Positions 1-49,883 of a DNA stretch of 49,883 nucleotides are shown piece by piece. The position numbers and the translations under genes are program-made. The notes beneath the pieces are model-generated. The model did not search any database, was not told where the DNA came from, and saw only the letters and a program-made list of their open reading frames with translations. How positions within the stretch are numbered: position 1 is the stretch's first letter; the number at the start of each line of letters is the position of its first letter. The stretch is taken from NCBI GenBank assembly GCA_015065425.1, contig SVQH01000020.1:1-49883 (forward strand), read 5' to 3'. This DNA is from Oscillospiraceae bacterium (GTDB lineage: Bacteria > Bacillota > Clostridia > Oscillospirales > Acutalibacteraceae).

Positions 1-25
1 ATTTTTCGGAGTGCCGTTTTAAGAA

Positions 26-1189
26 TTACATTAAGTCTTTAATTTTAGACAGTCTTTCAAGGGCTTCGTAGAGTGTTTCGTCTTTCTTTGCAAAGTGGAA
101 TCTTGCGAGGTGGTTTACATCCTCTTTGAAGAAGGATGAACCGGGAACTGCTGCCACGCCTACTTTATATGCAAGTTCTTCGCAGAATTCAATGTCGGTT
201 CTGCCTTTTTGGAAGTCGGAAATGTCAACCATCATAAAGTATGAGCCTTCTGGTTCTGAGAATCTCCAACCAAGGTCTCTGAGACCACCTACAAATATGT
301 CTCTCATGTGAGTGTAATGGTCTTGAAGCTCTTTATAGTAAGACATGGGAGCAGTAAGACCCGCAATAACTGCTTCCTGCAAGGGTGAAGGAGCACATAC
401 GGTAAGGAAGTCATGAATCTTCTTGCAGCGTTCCATAAGCTCTTCACAGGCAACAATGTAACCGAGTCTCCAGCCGGTTATTGAATATGTCTTTGAAAGA
501 GATGAACAGCAGACAGTTCTTTCCCACATTCCGGGAAGAGAAGCGATATACGTGTGCTTATGAGGCTCAAATATGATATGTTCATATACTTCGTCAGTGA
601 TTACGATAACATCATATTTGATTGCAAGGTCTGCAATTACCTGAAGCTCTTCTCTTGTGAAAACACGTCCCGAGGGGTTAGAGGGATTGCAAAGAAGCAT
701 AGCTTTTGTTTTCGGGTCTTTGAATGCTTCTTCAAGTCTGTCTGCATCAAAAGTGAATGCAGGGGGATTAAGGGGAACGAAAATAGGTTCTATTGAGTTG
801 AAAAGGCTCTGTGCAGCGTAGTTTTCAAAGTAGGGGGAGAAGATTACAATCTTATCTCCGGGATTTGAAATAGCCATCATTGTAGCCATCATAGCTTCAG
901 TGCTTCCGATTGTACCGATAACATTCTTGTCGGGGTCAAGGTCAATTCCCATGAATGTGCCGACTTTTTTAGCTACAGCGGCTCTGTAGTTATATGCACC
1001 CCAAGTAGGAGAATACTGGTGAGGACCTGCTGTTGCCACATTTTTGAGGGCATCCATAATGAACTGAGGGGGATCAAAATCGGGAAACCCCTGTGAAAGG
1101 TTAATAGCACCGCATTCCATTGAAATTCTTGTCATTCTGCGGATAACAGAGTCAGACAGATGTTCAATTTTTCTGTTTAATTCTTTCAT
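26..1189 (-). CDS. Class I/II PLP aminotransferase (probable aromatic)
   Basis: Pyridoxal-phosphate enzyme of fold type I that should exchange an amino acid with its 2-oxo acid. Visible family features are NPSNPSGRVF, the DEVYEHIIF segment and the SLSKTYSITGWR block with the PLP-binding lysine. The start is placed at the ATG at 1189 (387 residues): it has AAGGAG 6-7 nt upstream, whereas an upstream start at 1246 would run into iorB. It is the last gene of a minus-strand run behind iorA-iorB (13 nt gap). That context suggests aromatic amino acids/arylpyruvates as substrates, since the oxidoreductase uses arylpyruvates. Substrate is inferred from context; methionine or aspartate aminotransferase activity is possible. 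Confidence 0.85.
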   Translation of the reverse strand: MKELNRKIEHLSDSVIRRMTRISMECGAINLSQGFPDFDPPQFIMDALKNVATAGPHQYSPTWGAYNYRAAVAKKVGTFMGIDLDPDKNVIGTIGSTEAMMATMMAISNPGDKIVIFSPYFENYAAQSLFNSIEPIFVPLNPPAFTFDADRLEEAFKDPKTKAMLLCNPSNPSGRVFTREELQVIADLAIKYDVIVITDEVYEHIIFEPHKHTYIASLPGMWERTVCCSSLSKTYSITGWRLGYIVACEELMERCKKIHDFLTVCAPSPLQEAVIAGLTAPMSYYKELQDHYTHMRDIFVGGLRDLGWRFSEPEGSYFMMVDISDFQKGRTDIEFCEELAYKVGVAAVPGSSFFKEDVNHLARFHFAKKDETLYEALERLSKIKDLM

Positions 1190-1202
1190 GTTTTTTCTCT
1201 CC

Positions 1203-1772
1203 TTATGAATTGTATCCGAGGTCGAATGCCTTAAGATTAACTTCAAGGAATTTTTCGGGTACTGTATTTTTTATTGTTTCAATCCATACATCGTATGGAA
1301 TGTCTGTATTTTTAGCCATAACACCGATAAGAACAACATTTACAGCCTTCTGATTGCCCGCCGTCTTAGCAAGTGAAAGGGCATCAACAACGGTTGTAGC
1401 AACAGTGTTTTTAAGTTCATCGGCAATATTTTCAGGGTATTCACAAGCACCGATAATTACTGGCATAGGGTCAATTTCCTGAGCATTTACAATGATTTTA
1501 CCACCTTTTTTAAGGTAAGGCAAGGCTCTTTTTGCTTCGAGAAGCTCAAATGCTAAAATTATATCGGCACCTCCCTTGTCAATGATGGGGGAATGTACCT
1601 TTTCGCCGTAACGTACATAGGTAACAACGGAACCACCTCTCTGACTCATTCCGTGAACCTCGGATACTTTGACATCATAGCCTTCGCCTATAACTGTATT
1701 TCCGAGAATACGGCTTGCAAGAAGTGTACCCTGACCACCGACGCCGACAATCATTATGCTTTTGGTTTCCAT
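1203..1772 (-). CDS. iorB: Indolepyruvate:ferredoxin oxidoreductase, beta subunit
   Basis: Small subunit (189 aa) of the two-subunit 2-oxoacid:ferredoxin oxidoreductase that converts arylpyruvate plus CoA to arylacetyl-CoA, CO2 and reduced ferredoxin. The N-terminal GVGGQGTLLASRIL glycine-rich segment and the SEVHGMSQRGGSVVTYVRYG block are hallmarks of the POR gamma-type domain. The start codon follows the iorA stop with no gap, and its GGAGG lies inside the iorA 3' end, so the two are translationally coupled. Length is normal for the family. Cytoplasmic. Confidence 0.93.
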   Translation of the reverse strand: METKSIMIVGVGGQGTLLASRILGNTVIGEGYDVKVSEVHGMSQRGGSVVTYVRYGEKVHSPIIDKGGADIILAFELLEAKRALPYLKKGGKIIVNAQEIDPMPVIIGACEYPENIADELKNTVATTVVDALSLAKTAGNQKAVNVVLIGVMAKNTDIPYDVWIETIKNTVPEKFLEVNLKAFDLGYNS

Positions 1773-3503
1773 TTACACTTCCTCCTTTTCTATGGCATCA
1801 AAAGGACAAATATTCATGCAGAGTGTACAGCCGTTGCACTGAGTAGGATCAATAACCGGTTTTCCGTCTTTCACCGTAATTGCGGGACAGCCTGCTTTAA
1901 GACACATCTTACAGTTTTTGCATTTATCTGTAATTAAGCATCTTCCCGTGTATTTTACTGTTTTCAGAAGTGCACAGGGACGCTGAGCGATAATTACGGA
2001 GGGCTCGTCCTTTTCAGTTTCTTCTTTAACGACCTTTTCAAAATTCTTTACATCAAAAGGATCTGCAATTCTGACACTGTCTATTCCCACAGCTTTACAA
2101 AGAAGTTCTAAATCAACCTGTTTTGTGGCTTCCCCTCTTATTGTTTTACCTGTTGTGGGATTGTCCTGATGTCCCGTCATGCCTGTAATGGAGTTATCAA
2201 GTATAATAACTGTGTTTGCTCCTTTATTGTAAACAATATCAATAAGTCCCGTTATTCCCGAATGCATAAAAGTAGAGTCACCTATAACGGAAACCAGCTT
2301 TTTGTTGAATTCTGCCCCTCGTGCTTTTGCCATGCCGTGAGCAGCACTGACTGATGCACCCATGCAAATTGTAGTATCAATAGCATTAAGAGGAGCTGCC
2401 GCACCGAGAGTATAACAGCCGATATCGCCAGAAACCGTAAGACCGAGTTTTTTTAGCACATAAAAAGTTCCTCTGTGAGGACAGCCTGCACACATTACGG
2501 GAGGCCGGACGGGAATTGGTTCAGGGTTTATATCGGGTACGTTCTCTCCGAGAACCACCTTTTTAATAAGATTTACACTGTATTCACCGAGAAGTGTAAA
2601 AGCCTCTTTTCCGATGACATCAATTCCGTTTATCTTGCAATGTTCTTCTATAAAGGGGTCAAGCTCTTCAAGTACATATACCTTTTTGCATTTTACGGCA
2701 AAATCTTTTATAAACTTTACAGGCATAGGATATGCAAGTCCCAGCTTTAAGAAATTAGCCTTATTTCCGAGAGCTTCCTTTGCATAACAATATGTAATAC
2801 CCGATGTAATGATACCGATTTCGGCACCGTTATCCTCGACAGAGTTCAGAGGTGAGCTTTCGGCATATTCTTCAAGAGCTCTCATTCTGTTTTCAACATC
2901 AATATGTCTTTTTATTGCATTTCCCGGCATCATAACATATTTTGCAGGGTTCTTTTCATAGTCTTTGAGCTCATCATTTTTTCTGTCTGAGAGTTCGACA
3001 AGGCTCTGTGAATGTGAAACTCTGGTAGAAAGACGGAGAAAAACGGGAGTGTCAAATTTTTCACTGAGGTCGAATGCAAGCTTTGTGAATTCTTTGCATT
3101 CCGAAGAGTCAGAGGGTTCAAGCATCATAATTTTAGAGGCTTTTGCATAGTGTCTCGAGTCCTGCTCATTCTGAGATGAATGCATACCGGGGTCATCGGC
3201 AACTGCGATTACAAGACCTCCGTTTATACCTGTGTAAGAAGCTGTAAAAACGGGATCAGCCATTACATTGAGTCCTACATGCTTACAGCATGTCATAGAA
3301 CGTGCTCCTGCTATGGCAGCACCTATTGCTACCTCTGCACCGACCTTTTCATTGGGTGCCCATTCGCAGTATATTTCGTCATATTTTGCTGCATTTTCCG
3401 TAATTTCCGTACTGGGCGTTCCGGGGTATGAGGAAATCACTCTTACACCGGCTTCATAACAGCCTCTTGCTACGGCTGCATTTCCAAGCATTAACTGTTT
3501 CAT
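1773..3503 (-). CDS. iorA: Indolepyruvate:ferredoxin oxidoreductase, alpha subunit
   Basis: Large catalytic subunit (576 aa). The N-terminal pyrimidine-binding domain begins MLGNAAVARGCYEAG and carries the SSYPGTPSTEI motif. The C-terminal half has the thiamine-diphosphate segment (VSGDIGCYTLG, VIGDSTFMHSGITGL). The last about 55 residues form a bacterial-type ferredoxin domain with two cysteine sets, CKNCKMCLKAGCP and CNGCTLCMNICP, giving two [4Fe-4S] clusters. It lies 17 nt behind the acyl-CoA ligase and abuts iorB. AAAGGA precedes the ATG. Known IOR enzymes act on indolepyruvate, phenylpyruvate and hydroxyphenylpyruvate; direction in vivo is not visible from sequence. Confidence 0.94.
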   Translation of the reverse strand: MKQLMLGNAAVARGCYEAGVRVISSYPGTPSTEITENAAKYDEIYCEWAPNEKVGAEVAIGAAIAGARSMTCCKHVGLNVMADPVFTASYTGINGGLVIAVADDPGMHSSQNEQDSRHYAKASKIMMLEPSDSSECKEFTKLAFDLSEKFDTPVFLRLSTRVSHSQSLVELSDRKNDELKDYEKNPAKYVMMPGNAIKRHIDVENRMRALEEYAESSPLNSVEDNGAEIGIITSGITYCYAKEALGNKANFLKLGLAYPMPVKFIKDFAVKCKKVYVLEELDPFIEEHCKINGIDVIGKEAFTLLGEYSVNLIKKVVLGENVPDINPEPIPVRPPVMCAGCPHRGTFYVLKKLGLTVSGDIGCYTLGAAAPLNAIDTTICMGASVSAAHGMAKARGAEFNKKLVSVIGDSTFMHSGITGLIDIVYNKGANTVIILDNSITGMTGHQDNPTTGKTIRGEATKQVDLELLCKAVGIDSVRIADPFDVKNFEKVVKEETEKDEPSVIIAQRPCALLKTVKYTGRCLITDKCKNCKMCLKAGCPAITVKDGKPVIDPTQCNGCTLCMNICPFDAIEKEEV

Positions 3504-3520
3504 TTATATTGTCCTTTTCA

Positions 3521-5158
3521 TTAGTTTAATTCGTTTTGTATGGCAACAAGATTTTCGCTCTGATATTTTTTTCTGAGTACAGGTTTTTCAATTTTACCTG
3601 TAGGATTTCTCGGTACCTCGGCAAATATTATTTTCTGAGGTCTTTTGTATCTCGGAAGATCGAGACAAAAATCGTTGATTTCCTCTTCAGAAAGAGTAAA
3701 GCCCTCTTTAACTTCAATAATAGCGGCTGCAATTTCACCGAGTCTTGCATGGGCAAGTCCGATTACTGCCACATCTTTAACAGAAGCATGTTTTCTTAAA
3801 AAGTCCTCTATCTGAACGGGGTAAATATTTTCACCGCCTGAAATTATAACATCCTTTTTGCGGTCAACAAGATAAATAAAGCCGTCTTCGTCACACATAG
3901 CCATGTCGCCGGTGTAAAGCCATTCTCCTTTAAGAATTTCTTCTGTTGCTTTTTCATCTTTATAGTAGCATTTCATAACACCCGGGCCTTTAACAGCAAG
4001 TTCACCGACTTCTCCGTTGGGTACATTATTGCCGTTTTCATCGGCTATTTTTACATCCCATCCGAAACCGGCTTTTCCGATTGCTCCTACTTTATGTATG
4101 TTTTCAACGCCGAGATGTACGCAACCGGGGCCTATTGATTCACTGAGCCCGTAGTTTGTATCATATTCATGTGTCGGGAAAACAGCTTTCCATCTCTTGA
4201 TAAGTGAGGGAGGAACAGGCTGAGCACCTATGTGCATTAATCTCCAACGGGATATGTCATATTGTGAAAGGTCAATGTCACCTGCATCTATTGCATCAAG
4301 AATATCCTGTGCCCAGGGTACAAGAAGCCACACGATAGAGCACTGTTCTTCACTTGCCGTATTTATTATCCATTCGGGCTTTATTCCTTTGAGAATTACT
4401 GATTTGGCACCTACTAAAAATGAGCCGAACCAATGCATTTTAGCTCCCGTATGGTAAAGCGGAGGAATGAGAAGAAATACATCATCTTTGGTCTGTGAAT
4501 GATGAGCCTGTTCAGTCATGCATGAATGCATAAGTGCTTTGTGAGAATGAAGAATAGCTTTAGGGAAGCCTGTGGTTCCGGAGGAATAATAAATTGCAGC
4601 ATCGTCTGAGTCTTTAATCTGAATTTTCGGTGCTTTTGATGAACAGTAGGATATAAGTTCATCAAAACTGTCGGCAAATGAGGGACAGTCCTCACCGCAA
4701 TAAAGCCACATTTTTACTCTGGGAACTCTGTGGCATATTTCTTCAATTCTTCCCGTGAATTCAGGACCGAATACAATAAAATCTACATCTGCTTTGTTGA
4801 TACAGTATTTGATTTCTTCTGCAGTATATCTGTAATTGAGCGGAACTACTACTGCTCCGGTTTTTAACACTCCGAAATATATGGGGAGCCATTCTATGCA
4901 GTTCATCATCAGTACCGCGACTTTATCGCCCTTTTTTATTCCTCTTGTCAGAAGAAGATTTGAGAATCGATTTGATATTTTATTGAATTCCCCCCAGGTC
5001 ATTTCTCTTCTGTATGCCTGAGAGGGGTCAGTAACAATAAGAGAATACTCTCGCCATGTCATTTTACTTTTATTGTCAAGTTTAGGATTTATCTCGACCA
5101 ATGCAGTGTCGTTCGGATAAAAATCGGCATTTTTCTGCAGGATTTCGGTAATTGGCAT
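3521..5158 (-). CDS. AMP-forming acyl-CoA synthetase (probable aryl/fatty acid CoA ligase)
   Basis: ANL-superfamily adenylating enzyme (545 aa) joining a carboxylic acid to CoA with ATP cleaved to AMP. The P-loop-like YYSSGTTGFPKA motif, the LYTGDMAMCDEDGFIYLVDRKKD A8 hinge region in its two halves, and the C-terminal PRNPTGKIEKPVLRKK with the catalytic lysine are all present. It is the first gene after a clear promoter and 17 nt ahead of iorA. In this setting the likely substrates are phenylacetate, hydroxyphenylacetate or indoleacetate, the products or precursors of IOR chemistry; a medium/long-chain fatty acid remains possible. Archaeal IOR pathways use ADP-forming ligases for energy, so an AMP-forming enzyme suggests substrate activation rather than ATP gain. 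Confidence 0.88.
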   Translation of the reverse strand: MPITEILQKNADFYPNDTALVEINPKLDNKSKMTWREYSLIVTDPSQAYRREMTWGEFNKISNRFSNLLLTRGIKKGDKVAVLMMNCIEWLPIYFGVLKTGAVVVPLNYRYTAEEIKYCINKADVDFIVFGPEFTGRIEEICHRVPRVKMWLYCGEDCPSFADSFDELISYCSSKAPKIQIKDSDDAAIYYSSGTTGFPKAILHSHKALMHSCMTEQAHHSQTKDDVFLLIPPLYHTGAKMHWFGSFLVGAKSVILKGIKPEWIINTASEEQCSIVWLLVPWAQDILDAIDAGDIDLSQYDISRWRLMHIGAQPVPPSLIKRWKAVFPTHEYDTNYGLSESIGPGCVHLGVENIHKVGAIGKAGFGWDVKIADENGNNVPNGEVGELAVKGPGVMKCYYKDEKATEEILKGEWLYTGDMAMCDEDGFIYLVDRKKDVIISGGENIYPVQIEDFLRKHASVKDVAVIGLAHARLGEIAAAIIEVKEGFTLSEEEINDFCLDLPRYKRPQKIIFAEVPRNPTGKIEKPVLRKKYQSENLVAIQNELN

Positions 5159-5198
5159 TGTTGAAAGATCCTTTCATTTTTTTGCAAAATTTTCAGAT

Positions 5199-5264
5199 AT
5201 AAATAATAATTTATCACTTTTGGACAATCAAGTCAATCATTATTACACATAAATAATAATTTAT
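5199..5264. repeat. Pair of identical 16-bp AT-rich operator-like repeats
   Basis: The 16-mer ATAAATAATAATTTAT occurs at 5199-5214 and again at 5249-5264, exactly 50 bp apart (about five helical turns). Each copy is itself an inverted repeat (ATAAAT-N4-ATTTAT). The first covers the -10 of the ligase promoter; the second sits near the 3' end of the thioesterase gene. Arrangement fits a dimeric regulator bound at two sites, possibly with looping. No known regulator recognised. Confidence 0.5.
5208..5236 (-). promoter_or_regulatory. Sigma-A-type promoter for the acyl-CoA ligase/ior operon
   Basis: On the minus strand, TTGACT (5236-5231), 17 nt spacer, TAAATT (5213-5208), with an extended TGA before the -10. 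The -10 lies inside one of two identical 16-bp repeats (see 5199-5264), so a regulator bound there would occlude RNA polymerase. Confidence 0.65.
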
Positions 5265-5293
5265 ATTATAATGAAGAAAAATGTCCTTTTCTG

Positions 5294-5707
5294 TTATCTT
5301 TGCCTGAGGTTGTAACAAGAAAAGCTGCCGTCAGCAAGAAGCTTTTTATTGTCATCAAACAATTCAACACGGACTACTGTTACGGTTTTTCCGCTTTTTA
5401 TAATTTTTCCTTCACAGTAAAGATATTCAGTGTCAACAGCCGGATGCAGGTAGTTGAACGCTGAATTCAGTGTTGTTACAACCGTGCCTTCAGTCATCGC
5501 AGCATAACTAGCGATTGTATCAGCAAGAGAATAAACACATCCGCCGTGAACAGAACCGTGCAGGTTCTTGTGATGGGACTCTATTTTTATCCTGCCGTTA
5601 CAAAAACCGTCAGAATATGAAATAAGTTCAATACCGTTGTATGCAATATACGGGGTTCTTGCCGCTTCTTTTATATAATCAGGTAAGTTTGTTCTCATTG
5701 TTACCAT
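5294..5707 (-). CDS. PaaI/YbgC-like hotdog-fold thioesterase
   Basis: Hotdog thioesterase of about 137 aa that should hydrolyse an acyl-CoA or aryl-CoA thioester. The HGSVHGGCVYSLADTIASYAA block matches the conserved helix motif of the PaaI/4HBT family. Two ATGs are possible, 5707 and 5698: AAAGGA ends 3 nt before the first and 12 nt before the second, so the start is uncertain by three codons. It is upstream of and co-directional with the ligase-ior-aminotransferase genes, 135 nt before the ligase, and has its own promoter. Context suggests it controls aryl-CoA pools or releases CoA; substrate inferred only. Confidence 0.85.
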   Translation of the reverse strand: MVTMRTNLPDYIKEAARTPYIAYNGIELISYSDGFCNGRIKIESHHKNLHGSVHGGCVYSLADTIASYAAMTEGTVVTTLNSAFNYLHPAVDTEYLYCEGKIIKSGKTVTVVRVELFDDNKKLLADGSFSCYNLRQR

Positions 5708-5723
5708 CAATCCTTTCCCGTAA

Positions 5724-5752
5724 ATTATATATATTTATTATTTATTTGTAAA
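5724..5752 (-). promoter_or_regulatory. Promoter for the thioesterase gene
   Basis: Minus strand TTTACA (5752-5747), 17 nt, TATAAT (5729-5724). A perfect -10 with a good -35, 17 nt upstream of the thioesterase start region. It is divergent to the two-component operon at 5843. Confidence 0.65.
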
Positions 5753-5757
5753 GAAGA

Positions 5758-5775
5758 TTTTAAGACAGTTTTAAG
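5758..5775. promoter_or_regulatory. 11-bp-spaced direct repeats, candidate response-regulator site
   Basis: TTTTAAG at 5758-5764 and again at 5769-5775, one 11-bp period apart, with degenerate continuation in the same register. OmpR/PhoB-family regulators typically bind tandem half-sites with this period. The pair lies upstream of the response-regulator gene at 5843, whose promoter has a usable -10 (TGATATTAT, -10 at 5816-5821) but a poor -35, as expected for an activated promoter. Autoregulation is an inference. Confidence 0.4.
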
Positions 5776-5842
5776 CAGATTAAAATAAAGTCTTTATTAA
5801 GAGAAATTTTTATGATATTATATAGAAAAAACGGAGGTTTCT

Positions 5843-6523
5843 ATGCAGATACTTGTTGTTGAAGATGAAAAACGCCTTGCAGAAGGCTTGGCTCAGATAC
5901 TTTCCGAACAAAAATACATGGTTGATATTGCTTTTGACGGGAGAGACGGTCTTGATTACGGACTCAGCGGAATATATGATATGATAATACTTGATATCAT
6001 GCTTCCGAAAATGAATGGTTATGAAGTTGCTGCTCAGTTGAGAAAAGAAAAAATTGCAACTCCGATTCTCATGCTTACTGCAAAAGATCAGATTGCCGAT
6101 AAAGTAAAAGGTCTTGACGCGGGTGCAGATGATTATATGACAAAACCTTTTGCTCCAGAGGAGCTTCTTGCAAGAGTAAGAGCACTTACAAGACGTCAGG
6201 GCGAAGTTGTAATTGATGAAATTACTTTTAATGATCTCACACTTAATCTTTCTACTTGTGATCTCAGTTGCGATGCAAAGAGTGTTCATCTCAATTTCAA
6301 AGAATTTGAAATAATGAAAATTCTTATGCAGAACCCTCAGGTGGTTACCACAAAAGAAGACCTTATTGTCAAGGTGTGGGGATATGATTCCAATGCGGTT
6401 GACAATAATGTAGAGGTGTATATATCTTTCCTGAGAAAAAAACTTGACTTTATTTCAAGCAGGGTTGAAATATCTTCACTAAGAAAAATCGGTTATCGCC
6501 TTGAGGTGAAGGACAATGCTTAA
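5843..6523 (+). CDS. OmpR/PhoB-family response regulator
   Basis: Two-domain regulator of 226 aa. Receiver domain about 1-115 has the acidic pocket (E7, D8), the phospho-acceptor D51 in IILDIMLP, the LTAKD threonine segment and the TKPF lysine. The C-terminal winged helix (about 125-223) ends in VEVYISFLRKKLD and ISSLRKIGYRLE, typical of OmpR-type DNA-binding domains. A GGAGG stands 6 nt before the ATG. The stop overlaps the downstream kinase by 8 nt, so the pair is co-translated. Signal and targets unknown. Confidence 0.93.
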   Translation: MQILVVEDEKRLAEGLAQILSEQKYMVDIAFDGRDGLDYGLSGIYDMIILDIMLPKMNGYEVAAQLRKEKIATPILMLTAKDQIADKVKGLDAGADDYMTKPFAPEELLARVRALTRRQGEVVIDEITFNDLTLNLSTCDLSCDAKSVHLNFKEFEIMKILMQNPQVVTTKEDLIVKVWGYDSNAVDNNVEVYISFLRKKLDFISSRVEISSLRKIGYRLEVKDNA

Positions 6524-7775
6524 AAAACTCAGACGGCGTTACGTTGCAATTTCAATGTCCATAATATGTATGGTACTGATTTCATTTTATCTCATGACAT
6601 GTCTTATGTTTTTTTTATCATTGAGCTATGATGTCCGAACAACTTTGCAAAAGTTTTCATCCGCATCAGTATCATCTTCTTTGCCTCAGATTGGAGCCAA
6701 TAACGAAGATAATTCAGGATTTGCTCTTCACTCGGGCAGTGTATGTGTCATAGAGGTAAAAGAATTCGGTTCAATAGCGATTCTTGATTTCAGCCGTGCA
6801 AATATGGACGAAGCCATTCTTTCCGAAGCTGTTTCCTATGCGTTAAATTCTGATTCTGATTTTGGTCATATCAGTAAATTTAATCTCTTTTATGATAAAA
6901 CCAAGATTGATTTCGGGTCAAGAATTGCTTTTGCTGATTCGACGCAGTATTATGCTTATATGCGAACATTTACCGTTGACGGTGCAGTTCTTATTTTCAT
7001 CTCTGTTCTGTTTTTGTGGTGGATAATGAGATTTCTTGCTAAATTAAGTCTCAAACCTGTTGAAAAGGCGTGGGTTCAGCAAAAGAATTTCATCGGTGAT
7101 GCTTCGCATGAGCTGAAAACACCGCTTACCGTTATTCTGACTAACAGCGGAATTCTTAAATCTCATAAGGATGACACTGTTGAAAATCAGATTAAATGGG
7201 TAGACAGTACTTATGAAGAAGCAACATATATGAAAGAACTTGTCGATAAGCTTCTGCTTCTTGCAAAAACAGATAATATGAGTCAGAAAAATATGTTTGT
7301 TGACGTTAATCTTTCTGAACTTGCAATGCAGTTAGCTTTACAGTATGAGCCGGTTGCTTTTGAAAAAGGAGTAATGCTGTTTTCTGATATTGATAAAGAT
7401 ATTATTATCAAGGGCGACAGTGTTGCATTAAATCAGATAATACACATCCTTCTTGACAACGCAATAAAATATTCAGGTGAAAACGGGGAAGTGACTCTTT
7501 CTCTTAAACGGAGACCGGGATATTCCTTAGGAAAAAAATCAGGATATGTATATTTGTCAACAAGAAATACAGGTACTCCCATACCAAGTGAGGATATTCC
7601 TCATTTGTTTGAACGGTTTTACCGTTCAGATAAAGCACGTACCTCAGGCAGCGGGTACGGTCTCGGTCTTTCCATCTGTAAAAATCTTGCTTCTTTGCAT
7701 AAGGCAGATATTTCAGTTTCAAGTGATGCTGAAAAGGGTACTGTTTTTACCGTAAGGTTTAAGCAGAAATCTTAA
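6516..7775 (+). CDS. Sensor histidine kinase
   Basis: Membrane histidine kinase of 419 aa, partner of the preceding regulator. Transmembrane segments at about 9-36 and 154-174 bracket an external domain of about 115 residues with no recognised fold. Then come the dimerisation/phospho-acceptor H-box (H198 in DASHELKTPLTV), the N-box DNAIKYS, and the C-terminal LFERFYRSDKART and GYGLGLSICK ATP-lid motifs. No clear HAMP domain is present between TM2 and the H-box, which are only about 24 residues apart. Cytoplasmic kinase core complete. Confidence 0.93.
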   Translation: MLKKLRRRYVAISMSIICMVLISFYLMTCLMFFLSLSYDVRTTLQKFSSASVSSSLPQIGANNEDNSGFALHSGSVCVIEVKEFGSIAILDFSRANMDEAILSEAVSYALNSDSDFGHISKFNLFYDKTKIDFGSRIAFADSTQYYAYMRTFTVDGAVLIFISVLFLWWIMRFLAKLSLKPVEKAWVQQKNFIGDASHELKTPLTVILTNSGILKSHKDDTVENQIKWVDSTYEEATYMKELVDKLLLLAKTDNMSQKNMFVDVNLSELAMQLALQYEPVAFEKGVMLFSDIDKDIIIKGDSVALNQIIHILLDNAIKYSGENGEVTLSLKRRPGYSLGKKSGYVYLSTRNTGTPIPSEDIPHLFERFYRSDKARTSGSGYGLGLSICKNLASLHKADISVSSDAEKGTVFTVRFKQKS

Positions 7776-7803
7776 GAAATGCCATACAAAAATAACTATA
7801 TGC

Positions 7804-7856
7804 AAAACACTGTTTATCTTAACATTTATGATGTCAGAAAACAGTGTTTTTATTTT
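7804..7856. terminator. Terminator between the convergent two-component operons
   Basis: A perfect 12-bp inverted repeat (AAAACACTGTTT 7804-7815 with AAACAGTGTTTT 7839-7850), followed on the plus strand by a long T-rich tract. Strong for the plus-strand kinase gene; on the minus strand the U-tract is shorter, so it is only partly bidirectional. Confidence 0.8.
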
Positions 7857-7859
7857 TTA

Positions 7860-8906
7860 TTATTTTTTCGGTATTTTTACAGTGAAAGTTGTTCCTTCTC
7901 CGAGTATACTTTCAACTTTGATTATACTGTTAGTAATATTAATGATTCTTTTTACGAGTGCAAGGCCGAGACCGTTTCCGTCAGTGGCTCTCGAAGTGTC
8001 GCACTGATAGAATTTTTCAAAAATCAGTTCTGTCTGCTCCTCCGGAATACCGCAACCCGTATCAGCAATTTTTACTACGGCAAATCTGTTTGTCTGTGTC
8101 AGAGAAACTGTAATTTTTCCGCCTTCGGGAGTAAACTTGAATGCATTTGATAAAAGGTTATTCCATACAATATTCAAAAGCTGTTCATTTGAATTGATGA
8201 GTATATTTTCGTTAATATCTGTGTCTATCTCAATATTATCCTTTTCCCAGATATCTTCAAAACCCAAAAGACATTCACATAACTGTTCACTTAAGTCGTA
8301 TTTTTTTATATCAGAAGGAATATTCTGATTTTCAAGCTGGTTCAGCTTTAATATGTTTGTGACAAGTTCAGTCATTTTTTTTGATGAATCCATAATTGCT
8401 TTTGAGTATTCAATTTGTTTGTTTTCAGTAATGGAAGTGTCCTGTAAAAGAGTGGCATAATTGCTCATAACGCTTAACGGCGTTTTCAGTTCATGAGAAA
8501 TATTGGATAACAGCGAAACTTTGAGGCTGTCAAGAGATGAAAGTTCATTTGTCATAAGATTGATATTATTAACGATTGTTGAAAATCGGGTAGGATAATA
8601 TCTTCTGTTGAGCTTTGCAGAAAAATCACCTTTCTTAATCCTGAGAAGAACCTCATTGATATCATTAATGGGCTTTTCAACACTTAGTTTTTTCCACACT
8701 GTTCCGATAACAGCAAAAATTACCGATATGAAAATGAGATTAAAAAAAGTAATTGGTGCGGCTCTTCTTAAATGCTCAATGGGTAATGCAAGGAAATGAT
8801 GAAAAACATAAAATGATGATACTGCTACAAGACCTGAAAACCAAAAAAATCCGATGAAAGTTATAACGAAGTTGAAAACAAGTCTACGCCTGGCTCTTTT
8901 TTTCAT
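7860..8906 (-). CDS. HAMP-containing sensor histidine kinase
   Basis: Histidine kinase of 348 aa. Two membrane segments (about 11-34 and 52-71) enclose only a short external loop, so the stimulus is probably sensed in or at the membrane. A HAMP-like linker (about 73-125, with PINDINEVLLRIKKGDFSAK) leads to the H-box (H138 in SNISHELKTPLSVM), then NNLLSNAFKFTPEGG, DTGCGIP, and DGNGLGLALVKRI. Its start overlaps the end of the upstream regulator gene by 23 nt. Architecture resembles small-loop kinases that respond to envelope stress, but no specific ligand is suggested. Confidence 0.92.
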   Translation of the reverse strand: MKKRARRRLVFNFVITFIGFFWFSGLVAVSSFYVFHHFLALPIEHLRRAAPITFFNLIFISVIFAVIGTVWKKLSVEKPINDINEVLLRIKKGDFSAKLNRRYYPTRFSTIVNNINLMTNELSSLDSLKVSLLSNISHELKTPLSVMSNYATLLQDTSITENKQIEYSKAIMDSSKKMTELVTNILKLNQLENQNIPSDIKKYDLSEQLCECLLGFEDIWEKDNIEIDTDINENILINSNEQLLNIVWNNLLSNAFKFTPEGGKITVSLTQTNRFAVVKIADTGCGIPEEQTELIFEKFYQCDTSRATDGNGLGLALVKRIINITNSIIKVESILGEGTTFTVKIPKK

Positions 8907-9576
8907 TCTTAAGCACCGCCTTATATCCGAGTCCTCTTACCGTTACAATTTCAAATGCATCGCAATCTGCAAGTTTTGCTCTGAGTTTAGTCATGTAAAC
9001 ATCAACGGTACGTGTTCCGGATTCTGTATCTGCTTCCCAGAATTCATCCATGAGCTGTGAGCGGGTAAAAGCTTTTTTCGGATATGAAAGAAGCTTGTAC
9101 AGCAGACTGAACTCTCTTGCTGTCAGAGATATTTCTTCACCGTTAAGATAAGCAGTATATTCATTGATGTTCATTGTAAAGTTACCAACAGTCAGAATCT
9201 TACTGTTGTTTATACCCGCTCTTCTTAGTATTGCACCGATTTTTAACAGTAACTCGTCGAGGTCTATAGGTTTTACCATATAATCGTCTATTCCGACCTT
9301 ATATCCTTTTTCCTTGGAAGCAAAGTCATCCCTTGCAGTAACAAAGAGAATTGGTATGGTATCGTTGATTTTCCTTACATTTTTTGCAAATTCAAATCCG
9401 TCGATATCAGGCATCATTATATCGGAAATGATAATGTCAAATACTGTTTCGTATAAAGCAATAAATGCATCTTCGGCATTAAAACAGCCTACTGTATTAT
9501 ATCCGTGCTGATTGAGATAGGAGCAAAATGACTTATTGAGAGCTTTATCATCTTCAACTATTAGAATATTAAACAT
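8884..9576 (-). CDS. OmpR/PhoB-family response regulator
   Basis: Response regulator of 230 aa. Receiver: E8-D9-D10 pocket, phospho-acceptor D52 in IISDIMMPDIDG, FVTARD, and MVKPIDLDELLLKI lysine. The winged-helix domain (about 128-224) includes LTAREFSLLYKLLS, RTVDVYMTKLRAKL and VRGLGYKAVL, all OmpR hallmarks. It is first in its operon, with the kinase overlapping its 3' end. A GGAGG precedes the ATG. Its upstream region has TAACA half-sites 11 bp apart, suggesting autoregulation. Confidence 0.93.
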   Translation of the reverse strand: MFNILIVEDDKALNKSFCSYLNQHGYNTVGCFNAEDAFIALYETVFDIIISDIMMPDIDGFEFAKNVRKINDTIPILFVTARDDFASKEKGYKVGIDDYMVKPIDLDELLLKIGAILRRAGINNSKILTVGNFTMNINEYTAYLNGEEISLTAREFSLLYKLLSYPKKAFTRSQLMDEFWEADTESGTRTVDVYMTKLRAKLADCDAFEIVTVRGLGYKAVLKNEKKSQA

Positions 9577-9621
9577 TACATGACCTCCGCAAATAATATT
9601 TATGTTATTATAACACTATTT

Positions 9622-9638
9622 TGTTAATATAATGTTAG
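9622..9638. promoter_or_regulatory. PhoP-box-like direct repeats upstream of the regulator gene
   Basis: Read on the minus strand, CTAACA (9638-9633) and TTAACA (9627-9622) are separated by 5 bp, an 11-bp period. This resembles the TT(A/T)ACA half-sites of Bacillus PhoP-type regulators. They lie just upstream of a TATAAT-like -10 near 9610-9615 on the minus strand. Binding by the encoded regulator is inferred. Confidence 0.35.
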
Positions 9639-9644
9639 ATAATT

Positions 9645-9677
9645 AAAAAAACTGCCGAAAAACAGTGCTTTCGGCAG
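9645..9677 (-). terminator. Terminator of the glycoside hydrolase family 3 gene
   Basis: A 9-bp perfect stem (CTGCCGAAA 9652-9660 with TTTCGGCAG 9669-9677) and 8-nt loop, followed on the minus strand by six T (9650-9645). It lies 10 nt past the stop codon of the gene at 9687. Confidence 0.85.
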
Positions 9678-9686
9678 GAAATTCAA

Positions 9687-12146
9687 TCAGATGGATTTTA
9701 ATAAAGGCGGTAGTTTTGTTATAGCGGGTCCGATTCTTGCAATGATTTTCATAAGTCCCTTAAAACTTGATTTGTCATCATTAAGAATCATAAGAAGACC
9801 TTCTGCCATCTGTTCTGAGAAGACTCCCATGCTCATTGCAATAAAGTTTCTTATGGGAATCTGAGTAGCCATTGCTGCCAGCATTTTTCCGTCACCGTTG
9901 GCATCTGAACCGTTCTTTGACATAATACCTTCAATAAGGGAGCATATTTTTCCGCCCCATTTTGTATGTCTTGCATCATCAAGACAACAGTAGATATCAA
10001 TGGGCTTTGATGTATCTCTTTCGGATGCGGGAAGTTTTCTTCCGAGAACTGCTTCAAACTGAGTGCCACTCATGCCGTTTGAATCGGCTGTATAGTAAGC
10101 GGGTGCTGTTGATGAATAATCGGGAATTGCATCAGTACAATCAGAATTAACAGTAACTGTCTTTGAAAGTCTGATATCTCTTGAAGAAGCACCTGCAAGT
10201 ATATCAAATTCGCCGCTTTCAACCTGGAATTTGCCGGTATTTACATTGAAGAAAGCAAAATCTCTCTGTGAAAGAGTGAAAATTATTTCTTTTTCTTCTC
10301 CCGCATTCAGGAAAACTTTTTTGAATGCCTTAAGTTCTTTGTCGGGACGGAAAATGGTAGATTCTTTATCCGCAACATAAAGCTGAACAACTTCAGCACC
10401 TGCGACAGAGCCGATATTTTTTACCTTGAATTTTACTGTAAGAGATTCTGTATCTTTGACAGATTCTTTTGAAACAGAAATATCACTGTAAGAAAATTCT
10501 GTATATGAAAGGCCGAAACCGAAGGGGAAAAGAACATCTTTTCTTGCTTTATCATAATATCTGTAACCGATGTACACAGATTCTCTGTGTTCGCTTGTAA
10601 CAGGACCGCCGGGATAGTTTCCGAAGGTCGGATTGTCAGAAAATGAAAGAGGATATGTTTCAGATGTCTTGCCTGAGGGATTAATAGCACCTGTAAGAAT
10701 GTTTGCAACAGCACTTCCTGTTGCCTGTCCGCCCAGTCCCGAATTGAGAAGTGCTTTGACTTCATTAATCCAGGGCAGATTAATAACACTGCCGCCTGCA
10801 AGAACTACAGCAGTATTATTGTTAACTTTTGCAATTTCGCTTACGAGGGCATTGTGAGATTTCGGCATGTCAATATCGATTCTGTCATAGCCTTCACCTT
10901 CAAATTCTTCTGTAAGTCCTACAAAAACGAGAGCGATGTCAGCATTTTCAGCAGCCTTTTTTGCTTCAGTAAACAGTGTTTCGTTAATTTCATCCTTGCT
11001 CTTTTCATAGCCTTTTGCATATACTACATCGACACCGAGCTTTTTGAGTTCTTCGAGAGCATTATCAAGTCTTGTGGGATTGATTACGGATGAACCTGCC
11101 CCCTGAAAACGCGGAGCTGCTGCAAGTTCTCCTATTACGGCAACCTTTGAACCCTTTTTGAGAGGCAGGATATTGTCATCATTTTTAAGAAGAACCATAG
11201 AGCCTTCTGCAACTTTTCTTGCAATTTCGTGATGCTTGTCAAAGGAGAAATCACATCCTTTTTCAAGTGCGGGCTTAGCTTTAATAATAAGATCAACAAC
11301 TGTGTCAGCTCTTTTATCAAGTACATCCTCTGAAAGTTCTCCGTTTTTAACTGCGTCTATAATTTTTTTTGTGTTATAGCCGCCTGAAGAGGGCATTTCA
11401 AGGTCTGTACCGCAATTAAGTCCGGGAATTCTGTCAACGGATGACCCCCAGTCGGTTACTATAAGACCGTCAAAGCCCCACTCTTTTCTGAGCACTTTTT
11501 CCTGAAGATATTCATTCTGTGAAGCATATTCGCCGTTTATTCTGTTGTATGAATTCATGACAGTCCAGGGTTTTGCTTCTTTTACGCATATTTCAAAAGC
11601 TGTGAGATAAAGCTCTCTCAATGCTCTTTCATCAACAACTTCGTCAACTATCATTCTGTATGCCTCCTGTGAGTTACATGCAAAATGCTTAAGAGAAGTG
11701 CCGATACCTTTAGATTGTACACCCTTTACAAGTCCTGCGGCAAGTTTACCTGCAAGAACGGGGTCTTCGCTGAAATATTCAAAATTTCTTCCGCACACGG
11801 GAGAACGTTTTATGTTCATTCCGGGACCGAGAATAACAGAAACTTTTTCTTTAAGGCATTCTTCACCGAGAGCTTCACCTGCAAGAGTAAGAAGGTCGGG
11901 ATCCCATGAGCATGAGGAAGTGGATGCGGGCGGGAAGCAGGTTGAGGGAACAGAATTGCTGAGGTCAATTCCGTTTGATGCCTTTTTGTCCTCATTTTTC
12001 TTTCTGAGGCCGTGAGGACCGTCTGTTATGTTAATTGAAGGAAGTCCGAGTGTTTCATCACCCTGTGAGTGCCAATAATCAAGACCTGACACAAAAGCAG
12101 CCTTTTGTTCAAGGGTCATTTTTTTAATAATTTCGGGGTGTTTCAA
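9687..12146 (-). CDS. Glycoside hydrolase family 3 (beta-glucosidase-like)
   Basis: Retaining exo-glycosidase of 819 aa, most like beta-glucosidases. The N-terminal (alpha/beta)8 domain carries ITDGPHGLR, the KHFACNSQE substrate-binding block and the nucleophile D232 in GLIVTDWGSS. The alpha/beta sandwich follows (LKKGSKVAVIGELA). The fibronectin III-like domain is at about 560-680 (AGAEVVQLYVAD, FDILAGASSRDI). No signal peptide, so it probably acts on imported oligosaccharides. The start is TTG at 12146 with GGAG 8 nt upstream. The last about 120 residues (YYCCLDDARHTKWGG-like onwards; two hydrophobic helices) extend beyond the usual family end. Exact sugar specificity cannot be read. Confidence 0.92.
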   Translation of the reverse strand: MKHPEIIKKMTLEQKAAFVSGLDYWHSQGDETLGLPSINITDGPHGLRKKNEDKKASNGIDLSNSVPSTCFPPASTSSCSWDPDLLTLAGEALGEECLKEKVSVILGPGMNIKRSPVCGRNFEYFSEDPVLAGKLAAGLVKGVQSKGIGTSLKHFACNSQEAYRMIVDEVVDERALRELYLTAFEICVKEAKPWTVMNSYNRINGEYASQNEYLQEKVLRKEWGFDGLIVTDWGSSVDRIPGLNCGTDLEMPSSGGYNTKKIIDAVKNGELSEDVLDKRADTVVDLIIKAKPALEKGCDFSFDKHHEIARKVAEGSMVLLKNDDNILPLKKGSKVAVIGELAAAPRFQGAGSSVINPTRLDNALEELKKLGVDVVYAKGYEKSKDEINETLFTEAKKAAENADIALVFVGLTEEFEGEGYDRIDIDMPKSHNALVSEIAKVNNNTAVVLAGGSVINLPWINEVKALLNSGLGGQATGSAVANILTGAINPSGKTSETYPLSFSDNPTFGNYPGGPVTSEHRESVYIGYRYYDKARKDVLFPFGFGLSYTEFSYSDISVSKESVKDTESLTVKFKVKNIGSVAGAEVVQLYVADKESTIFRPDKELKAFKKVFLNAGEEKEIIFTLSQRDFAFFNVNTGKFQVESGEFDILAGASSRDIRLSKTVTVNSDCTDAIPDYSSTAPAYYTADSNGMSGTQFEAVLGRKLPASERDTSKPIDIYCCLDDARHTKWGGKICSLIEGIMSKNGSDANGDGKMLAAMATQIPIRNFIAMSMGVFSEQMAEGLLMILNDDKSSFKGLMKIIARIGPAITKLPPLLKSI

Positions 12147-12179
12147 AAGAATTCTCCTTTCAGAATTTTCTCATTATAT

Positions 12180-12209
12180 AATATACTATAATTTGGCATA
12201 ATAAGTCAA
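12180..12209 (-). promoter_or_regulatory. Promoter of the glycoside hydrolase family 3 gene
   Basis: Minus strand TTGACT (12209-12204), 18 nt, TATATT (12185-12180). The -35 directly follows the U-tract of the upstream gene's terminator. Confidence 0.55.
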
Positions 12210-12242
12210 TAAAAATAAAAGGTGCCGCTAAAAAACGGCACC
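12210..12242 (-). terminator. Terminator of the glycerophosphodiesterase gene
   Basis: GGTGCCG (12221-12227) pairs with CGGCACC (12236-12242) around an 8-nt A-rich loop; the minus strand then runs TTTTATTTTT. It ends exactly where the next gene's promoter begins. Confidence 0.8.
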
Positions 12243-12255
12243 GTAAGATTGTTCG

Positions 12256-13104
12256 TTAATTTACAAAGATATCAGTTTCAATATATCTTATGCCCATGTC
12301 ATAAAGCATTTTTGCATCTTCAAGCTCATTTACTGTCCAGAAAGAACAGCAGACACCTGCATCAATGGCAAGTTGAATGGACTGCTGATTATTGCTTTCA
12401 AAATCGGGAGAGAGCCAGCATTCGGAATTGAGAGCTTCAACCTTTGCTATTGTCTCGGGAGTGATGGTATCGCAGAGATACCAGAGTTCAATTCCGCTGT
12501 TCATGGCATCTACGACCTGAAGCTGTTCATAGGAGAAACTTATGATGATTGCCTGTTCTTCCATGTTTCTTTCCTTGACTGCATCAACGACCTTATAAAG
12601 CATATCAAGGTTATCGCCTTTGATTTCAATCTGAGGACGTGTTGATGTTCCCACGAAAATGTCAAGATATTCATCAAGTGTTGCAATTCTGAGATTCTCA
12701 TATTTCCAGAAATTTGCCCCCCATTTATAGGAGAACGTTTTCAATTCTTCGACTGTGTATTCGGAAATTTCACCTATTTCACAGAAAAGTGAGCCTGTAT
12801 CACTGTTGTGATTGAGTACCCATTCATTATCTTTAGTAAGCTGAATGTCACATTCAGCAGTATAATAACCGTATTCGACAGCCTTTTCATAAGCAGGAAG
12901 TGAATTTTCGGGAGCCTCTGCCCAAACACCTCTGTGTGCGGTAAGAAAAACAGGATCTTCGGGTGAACCTATACCGTTTTCACTGAGAGAAATGAGCTCC
13001 TTGGGCTGATTGAAAATTTTAACTATATGTATAAAAGGCAGAAACGGACAAAGGTATAAGGGAACAAGAATTAACGAAATTATTTTATTGAGAACGAAAG
13101 ACAT
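12256..13104 (-). CDS. Membrane-anchored glycerophosphodiester phosphodiesterase
   Basis: GDPD-family enzyme (282 aa from the chosen start) that splits glycerophosphodiesters into glycerol-3-phosphate and an alcohol. Catalytic signatures are visible: H57-R58 in LTAHRGVWAEAPENS, the metal-binding E-x-D in TAECDIQLT, and the HNSDTG histidine. An N-terminal hydrophobic segment (about 5-30) anchors it in the membrane. ATG at 13104 is chosen because GAGG lies 8 nt upstream and the longer reading to 13158 would begin inside the -35 hexamer of the gene's own promoter. Possible role in phospholipid or teichoic-acid headgroup recycling. Confidence 0.87.
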   Translation of the reverse strand: MSFVLNKIISLILVPLYLCPFLPFIHIVKIFNQPKELISLSENGIGSPEDPVFLTAHRGVWAEAPENSLPAYEKAVEYGYYTAECDIQLTKDNEWVLNHNSDTGSLFCEIGEISEYTVEELKTFSYKWGANFWKYENLRIATLDEYLDIFVGTSTRPQIEIKGDNLDMLYKVVDAVKERNMEEQAIIISFSYEQLQVVDAMNSGIELWYLCDTITPETIAKVEALNSECWLSPDFESNNQQSIQLAIDAGVCCSFWTVNELEDAKMLYDMGIRYIETDIFVN

Positions 13105-13129
13105 AAGCTGCACCTCACATTTTTTTACA

Positions 13130-13158
13130 ATTATATCAGCAAAAATAACCTTTGTCAA
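13130..13158 (-). promoter_or_regulatory. Consensus promoter for the glycerophosphodiesterase gene
   Basis: Minus strand TTGACA (13158-13153), 17 nt, TATAAT (13135-13130): a perfect sigma-A consensus. It is back-to-back with the SCIFF promoter starting at 13202. Confidence 0.8.
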
Positions 13159-13201
13159 TTTTAATAAGTTGATAATTTAATTAATAAAATTTACTTGTTT
13201 A

Positions 13202-13230
13202 TTGACTTATGAGAAAAGTTGTGATAAACT
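13202..13230 (+). promoter_or_regulatory. Promoter of the SCIFF operon
   Basis: TTGACT (13202-13207), 17 nt, TAAACT (13225-13230) with an extended TGA just before the -10. About 30 nt of leader precede the SCIFF start. Confidence 0.65.
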
Positions 13231-13262
13231 AAGAAAAAACATAATATCGGAGGATATATAAT

Positions 13263-13409
13263 ATGAAAATTCAGACTATTGAAACAAAGAATCTTTGTGA
13301 AAGTGCTGTAAACGGCGGTTGTGGTGAATGTCAGACTTCATGCCAGTCTGCTTGTAAGACTAGCTGCGGTATTGCAAATCAGCAGTGCGAAAACAAGGTT
13401 GAAGAATAA
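13263..13409 (+). CDS. SCIFF ranthipeptide precursor (six-cysteines-in-forty-five family)
   Basis: A 48-codon gene with GGAGG 9 nt upstream. The peptide has the diagnostic core GCGECQTSCQSACKTSCG followed by ANQQCE. Cysteines are at 20, 23, 27, 31, 35 and 42, matching the six conserved SCIFF cysteines, plus an unusual seventh at position 12 in the leader part. SCIFF peptides are ribosomally made and receive cysteine thioether crosslinks from a dedicated radical-SAM enzyme, which is the next gene. The function of the mature product in Clostridia is unknown. Identification rests on the near-identical core motif and the maturase neighbour. Confidence 0.93.
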   Translation: MKIQTIETKNLCESAVNGGCGECQTSCQSACKTSCGIANQQCENKVEE

Positions 13410-13431
13410 TTTTTTATCAAGTTGCAAATCT

Positions 13432-13456
13432 TGCCGCCATTCGGGCGGCATTTTTT
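13432..13456 (+). terminator. Intercistronic terminator/attenuator between SCIFF precursor and maturase
   Basis: TGCCGCC (13432-13438) pairs with GGCGGCA (13444-13450) around a 5-nt loop, followed by six T. It sits between the precursor stop (13409) and the maturase start (13476) with no new promoter seen, so partial read-through would give excess precursor over enzyme. Confidence 0.8.
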
Positions 13457-13475
13457 GTGAAACGGAGACGATATT

Positions 13476-14861
13476 ATGATACATTCATATAAACTCGGCG
13501 GTATGAATATTGTTCTTGATATTTGCTCAGGCTCTGTTCATGTTGTCGATGATGTTGTTTATGATATAATTAATATGTATGAAAATTCTTCAGTCGGTGA
13601 AATTATTGCTGAAATTCTGAAGAAATATCCCGATAATAAAGAGGTTACAAAAGAAGAAATTGAAGATTGCTGCAGACAGATAGAAGAGCTTAAATCTGCA
13701 GGTAAGCTTTTTACTCCCGATACCTTCAGACCCATTGCAGGAGAGCTTAAAAAAAGAACATCGGGTGTAGTAAAAGCACTTTGCCTTCATATTGCACACA
13801 CATGTAATCTTAACTGTTCATACTGTTTTGCAAGTCAGGGTAAATACCATGGAGACAGAGCCGTTATGAGCTTTGAAGTCGGAAAAAGAGCTCTCGATTT
13901 CCTTGTTGAAAATTCAGGCACAAGAAAAAATCTTGAGGTTGACTTTTTCGGTGGTGAACCTCTGATGAATTTTACTGTTGTAAAACAGCTTGTTGAATAT
14001 GCAAGAAGCATTGAAAAGGAAAAAGGTAAGAATTTCCGTTTTACACTTACCACAAACGGTATGCTTATTGATGACGATGTTATAGATTTTTCAAACCGTG
14101 AAATGAGTAATGTAGTTTTAAGCCTTGACGGCAGAAAAGATATTCATGACCGTTTCAGAGTGGACTATCAGGGCAGAGGCTCATGGGAACAGATAGTTCC
14201 GAAGTTTCAGAAGTTTGTAAAAGAACGCGGTAACAAAAATTATTATATGAGAGGCACCTTTACCCACAGAAATCCTGATTTTCTTGAAGATATCAGGACT
14301 ATGCTCGACCTCGGCTTTACTGAGCTCAGTATGGAGCCTGTTGTCTGTGCTTCGGATGACCCCTCAGCTCTTACGGAAGAGGATAAGCCCGTTGTAATGG
14401 AGCAGTATGAGAAACTTGCAGAACTTATGTTAAAACGCCATCGCGAAGGAAGTCCTTTTGCTTTCTATCATTACATGATAGACCTTAAAGGTGGTCCTTG
14501 CATCTATAAGAGAGTTTCGGGCTGTGGTTCGGGAACGGAATATATGGCTGTAACTCCCTGGGGAGATTTATATCCCTGTCATCAGTTTGTGGGTGAAGAT
14601 AAATTCCGTCTCGGAAGTGTTTTTGAAGGTGTTACAAATACAGAAATTCAGGATGAATTCATGTCCTGCAATGTATATACTCGTCCTGAATGCAGTGACT
14701 GCTGGGCTAAGCTTTATTGTTCAGGCGGATGTGCTGCAAATGCATATCATGCTACAGGTTCAGTGAAGGGTGTATATTCCTACGGATGTGACCTTTTCAG
14801 AAAAAGAATGGAATGTGCAATTATGCTTGAAGCCGCAAAGACTCTTGAAGGCAACGAATGA
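13476..14861 (+). CDS. SCIFF maturase, radical SAM/SPASM thioether synthase
   Basis: Radical S-adenosylmethionine enzyme of 461 aa that installs thioether crosslinks in the SCIFF peptide. The first about 90 residues resemble a PqqD-like RiPP recognition element (VVDDVVYDIINMYE). The radical SAM cluster motif is C110-x3-C114-x2-C117 (TCNLNCSYCFA). The C-terminal SPASM/twitch region has many cysteines, including CGSGTEY, LYPCHQF, CSDCWAKLYCSGGC and GCDLFRKRMEC, enough for two auxiliary [4Fe-4S] clusters. The stop overlaps the next start (ATGA), so the maturase and the decarboxylase-like gene are translationally coupled. Confidence 0.95.
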   Translation: MIHSYKLGGMNIVLDICSGSVHVVDDVVYDIINMYENSSVGEIIAEILKKYPDNKEVTKEEIEDCCRQIEELKSAGKLFTPDTFRPIAGELKKRTSGVVKALCLHIAHTCNLNCSYCFASQGKYHGDRAVMSFEVGKRALDFLVENSGTRKNLEVDFFGGEPLMNFTVVKQLVEYARSIEKEKGKNFRFTLTTNGMLIDDDVIDFSNREMSNVVLSLDGRKDIHDRFRVDYQGRGSWEQIVPKFQKFVKERGNKNYYMRGTFTHRNPDFLEDIRTMLDLGFTELSMEPVVCASDDPSALTEEDKPVVMEQYEKLAELMLKRHREGSPFAFYHYMIDLKGGPCIYKRVSGCGSGTEYMAVTPWGDLYPCHQFVGEDKFRLGSVFEGVTNTEIQDEFMSCNVYTRPECSDCWAKLYCSGGCAANAYHATGSVKGVYSYGCDLFRKRMECAIMLEAAKTLEGNE

Positions 14862-16207
14862 TGAATACTCCCGTATATGATTTTATAAAAGAATATGCAG
14901 AAAAAAATACTGTCAGACTTCATGTTCCGGGACATAAAGGAAAAGCAGGGGAGTTTTGTGAAGCCTTTGATATAACGGAAATTGACGGTGCCGATGTCTT
15001 GTATCACGAGACGGGAATTCTTGCAGAAAGTCAGAAAAATGCTTCCGCGATTTTCGGTACAGCAAAAACTGTTTATTCTACAGAAGGTTCATCTCTTTGT
15101 ATAAGAGCAATGTTGACTCTCATAAAGATGCTGGCTGTCAAAAACGGAAGAAAACCTGTAATTGCTGCAGGACGAAACGCTCATAAAGTCTTTATGATTG
15201 CTTCCGCACTTCTTGATATCGAGGTACAATGGATTTTTCCCGAAAATAAAAACTCTGTAATCAGTGCTGATATTTCTACCGGGTATCTTGAAAGTTTTCT
15301 TGATAAAAAGTCAGAATTGCCGACAGCCGTATATATAACAAGCCCCGATTATCTCGGAAATCTGTCAGATATAAAAGGACTTGCTGAGGTATGTCATAAA
15401 AGGGGAGTTTTTCTCGCTGTGGACAATGCACATGGAGCATATCTTAATTTTCTGCATAAAAACAGACACCCGATTTTCCTCGGTGCAGATATCTGCTGTG
15501 ATTCTGCTCACAAAACTCTTCCCGTCTTGACAGGCGGTGCATATCTTCATATTTCTGAAACTGCTCCCTCTGAATTCAGGGAAAATGCCGAGAATGCTAT
15601 GTCGATTTTTGCATCAACAAGTCCCTCGTATCTGATATTGGCTTCTCTTGATAAAGTAAATGAATATCTTGAATACGGATTTGTACAGGGGCTCAGTGCA
15701 CTTATTGAAAGACTTGATACTCTTAAAAAAAATCTCATTTCAAGGGGCTATTCTCTTATCGGAAATGAACCTCTTAAAATTACTGTAGCAACGAAGTGTT
15801 ACGGTTATAAGGGTTTTGAACTGGCGGAAATATTGAGAAACAACGGTATAGAGTGTGAGTTTTATGACCCGGATTATACGGTAATGATGTTTACTGTGAA
15901 TAATAGTGAAGATGAAATTTCCCAAGTGGAAAAGGTTTTGCTTTCCCTTGAAAAAAAAGAAGAAATAAGTTGTATTTTTCCGAAAAATCCGATTCTTTCA
16001 AGAAAGTTAAGCATAAAAGAAGCTCTGTTTTCGCCCTCTGAAGAAATAAAAACCGAAGATGCAGTCGGCAGAATACTTGCTTCTCCCTCGGTTACCTGTC
16101 CTCCCGCTGTTCCCATTGCAATTTCGGGTGAAGAGTTAAATGAAGAAGCGGTTAAATGCTTTTCGTATTACGGTATTGAAAAGATAAATGTTATAAAAGA
16201 GGTATAA
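14858..16207 (+). CDS. Orn/Lys/Arg decarboxylase-family PLP protein
   Basis: PLP-dependent fold-type-I protein of 449 aa from the group containing arginine/lysine/ornithine decarboxylases. Family signatures: RLHVPGHKG near the N-terminus, AVDNAHGAYL, and SAHKTLPVLTGGAYLH with the PLP lysine K219. The C-terminal domain is short (ending VPIAISGEELNEEAV, which is typical). It lacks the N-terminal receiver-like wing domain of inducible enterobacterial enzymes, as in Gram-positive SpeA/YaaO-like proteins. Two adjacent ATGs (14858, 14861) are possible. It is coupled to the SCIFF maturase, an interesting and unexplained linkage. Substrate not predictable. Confidence 0.88.
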   Translation: MMNTPVYDFIKEYAEKNTVRLHVPGHKGKAGEFCEAFDITEIDGADVLYHETGILAESQKNASAIFGTAKTVYSTEGSSLCIRAMLTLIKMLAVKNGRKPVIAAGRNAHKVFMIASALLDIEVQWIFPENKNSVISADISTGYLESFLDKKSELPTAVYITSPDYLGNLSDIKGLAEVCHKRGVFLAVDNAHGAYLNFLHKNRHPIFLGADICCDSAHKTLPVLTGGAYLHISETAPSEFRENAENAMSIFASTSPSYLILASLDKVNEYLEYGFVQGLSALIERLDTLKKNLISRGYSLIGNEPLKITVATKCYGYKGFELAEILRNNGIECEFYDPDYTVMMFTVNNSEDEISQVEKVLLSLEKKEEISCIFPKNPILSRKLSIKEALFSPSEEIKTEDAVGRILASPSVTCPPAVPIAISGEELNEEAVKCFSYYGIEKINVIKEV

Positions 16208-16513
16208 ATGATGGTAAAACATATTATTTTATGGAATCTTAAAGATGAGTTTTCTCAGGAAGAAAAAGAATATATTAAACTCAGTATAAAAGAAGGTCTT
16301 GAGGGACTTCAGGGAAAAATACCCGGGCTTATTGATATAAAAGTCATTACAAACGGACTTTCTTCTTCCACAGCCGATTTGATGCTTGATTCCACCTTTG
16401 AAAGCGAAGAAGCTTTGAAAAACTATGCCGTACATCCCGCACATCAGGATGTAGTAAACTCGAAAGTCAGACCCTTTACAATGAAAAGAAGCTGCCTTGA
16501 CTTTGAGATATAA
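16208..16513 (+). CDS. Dabb (stress-responsive A/B barrel) domain protein
   Basis: Small protein of 101 aa with a single Dabb domain: MVKHIILWNLKD at the start and the PGLIDIKVITNG, DLMLDSTFESEEAL and YAVHPAHQDV segments. Dabb proteins are dimeric ferredoxin-like barrels, mostly of unknown bacterial role. The start directly follows the stop of the decarboxylase-like gene; an AGAGG lies in the preceding gene's end. Likely third or fourth cistron of the SCIFF operon. Confidence 0.87.
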   Translation: MMVKHIILWNLKDEFSQEEKEYIKLSIKEGLEGLQGKIPGLIDIKVITNGLSSSTADLMLDSTFESEEALKNYAVHPAHQDVVNSKVRPFTMKRSCLDFEI

Positions 16514-16523
16514 GTAAAGATTT

Positions 16524-16553
16524 AACCGCCCTTCACAGTGAAGAGCGGTTTTT
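16524..16553 (+). terminator. Terminator closing the SCIFF operon
   Basis: AACCGC (16524-16529) pairs with GCGGTT (16545-16550), with an inner CTTCAC/GTGAAG stem, then TTTTT. Lies 10 nt after the Dabb stop and just before the convergent BlaR1-like gene end. Confidence 0.8.
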
Positions 16554-16557
16554 ATTA

Positions 16558-19404
16558 TCAGTAAAAAATACTTCCGTCTGTTACATCCGACATGTGTACA
16601 TTGTCAGATGAATTTTCTGCATCAAATACCATAGTATCATTTGTTTTTGTAAAAGAATATTCGTATTTCCCGTCATTGGTTCTGAGCAACAGTGTATTAT
16701 CCTCTTCATAGTATCTTCCTGTTGCAAAATAATTGCTGTAGGGTGAAAAATTGAAAACAAACCAACCGTTTTCATATAAAGAGAAGCTTGGTTTTCTTAT
16801 TCCCTGTATGGAATCATTGAAAGTATAAGTTCTCAGATGATTACTGTCCTTGATGGTATATTCGGGATAAACAGTTGAACTCAATATAGCATCTATTGTA
16901 TATATGTGATTTACTATTTTGAGTTCGCTGTTTTTTATACTGATAAATATCAGTGTGCCGGTGCTATTTTTATCGGATACTTCAGATACAGATTTTCGTA
17001 TACCGATTCCAAGTAAGGGTTCTGTAACAGTAGACATGGTAACATATTCCACCCCGAACTCCGTTTCTGATGAATTATCATCAGCATATACTGCAATCAA
17101 CGTGTGTTCATCAAAGTAATCGTCCGAATAATAAACGGTACTGCTTATTGGTGGAGTATGTTCTGCAGGTTCCGTTATTTTATCCATTTCATCGATAAAA
17201 CTTTTAAATTCATCACCGCTTGTAATTTTTACGGTAAAAAGTGCCTGAACACTGCTTAACGCTATTCTCGGCGGTATTCCTCCAAACTCTTGAAATATTT
17301 TGTGTATTTCACTATTATGTTCTACTTTGAGTATACTGTATGTGCTGGAAATATTTTTTTCTATCGGAGCATCTTTATATTTGTCAATAAATTCAGAAAT
17401 ATTATCATTTCTCATATCGGCGTATAAGTTGCTGATTGCATTACAATGAAGAGTTATGTATAAGGGCTCAGTATATGGTTTTTCGCTGCCGATTTCTATA
17501 TAAAACAAATCATTTATCTCATATTCTTTTTTGAATATTCCAAAGGAAGTTTCAACTGATGAGTAGGCGGCAAAATCTTCCCATGACAGTGTATTCCCCT
17601 TTTCTGCAAGTTTTTTTACGTCGGATAATGTCATTTTTTTTGTTTTGAGTACACCGTCGGGACCGGAAACTCCGCCTATTTCTGAAATATCACTGCCTGC
17701 GTTACTTATATGAAATTCTGCTGAGGTTTTGTAAATTCCTCCGAATTCATCTGAAAACTCAGCGATAAGGCGGTATCTGCCTATTTTTGAAATATCAAAT
17801 TTTTGAGTTGTATATTTCATCAATTCGGTTGAATCAGCGGCAAGGATATATCCAAATGTGTTGTTAAATTCAATGTTTTCTTTTGCAACGCTTTCCCATG
17901 TGTCGCCATTTTTTATTTCAATATCGTAGCCATCTCCGTATGTCACATCTTTAGCAGTTACATTTCTCCAGAGCATAGTCAGAACATAATATCCACCGTG
18001 GTTTTTGTCTATACTTTTTATTTCTATATAAACTCCTTTATATTCTGTGTTTGCAGGAGATGTAGGAGCCGAAAGCACAGGATTTTCAGGTGTTTGAATT
18101 TTATCAAAGAGCTTTATCAGTATATGGGGATTCTCTATTTTATATGACAAGGATGCTTCTTTATTTTCATCAATATTAATATCGGAAGAGTTTTCAATCC
18201 CCATATTTATATTATCTTCAATCCATAATTTTGATATGTTTTCATCAAAAAAGACAGTTGTTTTACCGTTGATTTTAACTTTGTATAAATGTTTTCTTTC
18301 TTCTTTGTCATCGGATATAGCTTCAGGGTTGATTTTTATTCTTTTAAGCACTCTGAGCTCATCCCCGGGATCTTCTGTTGTGTATATAAAGTTTTCGGGC
18401 ATATAAAATTGCAGTTTTTCAACACCACGGAAAATATTTTCATAATTCTCAATATTGTTGATGCTGGAAGTAGTTGGGTCTGTCAGGAAAAATACAGACA
18501 GTAAAACACTTAAAATAACTGCAACGATTACCAACCAAAAAGCAGGTTTTTTATAGTTCAGTACATTCTTTATTCTCTGTTTTACCCCCGTTTCTCCGAA
18601 AGCGAGAGGACAGGCGGTGATATATTTTTTAGGTGCCGAACAGTTGATAAGTGCTTCCGAATAAGCTTTTTTTCCTGTTCCTTCCATTTCTTTTATAACT
18701 TTTTCGTCGCATGCACCTTCAATATCACGGCATAAAAGAATGTAGGACAGCCACATTACGGGATTGAACCAATGTATTGACAGAATTATAAATCCCAGAG
18801 GTTTCCACAGATGGTCATATCTTTTTATATGTGCTTTTTCATGGGCAAGAATAAAATTCTTGTCATTTTCAGAAATGAAGGAAGGAATAAGAATTTTCGG
18901 TCTTATAATTCCTAAGATAAATGGAGAATCAATACGGTCACAGATGAAAATGCTTTTTTCGGTTTCAATAGAAATACTTGTTTTTTTTCTTAGTATTATA
19001 TAGCTGATAAAGGCGTAAGTCAGCATAACGATAATTCCGATTAACCACAAAGCCGAGATGATTGGTATAATTAGCTGCAAGGGATTTGCACTTTCATCGA
19101 GCTTCGGTGCAAAGGCTTCATTTATTATCGGATTAAGTGAAGAGTTAATATAAGATATACCGCTTGAAATATGAGGCTGAGTTGAAACCATAATATCTGT
19201 AGGCACAGTTTCTGCACTGGGAACAAGACTTAACATGCTTTCAAAAGAGAACGGAAAAACAAGTCTCAGTCCTACAAGTCCCCACATAATACATGAGAGC
19301 CATTTTGGGACTTTTTTGAAAAGCATTCTTATTATAATCAAAACCAATGCAAAATAAGAGGCAGTTATACTCATATTTAATATTTTGATAAAAATATCTT
19401 CCAT
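16558..19404 (-). CDS. BlaR1/MecR1-like M56 sensor peptidase with very large ectodomain
   Basis: Membrane sensor of 948 aa. The N-terminal about 310 residues form an M56 (BlaR1/MecR1) module: several membrane helices and the zinc gluzincin motif H188-E-K-A-H192 in ILAHEKAHIKRYDH, plus CRDIEGACDEKVI with the third ligand region. A last membrane helix (about 290-310, WLVIVAVILSVLLSVFFL) leads to an extracellular region of about 640 residues in place of the usual penicillin-binding sensor domain. One part (about 440-580) looks like an immunoglobulin-like fold. No SxxK/SxN/KTG beta-lactam-binding set was noticed. Partner of the BlaI-like repressor 3 nt upstream. Ligand unknown. Confidence 0.85.
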   Translation of the reverse strand: MEDIFIKILNMSITASYFALVLIIIRMLFKKVPKWLSCIMWGLVGLRLVFPFSFESMLSLVPSAETVPTDIMVSTQPHISSGISYINSSLNPIINEAFAPKLDESANPLQLIIPIISALWLIGIIVMLTYAFISYIILRKKTSISIETEKSIFICDRIDSPFILGIIRPKILIPSFISENDKNFILAHEKAHIKRYDHLWKPLGFIILSIHWFNPVMWLSYILLCRDIEGACDEKVIKEMEGTGKKAYSEALINCSAPKKYITACPLAFGETGVKQRIKNVLNYKKPAFWLVIVAVILSVLLSVFFLTDPTTSSINNIENYENIFRGVEKLQFYMPENFIYTTEDPGDELRVLKRIKINPEAISDDKEERKHLYKVKINGKTTVFFDENISKLWIEDNINMGIENSSDINIDENKEASLSYKIENPHILIKLFDKIQTPENPVLSAPTSPANTEYKGVYIEIKSIDKNHGGYYVLTMLWRNVTAKDVTYGDGYDIEIKNGDTWESVAKENIEFNNTFGYILAADSTELMKYTTQKFDISKIGRYRLIAEFSDEFGGIYKTSAEFHISNAGSDISEIGGVSGPDGVLKTKKMTLSDVKKLAEKGNTLSWEDFAAYSSVETSFGIFKKEYEINDLFYIEIGSEKPYTEPLYITLHCNAISNLYADMRNDNISEFIDKYKDAPIEKNISSTYSILKVEHNSEIHKIFQEFGGIPPRIALSSVQALFTVKITSGDEFKSFIDEMDKITEPAEHTPPISSTVYYSDDYFDEHTLIAVYADDNSSETEFGVEYVTMSTVTEPLLGIGIRKSVSEVSDKNSTGTLIFISIKNSELKIVNHIYTIDAILSSTVYPEYTIKDSNHLRTYTFNDSIQGIRKPSFSLYENGWFVFNFSPYSNYFATGRYYEEDNTLLLRTNDGKYEYSFTKTNDTMVFDAENSSDNVHMSDVTDGSIFY

Positions 19405-19407
19405 TAC

Positions 19408-19770
19408 TTATTCCTCCTCAAATTCATTTACAAGCCGTTTCAGCTCATCTACCTCTTCTTTTGAGAGTTTTTTTCTTTTTGTAAAAGCCGCAATAAATGC
19501 GGGAAGTGAGCCTCCGAATGTATTGTCGACAAATCTTTCACTTTGCATAGAATAAAAATCCTGCTTAGAAATAAGAGAGGTTACTGTTCCTTTATTGTTT
19601 ATAAAAATACCTTTTTCGCAAAGGCGGCGAAGTACTGTAAATGTAGTTGATTTTTTCCAGCCAAGCTCCTTTTCTGCCGTTTTTACTATTTCTGAAGATG
19701 CCACAGGCTCATTTGACCAGATAATATCTGCGAATTTACTTTCAACAACTCCAAGTCCTGTATCAATCAT
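19408..19770 (-). CDS. BlaI/MecI-family transcriptional repressor
   Basis: Winged-helix repressor of 120 aa. The N-terminal domain has LGVVESKFADIIWSNEPVASSEIVKTAEKELGWKKSTTFTVLRRL (in parts LGWKKSTTFTVLRRLCEKG), the standard BlaI DNA-recognition helix region, and the C-terminal half (SKEEVDELKRLVNEFEEE) is the dimerisation helix. BlaR1-type peptidases cause cleavage of such repressors upon signal. The gene precedes its BlaR1-like partner by 3 nt. Two palindromes overlap its promoter, so autorepression is likely. No beta-lactamase gene is next to it; the other target is unknown. Confidence 0.92.
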   Translation of the reverse strand: MIDTGLGVVESKFADIIWSNEPVASSEIVKTAEKELGWKKSTTFTVLRRLCEKGIFINNKGTVTSLISKQDFYSMQSERFVDNTFGGSLPAFIAAFTKRKKLSKEEVDELKRLVNEFEEE

Positions 19771-19796
19771 AATATCACTCCTTATTGGTTTATATG

Positions 19797-19842
19797 TTGT
19801 AGACTACAATGTTAGTTTACATTATGTAAACCAATTTGTCAA
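19797..19842 (-). promoter_or_regulatory. blaI-type promoter with two operator palindromes
   Basis: Minus strand TTGACA (19842-19837), 17 nt, TAAACT (19819-19814). A perfect 17-bp palindrome GTTTACA-TTA-TGTAAAC (19815-19831) lies between -35 and -10, and a 13-bp palindrome TTGTAG-A-CTACAA (19797-19809) lies just past the -10 near the start of transcription. The TACA/TGTA cores match BlaI/MecI operator style. Confidence 0.7.
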
Positions 19843-19844
19843 TA

Positions 19845-19884
19845 GCAATTAAAAAAAGATGCAGACAAAAACGAGTCTGCATCT
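19845..19884 (-). terminator. Terminator of the mntP-like gene
   Basis: AGATGCAGAC (19857-19866) pairs with GTCTGCATCT (19875-19884), 8-nt loop, then seven T on the minus strand. Stands 13 nt past the stop and abuts the next promoter. Confidence 0.85.
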
Positions 19885-19897
19885 TCAGAGTAAAATT

Positions 19898-20485
19898 TTA
19901 TAGCAAAGAACTGATAAATATTTCAATGCCTATGAAAATCAGAATGGCACCGCCGAAAATTCCTGCTTTGTTTGCAAGTTTTGTGCCTGCTTTTTTCCCG
20001 ATGAGAATTCCCGCAAAGCATATAACATAAGTAACGATTCCGATGATACTGCAAGAAAGCAGTGCTTCATAAAAATTGTAATGTGCTATGGTAAAGCCGA
20101 CGGACAGCGCATCTATAGAGGTAGCAATTCCTTGTACAAGAACTCCCGTAACGCCGATTGCAGGTTTTTCTTCATGCGGATGGTCTTTATTTTTTATTCC
20201 TTCATAAAGCATTTTTCCGCCGATTATTCCGAGAAGAAAAAGTGCTATCCATGGAATCAATTTTTCAAACGCTTCAAATTTCTGTGCAACTGTTGAAATA
20301 CATATCCAGCCTATAAGAGGCATAGCTGCCTGAAAAACAGCAAAAACACCGGCAACTGCAGCAGTTTTACCTTTTTTCATACACGGTTCATTAAGACCGT
20401 TTGCAAGTGACACAGAAAAAGCATCCATTGCGAGTCCTGCACCAAGGCTTATGCTGTTGAAAAAGAATGAAAATCCTATGTTCAT
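19898..20485 (-). CDS. mntP: MntP-type manganese efflux pump
   Basis: Integral membrane protein of 195 aa with six predicted helices that exports Mn2+. Two repeat halves each carry the intramembrane aspartate motif: LAMDAFSVSLANG (D21) and TSIDALSVG (D125), both required in characterised MntP. The start is ATG 20485, with GGAGG 5 nt upstream; a longer reading has no ribosome site and would start upstream of the predicted transcript. It has its own promoter and terminator. Upstream I did not recognise a yybP-ykoY manganese riboswitch; instead there is a pair of 15-bp repeats. Confidence 0.87.
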   Translation of the reverse strand: MNIGFSFFFNSISLGAGLAMDAFSVSLANGLNEPCMKKGKTAAVAGVFAVFQAAMPLIGWICISTVAQKFEAFEKLIPWIALFLLGIIGGKMLYEGIKNKDHPHEEKPAIGVTGVLVQGIATSIDALSVGFTIAHYNFYEALLSCSIIGIVTYVICFAGILIGKKAGTKLANKAGIFGGAILIFIGIEIFISSLL

Positions 20486-20497
20486 TTTAACCTCCGA

Positions 20498-20550
20498 AGC
20501 TTTGTCAAACGAGGCATAATATACCACATCAAATGAGCTTTGTCAAACGA
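20498..20550 (-). promoter_or_regulatory. mntP promoter flanked by exact 15-bp direct repeats
   Basis: Minus strand TTGACA (20546-20541), 17 nt, TATATT (20523-20518). The 15-mer AGCTTTGTCAAACGA (plus strand) occurs at 20498-20512 and 20536-20550, 38 bp apart: one copy contains the -35, the other lies at about +1 to +15. The placement is that of a two-site operator. Confidence 0.65.
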
Positions 20551-20551
20551 A

Positions 20552-20581
20552 AAAGGTCGGAACTTAAAAAGTCCGGCCTTT
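20552..20581 (-). terminator. Terminator of the ECF sigma operon
   Basis: AAAGGTCGGA (20552-20561) pairs with TCCGGCCTTT (20572-20581) with one G-T wobble; the minus strand continues TTTTT. It ends right at the mntP operator/-35. Confidence 0.75.
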
Positions 20582-20601
20582 GAATAAATTTTTGCTTTGT
20601 A

Positions 20602-22041
20602 TTATTTCAGTGTTTTTATCTTCTTTCTTTTTTTGTATATTTTAGCAACGATAACCGAAAGTATTATTGCGAGTACAGCTATTATCATTATTACACTAAG
20701 CATTATAATTATTTCGACGGGAAGAATGTCTGTAAGAGATTTTTTAGGCTTAACGGGATTTTCGGAAGTTGACATTCTGAATTCGAGTTCATGCTCAGGC
20801 AATCCTGAAAATGTAAGTTCATAACCTGTGTCAGTTTCAGAAAAACTGAATCCGTCACTGTTTACAAGATAATGCGGAGTGTTGATTTTTATTTTGAGTT
20901 CTCCGAATGATGCCCATGTTTTTGCAGGGGAGAGTAGATAAGTGTAATCGTAAACTGCCGGTGAGTAATTTGTATCTATTACAGGATAAACAGGGGCATT
21001 TACTGCGTTTATGACCTCGGATTTTGCAGGTACGGTTATCTCGTATTCATACCATCTTAACAGGTCTTTTTCGATATTCAGGGAATTTTCCGCACCGAGC
21101 AAATTTTTATTCGTGTTAAATTTTTCCACCACTGCATTATACCAATCGGTTTCGGGAATCTTTGATTCTTCACGGTACTGAGAGAAAGCAAGGTCATAAA
21201 ACGTCATCAGGGATACATCTTTAACAGTCATTTTTCCGTCAATTTTTTCACGGTCATCCACTCCGCCGTCTTCATAAAAGGACCATTCAGGAAAATCTCT
21301 TTTTGTGTTGCCTAAAATATAGACAGTAAGTGTATCACCGTTTTTGACCCAGTTGCTTATTCTTGATGTGCCGTCCTTTTGTGTGTGAAGTCCGCTTTGA
21401 TTGACAAAATAATATCTTGTATCTGAAGAATCAGTCTCTATATCAAAGGCGGCAGTTGCTGCATGATACTTATCCGTATCAATACCGGAAACTGTAAAAG
21501 TATATTTTTTTACAGGCATTTCAGGATAATAGAAGTTGTCTTTGGTAAATTCATCAATTATTTTACCTACAGCAGTTTCTGTGTCAAATTCTCCGCCGTT
21601 AAGTGTAAAGCGAAGCTTCTTTTCAACAGGCTCTCCGTTTAAGATTATCTCGTATTTTTCGGTATCGTCAAAATCTACATATTCATCCTTTTCATTGTCG
21701 TAGTATTCGTAAAAGTACATCGGCTTCTCTCCAAAAGGAAACAAAAGCCTTGCCGTTACGTCATAGTCTGAAGGGTTATAAAATGTGTACTGTGCCGTAA
21801 CTGACGCGGTGTAGCTTTTCATTTCATATTCACTTCTGTAATAGTTTTCGGGGAAAGAATCAATATTAAATGTAAGAACTTCATTTTTTACAATAACAGG
21901 ACTCTCATCGTCTGTTACGATGACACCTGATGCATCTGTACCTTTCCACCATGTCTGTGCGGAATTTGCGGAAGAAGAAATTGAAAAAATTGATGAAAGA
22001 ATTATTGCCGCAGATAACAGAGAAATTATTTTTTTTATCAT
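20602..22041 (-). CDS. Exported single-pass membrane protein of the ECF operon, unknown function
   Basis: Protein of 479 aa with a signal peptide (MIKKIISLLSAAIILSS, cleavage near SSSANSAQ), an external domain of about 400 residues, a membrane helix near 435-460 and a basic cytoplasmic tail (KIYKKRKKIK). The external part is beta-rich, with VTAQYTFYNPSDYDVTARLLFP resembling an Ig-like strand pair; no enzyme motif seen. The start is ATG 22041 with GAGGTG 7 nt upstream; a GTG at 22056 overlaps that ribosome site. Third gene of the sigma/anti-sigma operon, so it may sense the signal or be the system's output. Not recognised as a named family. Confidence 0.75.
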   Translation of the reverse strand: MIKKIISLLSAAIILSSIFSISSSANSAQTWWKGTDASGVIVTDDESPVIVKNEVLTFNIDSFPENYYRSEYEMKSYTASVTAQYTFYNPSDYDVTARLLFPFGEKPMYFYEYYDNEKDEYVDFDDTEKYEIILNGEPVEKKLRFTLNGGEFDTETAVGKIIDEFTKDNFYYPEMPVKKYTFTVSGIDTDKYHAATAAFDIETDSSDTRYYFVNQSGLHTQKDGTSRISNWVKNGDTLTVYILGNTKRDFPEWSFYEDGGVDDREKIDGKMTVKDVSLMTFYDLAFSQYREESKIPETDWYNAVVEKFNTNKNLLGAENSLNIEKDLLRWYEYEITVPAKSEVINAVNAPVYPVIDTNYSPAVYDYTYLLSPAKTWASFGELKIKINTPHYLVNSDGFSFSETDTGYELTFSGLPEHELEFRMSTSENPVKPKKSLTDILPVEIIIMLSVIMIIAVLAIILSVIVAKIYKKRKKIKTLK

Positions 22042-22052
22042 TTTTTTGCACC

Positions 22053-22682
22053 TCACTTTATAAGTGTTTCAAGAATCTCATATATTTTATCTTCATCTTC
22101 TGAATAAACCCTTAAATCATATATAGCTCCGTCATATTGAAAAACAGCATAATAAGTATAGGGGAAATTAAGGCTGGGCTCAAACTTTGCAATATCAACA
22201 TCAGTTCCTTTAATGCTGACAGTTTGTGTTGCCTTTTTTGTAAAAACACTGTCAACCTTCCATCCTTCTATTTCCTCTCCGAACATACAGTGCATAATAA
22301 CGTTATGGTCTTTGTTGTATTGGGAGTATAAAAGAGAGTACCAGGTATTTTCGTCTTCTGAAAATTCTTCTGTTTTGCAGTAGAATTCGAAATCATTCTG
22401 ACCTATAAGATTTTTTGCAATGAGTTTGCCTTCAAAGTTTTCTTCAATAGCAGACAAGGTGATATCATTGATAAGATAACCATTCCTGTATATATCTCCT
22501 CCTTCGGCACTGTAGCCGATAAAATTCGGTATATTTATTATGATACAGAAAACAAGAAAGCAAGCTGCACTCAGACTTATTATTTTAATTATTTTTATAA
22601 TACCTTTATTATTTTCTTTTGCTTCTTTTATAAATTTGTCATCAACTTCGCCTATTGCTTCAAAAAGTTTTTCTGCATTCAT
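22053..22682 (-). CDS. Probable membrane anti-sigma factor
   Basis: Protein of 209 aa with a cytoplasmic N-terminus (MNAEKLFEAIGEVDDKFIKEA), one membrane helix at about 33-52 and an external C-terminal domain of about 155 residues. The AIGEIDD-type opening is common in clostridial proteins encoded right after ECF sigma factors. The ATG overlaps the sigma stop (ATGA), the usual stoichiometric coupling of sigma and anti-sigma. No zinc-binding HxxxCxxC motif is present, so it is not a ZAS-type anti-sigma. Role inferred from position and topology. Confidence 0.72.
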   Translation of the reverse strand: MNAEKLFEAIGEVDDKFIKEAKENNKGIIKIIKIISLSAACFLVFCIIINIPNFIGYSAEGGDIYRNGYLINDITLSAIEENFEGKLIAKNLIGQNDFEFYCKTEEFSEDENTWYSLLYSQYNKDHNVIMHCMFGEEIEGWKVDSVFTKKATQTVSIKGTDVDIAKFEPSLNFPYTYYAVFQYDGAIYDLRVYSEDEDKIYEILETLIK

Positions 22683-23242
22683 ACCGTAAATCCTTCCTCT
22701 GTAAGCAAGTTTTTAAGATTATTTCGGGTTCTGAAAAGCATTGATTTTACTTTGCTTTCAGAAAAATTCATCTGTTTTGATATGTTTTTTATTGATTCTG
22801 TATAGAAATATCTCAGTAGAAATACTTTTCTTTCTTCTTTTTTCAGTGAGGAGAGAAATTTATTGATAACTTCTGTCAGAAGATTGCCCTCAACGACATT
22901 TTCTGTATTATGTTTTTCATCGCTTAAACATTCTGAGAGTTCAGATATAACAGCAGGCAGTTCACCGCCGCCTCTTTTTACAGAGTTTCTTTTTCTCAGC
23001 TTATCAATGGACAGGCGTCGTGTTATTTTTCCGAGAAATGATGACAGAACAACGGGGTATTGCGGAGGAATACAGTTCCAAGCTCCGAGATATGTATCGT
23101 TAACGGTTTCTTCGCTGTCAGAAGCATTAAAGAGAATATTATACGCTATGGTATAGCAGTATTTTCCGTATTTTTTACCGGTTTCCTCTATTGCTTTGTT
23201 ACTTCTGAGTTCATATAGCTCAATTATTTTTTTATCATCCAC
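22679..23242 (-). CDS. ECF-type RNA polymerase sigma factor
   Basis: Sigma-70 family group 4 factor, 187 aa. Region 2 is in residues about 10-80 (YCYTIAYNILFNASDSEETVNDTYLGAWN and SFLGKITRRLSIDKLRKR in parts), region 4 at about 125-180 (LSSLKKEERKVFLLRYF, ISKQMNFSESKVKSMLFRTRNNL). There is no region 1.1 or 3. Translation starts at GTG (23242), with GGAGG 7 nt upstream. Its own promoter has ECF-type elements, which implies positive autoregulation. Confidence 0.9.
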   Translation of the reverse strand: MDDKKIIELYELRSNKAIEETGKKYGKYCYTIAYNILFNASDSEETVNDTYLGAWNCIPPQYPVVLSSFLGKITRRLSIDKLRKRNSVKRGGGELPAVISELSECLSDEKHNTENVVEGNLLTEVINKFLSSLKKEERKVFLLRYFYTESIKNISKQMNFSESKVKSMLFRTRNNLKNLLTEEGFTV

Positions 23243-23275
23243 AAAAACACCTCCGTCTCAGCCTGTTACACTTAA

Positions 23276-23304
23276 TATGTCGTAAAAAATTGTCAGTGGT
23301 TGCA
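23276..23304 (-). promoter_or_regulatory. Candidate autoregulated ECF promoter
   Basis: On the minus strand TGCAACC (23304-23298) then CGACATA (23282-23276), with 16 nt between the AAC core and the CG of the -10. AAC/CG spacing of 16-17 nt is characteristic of ECF-dependent promoters. It is immediately upstream of the sigma gene. Confidence 0.5.
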
Positions 23305-23320
23305 TGATTTTACGAAAATA

Positions 23321-23342
23321 CCCGACAGAAATTTCTGTCGGG
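23321..23342 (-). terminator. Palindromic terminator of the GH130 operon
   Basis: A perfect 22-nt palindrome from CCCGACAGAAA to TTTCTGTCGGG, followed on the minus strand by TATTTTCG. Located 7 nt past the GH130 stop; the U-tract is moderate. Confidence 0.7.
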
Positions 23343-23348
23343 CAGGAA

Positions 23349-24299
23349 TTATTTAATAAGATCGTGTTCTTTGATAAATTTAACTGTTTCGTCCACTGTT
23401 GTAAACGCAAGACCTACAACAGTATCAGCACCGCCGTAATATATGGCAATTTTTCCGCTTTTTGCATCTGTAAGTGCGGCACAAGGGAAAACCACATTAG
23501 GAACGTCACCGACAAGTTCATAATCTTCATGCGGAGCCAGAAGGAAAGCATCTGCACGGTGAAGTACCTTCCAAGGTTCATCTTTATCAAGTATGGCTGC
23601 ACCCATTGCATAAGTAAAACCGTTGCATGAAGTCAGAACTCCGTGATAGAACATAAGCCAGCCTTCATCCAGTTCTATGGGAGTAGGACCTGCACCGACT
23701 TTAGTCATTTCCCAGTTCTTTTCAGGCCTCATTACAAAACGGTAATTTCCCCAATAACAAAGGTCCTTACTTCGCTGAATAAAAATGTCACCGTAAGGTG
23801 TATGACCTCTGTCACAAGGACGGATAAGAAGCATATATTCATCGTTTATCTTTCTCGGGAATAATACACCGTTTCTTGCAACAGGATAACATGCGTCTTC
23901 AAGCTGTACCCATTCTGAGAAATCTTCTGTATATGCAATACCTATGGTTGTTCCGTGAGGCGTGAGATTGACCCATGAAAGATAATATTTTCCGTCAATT
24001 TCACAAAGACGGGGATCATAACCTCTGAATATCACTTTTTCGTCAAGAACCCAGTTAATACCGTCTTTACTTGAACCTGTTACAAGAGTGTGGTCTCTTG
24101 AAATGTTGTCAACTCTGAAAACGCCCTTGAATCCCTCGCCGTAAGGAACAACAGCAGAATTGAAAATGCTGTTTGCTTCATATAAATTATCACGGGTAAT
24201 GACGGGATTGCCCGAATATCTCCACACGGGATATCTGTACCCTTCAGGTTTATCCTCCCATGGAATGTTATGTAAATCTGAACCGATTATCTTAGCCAT
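23349..24299 (-). CDS. GH130-family beta-mannoside phosphorylase-like enzyme
   Basis: Five-bladed beta-propeller enzyme (316 aa) of the GH130 type, which phosphorolyses beta-1,4- or beta-1,2-mannosides such as mannooligosaccharides or mannosyl-GlcNAc. Evidence: VWRYSGNPVITRDN and NSIFNSAVVPYGEGFKGVFRVD at the N-terminus, GYDPRLCEIDGKYY, KVGAGPTPIELDEGWLMFYHG and the C-terminal IYYGGADTVVGLAFT. The start is the ATG at 24299 with GGAGG upstream. No signal peptide, so cytoplasmic. It ends the large minus operon beginning at 31335. GH130 subfamily and exact linkage cannot be decided here. Confidence 0.88.
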   Translation of the reverse strand: MAKIIGSDLHNIPWEDKPEGYRYPVWRYSGNPVITRDNLYEANSIFNSAVVPYGEGFKGVFRVDNISRDHTLVTGSSKDGINWVLDEKVIFRGYDPRLCEIDGKYYLSWVNLTPHGTTIGIAYTEDFSEWVQLEDACYPVARNGVLFPRKINDEYMLLIRPCDRGHTPYGDIFIQRSKDLCYWGNYRFVMRPEKNWEMTKVGAGPTPIELDEGWLMFYHGVLTSCNGFTYAMGAAILDKDEPWKVLHRADAFLLAPHEDYELVGDVPNVVFPCAALTDAKSGKIAIYYGGADTVVGLAFTTVDETVKFIKEHDLIK

Positions 24300-24363
24300 A
24301 ATTAACCTCCGAAAAATACTTTTTAATATTATAAAACACGGATATATTTTTTTCAATCAATTC

Positions 24364-26478
24364 TTATAAAAGTTTACTTTCTCTTTCTGTTTTACAGTAG
24401 TTAAGTTTCAATGAATGACTGTTATCGGAAATATAAATTTCTTCAGCTTTTCTCTCAGCTTCACAGAACTTATTTTCATATCTCTTATAAGCACATTGCT
24501 GCTTTTCTCCGTTGATTCGGAATTCGCCGTTGTAAGAACAGAATATTGTTTCAGAAAGAGTTGTGTAACTTACGTAACCTTCATTAGAAAAAATTAATTC
24601 ATTACTATTTATTCTGTCAATGAATTCACGGAAGGATTCACGGTCAATATCCGATATTTCTGTTATGTATGAATGATATTTTCCGTCTTTTCTGCAAAGA
24701 TCGAATTCACCGGTAACGGAGAATTCCTCTTTTGGTACTTTGTTTTTATATATACCTTTAAGAGATTCACTGTCATGCGGTTTATAAAAGAGTTCTCCGT
24801 TTGATATAAATGCAATGAAAATACCGTTTTTTCTTGCATAAATACGGTCCTTTTCCTGAATGAATTCATCATAAAAGCATTTCGGCATGTACGCGTGGGT
24901 GATATCGGAAATACTGCTTTCTCCGAGTCTTTTCTTATTTGGAATACGGTAAACGGTTATGTTGACACTTTTGTGCTGTATACTCATAGGTCGTCTGCCG
25001 TCTCCAATCCAGTATCCCGGGGAAGCAGTAAATCTGCTTTTTCCGTCACCTGCAGGGTGAGTTGTAAACAATGTGAGGTTTTCACCGAGATTTGCTGTCC
25101 ATTCATGGCCCTGTGCACCGCACATATCCACATTTTTTCTTATATCGGTAGAAAGAGTGTAACGAGGAGTTCTGTAAGTATAAACATTGCCTCTTCCTGT
25201 TGCAATGCCGTGAGTCAGGATATTGTACTTTTGTGAAAAATTTCGCATGTCAATAAGCTTTACCCAGGAAAGAGTCAGAAACCTGAAATATGATAAAAAC
25301 GAATTTGAAAACATTTTATTTTTCTTGAGATATGAAACAGTATTATTAATAACCTGATGATTTGTGAAGGTTTCAGCACCAAACTGTGCCATTATTTTAT
25401 GCGGTTCATGTCCTACAAGTTCTTCATTTTCAAGGTCATCGGGTGACAGGGAACATCCCATTCGGCTTATAAAGTTTTCTTCTGTAAGTGCAATGCTCTG
25501 TATTACATCAGGAAGGATATAAAGTCCCTTGCTGACAGTTTCGGTAAAGCATAAAACTATGTAATTTGGTCTTTCTGAAAGATTTTCTTTAATCAGGAGC
25601 TTTTCGTTTTCGGATAATTCAGGTTTTATAAGCTCGTTTTGTAAGGCTTCTTTTCCCCACAGTACATTTATTGCTGCTTTAATGCTGTTTCCGAGATAAT
25701 TTCCCGCTTTGTTATTGCCGTACATTCTTGAACTGACAGCAACAAAACGACCTGCCGTACTGTTGAGTGCAACATCGAACCAAAGAATATCCATGATAAT
25801 TTTCATTTTTGTGACCAATGCTTCATCTTTACAGTAACTTATAAAGTTAGCCATAGGTGCAATGTCTTCAGCAAGATAATTGTTGCTGAGATATTCGGAA
25901 AAGCCATATAAGAAACGCTGTTCCATCCATGCTTCAATGCGAATTTGAGCTTTTTGCCTGTGCTGTTCTCCCGTTAAACCTGAATTTGAGAACATTTCCT
26001 CTTTCCATGTCTGGCCTGCAAGATATTCACTGACCGCAAAAAGAATAAGATGGTTTTCTGACCAGTAGCACATACTGTCATCGCCGGGCTCATCCATGAA
26101 ATATTTGAATGAAAGAAAAGTGTTTTTAATAAGCTCTCTGCATTCATTATTTAAGTTTTCGGAACAGTCTTTATATATTCTGAACAGGAGCTGTGTTTTG
26201 AAATCCGAACAGTCATATCTGTTGTTTATGTAGTCGCTCTGGATTTTAAGACATGAAAAAATTTCATCTTCGGTAAAAAAGATTTTATCATTCTGACCTG
26301 ACAGAAACATATACAGGTCTTCAAAGGACTTTCCGTTTACAATCCCTGAATAGTAACCTTTTTCTGATTCATCAGGTAGTTCCTTCGCAGTCGGAATTCG
26401 CAATTTAATTATGAATTCGACAGAAAAGAATAGTATCAATCCTACTGTGACGGTTAAAAGAATGTAAAAAACAATCAT
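24364..26478 (-). CDS. Membrane-anchored 704-residue protein, unknown function
   Basis: Signal-anchor helix at about 3-24, then a large domain. The N-terminal part (about 100-400) appears all-helical with WMEQRFLYGFSEYLSNNYLAED and TAGRFVAVSSRMYG segments, as in alpha/alpha-toroid proteins. The second half (about 430-690) is beta-rich with histidines and aromatic residues: GAQGHEWTANLGENLTLFTTHP, SPGYWIGDGRRPMSIQHKSVN. This toroid-plus-sandwich plan resembles polysaccharide lyases and heparinase II/III-like proteins, but I see no diagnostic motif. It sits between a D-2-hydroxyacid dehydrogenase and GH130. Orientation of the bulk domain (outside, if a signal anchor) would suit glycan processing at the surface. 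Confidence 0.6.
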   Translation of the reverse strand: MIVFYILLTVTVGLILFFSVEFIIKLRIPTAKELPDESEKGYYSGIVNGKSFEDLYMFLSGQNDKIFFTEDEIFSCLKIQSDYINNRYDCSDFKTQLLFRIYKDCSENLNNECRELIKNTFLSFKYFMDEPGDDSMCYWSENHLILFAVSEYLAGQTWKEEMFSNSGLTGEQHRQKAQIRIEAWMEQRFLYGFSEYLSNNYLAEDIAPMANFISYCKDEALVTKMKIIMDILWFDVALNSTAGRFVAVSSRMYGNNKAGNYLGNSIKAAINVLWGKEALQNELIKPELSENEKLLIKENLSERPNYIVLCFTETVSKGLYILPDVIQSIALTEENFISRMGCSLSPDDLENEELVGHEPHKIMAQFGAETFTNHQVINNTVSYLKKNKMFSNSFLSYFRFLTLSWVKLIDMRNFSQKYNILTHGIATGRGNVYTYRTPRYTLSTDIRKNVDMCGAQGHEWTANLGENLTLFTTHPAGDGKSRFTASPGYWIGDGRRPMSIQHKSVNITVYRIPNKKRLGESSISDITHAYMPKCFYDEFIQEKDRIYARKNGIFIAFISNGELFYKPHDSESLKGIYKNKVPKEEFSVTGEFDLCRKDGKYHSYITEISDIDRESFREFIDRINSNELIFSNEGYVSYTTLSETIFCSYNGEFRINGEKQQCAYKRYENKFCEAERKAEEIYISDNSHSLKLNYCKTERESKLL

Positions 26479-26498
26479 GTTTATTTTTTCTCCCGAGC

Positions 26499-27494
26499 TT
26501 ATGCCATTTTTTCAAGGCTTTTCAAAGTCACTTCGTATAGTGGTGTTTCATTTCCGAGAAACCTTTCCAATTCTTCTGTCATATAATATGCCATTCTCTG
26601 AGGCTCATTTCCCGTACTTCCTGCTATATGAGGAGTCAGTATTGCATTATGACACCAAAACAGGGGATTTATATATGGGAAAAATTCATGCTTGATAACA
26701 TCGCCCACGAAGGTTCTTGACGGGTGAAGAATCAGCGAAAGTGCAAGGGAATATTCTGCCACCTGAGCTCCTCTTCCGGTATTTATAAACACAGAATGCT
26801 TTTTCATTTTTCTGAAAAGACGATAATTAAAAATATTTTTCAGTTCTCTTTTATTAGCAAGATGGTTGCTGATTATATCACATTCCGAGAAAAGAGTATC
26901 GAGGGATACTAATTTAACTCCAAGTTCTTTTGCTTTTTCTTCACTTACAAAAGGATCGAATGCATATACCTCTGCATCAAGAGATTTTAGCTTTTCTGCA
27001 ACGGTACCGCCAATGGCACCAAGTCCTGCAAGACCGATTTTGCAGCCGAAATTTCCTTTGCATGAATTTGCATGGATAAATGAACGGATTGGAAAAACAC
27101 GATAGTTTTTCGATGCCTGATAAAAGCCTTTTGAAGCAAGTGTTATCTGTGCAAAAGTATATTCGGTTACGGGAACGGCATTTGCTGCAAAAGCACTGAA
27201 AACTCTTATTCCGCTTTCAAGAAAAGGTTTTGCAAAATACTGAACTGTACCTGCACTGTAAAATACAGCTTTAAGCTGCGGCATATATGCACTTATTTCT
27301 TCTTTCGTGAATTTCGGCATCCCCCAAGTTGAAAATGCAATTTCGCAGTCTTTAAGAAAAGCAGCATTCTTTTCGATATTCTTTTTGTTTATCATTTCAG
27401 ATAATTCTCCGTAGCTGCTCAGTTTTTCAAGGACAGCAGGAGTATAAACTTTTGAAAACTGAATTCTGTTAGTTCCGAACAGGGCAATTTTCAT
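26499..27494 (-). CDS. D-isomer-specific 2-hydroxyacid dehydrogenase family protein
   Basis: NAD-dependent dehydrogenase of 331 aa. The Rossmann fingerprint GLAGLGAIGGTVAEKL is near residue 152, followed by the acidic AFDPF segment. The family catalytic segment appears as VFINTGRGAQV (arginine conserved) and ILTPHIAGSTG (catalytic histidine). The N-terminal substrate domain is divergent from phosphoglycerate dehydrogenases. It overlaps the upstream TIM-barrel gene by 4 nt (ATGA). Likely reduces or oxidises a sugar-derived 2-hydroxyacid; substrate unknown. Confidence 0.86.
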   Translation of the reverse strand: MKIALFGTNRIQFSKVYTPAVLEKLSSYGELSEMINKKNIEKNAAFLKDCEIAFSTWGMPKFTKEEISAYMPQLKAVFYSAGTVQYFAKPFLESGIRVFSAFAANAVPVTEYTFAQITLASKGFYQASKNYRVFPIRSFIHANSCKGNFGCKIGLAGLGAIGGTVAEKLKSLDAEVYAFDPFVSEEKAKELGVKLVSLDTLFSECDIISNHLANKRELKNIFNYRLFRKMKKHSVFINTGRGAQVAEYSLALSLILHPSRTFVGDVIKHEFFPYINPLFWCHNAILTPHIAGSTGNEPQRMAYYMTEELERFLGNETPLYEVTLKSLEKMA

Positions 27495-28252
27495 TTTATT
27501 ATTCCAACCTTCTCTTTTAATTTAAGAATATCTTTTTCCATACATGATACAATTCCGTATCTGCCCCATAAATATGTATATTCAAGAAGAAGATTGCCGT
27601 CAAAACCGCATTCCAGCAGCTTATCGAGAAGCTTGTCCATATATATAGGCTCGTATTTCGGAAACTGTTCTCTTCTGAGCTCAGAAAAAGAAATATGAAC
27701 GCTTTCTATGTAAGGTAAAGTCCGTTCGATTCTGTCAAGGTCGTATCCGAGCTTTTTATATCGAGATTGAAAGTATGTCCTGAAATTATCGCATCCGACA
27801 TCTTTTTTAATCCGCAGAAAAGCATCGGTATTGTTATTGAAGGTGTTATCATGACACTCGGGACACACGATAAGAGAGTATTTTTCTGCTGTTTTACACA
27901 TACTTTCTGCATCGCGAAGAATTTGCATGTAAGTCTTTTCGTCAGTTTTTTCGCTGTCCTTTTTTCCGAGCCATACTCTTACGGAGGAAGCATTTAATGC
28001 ACGGGCTGTTCTGCAGATGCTTTCCCATTCAGTTTCATTACTTGAGCCGACTTTATAATATGAAGCATAGGAAGATATTTCAATGTTTCTTTCTGCACAA
28101 AGAGAATATACATATTCAGCGGTTTCAGCGTTCTTTACATGAACATCTGCTCCCCATTCTATGCAGTTGACTCCTGCGTTAACTGCAATGTCACATATTT
28201 TTCTGACATCTTTAATGTTTCTGAACGTTGTTGTCGTAAATCCGATTTTCAT
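27491..28252 (-). CDS. Sugar phosphate isomerase/epimerase-like TIM barrel
   Basis: Xylose-isomerase-like TIM-barrel protein (253 aa): NAGVNCIEWGADVHV, SSVRVWLGKKDSEKT, LIVCPECHDNTFNNN (metal-ligand glutamate and histidine), YIESVHISF and a C-terminal DGNLLLEYTYLWG. Such proteins are divalent-metal isomerases, epimerases or dehydratases in sugar and inositol catabolism. GGAGG lies 5 nt before the ATG. Overlaps the dehydrogenase downstream, so the two probably act on one substrate. Confidence 0.82.
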   Translation of the reverse strand: MKIGFTTTTFRNIKDVRKICDIAVNAGVNCIEWGADVHVKNAETAEYVYSLCAERNIEISSYASYYKVGSSNETEWESICRTARALNASSVRVWLGKKDSEKTDEKTYMQILRDAESMCKTAEKYSLIVCPECHDNTFNNNTDAFLRIKKDVGCDNFRTYFQSRYKKLGYDLDRIERTLPYIESVHISFSELRREQFPKYEPIYMDKLLDKLLECGFDGNLLLEYTYLWGRYGIVSCMEKDILKLKEKVGIIK

Positions 28253-28269
28253 AATGCCCTCCGTAGAAA

Positions 28270-29067
28270 TTATAATCTGTTATTTTTGAAAGCATCAATC
28301 ATTTCTCTTGTAAGTGAAAAGTCATCATTGTTAAAACTGATATCATTGCGATGAAACCATCTGCCTTCCTTTAATTCCACATTGTCAATCCGTATGGTGT
28401 CATCACCGTCAATATCACATACAAAGCCGAAAAGAAGGGAAGATGAAAGTCCCCATGGCTGGGATTTATAATATTTGAGATTCTTAACTTTTAATCCCGT
28501 TTCTTCGTATACTTCTCTGTGAACGGTTTCTTCAATGGTTTCACCTACTTCATTATATCCTGCCACAAGAGCCCAATGAGCATATCCCGTGTTATATTTT
28601 GTCATGAGAATCTTGTCATTGTTTTTAACGGCTACGATAACAGCAGGGCAGATTTTCGGGTATATAATATTACCGCAGGTGCATATCATTGCCCGCTCTG
28701 TTTTGCTGTGCTTCATCGGAGAGCCGCATTTGCCGCAACATCTGTTGCCTTCATACCATGAACTTATGTGATATGCACATATACCTGCGAAAACTGCAGT
28801 TTTCGGCGACAGATTTCGCAGTTCTCTGATATTATGAAATGAAAACTTTTCATTTTCTTCAATTAAACCCGAGAAATATGATTTTTCTCCGATTGAAAAA
28901 AGATACTCATGAACAGAAGCCGCTTCTCCGACTGTAGGATATGTTATCGTATTGTTATCGCAGTTTATGAGAATATTAGCGTCTTTTATGTATATAAGAA
29001 TATCATTATCCGAGGGGGCCACCTTTTTATATTGGTTGTCAAAAGTTTCATTGATGTTGTGTATCAT
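28270..29067 (-). CDS. nudC: NADH pyrophosphatase (NudC-like Nudix hydrolase)
   Basis: Nudix hydrolase of 265 aa cleaving NAD(H) to NMN(H) and AMP; some NudC enzymes also decap NAD-RNA. A four-cysteine zinc ribbon is present (CGKCGSPMKHSKTERAMICTCG), followed by the PKICPAVIVAV segment, an intact Nudix box (GETIEETVHREVYEETG) and the NudC-specific SQPW motif (SQPWGLSSSLLFGF). Cytoplasmic. It is embedded in a glycan operon between the acetylesterase and the isomerase, which is unusual but may be positional only. Confidence 0.88.
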   Translation of the reverse strand: MIHNINETFDNQYKKVAPSDNDILIYIKDANILINCDNNTITYPTVGEAASVHEYLFSIGEKSYFSGLIEENEKFSFHNIRELRNLSPKTAVFAGICAYHISSWYEGNRCCGKCGSPMKHSKTERAMICTCGNIIYPKICPAVIVAVKNNDKILMTKYNTGYAHWALVAGYNEVGETIEETVHREVYEETGLKVKNLKYYKSQPWGLSSSLLFGFVCDIDGDDTIRIDNVELKEGRWFHRNDISFNNDDFSLTREMIDAFKNNRL

Positions 29068-29085
29068 AAAAGACCTTTCCGGTTA

Positions 29086-31335
29086 TCATAAGTTAAATAA
29101 TGCGGCAATTATTCCCACGAAATAAAGAACGATGCCGGTGAAATATTCAATGGGATTGTCAGCATTTTTTACATTGACGTCGTAGCGTGTTCCGAAGGAT
29201 TCACTTGTAGGTGAAAAGCTTATGCTGTCAATGCTTATATCTGAACCTGAAGAATCAGAGGAAAAATCGAATTCTATTTCCGTGACAGAGTCAATTTTTT
29301 CATTATCGTAAGACAGACTGCATTCATTTTCCAGATGATAAAGTCTGTTGAGATCAAGAGTTATTCTGTGAATCTGACCGTCAGCAGGAATTGTCATGGC
29401 ACAGTCAAGTGTACCTTCGATTTCGGGGGAGTACCATGTTACACTGTTTGTATAGAATTTCACTCCCTCAAAGATAATATCATTGTTGCCGTTATTTCTT
29501 ATCAGAAAACTCATTTTACCGTAATCGGAATAATCAGTGTCAACATTACTGAAAGACTTGGTTTTAATCCCGTCTTTGTAAGTAAGTATGGGGGAAACGG
29601 AAAAACACTTGCGGTTTGCTTTTATTCCGAGCCCGCATTCTGTTTCGAGCATGTTTTCTTCATTTACTGTAATTTCAGCATTATTTCCCTTCCATGTGTC
29701 ATAAAATCCTGAGAATGTGTCATTTTCCGTGAACCATGTCTGTCCTTCATCGCAATCAGCCCAGCTTTTTTCATGCCAGAAATGTGAATCAAGAGAAGAA
29801 TCAGTCATAAACATTGAAACGGGGAACAGTGTTCCGTCTTCGTACTCTGAATACAGATTTGCATTACCGTTATTTGTAGTATATGCGTAAGAAGCACCGC
29901 AGAAATCGGAGACATAATCGGAAAAAATTCTTACTGTGTCATCAGAGACTATTTCTGCACCGGCACTGACATAAATACCGTCACTGCCGCAGACAGAAAA
30001 TCCTTCAAGTGTTTTTTCGGGGCAGGTAAGCTTTTTACCGATATCAGTGAATGTAACATAAATTCCGTCATCTTTAATTTGAATCTTCTCAGGTGTCGCG
30101 GCAGTATATGAAGAATACTTTTTGTGTACAAGTCCCAGTGCCGAAACAGCCATTCTTTCTCCGACTTCTTCTTTGCACTGAGGATGAATAAGTCCTGCTT
30201 CAGGAAGATATGTCAAAGGAATGTCATATATTGAAATTACAGCTCGTGAGTTATTTTCTCTTGCCTGCATTTTTGTATAATTTATATTCCATTCTGAAAG
30301 GATAGTGTTATCATCTGAATACTGATAAGATGCAAGCTGAGTATATATTATCGGTAAAAGCCCATCACTGTGATTGAAAAGCTCAGTATAGGTTTTCTGC
30401 ATAAGGTCGAATTGCTTATCATACTGCGTATTTCCAATCATAAGGTCAGTTTCACCCTGATACCATATCATTCCCGTAGGTCTGAAATTTTTCAGAGGGG
30501 CAATTTTCTGATTATAATTAGCAGTAATATCCTGATATATATTGCGTTCTGATTTATACCAGTCATCTGCTTCAATATATTCGCCGATATTCTTCAGATA
30601 TTGCTTAACTTCACTGTCTGAGTCGATAGCTTCTCTTGAAAGCCATGAGCGAAGTGCAGAACCGCCGAGTGAAGAATTCAGAATACCTACGGGTACATTA
30701 AGCTCTGACATAAGTTTTTCGGCAAAAAAGTATGCAACGGCACTCATGCTATATATTTCAGTATTTTCACCGTTGACCCATATTGCATCAACTATGTCAT
30801 TCTGAGGTTCAGACGGAATAATTGAGGTTGAACCGTTGTATGACGGATATGCAGGTACCATAAGGACTCTGAGGTATTTGCTGAGCTTCTTTCCTTCACT
30901 GAACATCTGCTGTCCCGTTCTTGATTGTGCAAGGGGGTATTGCATATTGCTCTGACCGCTTGCAAGCCATAATTCACCGAAAAGAATGTTTTTCAATGCT
31001 GCAAATTCGGTACCGTTTACATATAGAACTATCTTATATTCTTCAAAACTGCTTTCAGGTGCCATAAATGACACAACAAAGCGTCCGTCCTGATTTACAG
31101 TCGTTGCCGCAGATTCTATAATTTCGTTATCTGAAGAATAAAGATTAAGGTATATTGTATCACCGGGATTTCCCGTGCCTTCAATTACAGCTTCTTTGTT
31201 TCCGGAGAAAAGCATGGAATCCATATAAACGGAAAGAAGCTTTGTGTCGTATACTGCAGCATTTGTGATGACAAATGAAACGCCCAACAATAGCACTGAA
31301 ATAATTAACGATATCAGTTTTCTTATCTTTTTCAT
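29086..31335 (-). CDS. Secreted/anchored sialate O-acetylesterase-like (SASA) protein
   Basis: Protein of 749 aa with signal peptide (MKKIRKLISLIISVLLLGVSF, cleavage after TNA) and a hydrophobic C-terminus (EYFTGIVLYFVGIIAALF) that may be a membrane anchor. The central about 100-470 region is a SASA/SGNH-type esterase: GELWLASGQSNMQYPL with catalytic serine, NSSLGGSALRSWL, MIWYQGETDLM and a late PLTYLPEAGLIHPQ histidine. The C-terminal about 530-720 region looks like a carbohydrate-binding beta-sandwich. Expected activity is removal of O-acetyl groups from sialic acid or plant sugars. First gene of the minus operon; AGGAGG upstream. Confidence 0.86.
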   Translation of the reverse strand: MKKIRKLISLIISVLLLGVSFVITNAAVYDTKLLSVYMDSMLFSGNKEAVIEGTGNPGDTIYLNLYSSDNEIIESAATTVNQDGRFVVSFMAPESSFEEYKIVLYVNGTEFAALKNILFGELWLASGQSNMQYPLAQSRTGQQMFSEGKKLSKYLRVLMVPAYPSYNGSTSIIPSEPQNDIVDAIWVNGENTEIYSMSAVAYFFAEKLMSELNVPVGILNSSLGGSALRSWLSREAIDSDSEVKQYLKNIGEYIEADDWYKSERNIYQDITANYNQKIAPLKNFRPTGMIWYQGETDLMIGNTQYDKQFDLMQKTYTELFNHSDGLLPIIYTQLASYQYSDDNTILSEWNINYTKMQARENNSRAVISIYDIPLTYLPEAGLIHPQCKEEVGERMAVSALGLVHKKYSSYTAATPEKIQIKDDGIYVTFTDIGKKLTCPEKTLEGFSVCGSDGIYVSAGAEIVSDDTVRIFSDYVSDFCGASYAYTTNNGNANLYSEYEDGTLFPVSMFMTDSSLDSHFWHEKSWADCDEGQTWFTENDTFSGFYDTWKGNNAEITVNEENMLETECGLGIKANRKCFSVSPILTYKDGIKTKSFSNVDTDYSDYGKMSFLIRNNGNNDIIFEGVKFYTNSVTWYSPEIEGTLDCAMTIPADGQIHRITLDLNRLYHLENECSLSYDNEKIDSVTEIEFDFSSDSSGSDISIDSISFSPTSESFGTRYDVNVKNADNPIEYFTGIVLYFVGIIAALFNL

Positions 31336-31369
31336 GGAAGCCTCCTGTATAATACATTAATTTAACATT

Positions 31370-31398
31370 ATATTATCATGACAGCATTGTACCGTCAA
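31370..31398 (-). promoter_or_regulatory. Promoter of the six-gene acetylesterase-GH130 operon
   Basis: Minus strand TTGACG (31398-31393), 17 nt, TAATAT (31375-31370), with extended TGA before the -10. Confidence 0.6.
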
Positions 31399-31430
31399 GT
31401 ACATTGATGCCTGAAAAAAAGCAGATTTTC

Positions 31431-31459
31431 TTTACAATGGTAAGTTTCAATGATATACT
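31431..31459 (+). promoter_or_regulatory. Promoter of the GNAT gene
   Basis: TTTACA (31431-31436), 17 nt, TATACT (31454-31459), extended TGA. Transcription would begin near 31466, ruling out upstream in-frame ATGs at 31404/31407 as starts. Confidence 0.6.
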
Positions 31460-31523
31460 TAATAGCGTAAATAATTTAATGTTATTATATTTTGCTATAG
31501 TTTTTTACAAAGGGTGTAAAGAA

Positions 31524-32057
31524 ATGGGTTTTGTTAATATCAGATATGCAACTGTTGATGATGCACAGTATCTTCTTGATATATATTCATACTATGTAAA
31601 AAATACTGCCATATCTTTTGAATATAATGTTCCGTCTTTAGATGAATTCAGAATCAGAATTGAAAATACGTTGAAAAAATATCCTTATCTTGTTCTTGAA
31701 GAAAACGGTATTATTAAAGGCTATGCTTATGCCGGACCGTTTAAGACGAGAGAGGCTTATAAGTATTCTGTAGAAAATACAATTTATCTGAAACGCGGAG
31801 AGAATAAAAAGGGTTACGGAAGACTGCTTCTTGAAGCACTTGAAAACGAGCTGTTTAAAACGGGCTTTGAAAATGCAAATGCTTGTATTGCTTATACGGA
31901 AAAAGAAGACGAATATCTGAATAATAACAGTATGCAGTTTCATGAGCACATGGGGTACCGTCTTGTCGGAACATTTCATAAATGTGCGTATAAATTCAAC
32001 AGATGGTATGACATGATTTGGATGGAAAAGCTTATAGGAACTCATGGCGACAAATAA
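31524..32057 (+). CDS. GNAT N-acetyltransferase (phosphinothricin-acetyltransferase-like)
   Basis: Acetyl-CoA-dependent N-acetyltransferase of 177 aa. It begins MGFVNIRYATVDDA, has YYVKNTAISFEY as in PAT-type enzymes, the acetyl-CoA loop RGENKKGYGRLLLEAL, and ends FHEHMGYRLVGTFHKCAYKFNRWYDMIWMEK, a segment typical of this subgroup. Many such enzymes acetylate methionine sulfoximine, sulfone or similar amino acid analogues. ATG at 31524 is preceded by AAAGGG about 9 nt upstream and lies downstream of the mapped promoter. Confidence 0.87.
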   Translation: MGFVNIRYATVDDAQYLLDIYSYYVKNTAISFEYNVPSLDEFRIRIENTLKKYPYLVLEENGIIKGYAYAGPFKTREAYKYSVENTIYLKRGENKKGYGRLLLEALENELFKTGFENANACIAYTEKEDEYLNNNSMQFHEHMGYRLVGTFHKCAYKFNRWYDMIWMEKLIGTHGDK

Positions 32058-32109
32058 TTTCCGATAATATGTGCGTATTTAACCAGCTTGAAAACATTTA
32101 TTTTTACTG

Positions 32110-32138
32110 TTGAAAGTATCAGTATTTTGTGATAAAAT
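32110..32138 (+). promoter_or_regulatory. Promoter of the GH3-like/MFS unit
   Basis: TTGAAA (32110-32115), 17 nt, TAAAAT (32133-32138), with extended TGA. 31 nt of leader precede the start. Confidence 0.6.
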
Positions 32139-32169
32139 CAAATGCAGAATATGTTAAGGAGAGTGTTAT

Positions 32170-33864
32170 ATGGCTGTTTCAAACATAGGTGTTTTCCTTG
32201 GAAAAATTGTTTTTAAGGGTTTTAATCATTTTACTTCAATTCCGATGGAAACTCAGCAGAAAACTCTTGAAGCTGTAATAAAAAGAAATAAAAACTGTGA
32301 ACTTGGTAAAAAATATGATTTTGCCAATATTCATACATTAAAGGATTTTCAGGATAAGGTTCCTCTTTCCACTTTTGAAGATTATTTGCCGCTTATCAAC
32401 CGTATGATAGATAATAATGAAGAAAACATTATTACCGGCAGTAAGGTCATCCGTTATTGTTCTTCTTCGGGTAGTGTAGGTATCCCCAAACTTCAGCCGA
32501 AGACCGCAAAAGACCTTTTCAATATGCAGTCAATGGGCTTTGCTGCAACTCCTGCCTGTGCGGCACAGTATTTCAAGGAAAAAGGAATTTTCAAAAAGCT
32601 TCCTGCACAGATGGGACCCCTGCTTCTTTCTCTTAACGGACATCCCTTAAAAAACGGTATGCGTTGCAACGGTGCGGGGCAGATTCCTTTTACTTATCTT
32701 ACTGCTCTTCTGCCTTTCTTTACCACAACACCTATAGATATTTTGTATCCTGAAGATGAAGAAAATACAGATATGTCATATTTTCAGTTGAGATTTGCAC
32801 TTACAAACCGTAAGGTTACATATCTCGGTTCAATGGTTATTACTCTGATGCTTACCATGTTTGAATACCTTGAAGCCAACTGGGAAATGATTTGTAACGA
32901 TATCGAAAAAGGGACCATTGATGCTTCCGTAAGATGTCCTGCATCCTTAAGAAATAAGTATGAAAAAAAATTAAAACCCAATCCCAAACGTGCGGCTGAA
33001 CTTCGGGCAGAATTTCAAAAAGGCTTTGATACTGATGTTCCCATTGCAAAGAGAATATGGCCCAAAGTTTGCTGGGGTTACGGTATGATAAGCTCCACTC
33101 TTTCTGTTTACGTTGAAAAACTTCACAGATATATAGGTGATATGCCAATGCACAATATGGGTTATGCCGCCTCAGAAGGCTATATGGCAATGCCCATAAC
33201 TCTTAATGCAAATGACTATGTTTTACTTCCAAGAAGTATAATTTATGAATTCTTACCCGTCGATGCTCCTGACGGAACAAGACCGCTTCTTATGGATGAA
33301 ATTGAAGTCGGCAAGGATTATGAAATTATTGTAACCAATTTTTCTGGTCTTTACAGATATCGTATTCTTGATATTGTTCATGTTACGGGTATACATAATA
33401 AGACCCCCAAGATTGAATTTCTTTACAGATCAAACATGGGGCTTAATGTTACCAATGAAAAAACAACTACACAGATGCTCGATTATGTTGCCAACTGTAT
33501 TCAAAAAGAATATGATATATCTTTCCGTGGTTACAGCTATTACGGCGATAATGATGAGGCGGGCGAGTTACCTCGTTATGTGTTCCTTTGTGATACACCT
33601 TCTGATATTCCTGTATCAAAGAAAGATGAACTTGAAGACTTTGTTGATAAGTGCTTCAGAGAATGCAACGAAAAGTATGATAAGTACAGAAGATGGGGTA
33701 TGTTACGCTCACCCTTAGTTTTGCAGCTTGAAGACGGTTCTTATGATGCTTACAAGGCTTCTCTCGTGGCACAGGGCAGGGTTCTCAATCAGATAAAACC
33801 CGTAACCGTTATCAACACACCTGAAAGAAAAGAGTTTTTCTTCTCAAAAATAAAAAATAAATAA
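32170..33864 (+). CDS. GH3 auxin-responsive-family (acyl-acid adenylating/amido synthetase-like) protein
   Basis: Adenylate-forming protein of 564 aa related to plant GH3 (Gretchen Hagen 3) acyl-acid amido synthetases, not to glycoside hydrolase family 3. Evidence: an N-terminal ETQQKTLEAVIKRNKNCELGKKYDF and FQDKVPLSTFEDYLPLI, the ATP motif RYCSSSGSVGIPKLQP, HNMGYAASEGYMAMP, and YEIIVTNFSGLYRYRILDIV with the tyrosine/arginine adenylation motif. Plant enzymes couple auxin or jasmonate to amino acids via an acyl-AMP; bacterial roles are largely uncharacterised. It is followed 58 nt later by an MFS transporter. Substrate unknown. Confidence 0.85.
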   Translation: MAVSNIGVFLGKIVFKGFNHFTSIPMETQQKTLEAVIKRNKNCELGKKYDFANIHTLKDFQDKVPLSTFEDYLPLINRMIDNNEENIITGSKVIRYCSSSGSVGIPKLQPKTAKDLFNMQSMGFAATPACAAQYFKEKGIFKKLPAQMGPLLLSLNGHPLKNGMRCNGAGQIPFTYLTALLPFFTTTPIDILYPEDEENTDMSYFQLRFALTNRKVTYLGSMVITLMLTMFEYLEANWEMICNDIEKGTIDASVRCPASLRNKYEKKLKPNPKRAAELRAEFQKGFDTDVPIAKRIWPKVCWGYGMISSTLSVYVEKLHRYIGDMPMHNMGYAASEGYMAMPITLNANDYVLLPRSIIYEFLPVDAPDGTRPLLMDEIEVGKDYEIIVTNFSGLYRYRILDIVHVTGIHNKTPKIEFLYRSNMGLNVTNEKTTTQMLDYVANCIQKEYDISFRGYSYYGDNDEAGELPRYVFLCDTPSDIPVSKKDELEDFVDKCFRECNEKYDKYRRWGMLRSPLVLQLEDGSYDAYKASLVAQGRVLNQIKPVTVINTPERKEFFFSKIKNK

Positions 33865-33893
33865 TTTCGTTATAAGTTTTTGCTTAAAAAACG

Positions 33894-33916
33894 CTGCTTT
33901 GATAAAGCAGAGGAGG
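33894..33916 (+). other. Hairpin abutting the MFS ribosome-binding site
   Basis: CTGCTTT (33894-33900), GAT loop, AAAGCAG (33904-33910), directly followed by AGGAGG (33911-33916). No U-tract follows, so it is not a terminator; it may influence translation or mRNA stability. Confidence 0.4.
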
Positions 33917-33922
33917 TAAATT

Positions 33923-35299
33923 ATGGAAAAGAAAATGTCTAAAAAGCTGTGGTTTAATATTTTGCTTTTCAGTTTAATGGGACAGGTTGCCTGGAATGTT
34001 GAGAATATGTATTTCAATACATTTCTTTACAATTCGGTTTATGAGGGAACCCCTGAAGCTGTTGTCGATGCTTTTGTGCCTGCATATACTGCAATTACAT
34101 GGATGGTTCAGCTTTCTGCTATTACTGCTGTATTAACAACATTTATTATGGGTACGCTCAGTGATAAAATGAGAAACAGAAAACTGTTCATTTCCGGCGG
34201 TTATGTAGCTTGGGGTATTATTACTGCACTTTTTGGCTTTATCAGTAAAGATAATGTGTCTGCATTGCTCGGAATTACCGATGAGGTAAAAGTATTGGCA
34301 ATAACCGTCTGGATTGTCATTATAATGGATAGTATTATGACATTTATGGGTTCAACAAGTAATGACTCTGCTTTTAATGCATGGGTTACTGATGTTACTA
34401 TCCCTGCAGTTCGTCCTAAAGTTGAATTTGCCTTTTCTGTTTTACCTGTCCTTGCAATGGGAATTGTAATGGGTATCGGAACTTTTGCTCAGAGCGGAAA
34501 GATTTCATATTCTGCGTTTTTTATCTGTCTCGGAGCTTTTGTAACAATTTGTGGTATACTCGGATTCTTCCTTATCAAAGAACCTGAGCATAAAGTTATT
34601 GAGAAAAAAGAAGATAGCAATTATTTTAAGAATTTGATTTATGGTTTTAAACCGAGCGTAATTTCTGAAAATTCAAGATTATATCTTGCACTGTTGGCTC
34701 TCGGTTTTTCAAGTATTGCTACACAGGTATTTTTCCCGTTGCTTCTTCCTTATTTGCAGTATGTTATCTTACCCGCAAGTGAAGGTATTAATTTCCTTTC
34801 AGCGGGAACAATTATTCCTGTTGTAATTTCTCTTATTGCTGCAATAGGTTTGCTGGTGCTATTACTTAAACTTATCAAGACAAACAAAAAGATCGCAATG
34901 TATATTTGTATAGGTGTGTTTACTGCAGCTCTTTTTGCTCTTTCTTTCAGTCATAATATTGTAACAGTCATTGTTTCTGCATTGCCCCTTCTTCCCGCTA
35001 TGCTTATATTCTCAATTCATATCGGTGCTTGTGTAAGAGATTTTACTCCTCTTGGCAAAGCAGGTGTTTTCCAAGGTGTAAGAATGATTTTCGCGGTTTT
35101 ACTTCCTATGCTTATCGGTCCTGCACTCGGAAATCTTGCAAGTAAACTTTCGGGACTCACTTATGTTACTGAATATAAAGAAGTTCTTGATGTTCCGTCA
35201 TCAGAAATGTTCTTATATGCGGCAGTTGTTATGGTTCTTGCTTTCATCCCCATGTTTTTCCTTGCCAAAAAAGGATTTGAAGTTGAAAATACCGATTGA
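33923..35299 (+). CDS. MFS transporter (GPH/SLC45-like)
   Basis: Polytopic membrane protein of 458 aa with about 12 hydrophobic helices and the loop-2/3 signature GTLSDKMRNRKLFI typical of the major facilitator superfamily. The NMYFNTFLYN and GSTSNDSAFNAWVTDVT segments match a Firmicutes group near glycoside/cation symporters. Located 58 nt after the GH3-like gene and before the TIM-barrel glycosidase-like gene, suggesting sugar or aryl-glycoside uptake. Substrate inferred. A strong AGGAGG precedes the ATG. Confidence 0.85.
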   Translation: MEKKMSKKLWFNILLFSLMGQVAWNVENMYFNTFLYNSVYEGTPEAVVDAFVPAYTAITWMVQLSAITAVLTTFIMGTLSDKMRNRKLFISGGYVAWGIITALFGFISKDNVSALLGITDEVKVLAITVWIVIIMDSIMTFMGSTSNDSAFNAWVTDVTIPAVRPKVEFAFSVLPVLAMGIVMGIGTFAQSGKISYSAFFICLGAFVTICGILGFFLIKEPEHKVIEKKEDSNYFKNLIYGFKPSVISENSRLYLALLALGFSSIATQVFFPLLLPYLQYVILPASEGINFLSAGTIIPVVISLIAAIGLLVLLLKLIKTNKKIAMYICIGVFTAALFALSFSHNIVTVIVSALPLLPAMLIFSIHIGACVRDFTPLGKAGVFQGVRMIFAVLLPMLIGPALGNLASKLSGLTYVTEYKEVLDVPSSEMFLYAAVVMVLAFIPMFFLAKKGFEVENTD

Positions 35300-35320
35300 T
35301 TCAATGAAATCTGAACCAAC

Positions 35321-35356
35321 AAGGCATCTTCGGTTTAGGAGGTGCCTTAAATTTTT
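35321..35356 (+). terminator. Terminator after the MFS gene
   Basis: AAGGCATCT (35321-35329) pairs with AGGTGCCTT (35340-35348, one wobble), then AAATTTTT. Confidence 0.7.
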
Positions 35357-35475
35357 GGAAAGTGGTAAAATGTATCATGATAACCACTGTAGACGGTTCT
35401 ATTAGTTTTGCATGAATTATGTCTGATAATTTGAATAGAGTATATTGAAAACAGATTTATAATGATGGTGATTAA

Positions 35476-37266
35476 ATGAAAAGTCATATTGCATTAAAAA
35501 ATGGTAGACCCTTGATATCTGTTAACGGTGAATTGTATTCTCCGCTTGCTTATACCACGTATTTTGAGGAATGCGGGGAATATTCCGACTTCATTAAAAG
35601 CGGATATAAGATGTTTTTTGTCAATGTTTCATTTACGGATTTGCCCATAAATAATGTTACGGGTTTTACTCCCTTCAGAACAGGTGTTTTTGAGGGTAAC
35701 ACTGCTGAGTATTCCGAATTTGATAATACGGTTTACAGAATACTTTCTGAATGCCCTGATGCAATGATTTTCCCGAGAATCAATATTGCAATGCCCCGAA
35801 AGTGGATAGGCGAAAATCCCGATGAGACCGTAAATACAAAAAACGGCGGAGCGAGAGAATCATTATATTCAGATGCGTTTTTAAAAGACGGTGCAGAGCT
35901 TTTGAAAACTCTGGTTTCTCATATACGTTCTGCTGATTATTCCGATTCTATCGCAGGATATCAGCTTTGCGGCGGAACAACACAGGAATGGATGCATCAT
36001 GACCTTTTTGGCTCGTTCTCTGATATGGGACTGAAAAAATTTTGTGAGTGGATGCTTGAAAAATATGGAGTTTCAAATGCTGTGATGCCCGAAAGAAAAG
36101 ATTTTGACAGCGGTATTCTGAGCGAAAACGTCAGTAAATTTGGTGAATTCTGCTGTGAGATGGTAGCTAAAACCATCTGTCATTTTGCAAAGACACTTAA
36201 AGAATATATAAATTATGAACAGATAGTCGGTGTATTCTATGGCTACAATGCCTTTGTCAATGATTATCTTCTTGGTCTCCATGGGATGCGTCATATTATT
36301 GATTCCCCCTACATTGATTTTTTCTCTTCGCCTTGCTGCTATGACAAAAACCGTTCTTTAGGCTTTGACTGGGGTGATATGCTCCCCGCTGATTCCGTTA
36401 AACTGCACGGAAAACTTTGCTTTATCGAATGTGACATAAGAACACATCTTACGCGAAAAATGCAGCTTTCACGTCCGAATGAATATCCTGAAGAAATCTT
36501 GCCGCTTATCGATGAAAGAGGAAACAAAACCGTATGGTGCGGTCCTGATACACTTGATCTTTCATTATCCGCTCTTCGTAAAGCCTTTGTACATCAGCTC
36601 ACAAAAGCCTCCGGTATCTGGTGGTTTGATATGTGGGGTGGTTGGTATCATGATGAAAAAATCATGAAAGAACTTGAACTTATGAAAAAAATTGCGGAAG
36701 CAGCTAAAAGCAAAAAATCAGATGATTATCCATCGGCTGAAACTGTGTTTTTTGTTGACGAGAGGGCTTATGCAAATATTGCAAGGGGTAATCCTTTGTG
36801 CGATGCTGTAAATATAACAAGAGTTGCAATGGGTAATACGGGAATACCGTTTGACTTATGTATGGTTGAAGATGCTCATAAAATTCTTCATAAATATCGT
36901 GTGGCAATTTTCTCTGCTCCTATCCCCTCAGACAGCGGCAGAATTGCTGTCGAAATGTGTAAAAAACGTAATATTCCGTACATACAAATGAGCATTGAAA
37001 AGCCGTTTTATAATACAACAGAGCTACGAGACTTTCTCAGTTTTTCGGGTGTTAATTGTTATAACTCTGACGGTTGCGTTGTATATGTCGGCGGTGGATA
37101 TGTAGGAATTCACAGCGTTATTGACGGCGAAATTAATATTAAGCTTCCGGAAAAATACAGGATAAAGCCGTTACTTGGAGTCCAATTTCCCGAATGTGAA
37201 ACAGATAAGCTTTCATTAACCATGAAAAAATACGAAACAGCTGTTTTTGAGTTGATGACAGATTAA
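35476..37266 (+). CDS. TIM-barrel glycoside-hydrolase-like protein (GH42/beta-galactosidase-like)
   Basis: Cytoplasmic protein of 596 aa with no signal peptide. It opens with a beta-sheet (KNGRPLISVNGELYSPLAYTTYF) common in family-A glycosidases, then a TIM barrel. Candidate acid/base glutamate E171 in GYQLCGGTTQEWMHHD and nucleophile E318 in GKLCFIECDIRTHL lie at the distance expected for GH42-like enzymes. The C-terminal about 430-590 (VDERAYANI, MVEDAHKILHKYRVAIFSAP) resembles the trimerisation/flavodoxin-like domain of GH42 beta-galactosidases. It follows the MFS gene but after a terminator. No clear promoter was found in the 176 nt ahead. Activity unproven. Confidence 0.72.
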   Translation: MKSHIALKNGRPLISVNGELYSPLAYTTYFEECGEYSDFIKSGYKMFFVNVSFTDLPINNVTGFTPFRTGVFEGNTAEYSEFDNTVYRILSECPDAMIFPRINIAMPRKWIGENPDETVNTKNGGARESLYSDAFLKDGAELLKTLVSHIRSADYSDSIAGYQLCGGTTQEWMHHDLFGSFSDMGLKKFCEWMLEKYGVSNAVMPERKDFDSGILSENVSKFGEFCCEMVAKTICHFAKTLKEYINYEQIVGVFYGYNAFVNDYLLGLHGMRHIIDSPYIDFFSSPCCYDKNRSLGFDWGDMLPADSVKLHGKLCFIECDIRTHLTRKMQLSRPNEYPEEILPLIDERGNKTVWCGPDTLDLSLSALRKAFVHQLTKASGIWWFDMWGGWYHDEKIMKELELMKKIAEAAKSKKSDDYPSAETVFFVDERAYANIARGNPLCDAVNITRVAMGNTGIPFDLCMVEDAHKILHKYRVAIFSAPIPSDSGRIAVEMCKKRNIPYIQMSIEKPFYNTTELRDFLSFSGVNCYNSDGCVVYVGGGYVGIHSVIDGEINIKLPEKYRIKPLLGVQFPECETDKLSLTMKKYETAVFELMTD

Positions 37267-37315
37267 AAAGTAGATTTTAATTATTATTTCATGATTACAT
37301 AGAACTGATAAAACA

Positions 37316-37350
37316 ATAAACCCTTCCGAATAAAAAACGGAAGGGTTTAT
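37316..37350. terminator. Bidirectional terminator between convergent genes
   Basis: A 13-bp perfect stem, ATAAACCCTTCCG (37316-37328) with CGGAAGGGTTTAT (37338-37350), with flanking A/T runs. It lies between the glycosidase-like gene and the ceramidase-fold cluster. Confidence 0.8.
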
Positions 37351-37366
37351 TTAATGTGCTTCAGAC

Positions 37367-38992
37367 TTATTTAACTGATGCTATAAGCTCTTCAAAAGCT
37401 TTGGTAAGTGTTGAACCTGATTTAGTAGAAGAAGCATTGATTTCTTCATTTTCAGTAAACATTGAATGAATGTCGTTATCTGCAAGAATATAACCTATCT
37501 GGTCATTGTTGAGACCGAAGCAAAGAAGCTTGTCGATTTCAGCAGTTTCAGACATAGGAGCATAATCCCATGTTTCATGTGTCCAGCTCTTGTCTGCACC
37601 GACTACACCGCCCCATATAATTTCAGGAGCAACTTCACCGGGAATAAATACAACACCTATCTTGTTGCCGAGCTCCATATATCCTATTTCAGTGATAATC
37701 TGATAACCTAAACCATCTTTTGCAACAATAGAATTGATGAGACCTTCTCTTACAGCAAGAGTAAGAATACCGTTGTCAACTTCGATGGGTACTTCATTGA
37801 ATTTAACATTGAGTACGGGAGCGAGTTCAATTTCATTATCAATGGTCATTGTTCTCTCAGCAAGGAGTGAGCCGTATTCCTTGACTCTGTCTTTGTCTTC
37901 AAAAGATTCTGTTTCAAGAATGTCGTATTCAGTAGTAAGGGCAAGTTCTGCACCCTGAACATAAACAACATCAGCACCTGTTACTTCTTTTACATGCTCT
38001 TTGAAGTAGTAAGGGAAGTCAGCTGAAATTACATCGGTACCTGCACCGAAGCCTACGCAGTGGATACCTGCTTCGCAAAGCCAGATTTCATTTGATTCTT
38101 CGTTGTCGGGATCAAAACGGAATCTGTGAAGTTCACCGTCAAACACGATGGGTTCACGTTTATCATAGATAAATTCAGCGGCATCTACGCTGCCATAGTA
38201 AAGTGAACCTGTTTCCATATCGTTTACAGCTGTGATAACAGCATCGGAGACAACATTGTACATATTATTCATGAATTCTGTAGATTTGCCACCCACAAAT
38301 CTGCTGATATCTGCACCAACAATGCTGAGAGCGGGATTCTTGAGAAGTGCGGGAACAAGGGGGGCACCCATACCGAGTATATCAATGGCAGAGTGCTGAT
38401 GAAGAACAGAAATATTGATGCTTATAATATTCTTTTCTGCTGCAAAATCAGCAAGTTTTTCTCTGATTGCAAGGACATCGCCTCTTGCAAGTCCGTAACC
38501 GTCGATAACTGCCTGAACAGCAATACCGCTTGTTCCGTCAGAAATTGCATAAACATTTACGCCCTGATCGTCAATGATAGCTGTGGGAACTCTGCCCTCA
38601 ATGGGTTCAAGAGTACCTGCCATGTAAAAACTTCCGTTGAAGATATCAAGACCTTCAAGAAGAGAAGCATAAGCGTAACCGACGCTCCACTGAGAAGATG
38701 CTTTTACTTCAGTGTCAAATTCGTCTTCTCCGCCATAAAAGCTGTCAGGCGAATTGTAACTGTCAACAGTCGGCCATCTGTTTCCGAGATTAAGACCGGG
38801 AATAAGGAAGTTGAGAACTTTAAGCAGAGCATTTACAATCTTATCAAGTAACTGATAGAGAGTTGCCTCAATTCTCTGTGCAGGACCTTCTGAGGGGTCA
38901 ACCTTTGATGCTGCAGAAACGGGAACTGCCATTGTAAGGAGCAGTAAAGCAGCAGTAAGCACAAGTGCAATAATTCTTTTTGCTTTTTTCAT
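37367..38992 (-). CDS. Secreted neutral-ceramidase-fold protein (paralog A)
   Basis: 541 aa with a signal peptide (MKKAKRIIALVLTAALLLLT, cleavage near VSAASK) and a mature amphipathic helix at about 40-65. It shows the metal-ligand pattern of neutral/alkaline ceramidases: H198-x-H200 (SVLHQHSAID), H311 (EAGIHCVGF), E453 (IPGEVAPE) and Y501 in GLNNDQIGYILADND. The GDVSPN hexapeptide holding the nucleophile serine of characterised ceramidases is absent. So metal binding is likely but amidase activity is unproven. Last gene of the four-gene operon with GtrA, 25 nt behind paralog B; the only paralog with a signal peptide. Confidence 0.8.
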   Translation of the reverse strand: MKKAKRIIALVLTAALLLLTMAVPVSAASKVDPSEGPAQRIEATLYQLLDKIVNALLKVLNFLIPGLNLGNRWPTVDSYNSPDSFYGGEDEFDTEVKASSQWSVGYAYASLLEGLDIFNGSFYMAGTLEPIEGRVPTAIIDDQGVNVYAISDGTSGIAVQAVIDGYGLARGDVLAIREKLADFAAEKNIISINISVLHQHSAIDILGMGAPLVPALLKNPALSIVGADISRFVGGKSTEFMNNMYNVVSDAVITAVNDMETGSLYYGSVDAAEFIYDKREPIVFDGELHRFRFDPDNEESNEIWLCEAGIHCVGFGAGTDVISADFPYYFKEHVKEVTGADVVYVQGAELALTTEYDILETESFEDKDRVKEYGSLLAERTMTIDNEIELAPVLNVKFNEVPIEVDNGILTLAVREGLINSIVAKDGLGYQIITEIGYMELGNKIGVVFIPGEVAPEIIWGGVVGADKSWTHETWDYAPMSETAEIDKLLCFGLNNDQIGYILADNDIHSMFTENEEINASSTKSGSTLTKAFEELIASVK

Positions 38993-39017
38993 TGTAATTT
39001 TCCTCCGTAATTTTTTA

Positions 39018-40469
39018 TTAAACTGACTTTGCAGTATTAACCTTGTTCATTATGATTTCAAAATTCTCTGCAATAAGTGCTGCAGTATCGGGGCCCATTG
39101 AATTAGTTTCTTCGTAATGTCTTCTTCCGAATCTGTCTATTGCTCTGTCAAGATACGGAGCATCTGTATTCAGCATGAAATCATTGGGAGGAAGAACATA
39201 TCCGAGCTCGTCATTTGCAAGACCGAATATCAGAAGATTTTCATCACCTGCAATTTCAATGAGGGGATCGGGATTGATTTCAGGAGGAAGCCCTTCTGCG
39301 GATTCTTCTTCGCTGAGATAGCCGCCGTAAGCAAGCTCGGGGAACAATTCACATGGGATCATGAGAATTTTGAGATCGTCAATTTCATAGTAATTAAGTT
39401 CTGTTTTTAATGCTTTTTTGTCAGAGTAGGGAATCTTATATGCATCGGCATTAAGAAGCCCCAACTGACATGCGATTGTGAGTACAGGATTTTCAACGGG
39501 GACATAAAACTCCTGTTTAATGTGGCTTATACGGGGAGAGAGTAATTTTTCTTCGCTGATTGTCATTGCATAATCAGCTAATTTATAGCCTATATTTCTT
39601 GTGGATTCAAGAAGGCGGTTTTCTTTACGAAGTCTATCCTCATCTTCAATTTCCATGCTTATCATACCGCCGATGGCTCCGACCCCGTATATTGTTTCCG
39701 CACCTGTTTCGTTTCTGATTTTTTCTCTGAGATAACAGGGGAAATCAGCACTTACCAGAGAATTGCATCCCTGAAGCGATTCGGAATGGGAAGCAAAATT
39801 GAGAAAATAAATTTCTCTTGTTCCGTCATTGGGGACGAAACGAAGACGGGTAAGCCACTTGGAATAAACGACAGGAGTCCTGATATCCTCCTGCATATCG
39901 GGGACTTCAATTTTTCCGAGATACAGTTTTCCCTGTCTGCGGTCTCTGTAAGCGGCAGATGCGGCAGTAATAACTGCGTTGAACAGTATTGTCATAAACT
40001 TTCTGCTTTTACCTGTATGAGGCAGTTTACCCCAAATACCCATAGTATCGATACCTGCATGATTATGAGTACTCATTATGGTAATTGTTTTACAACCTGT
40101 TTTTTCCGTAAATTCGCCGAGAGCCTTTTTTAATGCGTTGACATCCTTATTCAGAAGTCCCACAATATCAAGTGAAACAAAAAGGTGTCCGCCGTTGCCG
40201 GAATTATCATCAAGCCAAAAAGCATGTGCATACTGAGGGTCAATAACTCCTTTTGCCGGATTGTTTTCGCCGTATCCCGCAATATAGTATTTTTTTGTTT
40301 TTATATCATCCGGGAGCATTACACATTTTCCGAAGCCTGCAGTAAAGTATTCCGATATTGCACTGTCCTGATAATTGAATTCACCGTCAGGCAGCATTTC
40401 GGCGAAATCTGTTCGTGCCATCCGGTTTATTCCTTTAAGTGCAGACGATGCAATCTTTGAAAAATCCAT
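39018..40469 (-). CDS. Neutral-ceramidase-fold protein (paralog B)
   Basis: 483 aa, no signal peptide. Metal-ligand pattern: H135-x-H137 in IMSTHNHAGID, H228 in NFASHSESL, E374 in IPCELFPELA (Cys in place of the usual Gly), and Y424 in GLANDELGYVLPPND. The stretch FASHSESL...NSLVSADFP matches the FAxHPxSM...N-x-L-V-x-x-D region of eukaryotic and Pseudomonas ceramidases. The nucleophile hexapeptide GDVSPN is absent. Starts 3 nt after paralog C, so translation is coupled. Without a signal peptide it should act in the cytoplasm, odd for a ceramidase. Confidence 0.78.
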   Translation of the reverse strand: MDFSKIASSALKGINRMARTDFAEMLPDGEFNYQDSAISEYFTAGFGKCVMLPDDIKTKKYYIAGYGENNPAKGVIDPQYAHAFWLDDNSGNGGHLFVSLDIVGLLNKDVNALKKALGEFTEKTGCKTITIMSTHNHAGIDTMGIWGKLPHTGKSRKFMTILFNAVITAASAAYRDRRQGKLYLGKIEVPDMQEDIRTPVVYSKWLTRLRFVPNDGTREIYFLNFASHSESLQGCNSLVSADFPCYLREKIRNETGAETIYGVGAIGGMISMEIEDEDRLRKENRLLESTRNIGYKLADYAMTISEEKLLSPRISHIKQEFYVPVENPVLTIACQLGLLNADAYKIPYSDKKALKTELNYYEIDDLKILMIPCELFPELAYGGYLSEEESAEGLPPEINPDPLIEIAGDENLLIFGLANDELGYVLPPNDFMLNTDAPYLDRAIDRFGRRHYEETNSMGPDTAALIAENFEIIMNKVNTAKSV

Positions 40470-40472
40470 TAC

Positions 40473-42164
40473 TTATACCCCCAATTCTTCTTTCAATTCG
40501 ATAAATGCCTTAATTATAGTTGAACCGGCATTGTTGCCAAGTCCTATCAGTTCATGATAATGATTTCCGAATTCGCCGAGAACATAATCATTATCGGGTA
40601 CAATGTAACCTACGGCATCGTTTGCAAGACCGAATGCGGTAAGTTCTCTTCCGAAAATTTCAGTAAGGGGAGGATAGGGGAAGTCAACGCCGTTAAATGC
40701 ACCGTCAGCCTTCAGTGAAGCTCCGCCTGTAAGAAGATCAGCACAGAATTCACCGGGTACCATTACAACGCTGAGATTTTTACCGATTTCCATAAAACCG
40801 ATCTCTGTAACAATGGAATATGTTCCGTCATTTTCTCTGATGACTTTATATGAAACAAGATTCAGTTTTCCGACTATCTGAATAAGAGGATTTGTAACTG
40901 AAATTCGTACTTCTTTGAGTCTTATGTTAAGTACAGGCTTTACAGAGGTTTCTTTTACGGGTGTCCAGTCTTTGCACCAGAGGGTGTACTCACAGTTGTT
41001 GAGTGCTGAAACTTTTGCATCGTTTTCAAATTCATCCTCATTATAAAGTAAGGGATCGGCTTTTATTTCATCTAATGATTTTGTAAGTGCAAGAGTTATT
41101 CTTCCGAGTTCTTTTCCGAAGCGGATAGAACGCTCATATCTTCTTGTAAAGTTTACCCCGTCATTTGATGCACCGCAGGACATATAAATTGCACATATTG
41201 CACCGTTGAAGAACATAAAATTATATCCTGCTTTATTTATAATTTCACCCATATAATAAATATATTCACCGCAAAGGTCTCTGCCTGAACCCTCTTTGTC
41301 TGAAGTGGGAAGTCCTGCAACATCAGGATGTGCCCCCATTGAAGCGATAATTGTAGGAGTAACACTGTTATCGTCGGGTGTGAATTTCAGACGGGTTATT
41401 TTGGTGACAAGACTCGTGGCAGATTTTCTGTTTTTGTTATTGAAATAATCAGTACCGATGTCTTTTACCGCAAGGGTCATTGTACCGGGTTTCATACTTT
41501 CATAAGCTTTCAGCATACCTTCAGCAACCTTTGTACAAAGGGTGTACATAAATTCACTGTCAGCGCCGCTGAGATATGTGCCTTTCCCTTTTTTGTTTTT
41601 CTTCTTATTATGTAAAAGAGTTGATATTGTATCTGTCCAAAGTCCTTGCGTGTCGACACAGGAGTGTGCATGAGTAGAAAACACATTAACGGAAGCAATT
41701 TTTACATCGGGATGCGTGTATTTCATCAAATCGGCAAATCTTCTTCTGATTATTCTGATGTCGGCGTTACCTGTGCCTATACAGTCTATTGTACCGAAGA
41801 ATGAAACACCGTTACCTGAATTGTCATCAAGTGCAATGATTCTGCACTGCATTTTGTCGATAACTTTCTGTATACGGTTATTGAAGCCGTTATCGGGAGT
41901 AAGATATCCTCCGAGATAATAATCTTTGTCTTCAAAGTCGTATGGGGTCAAATCAACTATTGAATATCCGAGACTCCAATGTGCATTTTTTGACGGATTT
42001 TTTCTGAATTTTTCGTTTCCTGCATAAAAATATCTGTTATCATAAAGATCAGCTGATATAAATGAGGGACCGTCATTCAGAGAATCGGCAAACTTTCCGA
42101 GACCTCCGTAAAGAATTTTTTCAGTCAATCTGACAGTTTTTTTTGATGATAAAAGATCAGACAT
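40473..42164 (-). CDS. Neutral-ceramidase-fold protein (paralog C)
   Basis: 563 aa, no signal peptide. Ligand pattern: H165-x-H167 in FSTHAHSCVDTQG, H279 in ASMGAHPDV, E472 in MVPGEFCADL, Y520 in GLANDAVGYIVPDND. There is an insert of lysines at about 186-195 (KKKNKKGKG). The C-terminus GNNAGSTIIKAF resembles the end of paralog A (SGSTLTKAF), suggesting duplication. The GDVSPN nucleophile motif is absent. The start overlaps the gtrA end by 8 nt. Not previously recognisable as a true ceramidase from sequence alone. Confidence 0.78.
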   Translation of the reverse strand: MSDLLSSKKTVRLTEKILYGGLGKFADSLNDGPSFISADLYDNRYFYAGNEKFRKNPSKNAHWSLGYSIVDLTPYDFEDKDYYLGGYLTPDNGFNNRIQKVIDKMQCRIIALDDNSGNGVSFFGTIDCIGTGNADIRIIRRRFADLMKYTHPDVKIASVNVFSTHAHSCVDTQGLWTDTISTLLHNKKKNKKGKGTYLSGADSEFMYTLCTKVAEGMLKAYESMKPGTMTLAVKDIGTDYFNNKNRKSATSLVTKITRLKFTPDDNSVTPTIIASMGAHPDVAGLPTSDKEGSGRDLCGEYIYYMGEIINKAGYNFMFFNGAICAIYMSCGASNDGVNFTRRYERSIRFGKELGRITLALTKSLDEIKADPLLYNEDEFENDAKVSALNNCEYTLWCKDWTPVKETSVKPVLNIRLKEVRISVTNPLIQIVGKLNLVSYKVIRENDGTYSIVTEIGFMEIGKNLSVVMVPGEFCADLLTGGASLKADGAFNGVDFPYPPLTEIFGRELTAFGLANDAVGYIVPDNDYVLGEFGNHYHELIGLGNNAGSTIIKAFIELKEELGV

Positions 42165-42675
42165 TTATTTTTTTCTCCTCCTTGTTCTTGTTTATAGCCG
42201 TATTTTCTTGGTTTTTATATACTACAAATTTACAGAAAAGATATTCTGTAATCATATTGCAAATCATTGTGATTGCAAGAACTATGTAATCAATACCGAC
42301 AACGGAAGCAAATTTATTGGTAAAAAAGATTCCGAGAAGAGTTGATACAGGAGTAAAAACAAGATAGAAGCCAAAAACCTTAAGCATGGCAACAGGTATG
42401 TTCGCTGCTGATTTGAAAGTGAATTTACGGTTGAATGTAAAATTCCATAAAACCGAGAGAACGAGTGCTATCAGATAACACAGACCGTATTCGCTGGTCA
42501 ATATTTTCCCAAATGTCTCATTGTTTTCAATAAGTGTCTGCATAAAGTCCGTCTTAAGAAGGGCTTCATTCATCAAAGTAAAACTTCCTATCTGGATAAT
42601 TCCTGCAGATGTTGAAAATAGAGCAAATTTAATAAATTGAAAAATATTCTTTTTTGAATCTGTAACTTCCGACAA
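42157..42675 (-). CDS. GtrA-family membrane protein
   Basis: 172 aa with four hydrophobic helices, including FIKFALFSTSAGIIQIGSF, GLCYLIALVLSVLWNFTFNRKFTF (NFxxNRxFTF is the family signature) and YLVFTPVSTLLGIFF. GtrA-like proteins are thought to help move polyprenyl-linked sugars across the membrane for glycolipid or O-antigen glucosylation. Start codon is TTG at 42675 with AGAGG about 8 nt upstream; no ATG is available. First gene of the operon with three ceramidase-fold proteins. Confidence 0.88.
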   Translation of the reverse strand: MSEVTDSKKNIFQFIKFALFSTSAGIIQIGSFTLMNEALLKTDFMQTLIENNETFGKILTSEYGLCYLIALVLSVLWNFTFNRKFTFKSAANIPVAMLKVFGFYLVFTPVSTLLGIFFTNKFASVVGIDYIVLAITMICNMITEYLFCKFVVYKNQENTAINKNKEEKKINV

Positions 42676-42705
42676 AATGAATACCTCTTTTCTTATATTT
42701 ATTTT

Positions 42706-42734
42706 ATATTAACACATAAAATATGTATTTGCAA
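42706..42734 (-). promoter_or_regulatory. Promoter of the gtrA-ceramidase-like operon with internal palindrome
   Basis: Minus strand TTGCAA (42734-42729), 17 nt, TAATAT (42711-42706), with extended TG. A 13-bp palindrome ACATA-AAA-TATGT (42714-42726) fills the spacer and could be an operator. Confidence 0.5.
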
Positions 42735-42745
42735 TAGAAAGGTTA

Positions 42746-42774
42746 TTGATAAATGTAAATTTTTGTGTTATTAT
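42746..42774 (+). promoter_or_regulatory. Promoter of the sialidase gene
   Basis: TTGATA (42746-42751), 17 nt, TATTAT (42769-42774), extended TG. Back-to-back with the gtrA promoter, with only 11 bp between the two -35 boxes, which invites shared control. Confidence 0.6.
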
Positions 42775-42799
42775 TACAAAAAACGGTGAGGTGTAAAAT

Positions 42800-44389
42800 A
42801 TGAATGATATTCCTCTTTTTGTGGGAAAAAACTGTGATGCTTTTAAGAAATTTTATGAGGATGACAAACAGTTCGCAGGGATGAAGGATGGGCGAATTCC
42901 TTCTCTTATTACAATTAAAAACGGTGAATATAAAGGCAGAGTTATTGCTGCAGCTGATAAAGCTTCCTGTGGTGCTGACTGGGGCTATATTGAAATTGCG
43001 GTCAGACTCAGCAGTGATGACGGGAAGTCTTTCAGCGATATGAAAACAATATTTACGCCTCCTGTCAGAAAATATCCTTTTGACGGAGAAGAATATACCT
43101 CTGCTTTTGCAATAGACCCTCTGATGATGGAATCTGAAGAAGGAAAATTGATTATGCTCATGGATTTCTATCCCGAATGTAAAGGACTTCATGCTCCGAA
43201 ATATCTTGAAAAGGGAAACGGATACGTAAAGTGCGGAAATGAATACAGGCTCAAACTTTATTCAGGCAAAACCAGACTTGACGGTCTTTTTGTAAGAAGG
43301 GGAAAGGAGTTTACTTTACATTCTGACGGCTTTGTATATGACGCTGATAATGTAAAAACAAGGTATTATATTCCGCATAAACATTCATCTGAATATAATT
43401 ATTCTACTTTTGGTGATATGTATTATTGCGTTGGTGAAAAACCGCAGTATATTGACAGCGAACCGCCTCTTATACCTGAATATTCAGAAGATAAAGATAT
43501 TTATGTCGGTAATATATATGTAAGCAAAGGGAAAAAGGTTCTTTCTGATGGTATCCCGCAATTTGTTGAAAAGAAAAAAGTATATGATGATAACGGAAAT
43601 TTTCTTTGTGTTGAAACCTTACCTGCTCCTTTCAGGGCACCTATGCTGTCATATATATTTATGATGGAAAGCTCAGACGGCGGAGAGACATTCACACAAC
43701 CTGTTGATATTACCCCCTATTATAAAAAGGATTCAGACGGGATTTTTGTCGGTGTAGGACCGGGCATCGGTATTACTCTTAAATCAGAAAAATATATAGG
43801 CAGAATTCTTGCACCTTGCTATAAACTTAATTCTGCACTTGTACTTATCAGTGATGACGAAGGAAAAACATGGAGAAGAAACTCAGGACAGTTCTGTGAA
43901 AATATTGATGAGTGTCAGCTGGTGGAAATGCCGGACGGAAAAGTTTTTTGTTTTGGCAGACCCAAGGGCGGCGGAAACATTCCTCTCAGTGTTTCGGATG
44001 ACGGCGGGGATACCTTCAGAAAGCTTCCTCCGGTTCCGCCGAAAGTACCGCAGTGTCAGCGTTCTGTGATTAGTGTTCCACCTGAAATGCCACTGCCGGA
44101 CGGATTAACTAATGACGGTCGTTATATACTTTTAGCGGCTCCGACAGGTCATTCAGGGAAGGATTCAACGAGAACCGACGGCAAAGTTTTTCTCGGCAGA
44201 ATAGACGGAGAGAAAGTCTCATGGGTAAAGGAATATCAGATTACCGACAAGAATAAATATGCATCTTTTGAAAAGTATGCGGATTTTTATGCATATTCAT
44301 GTCTTAGCATACTTGATGATATGACAATAGGTTTACTTTACGAAGCATATCCGTCGGGGTATATGACTTTTGCAAAATTTGAACTCTGA
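42800..44389 (+). CDS. GH33-like exo-alpha-sialidase
   Basis: Six-bladed propeller protein of 529 aa. The sialidase RIP motif is at R32-I33-P34 (KDGRIPSLITI) and four Asp-boxes are visible: SSDDGKSF (71-78), SSDGGETF (291-298), SDDEGKTW (351-358) and SDDGGDTF (399-406). A region of about 180 residues between the first and second Asp-box (including CGNEYRLKLYSG and LDGLFVRRG) may be an inserted domain, as in many bacterial sialidases. No signal peptide, so an intracellular enzyme or one acting on imported sialyl-oligosaccharides. Convergent with a second propeller protein. Confidence 0.85.
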   Translation: MNDIPLFVGKNCDAFKKFYEDDKQFAGMKDGRIPSLITIKNGEYKGRVIAAADKASCGADWGYIEIAVRLSSDDGKSFSDMKTIFTPPVRKYPFDGEEYTSAFAIDPLMMESEEGKLIMLMDFYPECKGLHAPKYLEKGNGYVKCGNEYRLKLYSGKTRLDGLFVRRGKEFTLHSDGFVYDADNVKTRYYIPHKHSSEYNYSTFGDMYYCVGEKPQYIDSEPPLIPEYSEDKDIYVGNIYVSKGKKVLSDGIPQFVEKKKVYDDNGNFLCVETLPAPFRAPMLSYIFMMESSDGGETFTQPVDITPYYKKDSDGIFVGVGPGIGITLKSEKYIGRILAPCYKLNSALVLISDDEGKTWRRNSGQFCENIDECQLVEMPDGKVFCFGRPKGGGNIPLSVSDDGGDTFRKLPPVPPKVPQCQRSVISVPPEMPLPDGLTNDGRYILLAAPTGHSGKDSTRTDGKVFLGRIDGEKVSWVKEYQITDKNKYASFEKYADFYAYSCLSILDDMTIGLLYEAYPSGYMTFAKFEL

Positions 44390-44395
44390 TGTATA

Positions 44396-44429
44396 TAAAA
44401 AAACAAGCGACTGACCGCTTGTTTTTTTT
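44396..44429. terminator. Bidirectional terminator between the two propeller genes
   Basis: AAACAAGCG (44401-44409) pairs with CGCTTGTTT (44416-44424), 6-nt loop, A-run before and T-run after. Confidence 0.85.
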
Positions 44430-44442
44430 GTTGCAGAAAATG

Positions 44443-45417
44443 TTATTCTTCAAGTTCAATTTTCCAGAAGACGATCTGCTTTCTTTTGTATGTATAAGTT
44501 ATGTAAAGTGTGTTATTCTTACAGGTAATTGCAGGATATGAAAATTCACCGTTGCCGGGTTCGGGAATTAAAACTTCAGTGAAATGTTTGCCGTTATCCC
44601 TTGAGTACGCAAGGGATAACGGATGTCTTATGCCCCAGTTAATATCGACGGGATTATAGATTAACCATAATCTGCCGCTGTCATCTTTCACGCAGTCAAT
44701 TCCCGAATTATTGTTCGGAAGACGTGTTCTGTAGGGTTTGCACCATGTTTCACCATTATCTTTTGAATCACTTCTGTAAATTGCTCCTTTGTTTGAACGC
44801 AGCAGACAGTGTACGAGACCTTTTTCCGATTCCCATAAAGTCGGTTGGATAAGTCCCACATAAGCTCCTTTGTACTTGGGTCTTTCCATATAAGAATTGA
44901 AATGCCAAGTAAGTCCGTCATCATCGGAAATATCTATAAACGGAATCCATTTTTTCTTTTGTTCGGTTGATGCAGGTGCGAGAAGTCTTCCGTCGGAAAG
45001 TCTCAGACATTTATTTTTGACAGGACCTCTGCCGCCTGAAAAATCGCCGGGTACAAGTATTTCGGGTGCCGTCCAACTGTTTCCTCCATCGTAAGATATC
45101 ATGTATTTTGTTATCCATCCCGGAATTGTATCGCCGTGTTTATAGTACAGTATTATTGAACCGTCACTACGTTCATGCAGAACAGGATTCCAATGAGCTG
45201 TTGCGTCAGGCTCACTTACAGACACCGGTGTGCTCCATTCACCTTCTGTGCTTCTTTTTGATATCCAGATTTTAACGCTTTTGTCACCTTCTCTTGCACC
45301 GCCGAACCAAGCGGACAGAACTGTTCCGTCATCTAAAGGAAGAACAGTTGATGCATGGCAGCTGGGTGCTTTATCATTTTTTTTGAATATGAATTCTTTT
45401 TCAGCTTTTTTTATCAT
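44443..45417 (-). CDS. BNR/Asp-box sialidase-fold protein
   Basis: 324-aa single-domain propeller. Asp-box-like repeats SYDGGNSW, SDDDGLTW, SKDNGETW and SRDNGKHF are visible, along with ASTVLPLDDGTVLSAWFGGAREGDKSV, which is typical of BNR_2-type proteins rather than classical GH33. No RIP motif was seen near the N-terminus, so the substrate may not be sialic acid (related proteins act on rhamnose or uronic acid glycans). Cytoplasmic; GGAGG upstream of ATG 45417. Confidence 0.78.
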   Translation of the reverse strand: MIKKAEKEFIFKKNDKAPSCHASTVLPLDDGTVLSAWFGGAREGDKSVKIWISKRSTEGEWSTPVSVSEPDATAHWNPVLHERSDGSIILYYKHGDTIPGWITKYMISYDGGNSWTAPEILVPGDFSGGRGPVKNKCLRLSDGRLLAPASTEQKKKWIPFIDISDDDGLTWHFNSYMERPKYKGAYVGLIQPTLWESEKGLVHCLLRSNKGAIYRSDSKDNGETWCKPYRTRLPNNNSGIDCVKDDSGRLWLIYNPVDINWGIRHPLSLAYSRDNGKHFTEVLIPEPGNGEFSYPAITCKNNTLYITYTYKRKQIVFWKIELEE

Positions 45418-45446
45418 AAGTTTTTCCTCCGCATTTGTTTAGTTTA

Positions 45447-45475
45447 ATTTTATCAGCAGTTTGAATAATTTTCAA
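45447..45475 (-). promoter_or_regulatory. Promoter of the BNR protein gene
   Basis: Minus strand TTGAAA (45475-45470), 17 nt, TAAAAT (45452-45447), extended TGA. Confidence 0.6.
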
Positions 45476-45538
45476 GAAATTATTTACAAAAAAGTACAAT
45501 TCCAAAAAAATAAAATTATAAATTTTTTGTAAACATAA

Positions 45539-45567
45539 TTGAAATATGCTCGTAGCAGTGCTATAAT
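45539..45567 (+). promoter_or_regulatory. Promoter of the lipase-like/phosphoesterase operon
   Basis: TTGAAA (45539-45544), 17 nt, TATAAT (45562-45567). 26 nt of leader precede the start. Confidence 0.65.
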
Positions 45568-45593
45568 TAGGAAAAAAAGAAAGGCAGAGAATT

Positions 45594-47426
45594 ATGAAAA
45601 AAGTATTTTTAAAAGCTTTGGCATCTGTTCTTGCTGTTGCTGTTATGTTTTCTTCCGTAGCTGTTCTCTCAGTGGCGGCTGCTGACGGAAATTGCGATTG
45701 TGAACATTGTCCATCCATTGTTATCCCCGGTATATTTCAGTCAAGAGTAAGATATCTTGATGAAAACGGTAATGAAATGCTTAATGAAGACGGTGAACCT
45801 TATTCTGCTCCGTTCTTTATGAAATCAACCGGTGATATCGTAAAAAAGGCTCTTGAAGAAGCCCTTATTCCTCTTGCTGGACTGCTTCTTACTCAGACTG
45901 ATATTGACAGCCGATGTGCAAATGCAGTTGCTGAAGTCTTAGGTGACGCACTTCTCAGTAATATTGCACTTGATGAAAACGGCAGAGTTATCAAAAATAT
46001 TAAGGCTGATAAATATGACACAAGCCTTGCCAATCTTTCAGCAGCTGACAGAAATTATGCTCTTGGTCAGATTCCGCTTCAGAAATATGTTGAAATAGCC
46101 GGTCTTGATCATCTCTATTTTTTCTCCTATCATTCCACCGGTAATATGATTGATACCGTAAACGAACTTTATGATCTTATTCAGATAGCTAAAAAAGAAA
46201 CGGGTCATGATAAAGTCAATCTTGTTCCTATAAGCCAGGGCGGATCTGTTGAAAATGCTCTTATGCAGCTTTATATAGATAAGGGACTTGAGTTTTCTGA
46301 TGACGTTAACAGAGTTTGCTATGTTGTTCCCGCTGCTGACGGTGCTGCTGTTCTCGGTGATATATATCATTACGGACTTCTTGATGATGATGAGGCTCTT
46401 TACGGATATATGTTCCCGTCTCTTCTTGATGAAGATCAGGAATACCTTGCTTATCTGATAAATCTTATTCTCAGAATTCTTCCCAATGCTGATGTTAATA
46501 ACATTATTGATACGGCTGTTCAGGTCCTTGTCGAGGATTATCTTGAGTATTCCACACTTCTCTGGGCACTTATTCCTTCTAAAGATTATCCTGACTGCAG
46601 ACAGATGTATCTTTCCGAACCCGAAGATGCAAAAGTCCGTGAACAGACAGACTGGTATTACAACGCTCAGGTGAATGCAAAAGAATATATTCTTGATGCA
46701 AAAGAAAAAGGTGTTGAATTTTTTGATATTGTAGATTATAATTATACAATGTATCAGATCTGTGATTCGTGGAATAAAGTAAATTCTGACGGTATCATTC
46801 ATACAGATTCCGAATCCTTCGGTGCAACAAGCATCGGTGTCGATGTTTCTCTTCCCGATGATTATGTTCAGGCTAATACATATTGTACAGATCCTTCTCA
46901 TAATCATATTGATGAAGGCAGACTTGTCGATGCTTCAACAGGTATTTTGTGTGAAACAACCTTCTACTTCAAAGGACAGGACCATGAAAAGACAGCTCGT
47001 AACGATGTTGTTATGCGTCTTGCCATAAGAATTCTTACTGATGAAACATTTGTTGATGTTTATTCCGATCCTGCTTATCCTCAGTTTAATTTTGCCCGTG
47101 ATTCAAGAGGAGCCATCAATGATTATAATTATTGGAAAAATTTTGATGTTTCTTCGCTGAGTGAGGAGGATGCTGCTGAATTCAATTCTGCTCTTAAAGC
47201 ATTGGGAGATGCCATTGAAAGCACATATATGCCTACCGAAGACTTTATAGCCGCAAAAAACAGATTTGAGGATATCACTTATAAAATAGTCAACGGAACC
47301 GAGAGGGTAGAAGAGAAACCAAGTTTCTTCATGAATCTTCTGTCTAAACTTTTCAAATTGATGAGTGATCTTATGCTTACTCTTTTTGGTGGTAAAGGTT
47401 TTTCCGACATAATTTTATTCAGGTGA
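45594..47426 (+). CDS. Secreted lipase-like alpha/beta hydrolase
   Basis: 610-aa protein with a signal peptide (MKKVFLKALASVLAVAVMFS, cleavage near SVAAADG). It opens with CDCEHCPSIVIPGIFQS, an oxyanion-loop type found in lipases/LCAT-like acyltransferases. The nucleophile elbow is VPISQGGS (S214). A late motif RLVDASTGILCETTFYFKGQDHEK provides the likely catalytic histidine. The last about 40 residues (FFMNLLSKLFKLMSDLMLTLFGG) form an amphipathic helix that may bind the membrane. Likely acts on lipid or ester substrates outside the cell. Family recognition is by motif, not by a named homologue. Confidence 0.78.
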   Translation: MKKVFLKALASVLAVAVMFSSVAVLSVAAADGNCDCEHCPSIVIPGIFQSRVRYLDENGNEMLNEDGEPYSAPFFMKSTGDIVKKALEEALIPLAGLLLTQTDIDSRCANAVAEVLGDALLSNIALDENGRVIKNIKADKYDTSLANLSAADRNYALGQIPLQKYVEIAGLDHLYFFSYHSTGNMIDTVNELYDLIQIAKKETGHDKVNLVPISQGGSVENALMQLYIDKGLEFSDDVNRVCYVVPAADGAAVLGDIYHYGLLDDDEALYGYMFPSLLDEDQEYLAYLINLILRILPNADVNNIIDTAVQVLVEDYLEYSTLLWALIPSKDYPDCRQMYLSEPEDAKVREQTDWYYNAQVNAKEYILDAKEKGVEFFDIVDYNYTMYQICDSWNKVNSDGIIHTDSESFGATSIGVDVSLPDDYVQANTYCTDPSHNHIDEGRLVDASTGILCETTFYFKGQDHEKTARNDVVMRLAIRILTDETFVDVYSDPAYPQFNFARDSRGAINDYNYWKNFDVSSLSEEDAAEFNSALKALGDAIESTYMPTEDFIAAKNRFEDITYKIVNGTERVEEKPSFFMNLLSKLFKLMSDLMLTLFGGKGFSDIILFR

Positions 47427-47461
47427 AAATTTTATTAAAATAAAGGAGACTAAGAAAAATT

Positions 47462-48454
47462 ATGAGTTCTGTTTTCACTGCATTTATGTATAAACTGCTT
47501 GTGTGGTTTATTTCATTCACATCCCTTTTCGGTGTTATTGCTGCACCTGCAACTGATGATCCCATTAAAAGCCTTGATGCTGATAATGTAAAAATGACGG
47601 CTGCTCTCTGGGGGGATCCTCAGGTTGCTGACTATATGGCTGACAGACACCAGTATACAAAGAATGCTGCTCTTGATATTGCAAATGCTGCAGAAGATAT
47701 TGATGCTCTTGTTATGGCAGGTGACATTACTGAAAACGGCAAGGGTGCTGAATATCAGCTTGTTCTTGACTATCTTTCAGTTATAGATAATGTTGAACAT
47801 AATATTTATACCGTAGGTAATCACGATGTAAGACTTAGAATTTATTCTCAGGTTGTAAACACCTTCTCAGAATTCTGTCTTGCTGCAGATGAAAAGCTTG
47901 ACCTTGCAGCTCTTGCATATAAAGATGGTAAGCTTTCATATTCTTATGAAGTAAACGGTTATACTTTCGTTGTTCTCGGAACAGACAAGACTGTCTTTGA
48001 AGAATCTTATTTCTCAGATGAATGTCTTGCATGGTTTGACGGTGAACTCAAGAAGGCAACTGAAGACGGAAAGCCTGTTTTTGTTGTTCTTCATCAGCCG
48101 CTCAAGAATACACATAATGTTCAGACTGCATGGAATTCTCCCAATGATAATGCAGGTACTGTAGGTGCTCAGAGTGATGCTCTTCTTGAAACTATGAATA
48201 AATATAATAATGTATTTCTTATTACAGGACATCTTCACATGGGCTTCAGTAAGGAATGGTCTATCCATCAGATTGGTAACTTTACAGGAATCAATCTTCC
48301 CGGTATAGGACCTGACAACGCTGACGGTGAATATAACGAATCAGGTACAGGTTACATGATGGAAGTTTATGACAGCAAAGTTGTATTCAGAGCAAGAGAT
48401 TTTGCTGCAGGTAAATACCTTCCCGAGTTTGATGTTACAGTCAACCTTAAATAA
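47462..48454 (+). CDS. Exported calcineurin-like metallophosphoesterase
   Basis: 330 aa with an N-terminal hydrophobic segment (about 8-28) that acts as signal or anchor. Metal motifs: GDPQ (D52; Q replaces the usual H of DxH), GDITENG (D88), GNHD (N120-H121-D122), VVLHQP (H211) and GHLHMG (H257, H259). The DxQ variant occurs in secreted members of this family. It follows the lipase-like gene by 35 nt; together they suggest lipid or nucleotide scavenging. Confidence 0.85.
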   Translation: MSSVFTAFMYKLLVWFISFTSLFGVIAAPATDDPIKSLDADNVKMTAALWGDPQVADYMADRHQYTKNAALDIANAAEDIDALVMAGDITENGKGAEYQLVLDYLSVIDNVEHNIYTVGNHDVRLRIYSQVVNTFSEFCLAADEKLDLAALAYKDGKLSYSYEVNGYTFVVLGTDKTVFEESYFSDECLAWFDGELKKATEDGKPVFVVLHQPLKNTHNVQTAWNSPNDNAGTVGAQSDALLETMNKYNNVFLITGHLHMGFSKEWSIHQIGNFTGINLPGIGPDNADGEYNESGTGYMMEVYDSKVVFRARDFAAGKYLPEFDVTVNLK

Positions 48455-48462
48455 TTGAAATT

Positions 48463-48520
48463 AAAGCCGTTTGTTGCTTGTTTTCTTCAGAAAACAGTTG
48501 ACAAGCGGTTTTTCTTTTGT
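48463..48520 (+). terminator. Long terminator of the phosphoesterase gene
   Basis: Arms 48463-48485 and 48490-48512 pair over 23 positions with wobble pairs and a single mismatch, with loop TTCA and a T-rich tail. Its 3' arm contains the -35 of the rpsF promoter. Confidence 0.75.
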
Positions 48521-48526
48521 TATAAT
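48498..48526 (+). promoter_or_regulatory. Consensus promoter of rpsF-ssb-rpsR
   Basis: TTGACA (48498-48503), 17 nt, TATAAT (48521-48526): a perfect sigma-A match, as expected for a ribosomal protein operon. It sits inside the preceding terminator. Confidence 0.85.
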
Positions 48527-48557
48527 ACTAAATTGTTGTATTGGTTTACAACTAATC

Positions 48558-48582
48558 CTTGCCCCGGAAAAAGGGGCCAAAG
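48558..48582 (+). promoter_or_regulatory. Hairpin in the rpsF leader (possible S6:S18 autoregulatory site)
   Basis: GCCCC (48561-48565) pairs with GGGGC (48573-48577), with a CCG at the stem/loop edge (CCCCGGA). Many bacteria have a rpsF leader hairpin with CCG that binds the S6:S18 complex. The match here is suggestive only. Confidence 0.4.
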
Positions 48583-48603
48583 TCCAGAAGGAGGTGCATC
48601 GAA

Positions 48604-48882
48604 ATGTCAAAGTATGAAACCGTAGCAGTATTCTCACTTAAAAACGGTGAAGAAAAGGCTAAGGAACTTGTTGAAAAGTTCAAAGCTCTTATCGAGGCTA
48701 ACGGCACAATGGAGGCTGTAGATGAATGGGGTCTTCGTAAGCTTGCTTATCCCATCAACTACGAAACAGATGGCTATTATGTGCTTTACACGTATGAAGC
48801 CGGTGTTGATTTCCCTGCTGAACTCGACCGTGTTTTCAACATCACAGACGGCGTTCTTCGTTCTCTTATTGTTGCAAGATAA
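48604..48882 (+). CDS. rpsF: Ribosomal protein bS6
   Basis: 92-aa small-subunit protein: MSKYETVAVFSLKNG, NGTMEAVDEWGLRKLAYPINYETDGYYVLYTYEA in two halves, ending RVFNITDGVLRSLIVAR, the standard bS6 pattern. ATG 48604 has AAGGAGG 9 nt upstream; a 15-codon extension to 48559 has no ribosome site. First gene of the conserved rpsF-ssb-rpsR set. Confidence 0.95.
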   Translation: MSKYETVAVFSLKNGEEKAKELVEKFKALIEANGTMEAVDEWGLRKLAYPINYETDGYYVLYTYEAGVDFPAELDRVFNITDGVLRSLIVAR

Positions 48883-48894
48883 GGAGATAAAGGT

Positions 48895-49320
48895 ATGTTG
48901 AATTCAATTATTATTATGGGCAGACTTACAGCAGATCCTGAACTTCGCACGACAGCTTCCGGTTTGTCAGTAACTTCTTTTTCTGTTGCTGTTGACAGAA
49001 ATTATGTCAGAGCAGGTGAGGAAAAGAAAACTGATTTCCTTAATGTTGTTGCTTGGCGTCAGCAGGCTGATTTTGTAACAAAGTATTTCCGTAAAGGATC
49101 TATGATTGCTGTCCAGGGGTCTCTTCAGACCCGTAATTATGAGGATAAGAACGGAAATAAGCGTGTTGCTTATGATATTGTTGCCGAGCAGGTAAGCTTC
49201 TGTGGTTCAAAAGCTGAAAGCGGTACTTACAATAATGATTCTGGAAATGTTTCATCTTACAACAATTCTACTGCGGATGATTTTTCCACAGTTGTTGATG
49301 ATGACGATTTACCGTTCTGA
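48895..49320 (+). CDS. ssb: Single-stranded DNA-binding protein
   Basis: 141-aa OB-fold [49 protein letters not shown] and [21 protein letters not shown] are visible, followed by a flexible tail ending DDDDLPF, the acidic tip that recruits repair proteins. 12 nt after rpsF, with AAGGAG upstream. Confidence 0.96.
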
Positions 49321-49352
49321 TTCTCTTAAAATTATTTAAGGAGGATATTAAT

Positions 49353-49610
49353 ATGGCTTTCGAAAAGAAAGATGCTAAGGGCGGTCGCCCCATGAACAGA
49401 AAGAGCCGTAAAAAGGTTTGTACTTTCTGCGTAGAGAAGTCTGAATTTATCGATTATAAAGATACTCAGAAACTTCGTCGTTTTATTTCTGAAAGAGCAA
49501 AGATTTTACCTCGTAGAGTTACAGGTACTTGTGCTGCTCACCAGAGAGAACTTACAGTTGCTATCAAGCGTGCTCGTCATCTTGCATTGCTTCCTTATAT
49601 CAGCGACTAA
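49353..49610 (+). CDS. rpsR: Ribosomal protein bS18 (zinc-type)
   Basis: 85-aa bS18. Core [21 protein letters not shown] and [25 protein letters not shown] are nearly invariant. C23-x2-C26 (VCTFCVEK) plus the later TGTCAAH suggest the C+ zinc-binding form rather than the zinc-free paralog. Preceded by AAGGAGG, 32 nt after ssb. Last gene of the operon; rplI does not follow. Confidence 0.96.
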
Positions 49611-49623
49611 TAAAGAAAATTTT

Positions 49624-49649
49624 CCGCATCTTCGGATGCGGATTTTTTT
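49624..49649 (+). terminator. Terminator of rpsF-ssb-rpsR
   Basis: CCGCATC-TTCG-GATGCGG (49624-49641), a UUCG-capped 7-bp stem, followed by seven T. Confidence 0.9.
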
Positions 49650-49685
49650 GTTTTAACCGGAAACAGTTAGTTTTACTATTTGATT

Positions 49686-49732
49686 AATAAGTAATTGACG
49701 ATAAAATATAAAGTCAATTACTTATTTTTTTT
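49686..49732 (+). terminator. Second hairpin with U-tract downstream of rpsR
   Basis: A 14-bp perfect stem, AATAAGTAATTGAC (49686-49699) with GTCAATTACTTATT (49713-49726), followed by a T-run. It lies 76 nt past rpsR with no gene between, so it is a back-up terminator or remnant. Confidence 0.55.
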
Positions 49733-49796
49733 GTATTGCATTATATCAAAAATAAACAAAATTGCAGTAGAATGTTGAATAAAACTGGTCGCAATG

Positions 49797-49878
49797 CGGT
49801 TGCGGACGGTTGCGGACAGGAAAAAAGCGGAAATGCAAACTAAAGTGTACGGCAAAAAAAGGGAATGCAAACTGAAGT
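49797..49878. repeat. Short tandem and direct repeats at the window edge
   Basis: CGGTTGCGGA occurs twice in tandem (49797-49806, 49807-49816). AATGCAAACT(A/G)AAGT occurs at 49832-49846 and 49864-49878, 32 bp apart, with a poly-A stretch between. Local base composition is richer in G+C than the preceding intergenic. No gene is visible from 49611 to the end. It could be the edge of a repeat family or mobile element continuing outside the window. Confidence 0.5.
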
Positions 49879-49883
49879 TGGTG

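Follow-up and report, generated by a model that had tools for sequence, protein, structure and literature searches.

Tandem ceramidase-fold proteins without the GDVSPN motif: a multiplied lineage of likely zinc amidohydrolases in gut Clostridia

A stretch of 49,883 nt from the genome of an uncultured gut bacterium of the Oscillospiraceae (hereafter the window) contains three tandem genes whose products resemble neutral ceramidases and lack the hallmark GDVSPN motif. The genes lie on the reverse strand behind gtrA (42157..42675, TTG start), the first gene of the operon, and were found where an earlier note on this DNA had placed them: P3 (40473..42164, 563 aa), P2 (39018..40469, 483 aa) and, last of the three, P1 (37367..38992, 541 aa). 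Pairwise BLASTP comparisons (E 6e-43, 7e-47 and 8e-32; 25–29 % identity) identified them as true paralogs. The product of gtrA is a GtrA/DPMS-type transmembrane protein, as previously recognized, with a PF04138 match (E 5.7e-8, 33.4 bits) above the cut-off of 26.1. Because the reading frames of gtrA and P3 share 8 nt and P3 and P2 are separated by 3 nt, the translational coupling proposed for the presumably co-transcribed set is plausible at the first two junctions but weaker at P2/P1, where there is a 25 nt gap with a separate GGAGG. In comparisons among this genome and four others (G006, G013, G017 and G019), dN was 0.07–0.18 against a dS of 0.8–2.9 or saturated. All four genes are under purifying selection and the locus is no chance product; a reading as pseudogenes was set aside on this ground. 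A PHROGs search with the four proteins gave no match. In NCBIfam nothing matched P1, P3 or GtrA, and the single match of P2 was weak and fell well short of the cut-off.

Membership of the neutral-ceramidase superfamily is supported by a structure model for P2 and by profile comparison for P1 and P3. P2 matched PF04734 (Ceramidase_alk; E 1.4e-9, 37.6 bits against a curated cut-off of 32.1), and P1 and P3 had no match in the same Pfam search. When the clades of P1 and P3 were each compared with short PF04734 proteins, hhalign gave 99.4 and 99.6 % respectively. The AlphaFold (AF2) model of P2 (pLDDT 94.5) had 2zws as its best Foldseek match (E 4.0e-23, TMq 0.65); among its 788 matches, four reached E ≤ 0.001, each of them a neutral-ceramidase chain. 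P3 was modelled with a pLDDT of 91.6 and a pTM of 0.93. The only matches at E ≤ 0.01 in a profile search of the PDB were the neutral ceramidases 4wgk and 2zws, and phmmer against the PDB matched P2 with the human neutral ceramidase (0.0012). The same search found nothing for P1, and its single match to P3 was at chance level. Three unrelated folds were set aside in view of the hhalign comparison, the common clade of the three proteins and the Foldseek result for P2; the fold initially suggested is supported by the model for P2 and by profiles for P1 and P3.

The shared pattern of HxH, second His, P(G/C)E and GLxND-x2-GY-x4-ND described previously was located in every paralog. The predicted zinc ligands are H198/H200, H311, E453 and Y501 in P1, H135/H137, H228, E374 and Y424 in P2, and H165/H167, H279, E472 and Y520 in P3, the Glu being that of P(G/C)E and the Tyr that of GLxND-x2-GY-x4-ND. 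They were assigned by alignment, the three His through the human enzyme, whose His194, His196, His303 and Arg257 align with P2 H135, H137, H228 and R197, and the Glu and Tyr through family alignments. By this assignment, all the neutral-ceramidase ligands are present in P1, P2 and P3. The five ligands were invariant in 90/90 and 70/70 aligned rows of two overlapping sets and intact in 107 of 108 relatives in a third, the exception being one row without the third His. The counterpart of human Arg257 is R279 in P1 and R197 in P2 by alignment and R246 in P3 by inspection, where MAFFT is one column off; this arginine was unaligned in 10 of 90 rows, four of which (L151, L168, L170 and L174) had no nearby NR motif.

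The absence of GDVSPN from all three proteins was confirmed, and the motif was likewise missing from all relatives in two overlapping sets (0/108 and 0/126). By alignment, the position of its Ser is occupied by Thr in P1, Ile in P2 and Tyr in P3, and that of the Asp in GD by Ala, Gly and Ala respectively. Across the 108 relatives the Ser position varied widely (I 35, T 24, Y 23, A 10, S 9, D 4 and V 3). The missing GDVSPN and replaced GD speak against ordinary ceramidases. The earlier note treated GDVSPN as the nucleophile motif, an older view; in the excerpted text of the review PMC6952831, human Ser354 lies at the base of the pocket and stabilizes Arg257, and the critical residues named are His196, Arg257, Tyr579 and Tyr591. 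If the human serine only positions this arginine, as that excerpt describes, its loss need not end catalysis.

Phylogenetically, P1, P2 and P3 fell in one clade apart from ordinary clostridial PF04734 proteins (100/100; 18 outgroup rows), consistent with the new lineage originally proposed. The operon does hold three genes of this protein family (CER) as described, but the family is larger: this genome has 11 matches and each of 25 congeners has 2–11. A class-wide search found a family match in 42 of 291 genomes. Strong matches were found in this genome and two others (one further family), and the remaining 39 genomes had weaker matches (best E 1.3e-15), one of them in this genome's own family. 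The lineage has expanded to many copies among gut Clostridia (Oscillospiraceae). Judged by eye and with a simple rule based on hydrophobicity, the N-terminus of P1 is signal-peptide-like and none was evident in P2 or P3, in line with the predicted single exported paralog.

Taken together, these proteins are likely serine-less zinc amidohydrolases of the neutral-ceramidase superfamily. One zinc would be held by HxH, the third His, Glu and Tyr and would activate water for cleavage of an amide (or ester) bond, assisted by the Arg257-equivalent arginine. The GDVSPN serine is proposed to be dispensable because its sole role would be to position that arginine. Under this model P1 would act outside the cell and P2 and P3 inside, and GtrA would be a membrane protein transcribed together with them, its role unproven. 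The candidate substrate class is uncertain; as the family sometimes lies beside amino-sugar recycling genes, it may act on sugars instead of ceramides. As a whole, we tentatively favour, with less than even confidence, a role in cleaving amides, either N-acyl or peptide, in amino-sugar glycoconjugates that the cell salvages.

Part of the support for this proposal comes from neighbourhoods elsewhere, where the family forms tandem pairs. Salvage genes, identified in representatives through Pfam and NCBIfam, lay within four genes at 19 of 80 named loci and at 15 of the 45 loci with at least four genes on each side, leaving 61/80 and 30/45 respectively with none. By class, MurQ was found at 11 of the 80 loci, GH84 at 16, BadF at 16, NamZ at 8 and SIS at 7, and the order BadF-MurQ-GNAT-GH84-CER-CER-NamZ recurred at 6, with GNAT and NamZ on the opposite strand. 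The best-enriched annotated neighbours family-wide were a GNAT and amino-sugar genes, so that the membrane glycolipid or N-acyl lipid substrate first suggested keeps some plausibility but does not match the enriched neighbours. The contrast of near with far neighbours was post hoc and its Fisher values are biased upward, because the neighbour classes were chosen after the loci had been inspected; NamZ was weakly enriched (p 0.04) and KdsB (0.066), GtrA (0.094), GH3 (0.11), long BNR (0.17) and short BNR (0.44) were not significant. On a quick 122-row tree, at least eight gains or losses are needed to account for which members have a salvage gene nearby. The sole MurQ match of this genome is 4.4 kb away from two paired CER genes (G000:C35:27454-30276), for which an amidase role is predicted most sharply, and this MurQ was the only one of nine MurQ genes in the sampled genus near CER among the matches listed; NamZ was beside CER in none of seven cases among the matches listed, and had no match in this genome. 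Pairs resembling P2/P1 were close to BadF and SIS in G005 and G023, 3 of 18 loci of the short-PF04734 outgroup had a BadF/SIS (two near-copies) or BNR neighbour, and many single P2-type genes lay amid housekeeping-looking genes when read by eye.

Beside the window operon itself there was no MurQ, NamZ, GH84 or BadF, and its neighbours are sialidase-like and lipase-like. Because the sialidase-like gene flanks gtrA, the main rival to the amino-sugar proposal has ceramide or ganglioside as substrate, with P1–P3 as true lipid deacylases: the sialidase would desialylate host or microbial glycosphingolipids, whose lipid part would be attacked outside by the lipase-like protein and P1, with P2 and P3 completing the reaction inside. 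This gene, divergent from gtrA (42800..44389, forward strand), encodes a GH33-like sialidase (phmmer 1.4e-28 to sialidase A, 3h71; BNR_2 1.8e-12) and lies at the same place in G006, G013, G017 and G019. It is followed by a second sialidase-like gene (44443..45417, reverse strand; BNR_2 1.1e-68; phmmer 5.4e-9 to neuraminidase C) and by a gene for an exported protein (45594..47426, forward strand) with alpha/beta-hydrolase-like features by eye (IVIPGIFQS and PISQGGS). The latter had no match in a Pfam search, and one homolog had a weak LCAT match (E 0.0087, under the cut-off); its homologs recur near gtrA-linked members in G002, G006, G010 and G013. The fold and active site, as in neutral ceramidase, and the herbivore hosts (goat, sheep, deer, horse, yak or buffalo), a source of gangliosides, in 42 of 80 record titles also suit this explanation, which we nevertheless regard as rather unlikely. 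It fits poorly with the apparent lack of a signal peptide at the start of the long sialidase as well as in P2 and P3, with the absence of GDVSPN from 108 of 108 relatives and with family-wide neighbours that are amino-sugar genes. A search of this genome for sialic-acid lyase gave four matches, none above the cut-off, and all 14 control genomes also matched. Another rival, in which GtrA plays no part, has the proteins hydrolyse N-acyl amino acids or related N-acyl signals. The chemistry would be that of ceramide hydrolysis, and an acyl-amido synthetase-like GH3 gene (PF03321; 32170-33864) lies 3.5 kb beyond P1. However, this is one gene in one genome, and no gene of such metabolism was recognized among the recurrent neighbour clusters, mostly read by eye, making this substrate improbable.

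Loss of catalysis along with the serine motif, leaving inactive scaffolds or metal-binding proteins, would be expected if GDVSPN, which is gone here together with its Asp, is crucial for activity, as it is termed in the excerpt of PMC5874051. We consider this quite improbable, given that the zinc ligands stay unchanged from one subfamily to the next even as the Ser position varies, and that the serine is cast as a support for Arg257 in the excerpted PMC6952831. An assembly of GtrA with P1–P3 that edits a polyprenyl-linked glycolipid would be consistent with the tight gtrA/P3 and P3/P2 junctions and with the adjacency of gtrA to CER in 7 of the 26 genomes of the genus, but CER pairs occur without gtrA in congeners such as G004 and G023, and gtrA homologs of 61–64 % identity occur in G046 and G049, which have no CER match among the matches listed. 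GtrA is therefore no fixed partner and the link is local; an obligate partnership was set aside, and such an assembly is highly improbable.

A bolder version of the preferred amino-sugar reading is that the ceramidase fold has given rise to a new amidase class for peptidoglycan or amino sugars. In other systems the amidase step of salvage is held by AmiE/AmpD-type enzymes. Here, zinc enzymes in tandem, either a non-exported one followed by an exported one or two that each carry a membrane segment, would provide the amidase or N-deacylase step in the MurNAc/GlcNAc salvage clusters of gut Clostridia and act on sialylated N-acyl glycans at the window operon; the 2–11 paralogs per genome in the genus would reflect diversification for different N-acyl glycans. 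We regard this extension as rather unlikely. No Amidase_2 (PF01510) domain was matched in P1–P3, and the one match in this genome is on another contig (C14). Among the best-ranked literature matches, judged by title and start of abstract, none tied ceramidases to peptidoglycan recycling, MurNAc salvage or sialidase.

Bacterial members of the superfamily tend to be called ceramidases by default. SrfJ belongs to another family. Of the literature on ceramidases, PMC9430895 deals with SrfJ and PMC9436119 with alkaline ceramidase, another zinc enzyme. Compared with the neutral ceramidases of P. aeruginosa (2zws/2zxc) and human (ASAH2, 4wgk; PF04734), P2 is alike in fold and P1–P3 have the same HxH/His/Glu/Tyr ligands and Arg257-type arginine, but they lack GDVSPN, are shorter (483–563 aa against 630–672 residues in solved chains) and, in the Foldseek comparison of P2, share 14–16 % identity over the fold. 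Unlike neutral ceramidase, their family has expanded to many copies, part of them in neighbourhoods linked to sugars. Short clostridial Ceramidase_alk proteins (~430–500 aa) belong to the same superfamily and have HxH, Arg, His, Glu and Tyr in common with P1–P3, but keep G followed by Asp (10/14) or Asn (4/14) at the motif and form a clade apart at 100/100. A large separate clade with conserved zinc ligands, a lost hallmark motif and a partial location in sugar-salvage clusters is a warning against default ceramidase naming, and provides natural variants for testing the role of the motif serine.

The GtrA/DPMS protein shares the PF04138 match with its family and differs in lying beside ceramidase-fold genes. 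In Bacillus subtilis, the MurNAc salvage set comprises AmiE, NagZ, NamZ, MurP and MurQ. Some clusters of the present family resemble this set in having MurQ, NamZ, a BadF-type kinase and a GlcNAc hydrolase, but differ in having two ceramidase-fold genes and GH84 in place of NagZ. The family may contain an unrecognized amidase step through which cell walls or glycans are salvaged in the gut.

Transcription of the predicted operon at 37367–42675 (minus strand) runs in the order gtrA, P3 (40473–42164), P2 (39018–40469) and P1 (37367–38992), the last three being tandem ceramidase-fold paralogues with pairwise identities of 25–29 % (E 8e-32 to 7e-47 in pairwise comparison). The gtrA and P3 reading frames share 8 nt, P3 and P2 are spaced by 3 nt, and P1 has a ribosome-site-like GGAGG of its own within 25 nt behind P2. 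Comparison among five species indicated purifying selection on all four genes. The observation made in the earlier note was right: every motif that it listed for neutral ceramidases was found in P1–P3, and the serine hexapeptide GDVSPN of the ordinary enzymes in none. It had also proposed a single exported paralogue, and a signal-peptide-like N-terminus was indeed present in P1 alone, with none in P2 or P3.

Kinship with neutral ceramidases was borne out by profile searches, directly for P2 and through clade profiles for P1 and P3. P2 matched the Pfam family Ceramidase_alk (PF04734) above the cut-off (E 1.4e-9), and the same search with P1 and P3 returned nothing useful. The clade profiles of P1, P3 and P2, compared with one built from 14 short PF04734 proteins of clostridia, scored probabilities of 99.4, 99.6 and 100 % respectively. 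With a profile of P2 relatives, the only PDB entries retrieved at E ≤ 0.01 were neutral ceramidases, the human enzyme at 1.1e-8 and that of Pseudomonas at 3.9e-5. Human His194, His196, His303 and Arg257, in a numbering fixed by equating His196 with the second HxH histidine, aligned with H135, H137, H228 and R197 of P2. Structure prediction agreed for P2, whose AlphaFold model (pLDDT 94.5, pTM 0.93) had 788 PDB matches, four of them at E ≤ 0.001 and all four to neutral-ceramidase chains (TMq 0.64–0.67); the P3 model reached pLDDT 91.6 and pTM 0.93.

The predicted zinc ligands were invariant in two overlapping family alignments (90 of 90 and 70 of 70 rows), and in a 108-row set the third His was missing in one row. 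The Arg257 equivalent was aligned in 80 of the 90 rows; the NR motif was shifted by one column in six P3-clade rows, and the arginine was not seen in three KdsB-linked rows and the family row L151. The position of the GDVSPN serine, which we take to be Ser354 of the human enzyme, is occupied in the family by I, T, Y, A, S, D or V. A review (PMC6952831) places Ser354 at the bottom of the active-site pocket, where it steadies Arg257. The absence of the ‘nucleophile’ motif stands, but the weight that the earlier note put on it was overstated: serine loss need not mean loss of activity, and a zinc-water mechanism would be the natural reading of these residues. P1–P3 are very probably active zinc hydrolases of the neutral-ceramidase superfamily.

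Family matches were found in 36 of 79 genomes, counting the source genome with its 11. All 25 congeners had matches (2–11 each, median 6). So did 7 of 22 genomes from other genera of the same taxonomic family, one of which had 17, and 3 of 31 genomes from elsewhere in the order, where one of the three was weak. Genome G038, with 17 matches, is about 2.0 Mb. When 291 genomes drawn from the whole class were searched, the source genome apart, just two had strong matches, both from a single additional taxonomic family, and 39 had weaker ones. A lipoprotein-like version preceded by a membrane protein of 153–157 aa (L205 and L206, at loci L232 and L233) was seen in another taxonomic family of the class. 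The 80 named loci belong to MAGs of uncultured Clostridia, Oscillospiraceae and the like; goat, sheep, deer, horse, yak or buffalo is mentioned in 42 of the 80 titles. The family divides into subfamilies, and P1, P2 and P3 each fall in a different one, so the tandem triple did not arise by recent local duplication.

gtrA adjoins family genes in seven genomes (the source genome, G002, G006, G010, G013, G017 and G019), six of which have all three paralogues; in G010, gtrA is followed by a P3-type gene, with a P1-type gene nearby on the opposite strand. gtrA is itself common, being present at E ≤ 1e-20 in 30 of 79 genomes, with homologues of 61–64 % identity also in genomes without a family match. 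The unit described in the earlier note, a gtrA triple, is a single local gene order within a larger family. In a different arrangement, a gtrA homologue (L140:12052–12438, 53 % identity) lies two genes away from a solitary gene of P2 type.

Tandem copies were present in 37 of the 80 loci. By a simple hydrophobicity rule, the 33 adjacent same-strand full-length pairs comprised 14 in the order unexported–exported, 14 with an N-terminal hydrophobic segment on both members and five on neither; the order exported–unexported was found in none of the 33. A membrane protein family of 448–454 aa lies directly behind P2/P1-like pairs (L053:7321–8667, L056:6745–8109), and the L053 member had no match in a Pfam search. 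KdsB, a CMP-Kdo synthetase-like protein, adjoins pairs at L168, L170, L173–L175, L179, L186 and L058, all in Clostridia, where to our knowledge Kdo is not expected; these loci also carry a protein of 403–409 aa.

The substrate was considered from gene neighbourhoods. Recurrent neighbours, in classes chosen post hoc from loci already seen and each identified via one representative, were MurQ, NamZ, a GH84 beta-N-acetylglucosaminidase, SIS proteins, GNAT, KdsB, BNR proteins and a BadF-type kinase nearest to NagK. The order BadF-MurQ-GNAT-GH84, two family genes, NamZ (GNAT and NamZ on the opposite strand) occurred in 6 of 80 loci, with shorter versions in others. One or more of five salvage genes lay within four genes at 19 of 80 loci (15 of 45 with full context), and none did at 61. 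This proximity requires at least eight changes on a quick tree, so the salvage neighbourhood is not one inherited block. The source genome has such a locus as well: 4.4 kb separate its one MurQ match from a family pair, with GH84 in between. Against a salvage link, NamZ had no match in the source genome, and among the matches listed for the sampled genus 8 of 9 MurQ and 7 of 7 NamZ genes lie away from family genes. Many P2-type singletons also sit amid apparent housekeeping genes. BNR, KdsB, GH3 and GtrA showed no significant enrichment near family loci. We put the probability of an amino-sugar substrate well under a half.

The main rival is a lipid substrate for the window operon, with a ganglioside as target. 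Divergent from gtrA is a GH33-like sialidase (42800–44389, plus strand; phmmer 1.4e-28), apparently without a signal peptide, and past it lies another BNR protein, then an alpha/beta-hydrolase-like, lipase-like protein that is exported (45594–47426, plus strand; no Pfam match). Homologues of the latter turn up repeatedly around family loci, and one of them has a weak LCAT match. These neighbours are compatible with either a ganglioside or a sialylated glycan as target, and for this reason a lipid substrate is kept as the chief alternative to an amino sugar. Elsewhere, the window encodes a GH3-family acyl acid-amido synthetase-like protein (32170–33864, plus strand; PF03321, E 1.6e-67) followed by an MFS transporter, the GH3 family being best known from plant auxin conjugation, and a BlaR1-type M56 peptidase of 948 aa with a Big_14 domain (16558–19404, minus strand).

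In the tree, the expanded family was split from 18 short PF04734 rows with support of 100/100, and the two groups also differ at the GD site. The short clostridial proteins retain the G, and the residue after it is Asp in 10 of 14 and Asn in 4 of 14, whereas in the P1/P2/P3 family the Asp is mostly replaced by Gly or Ala.
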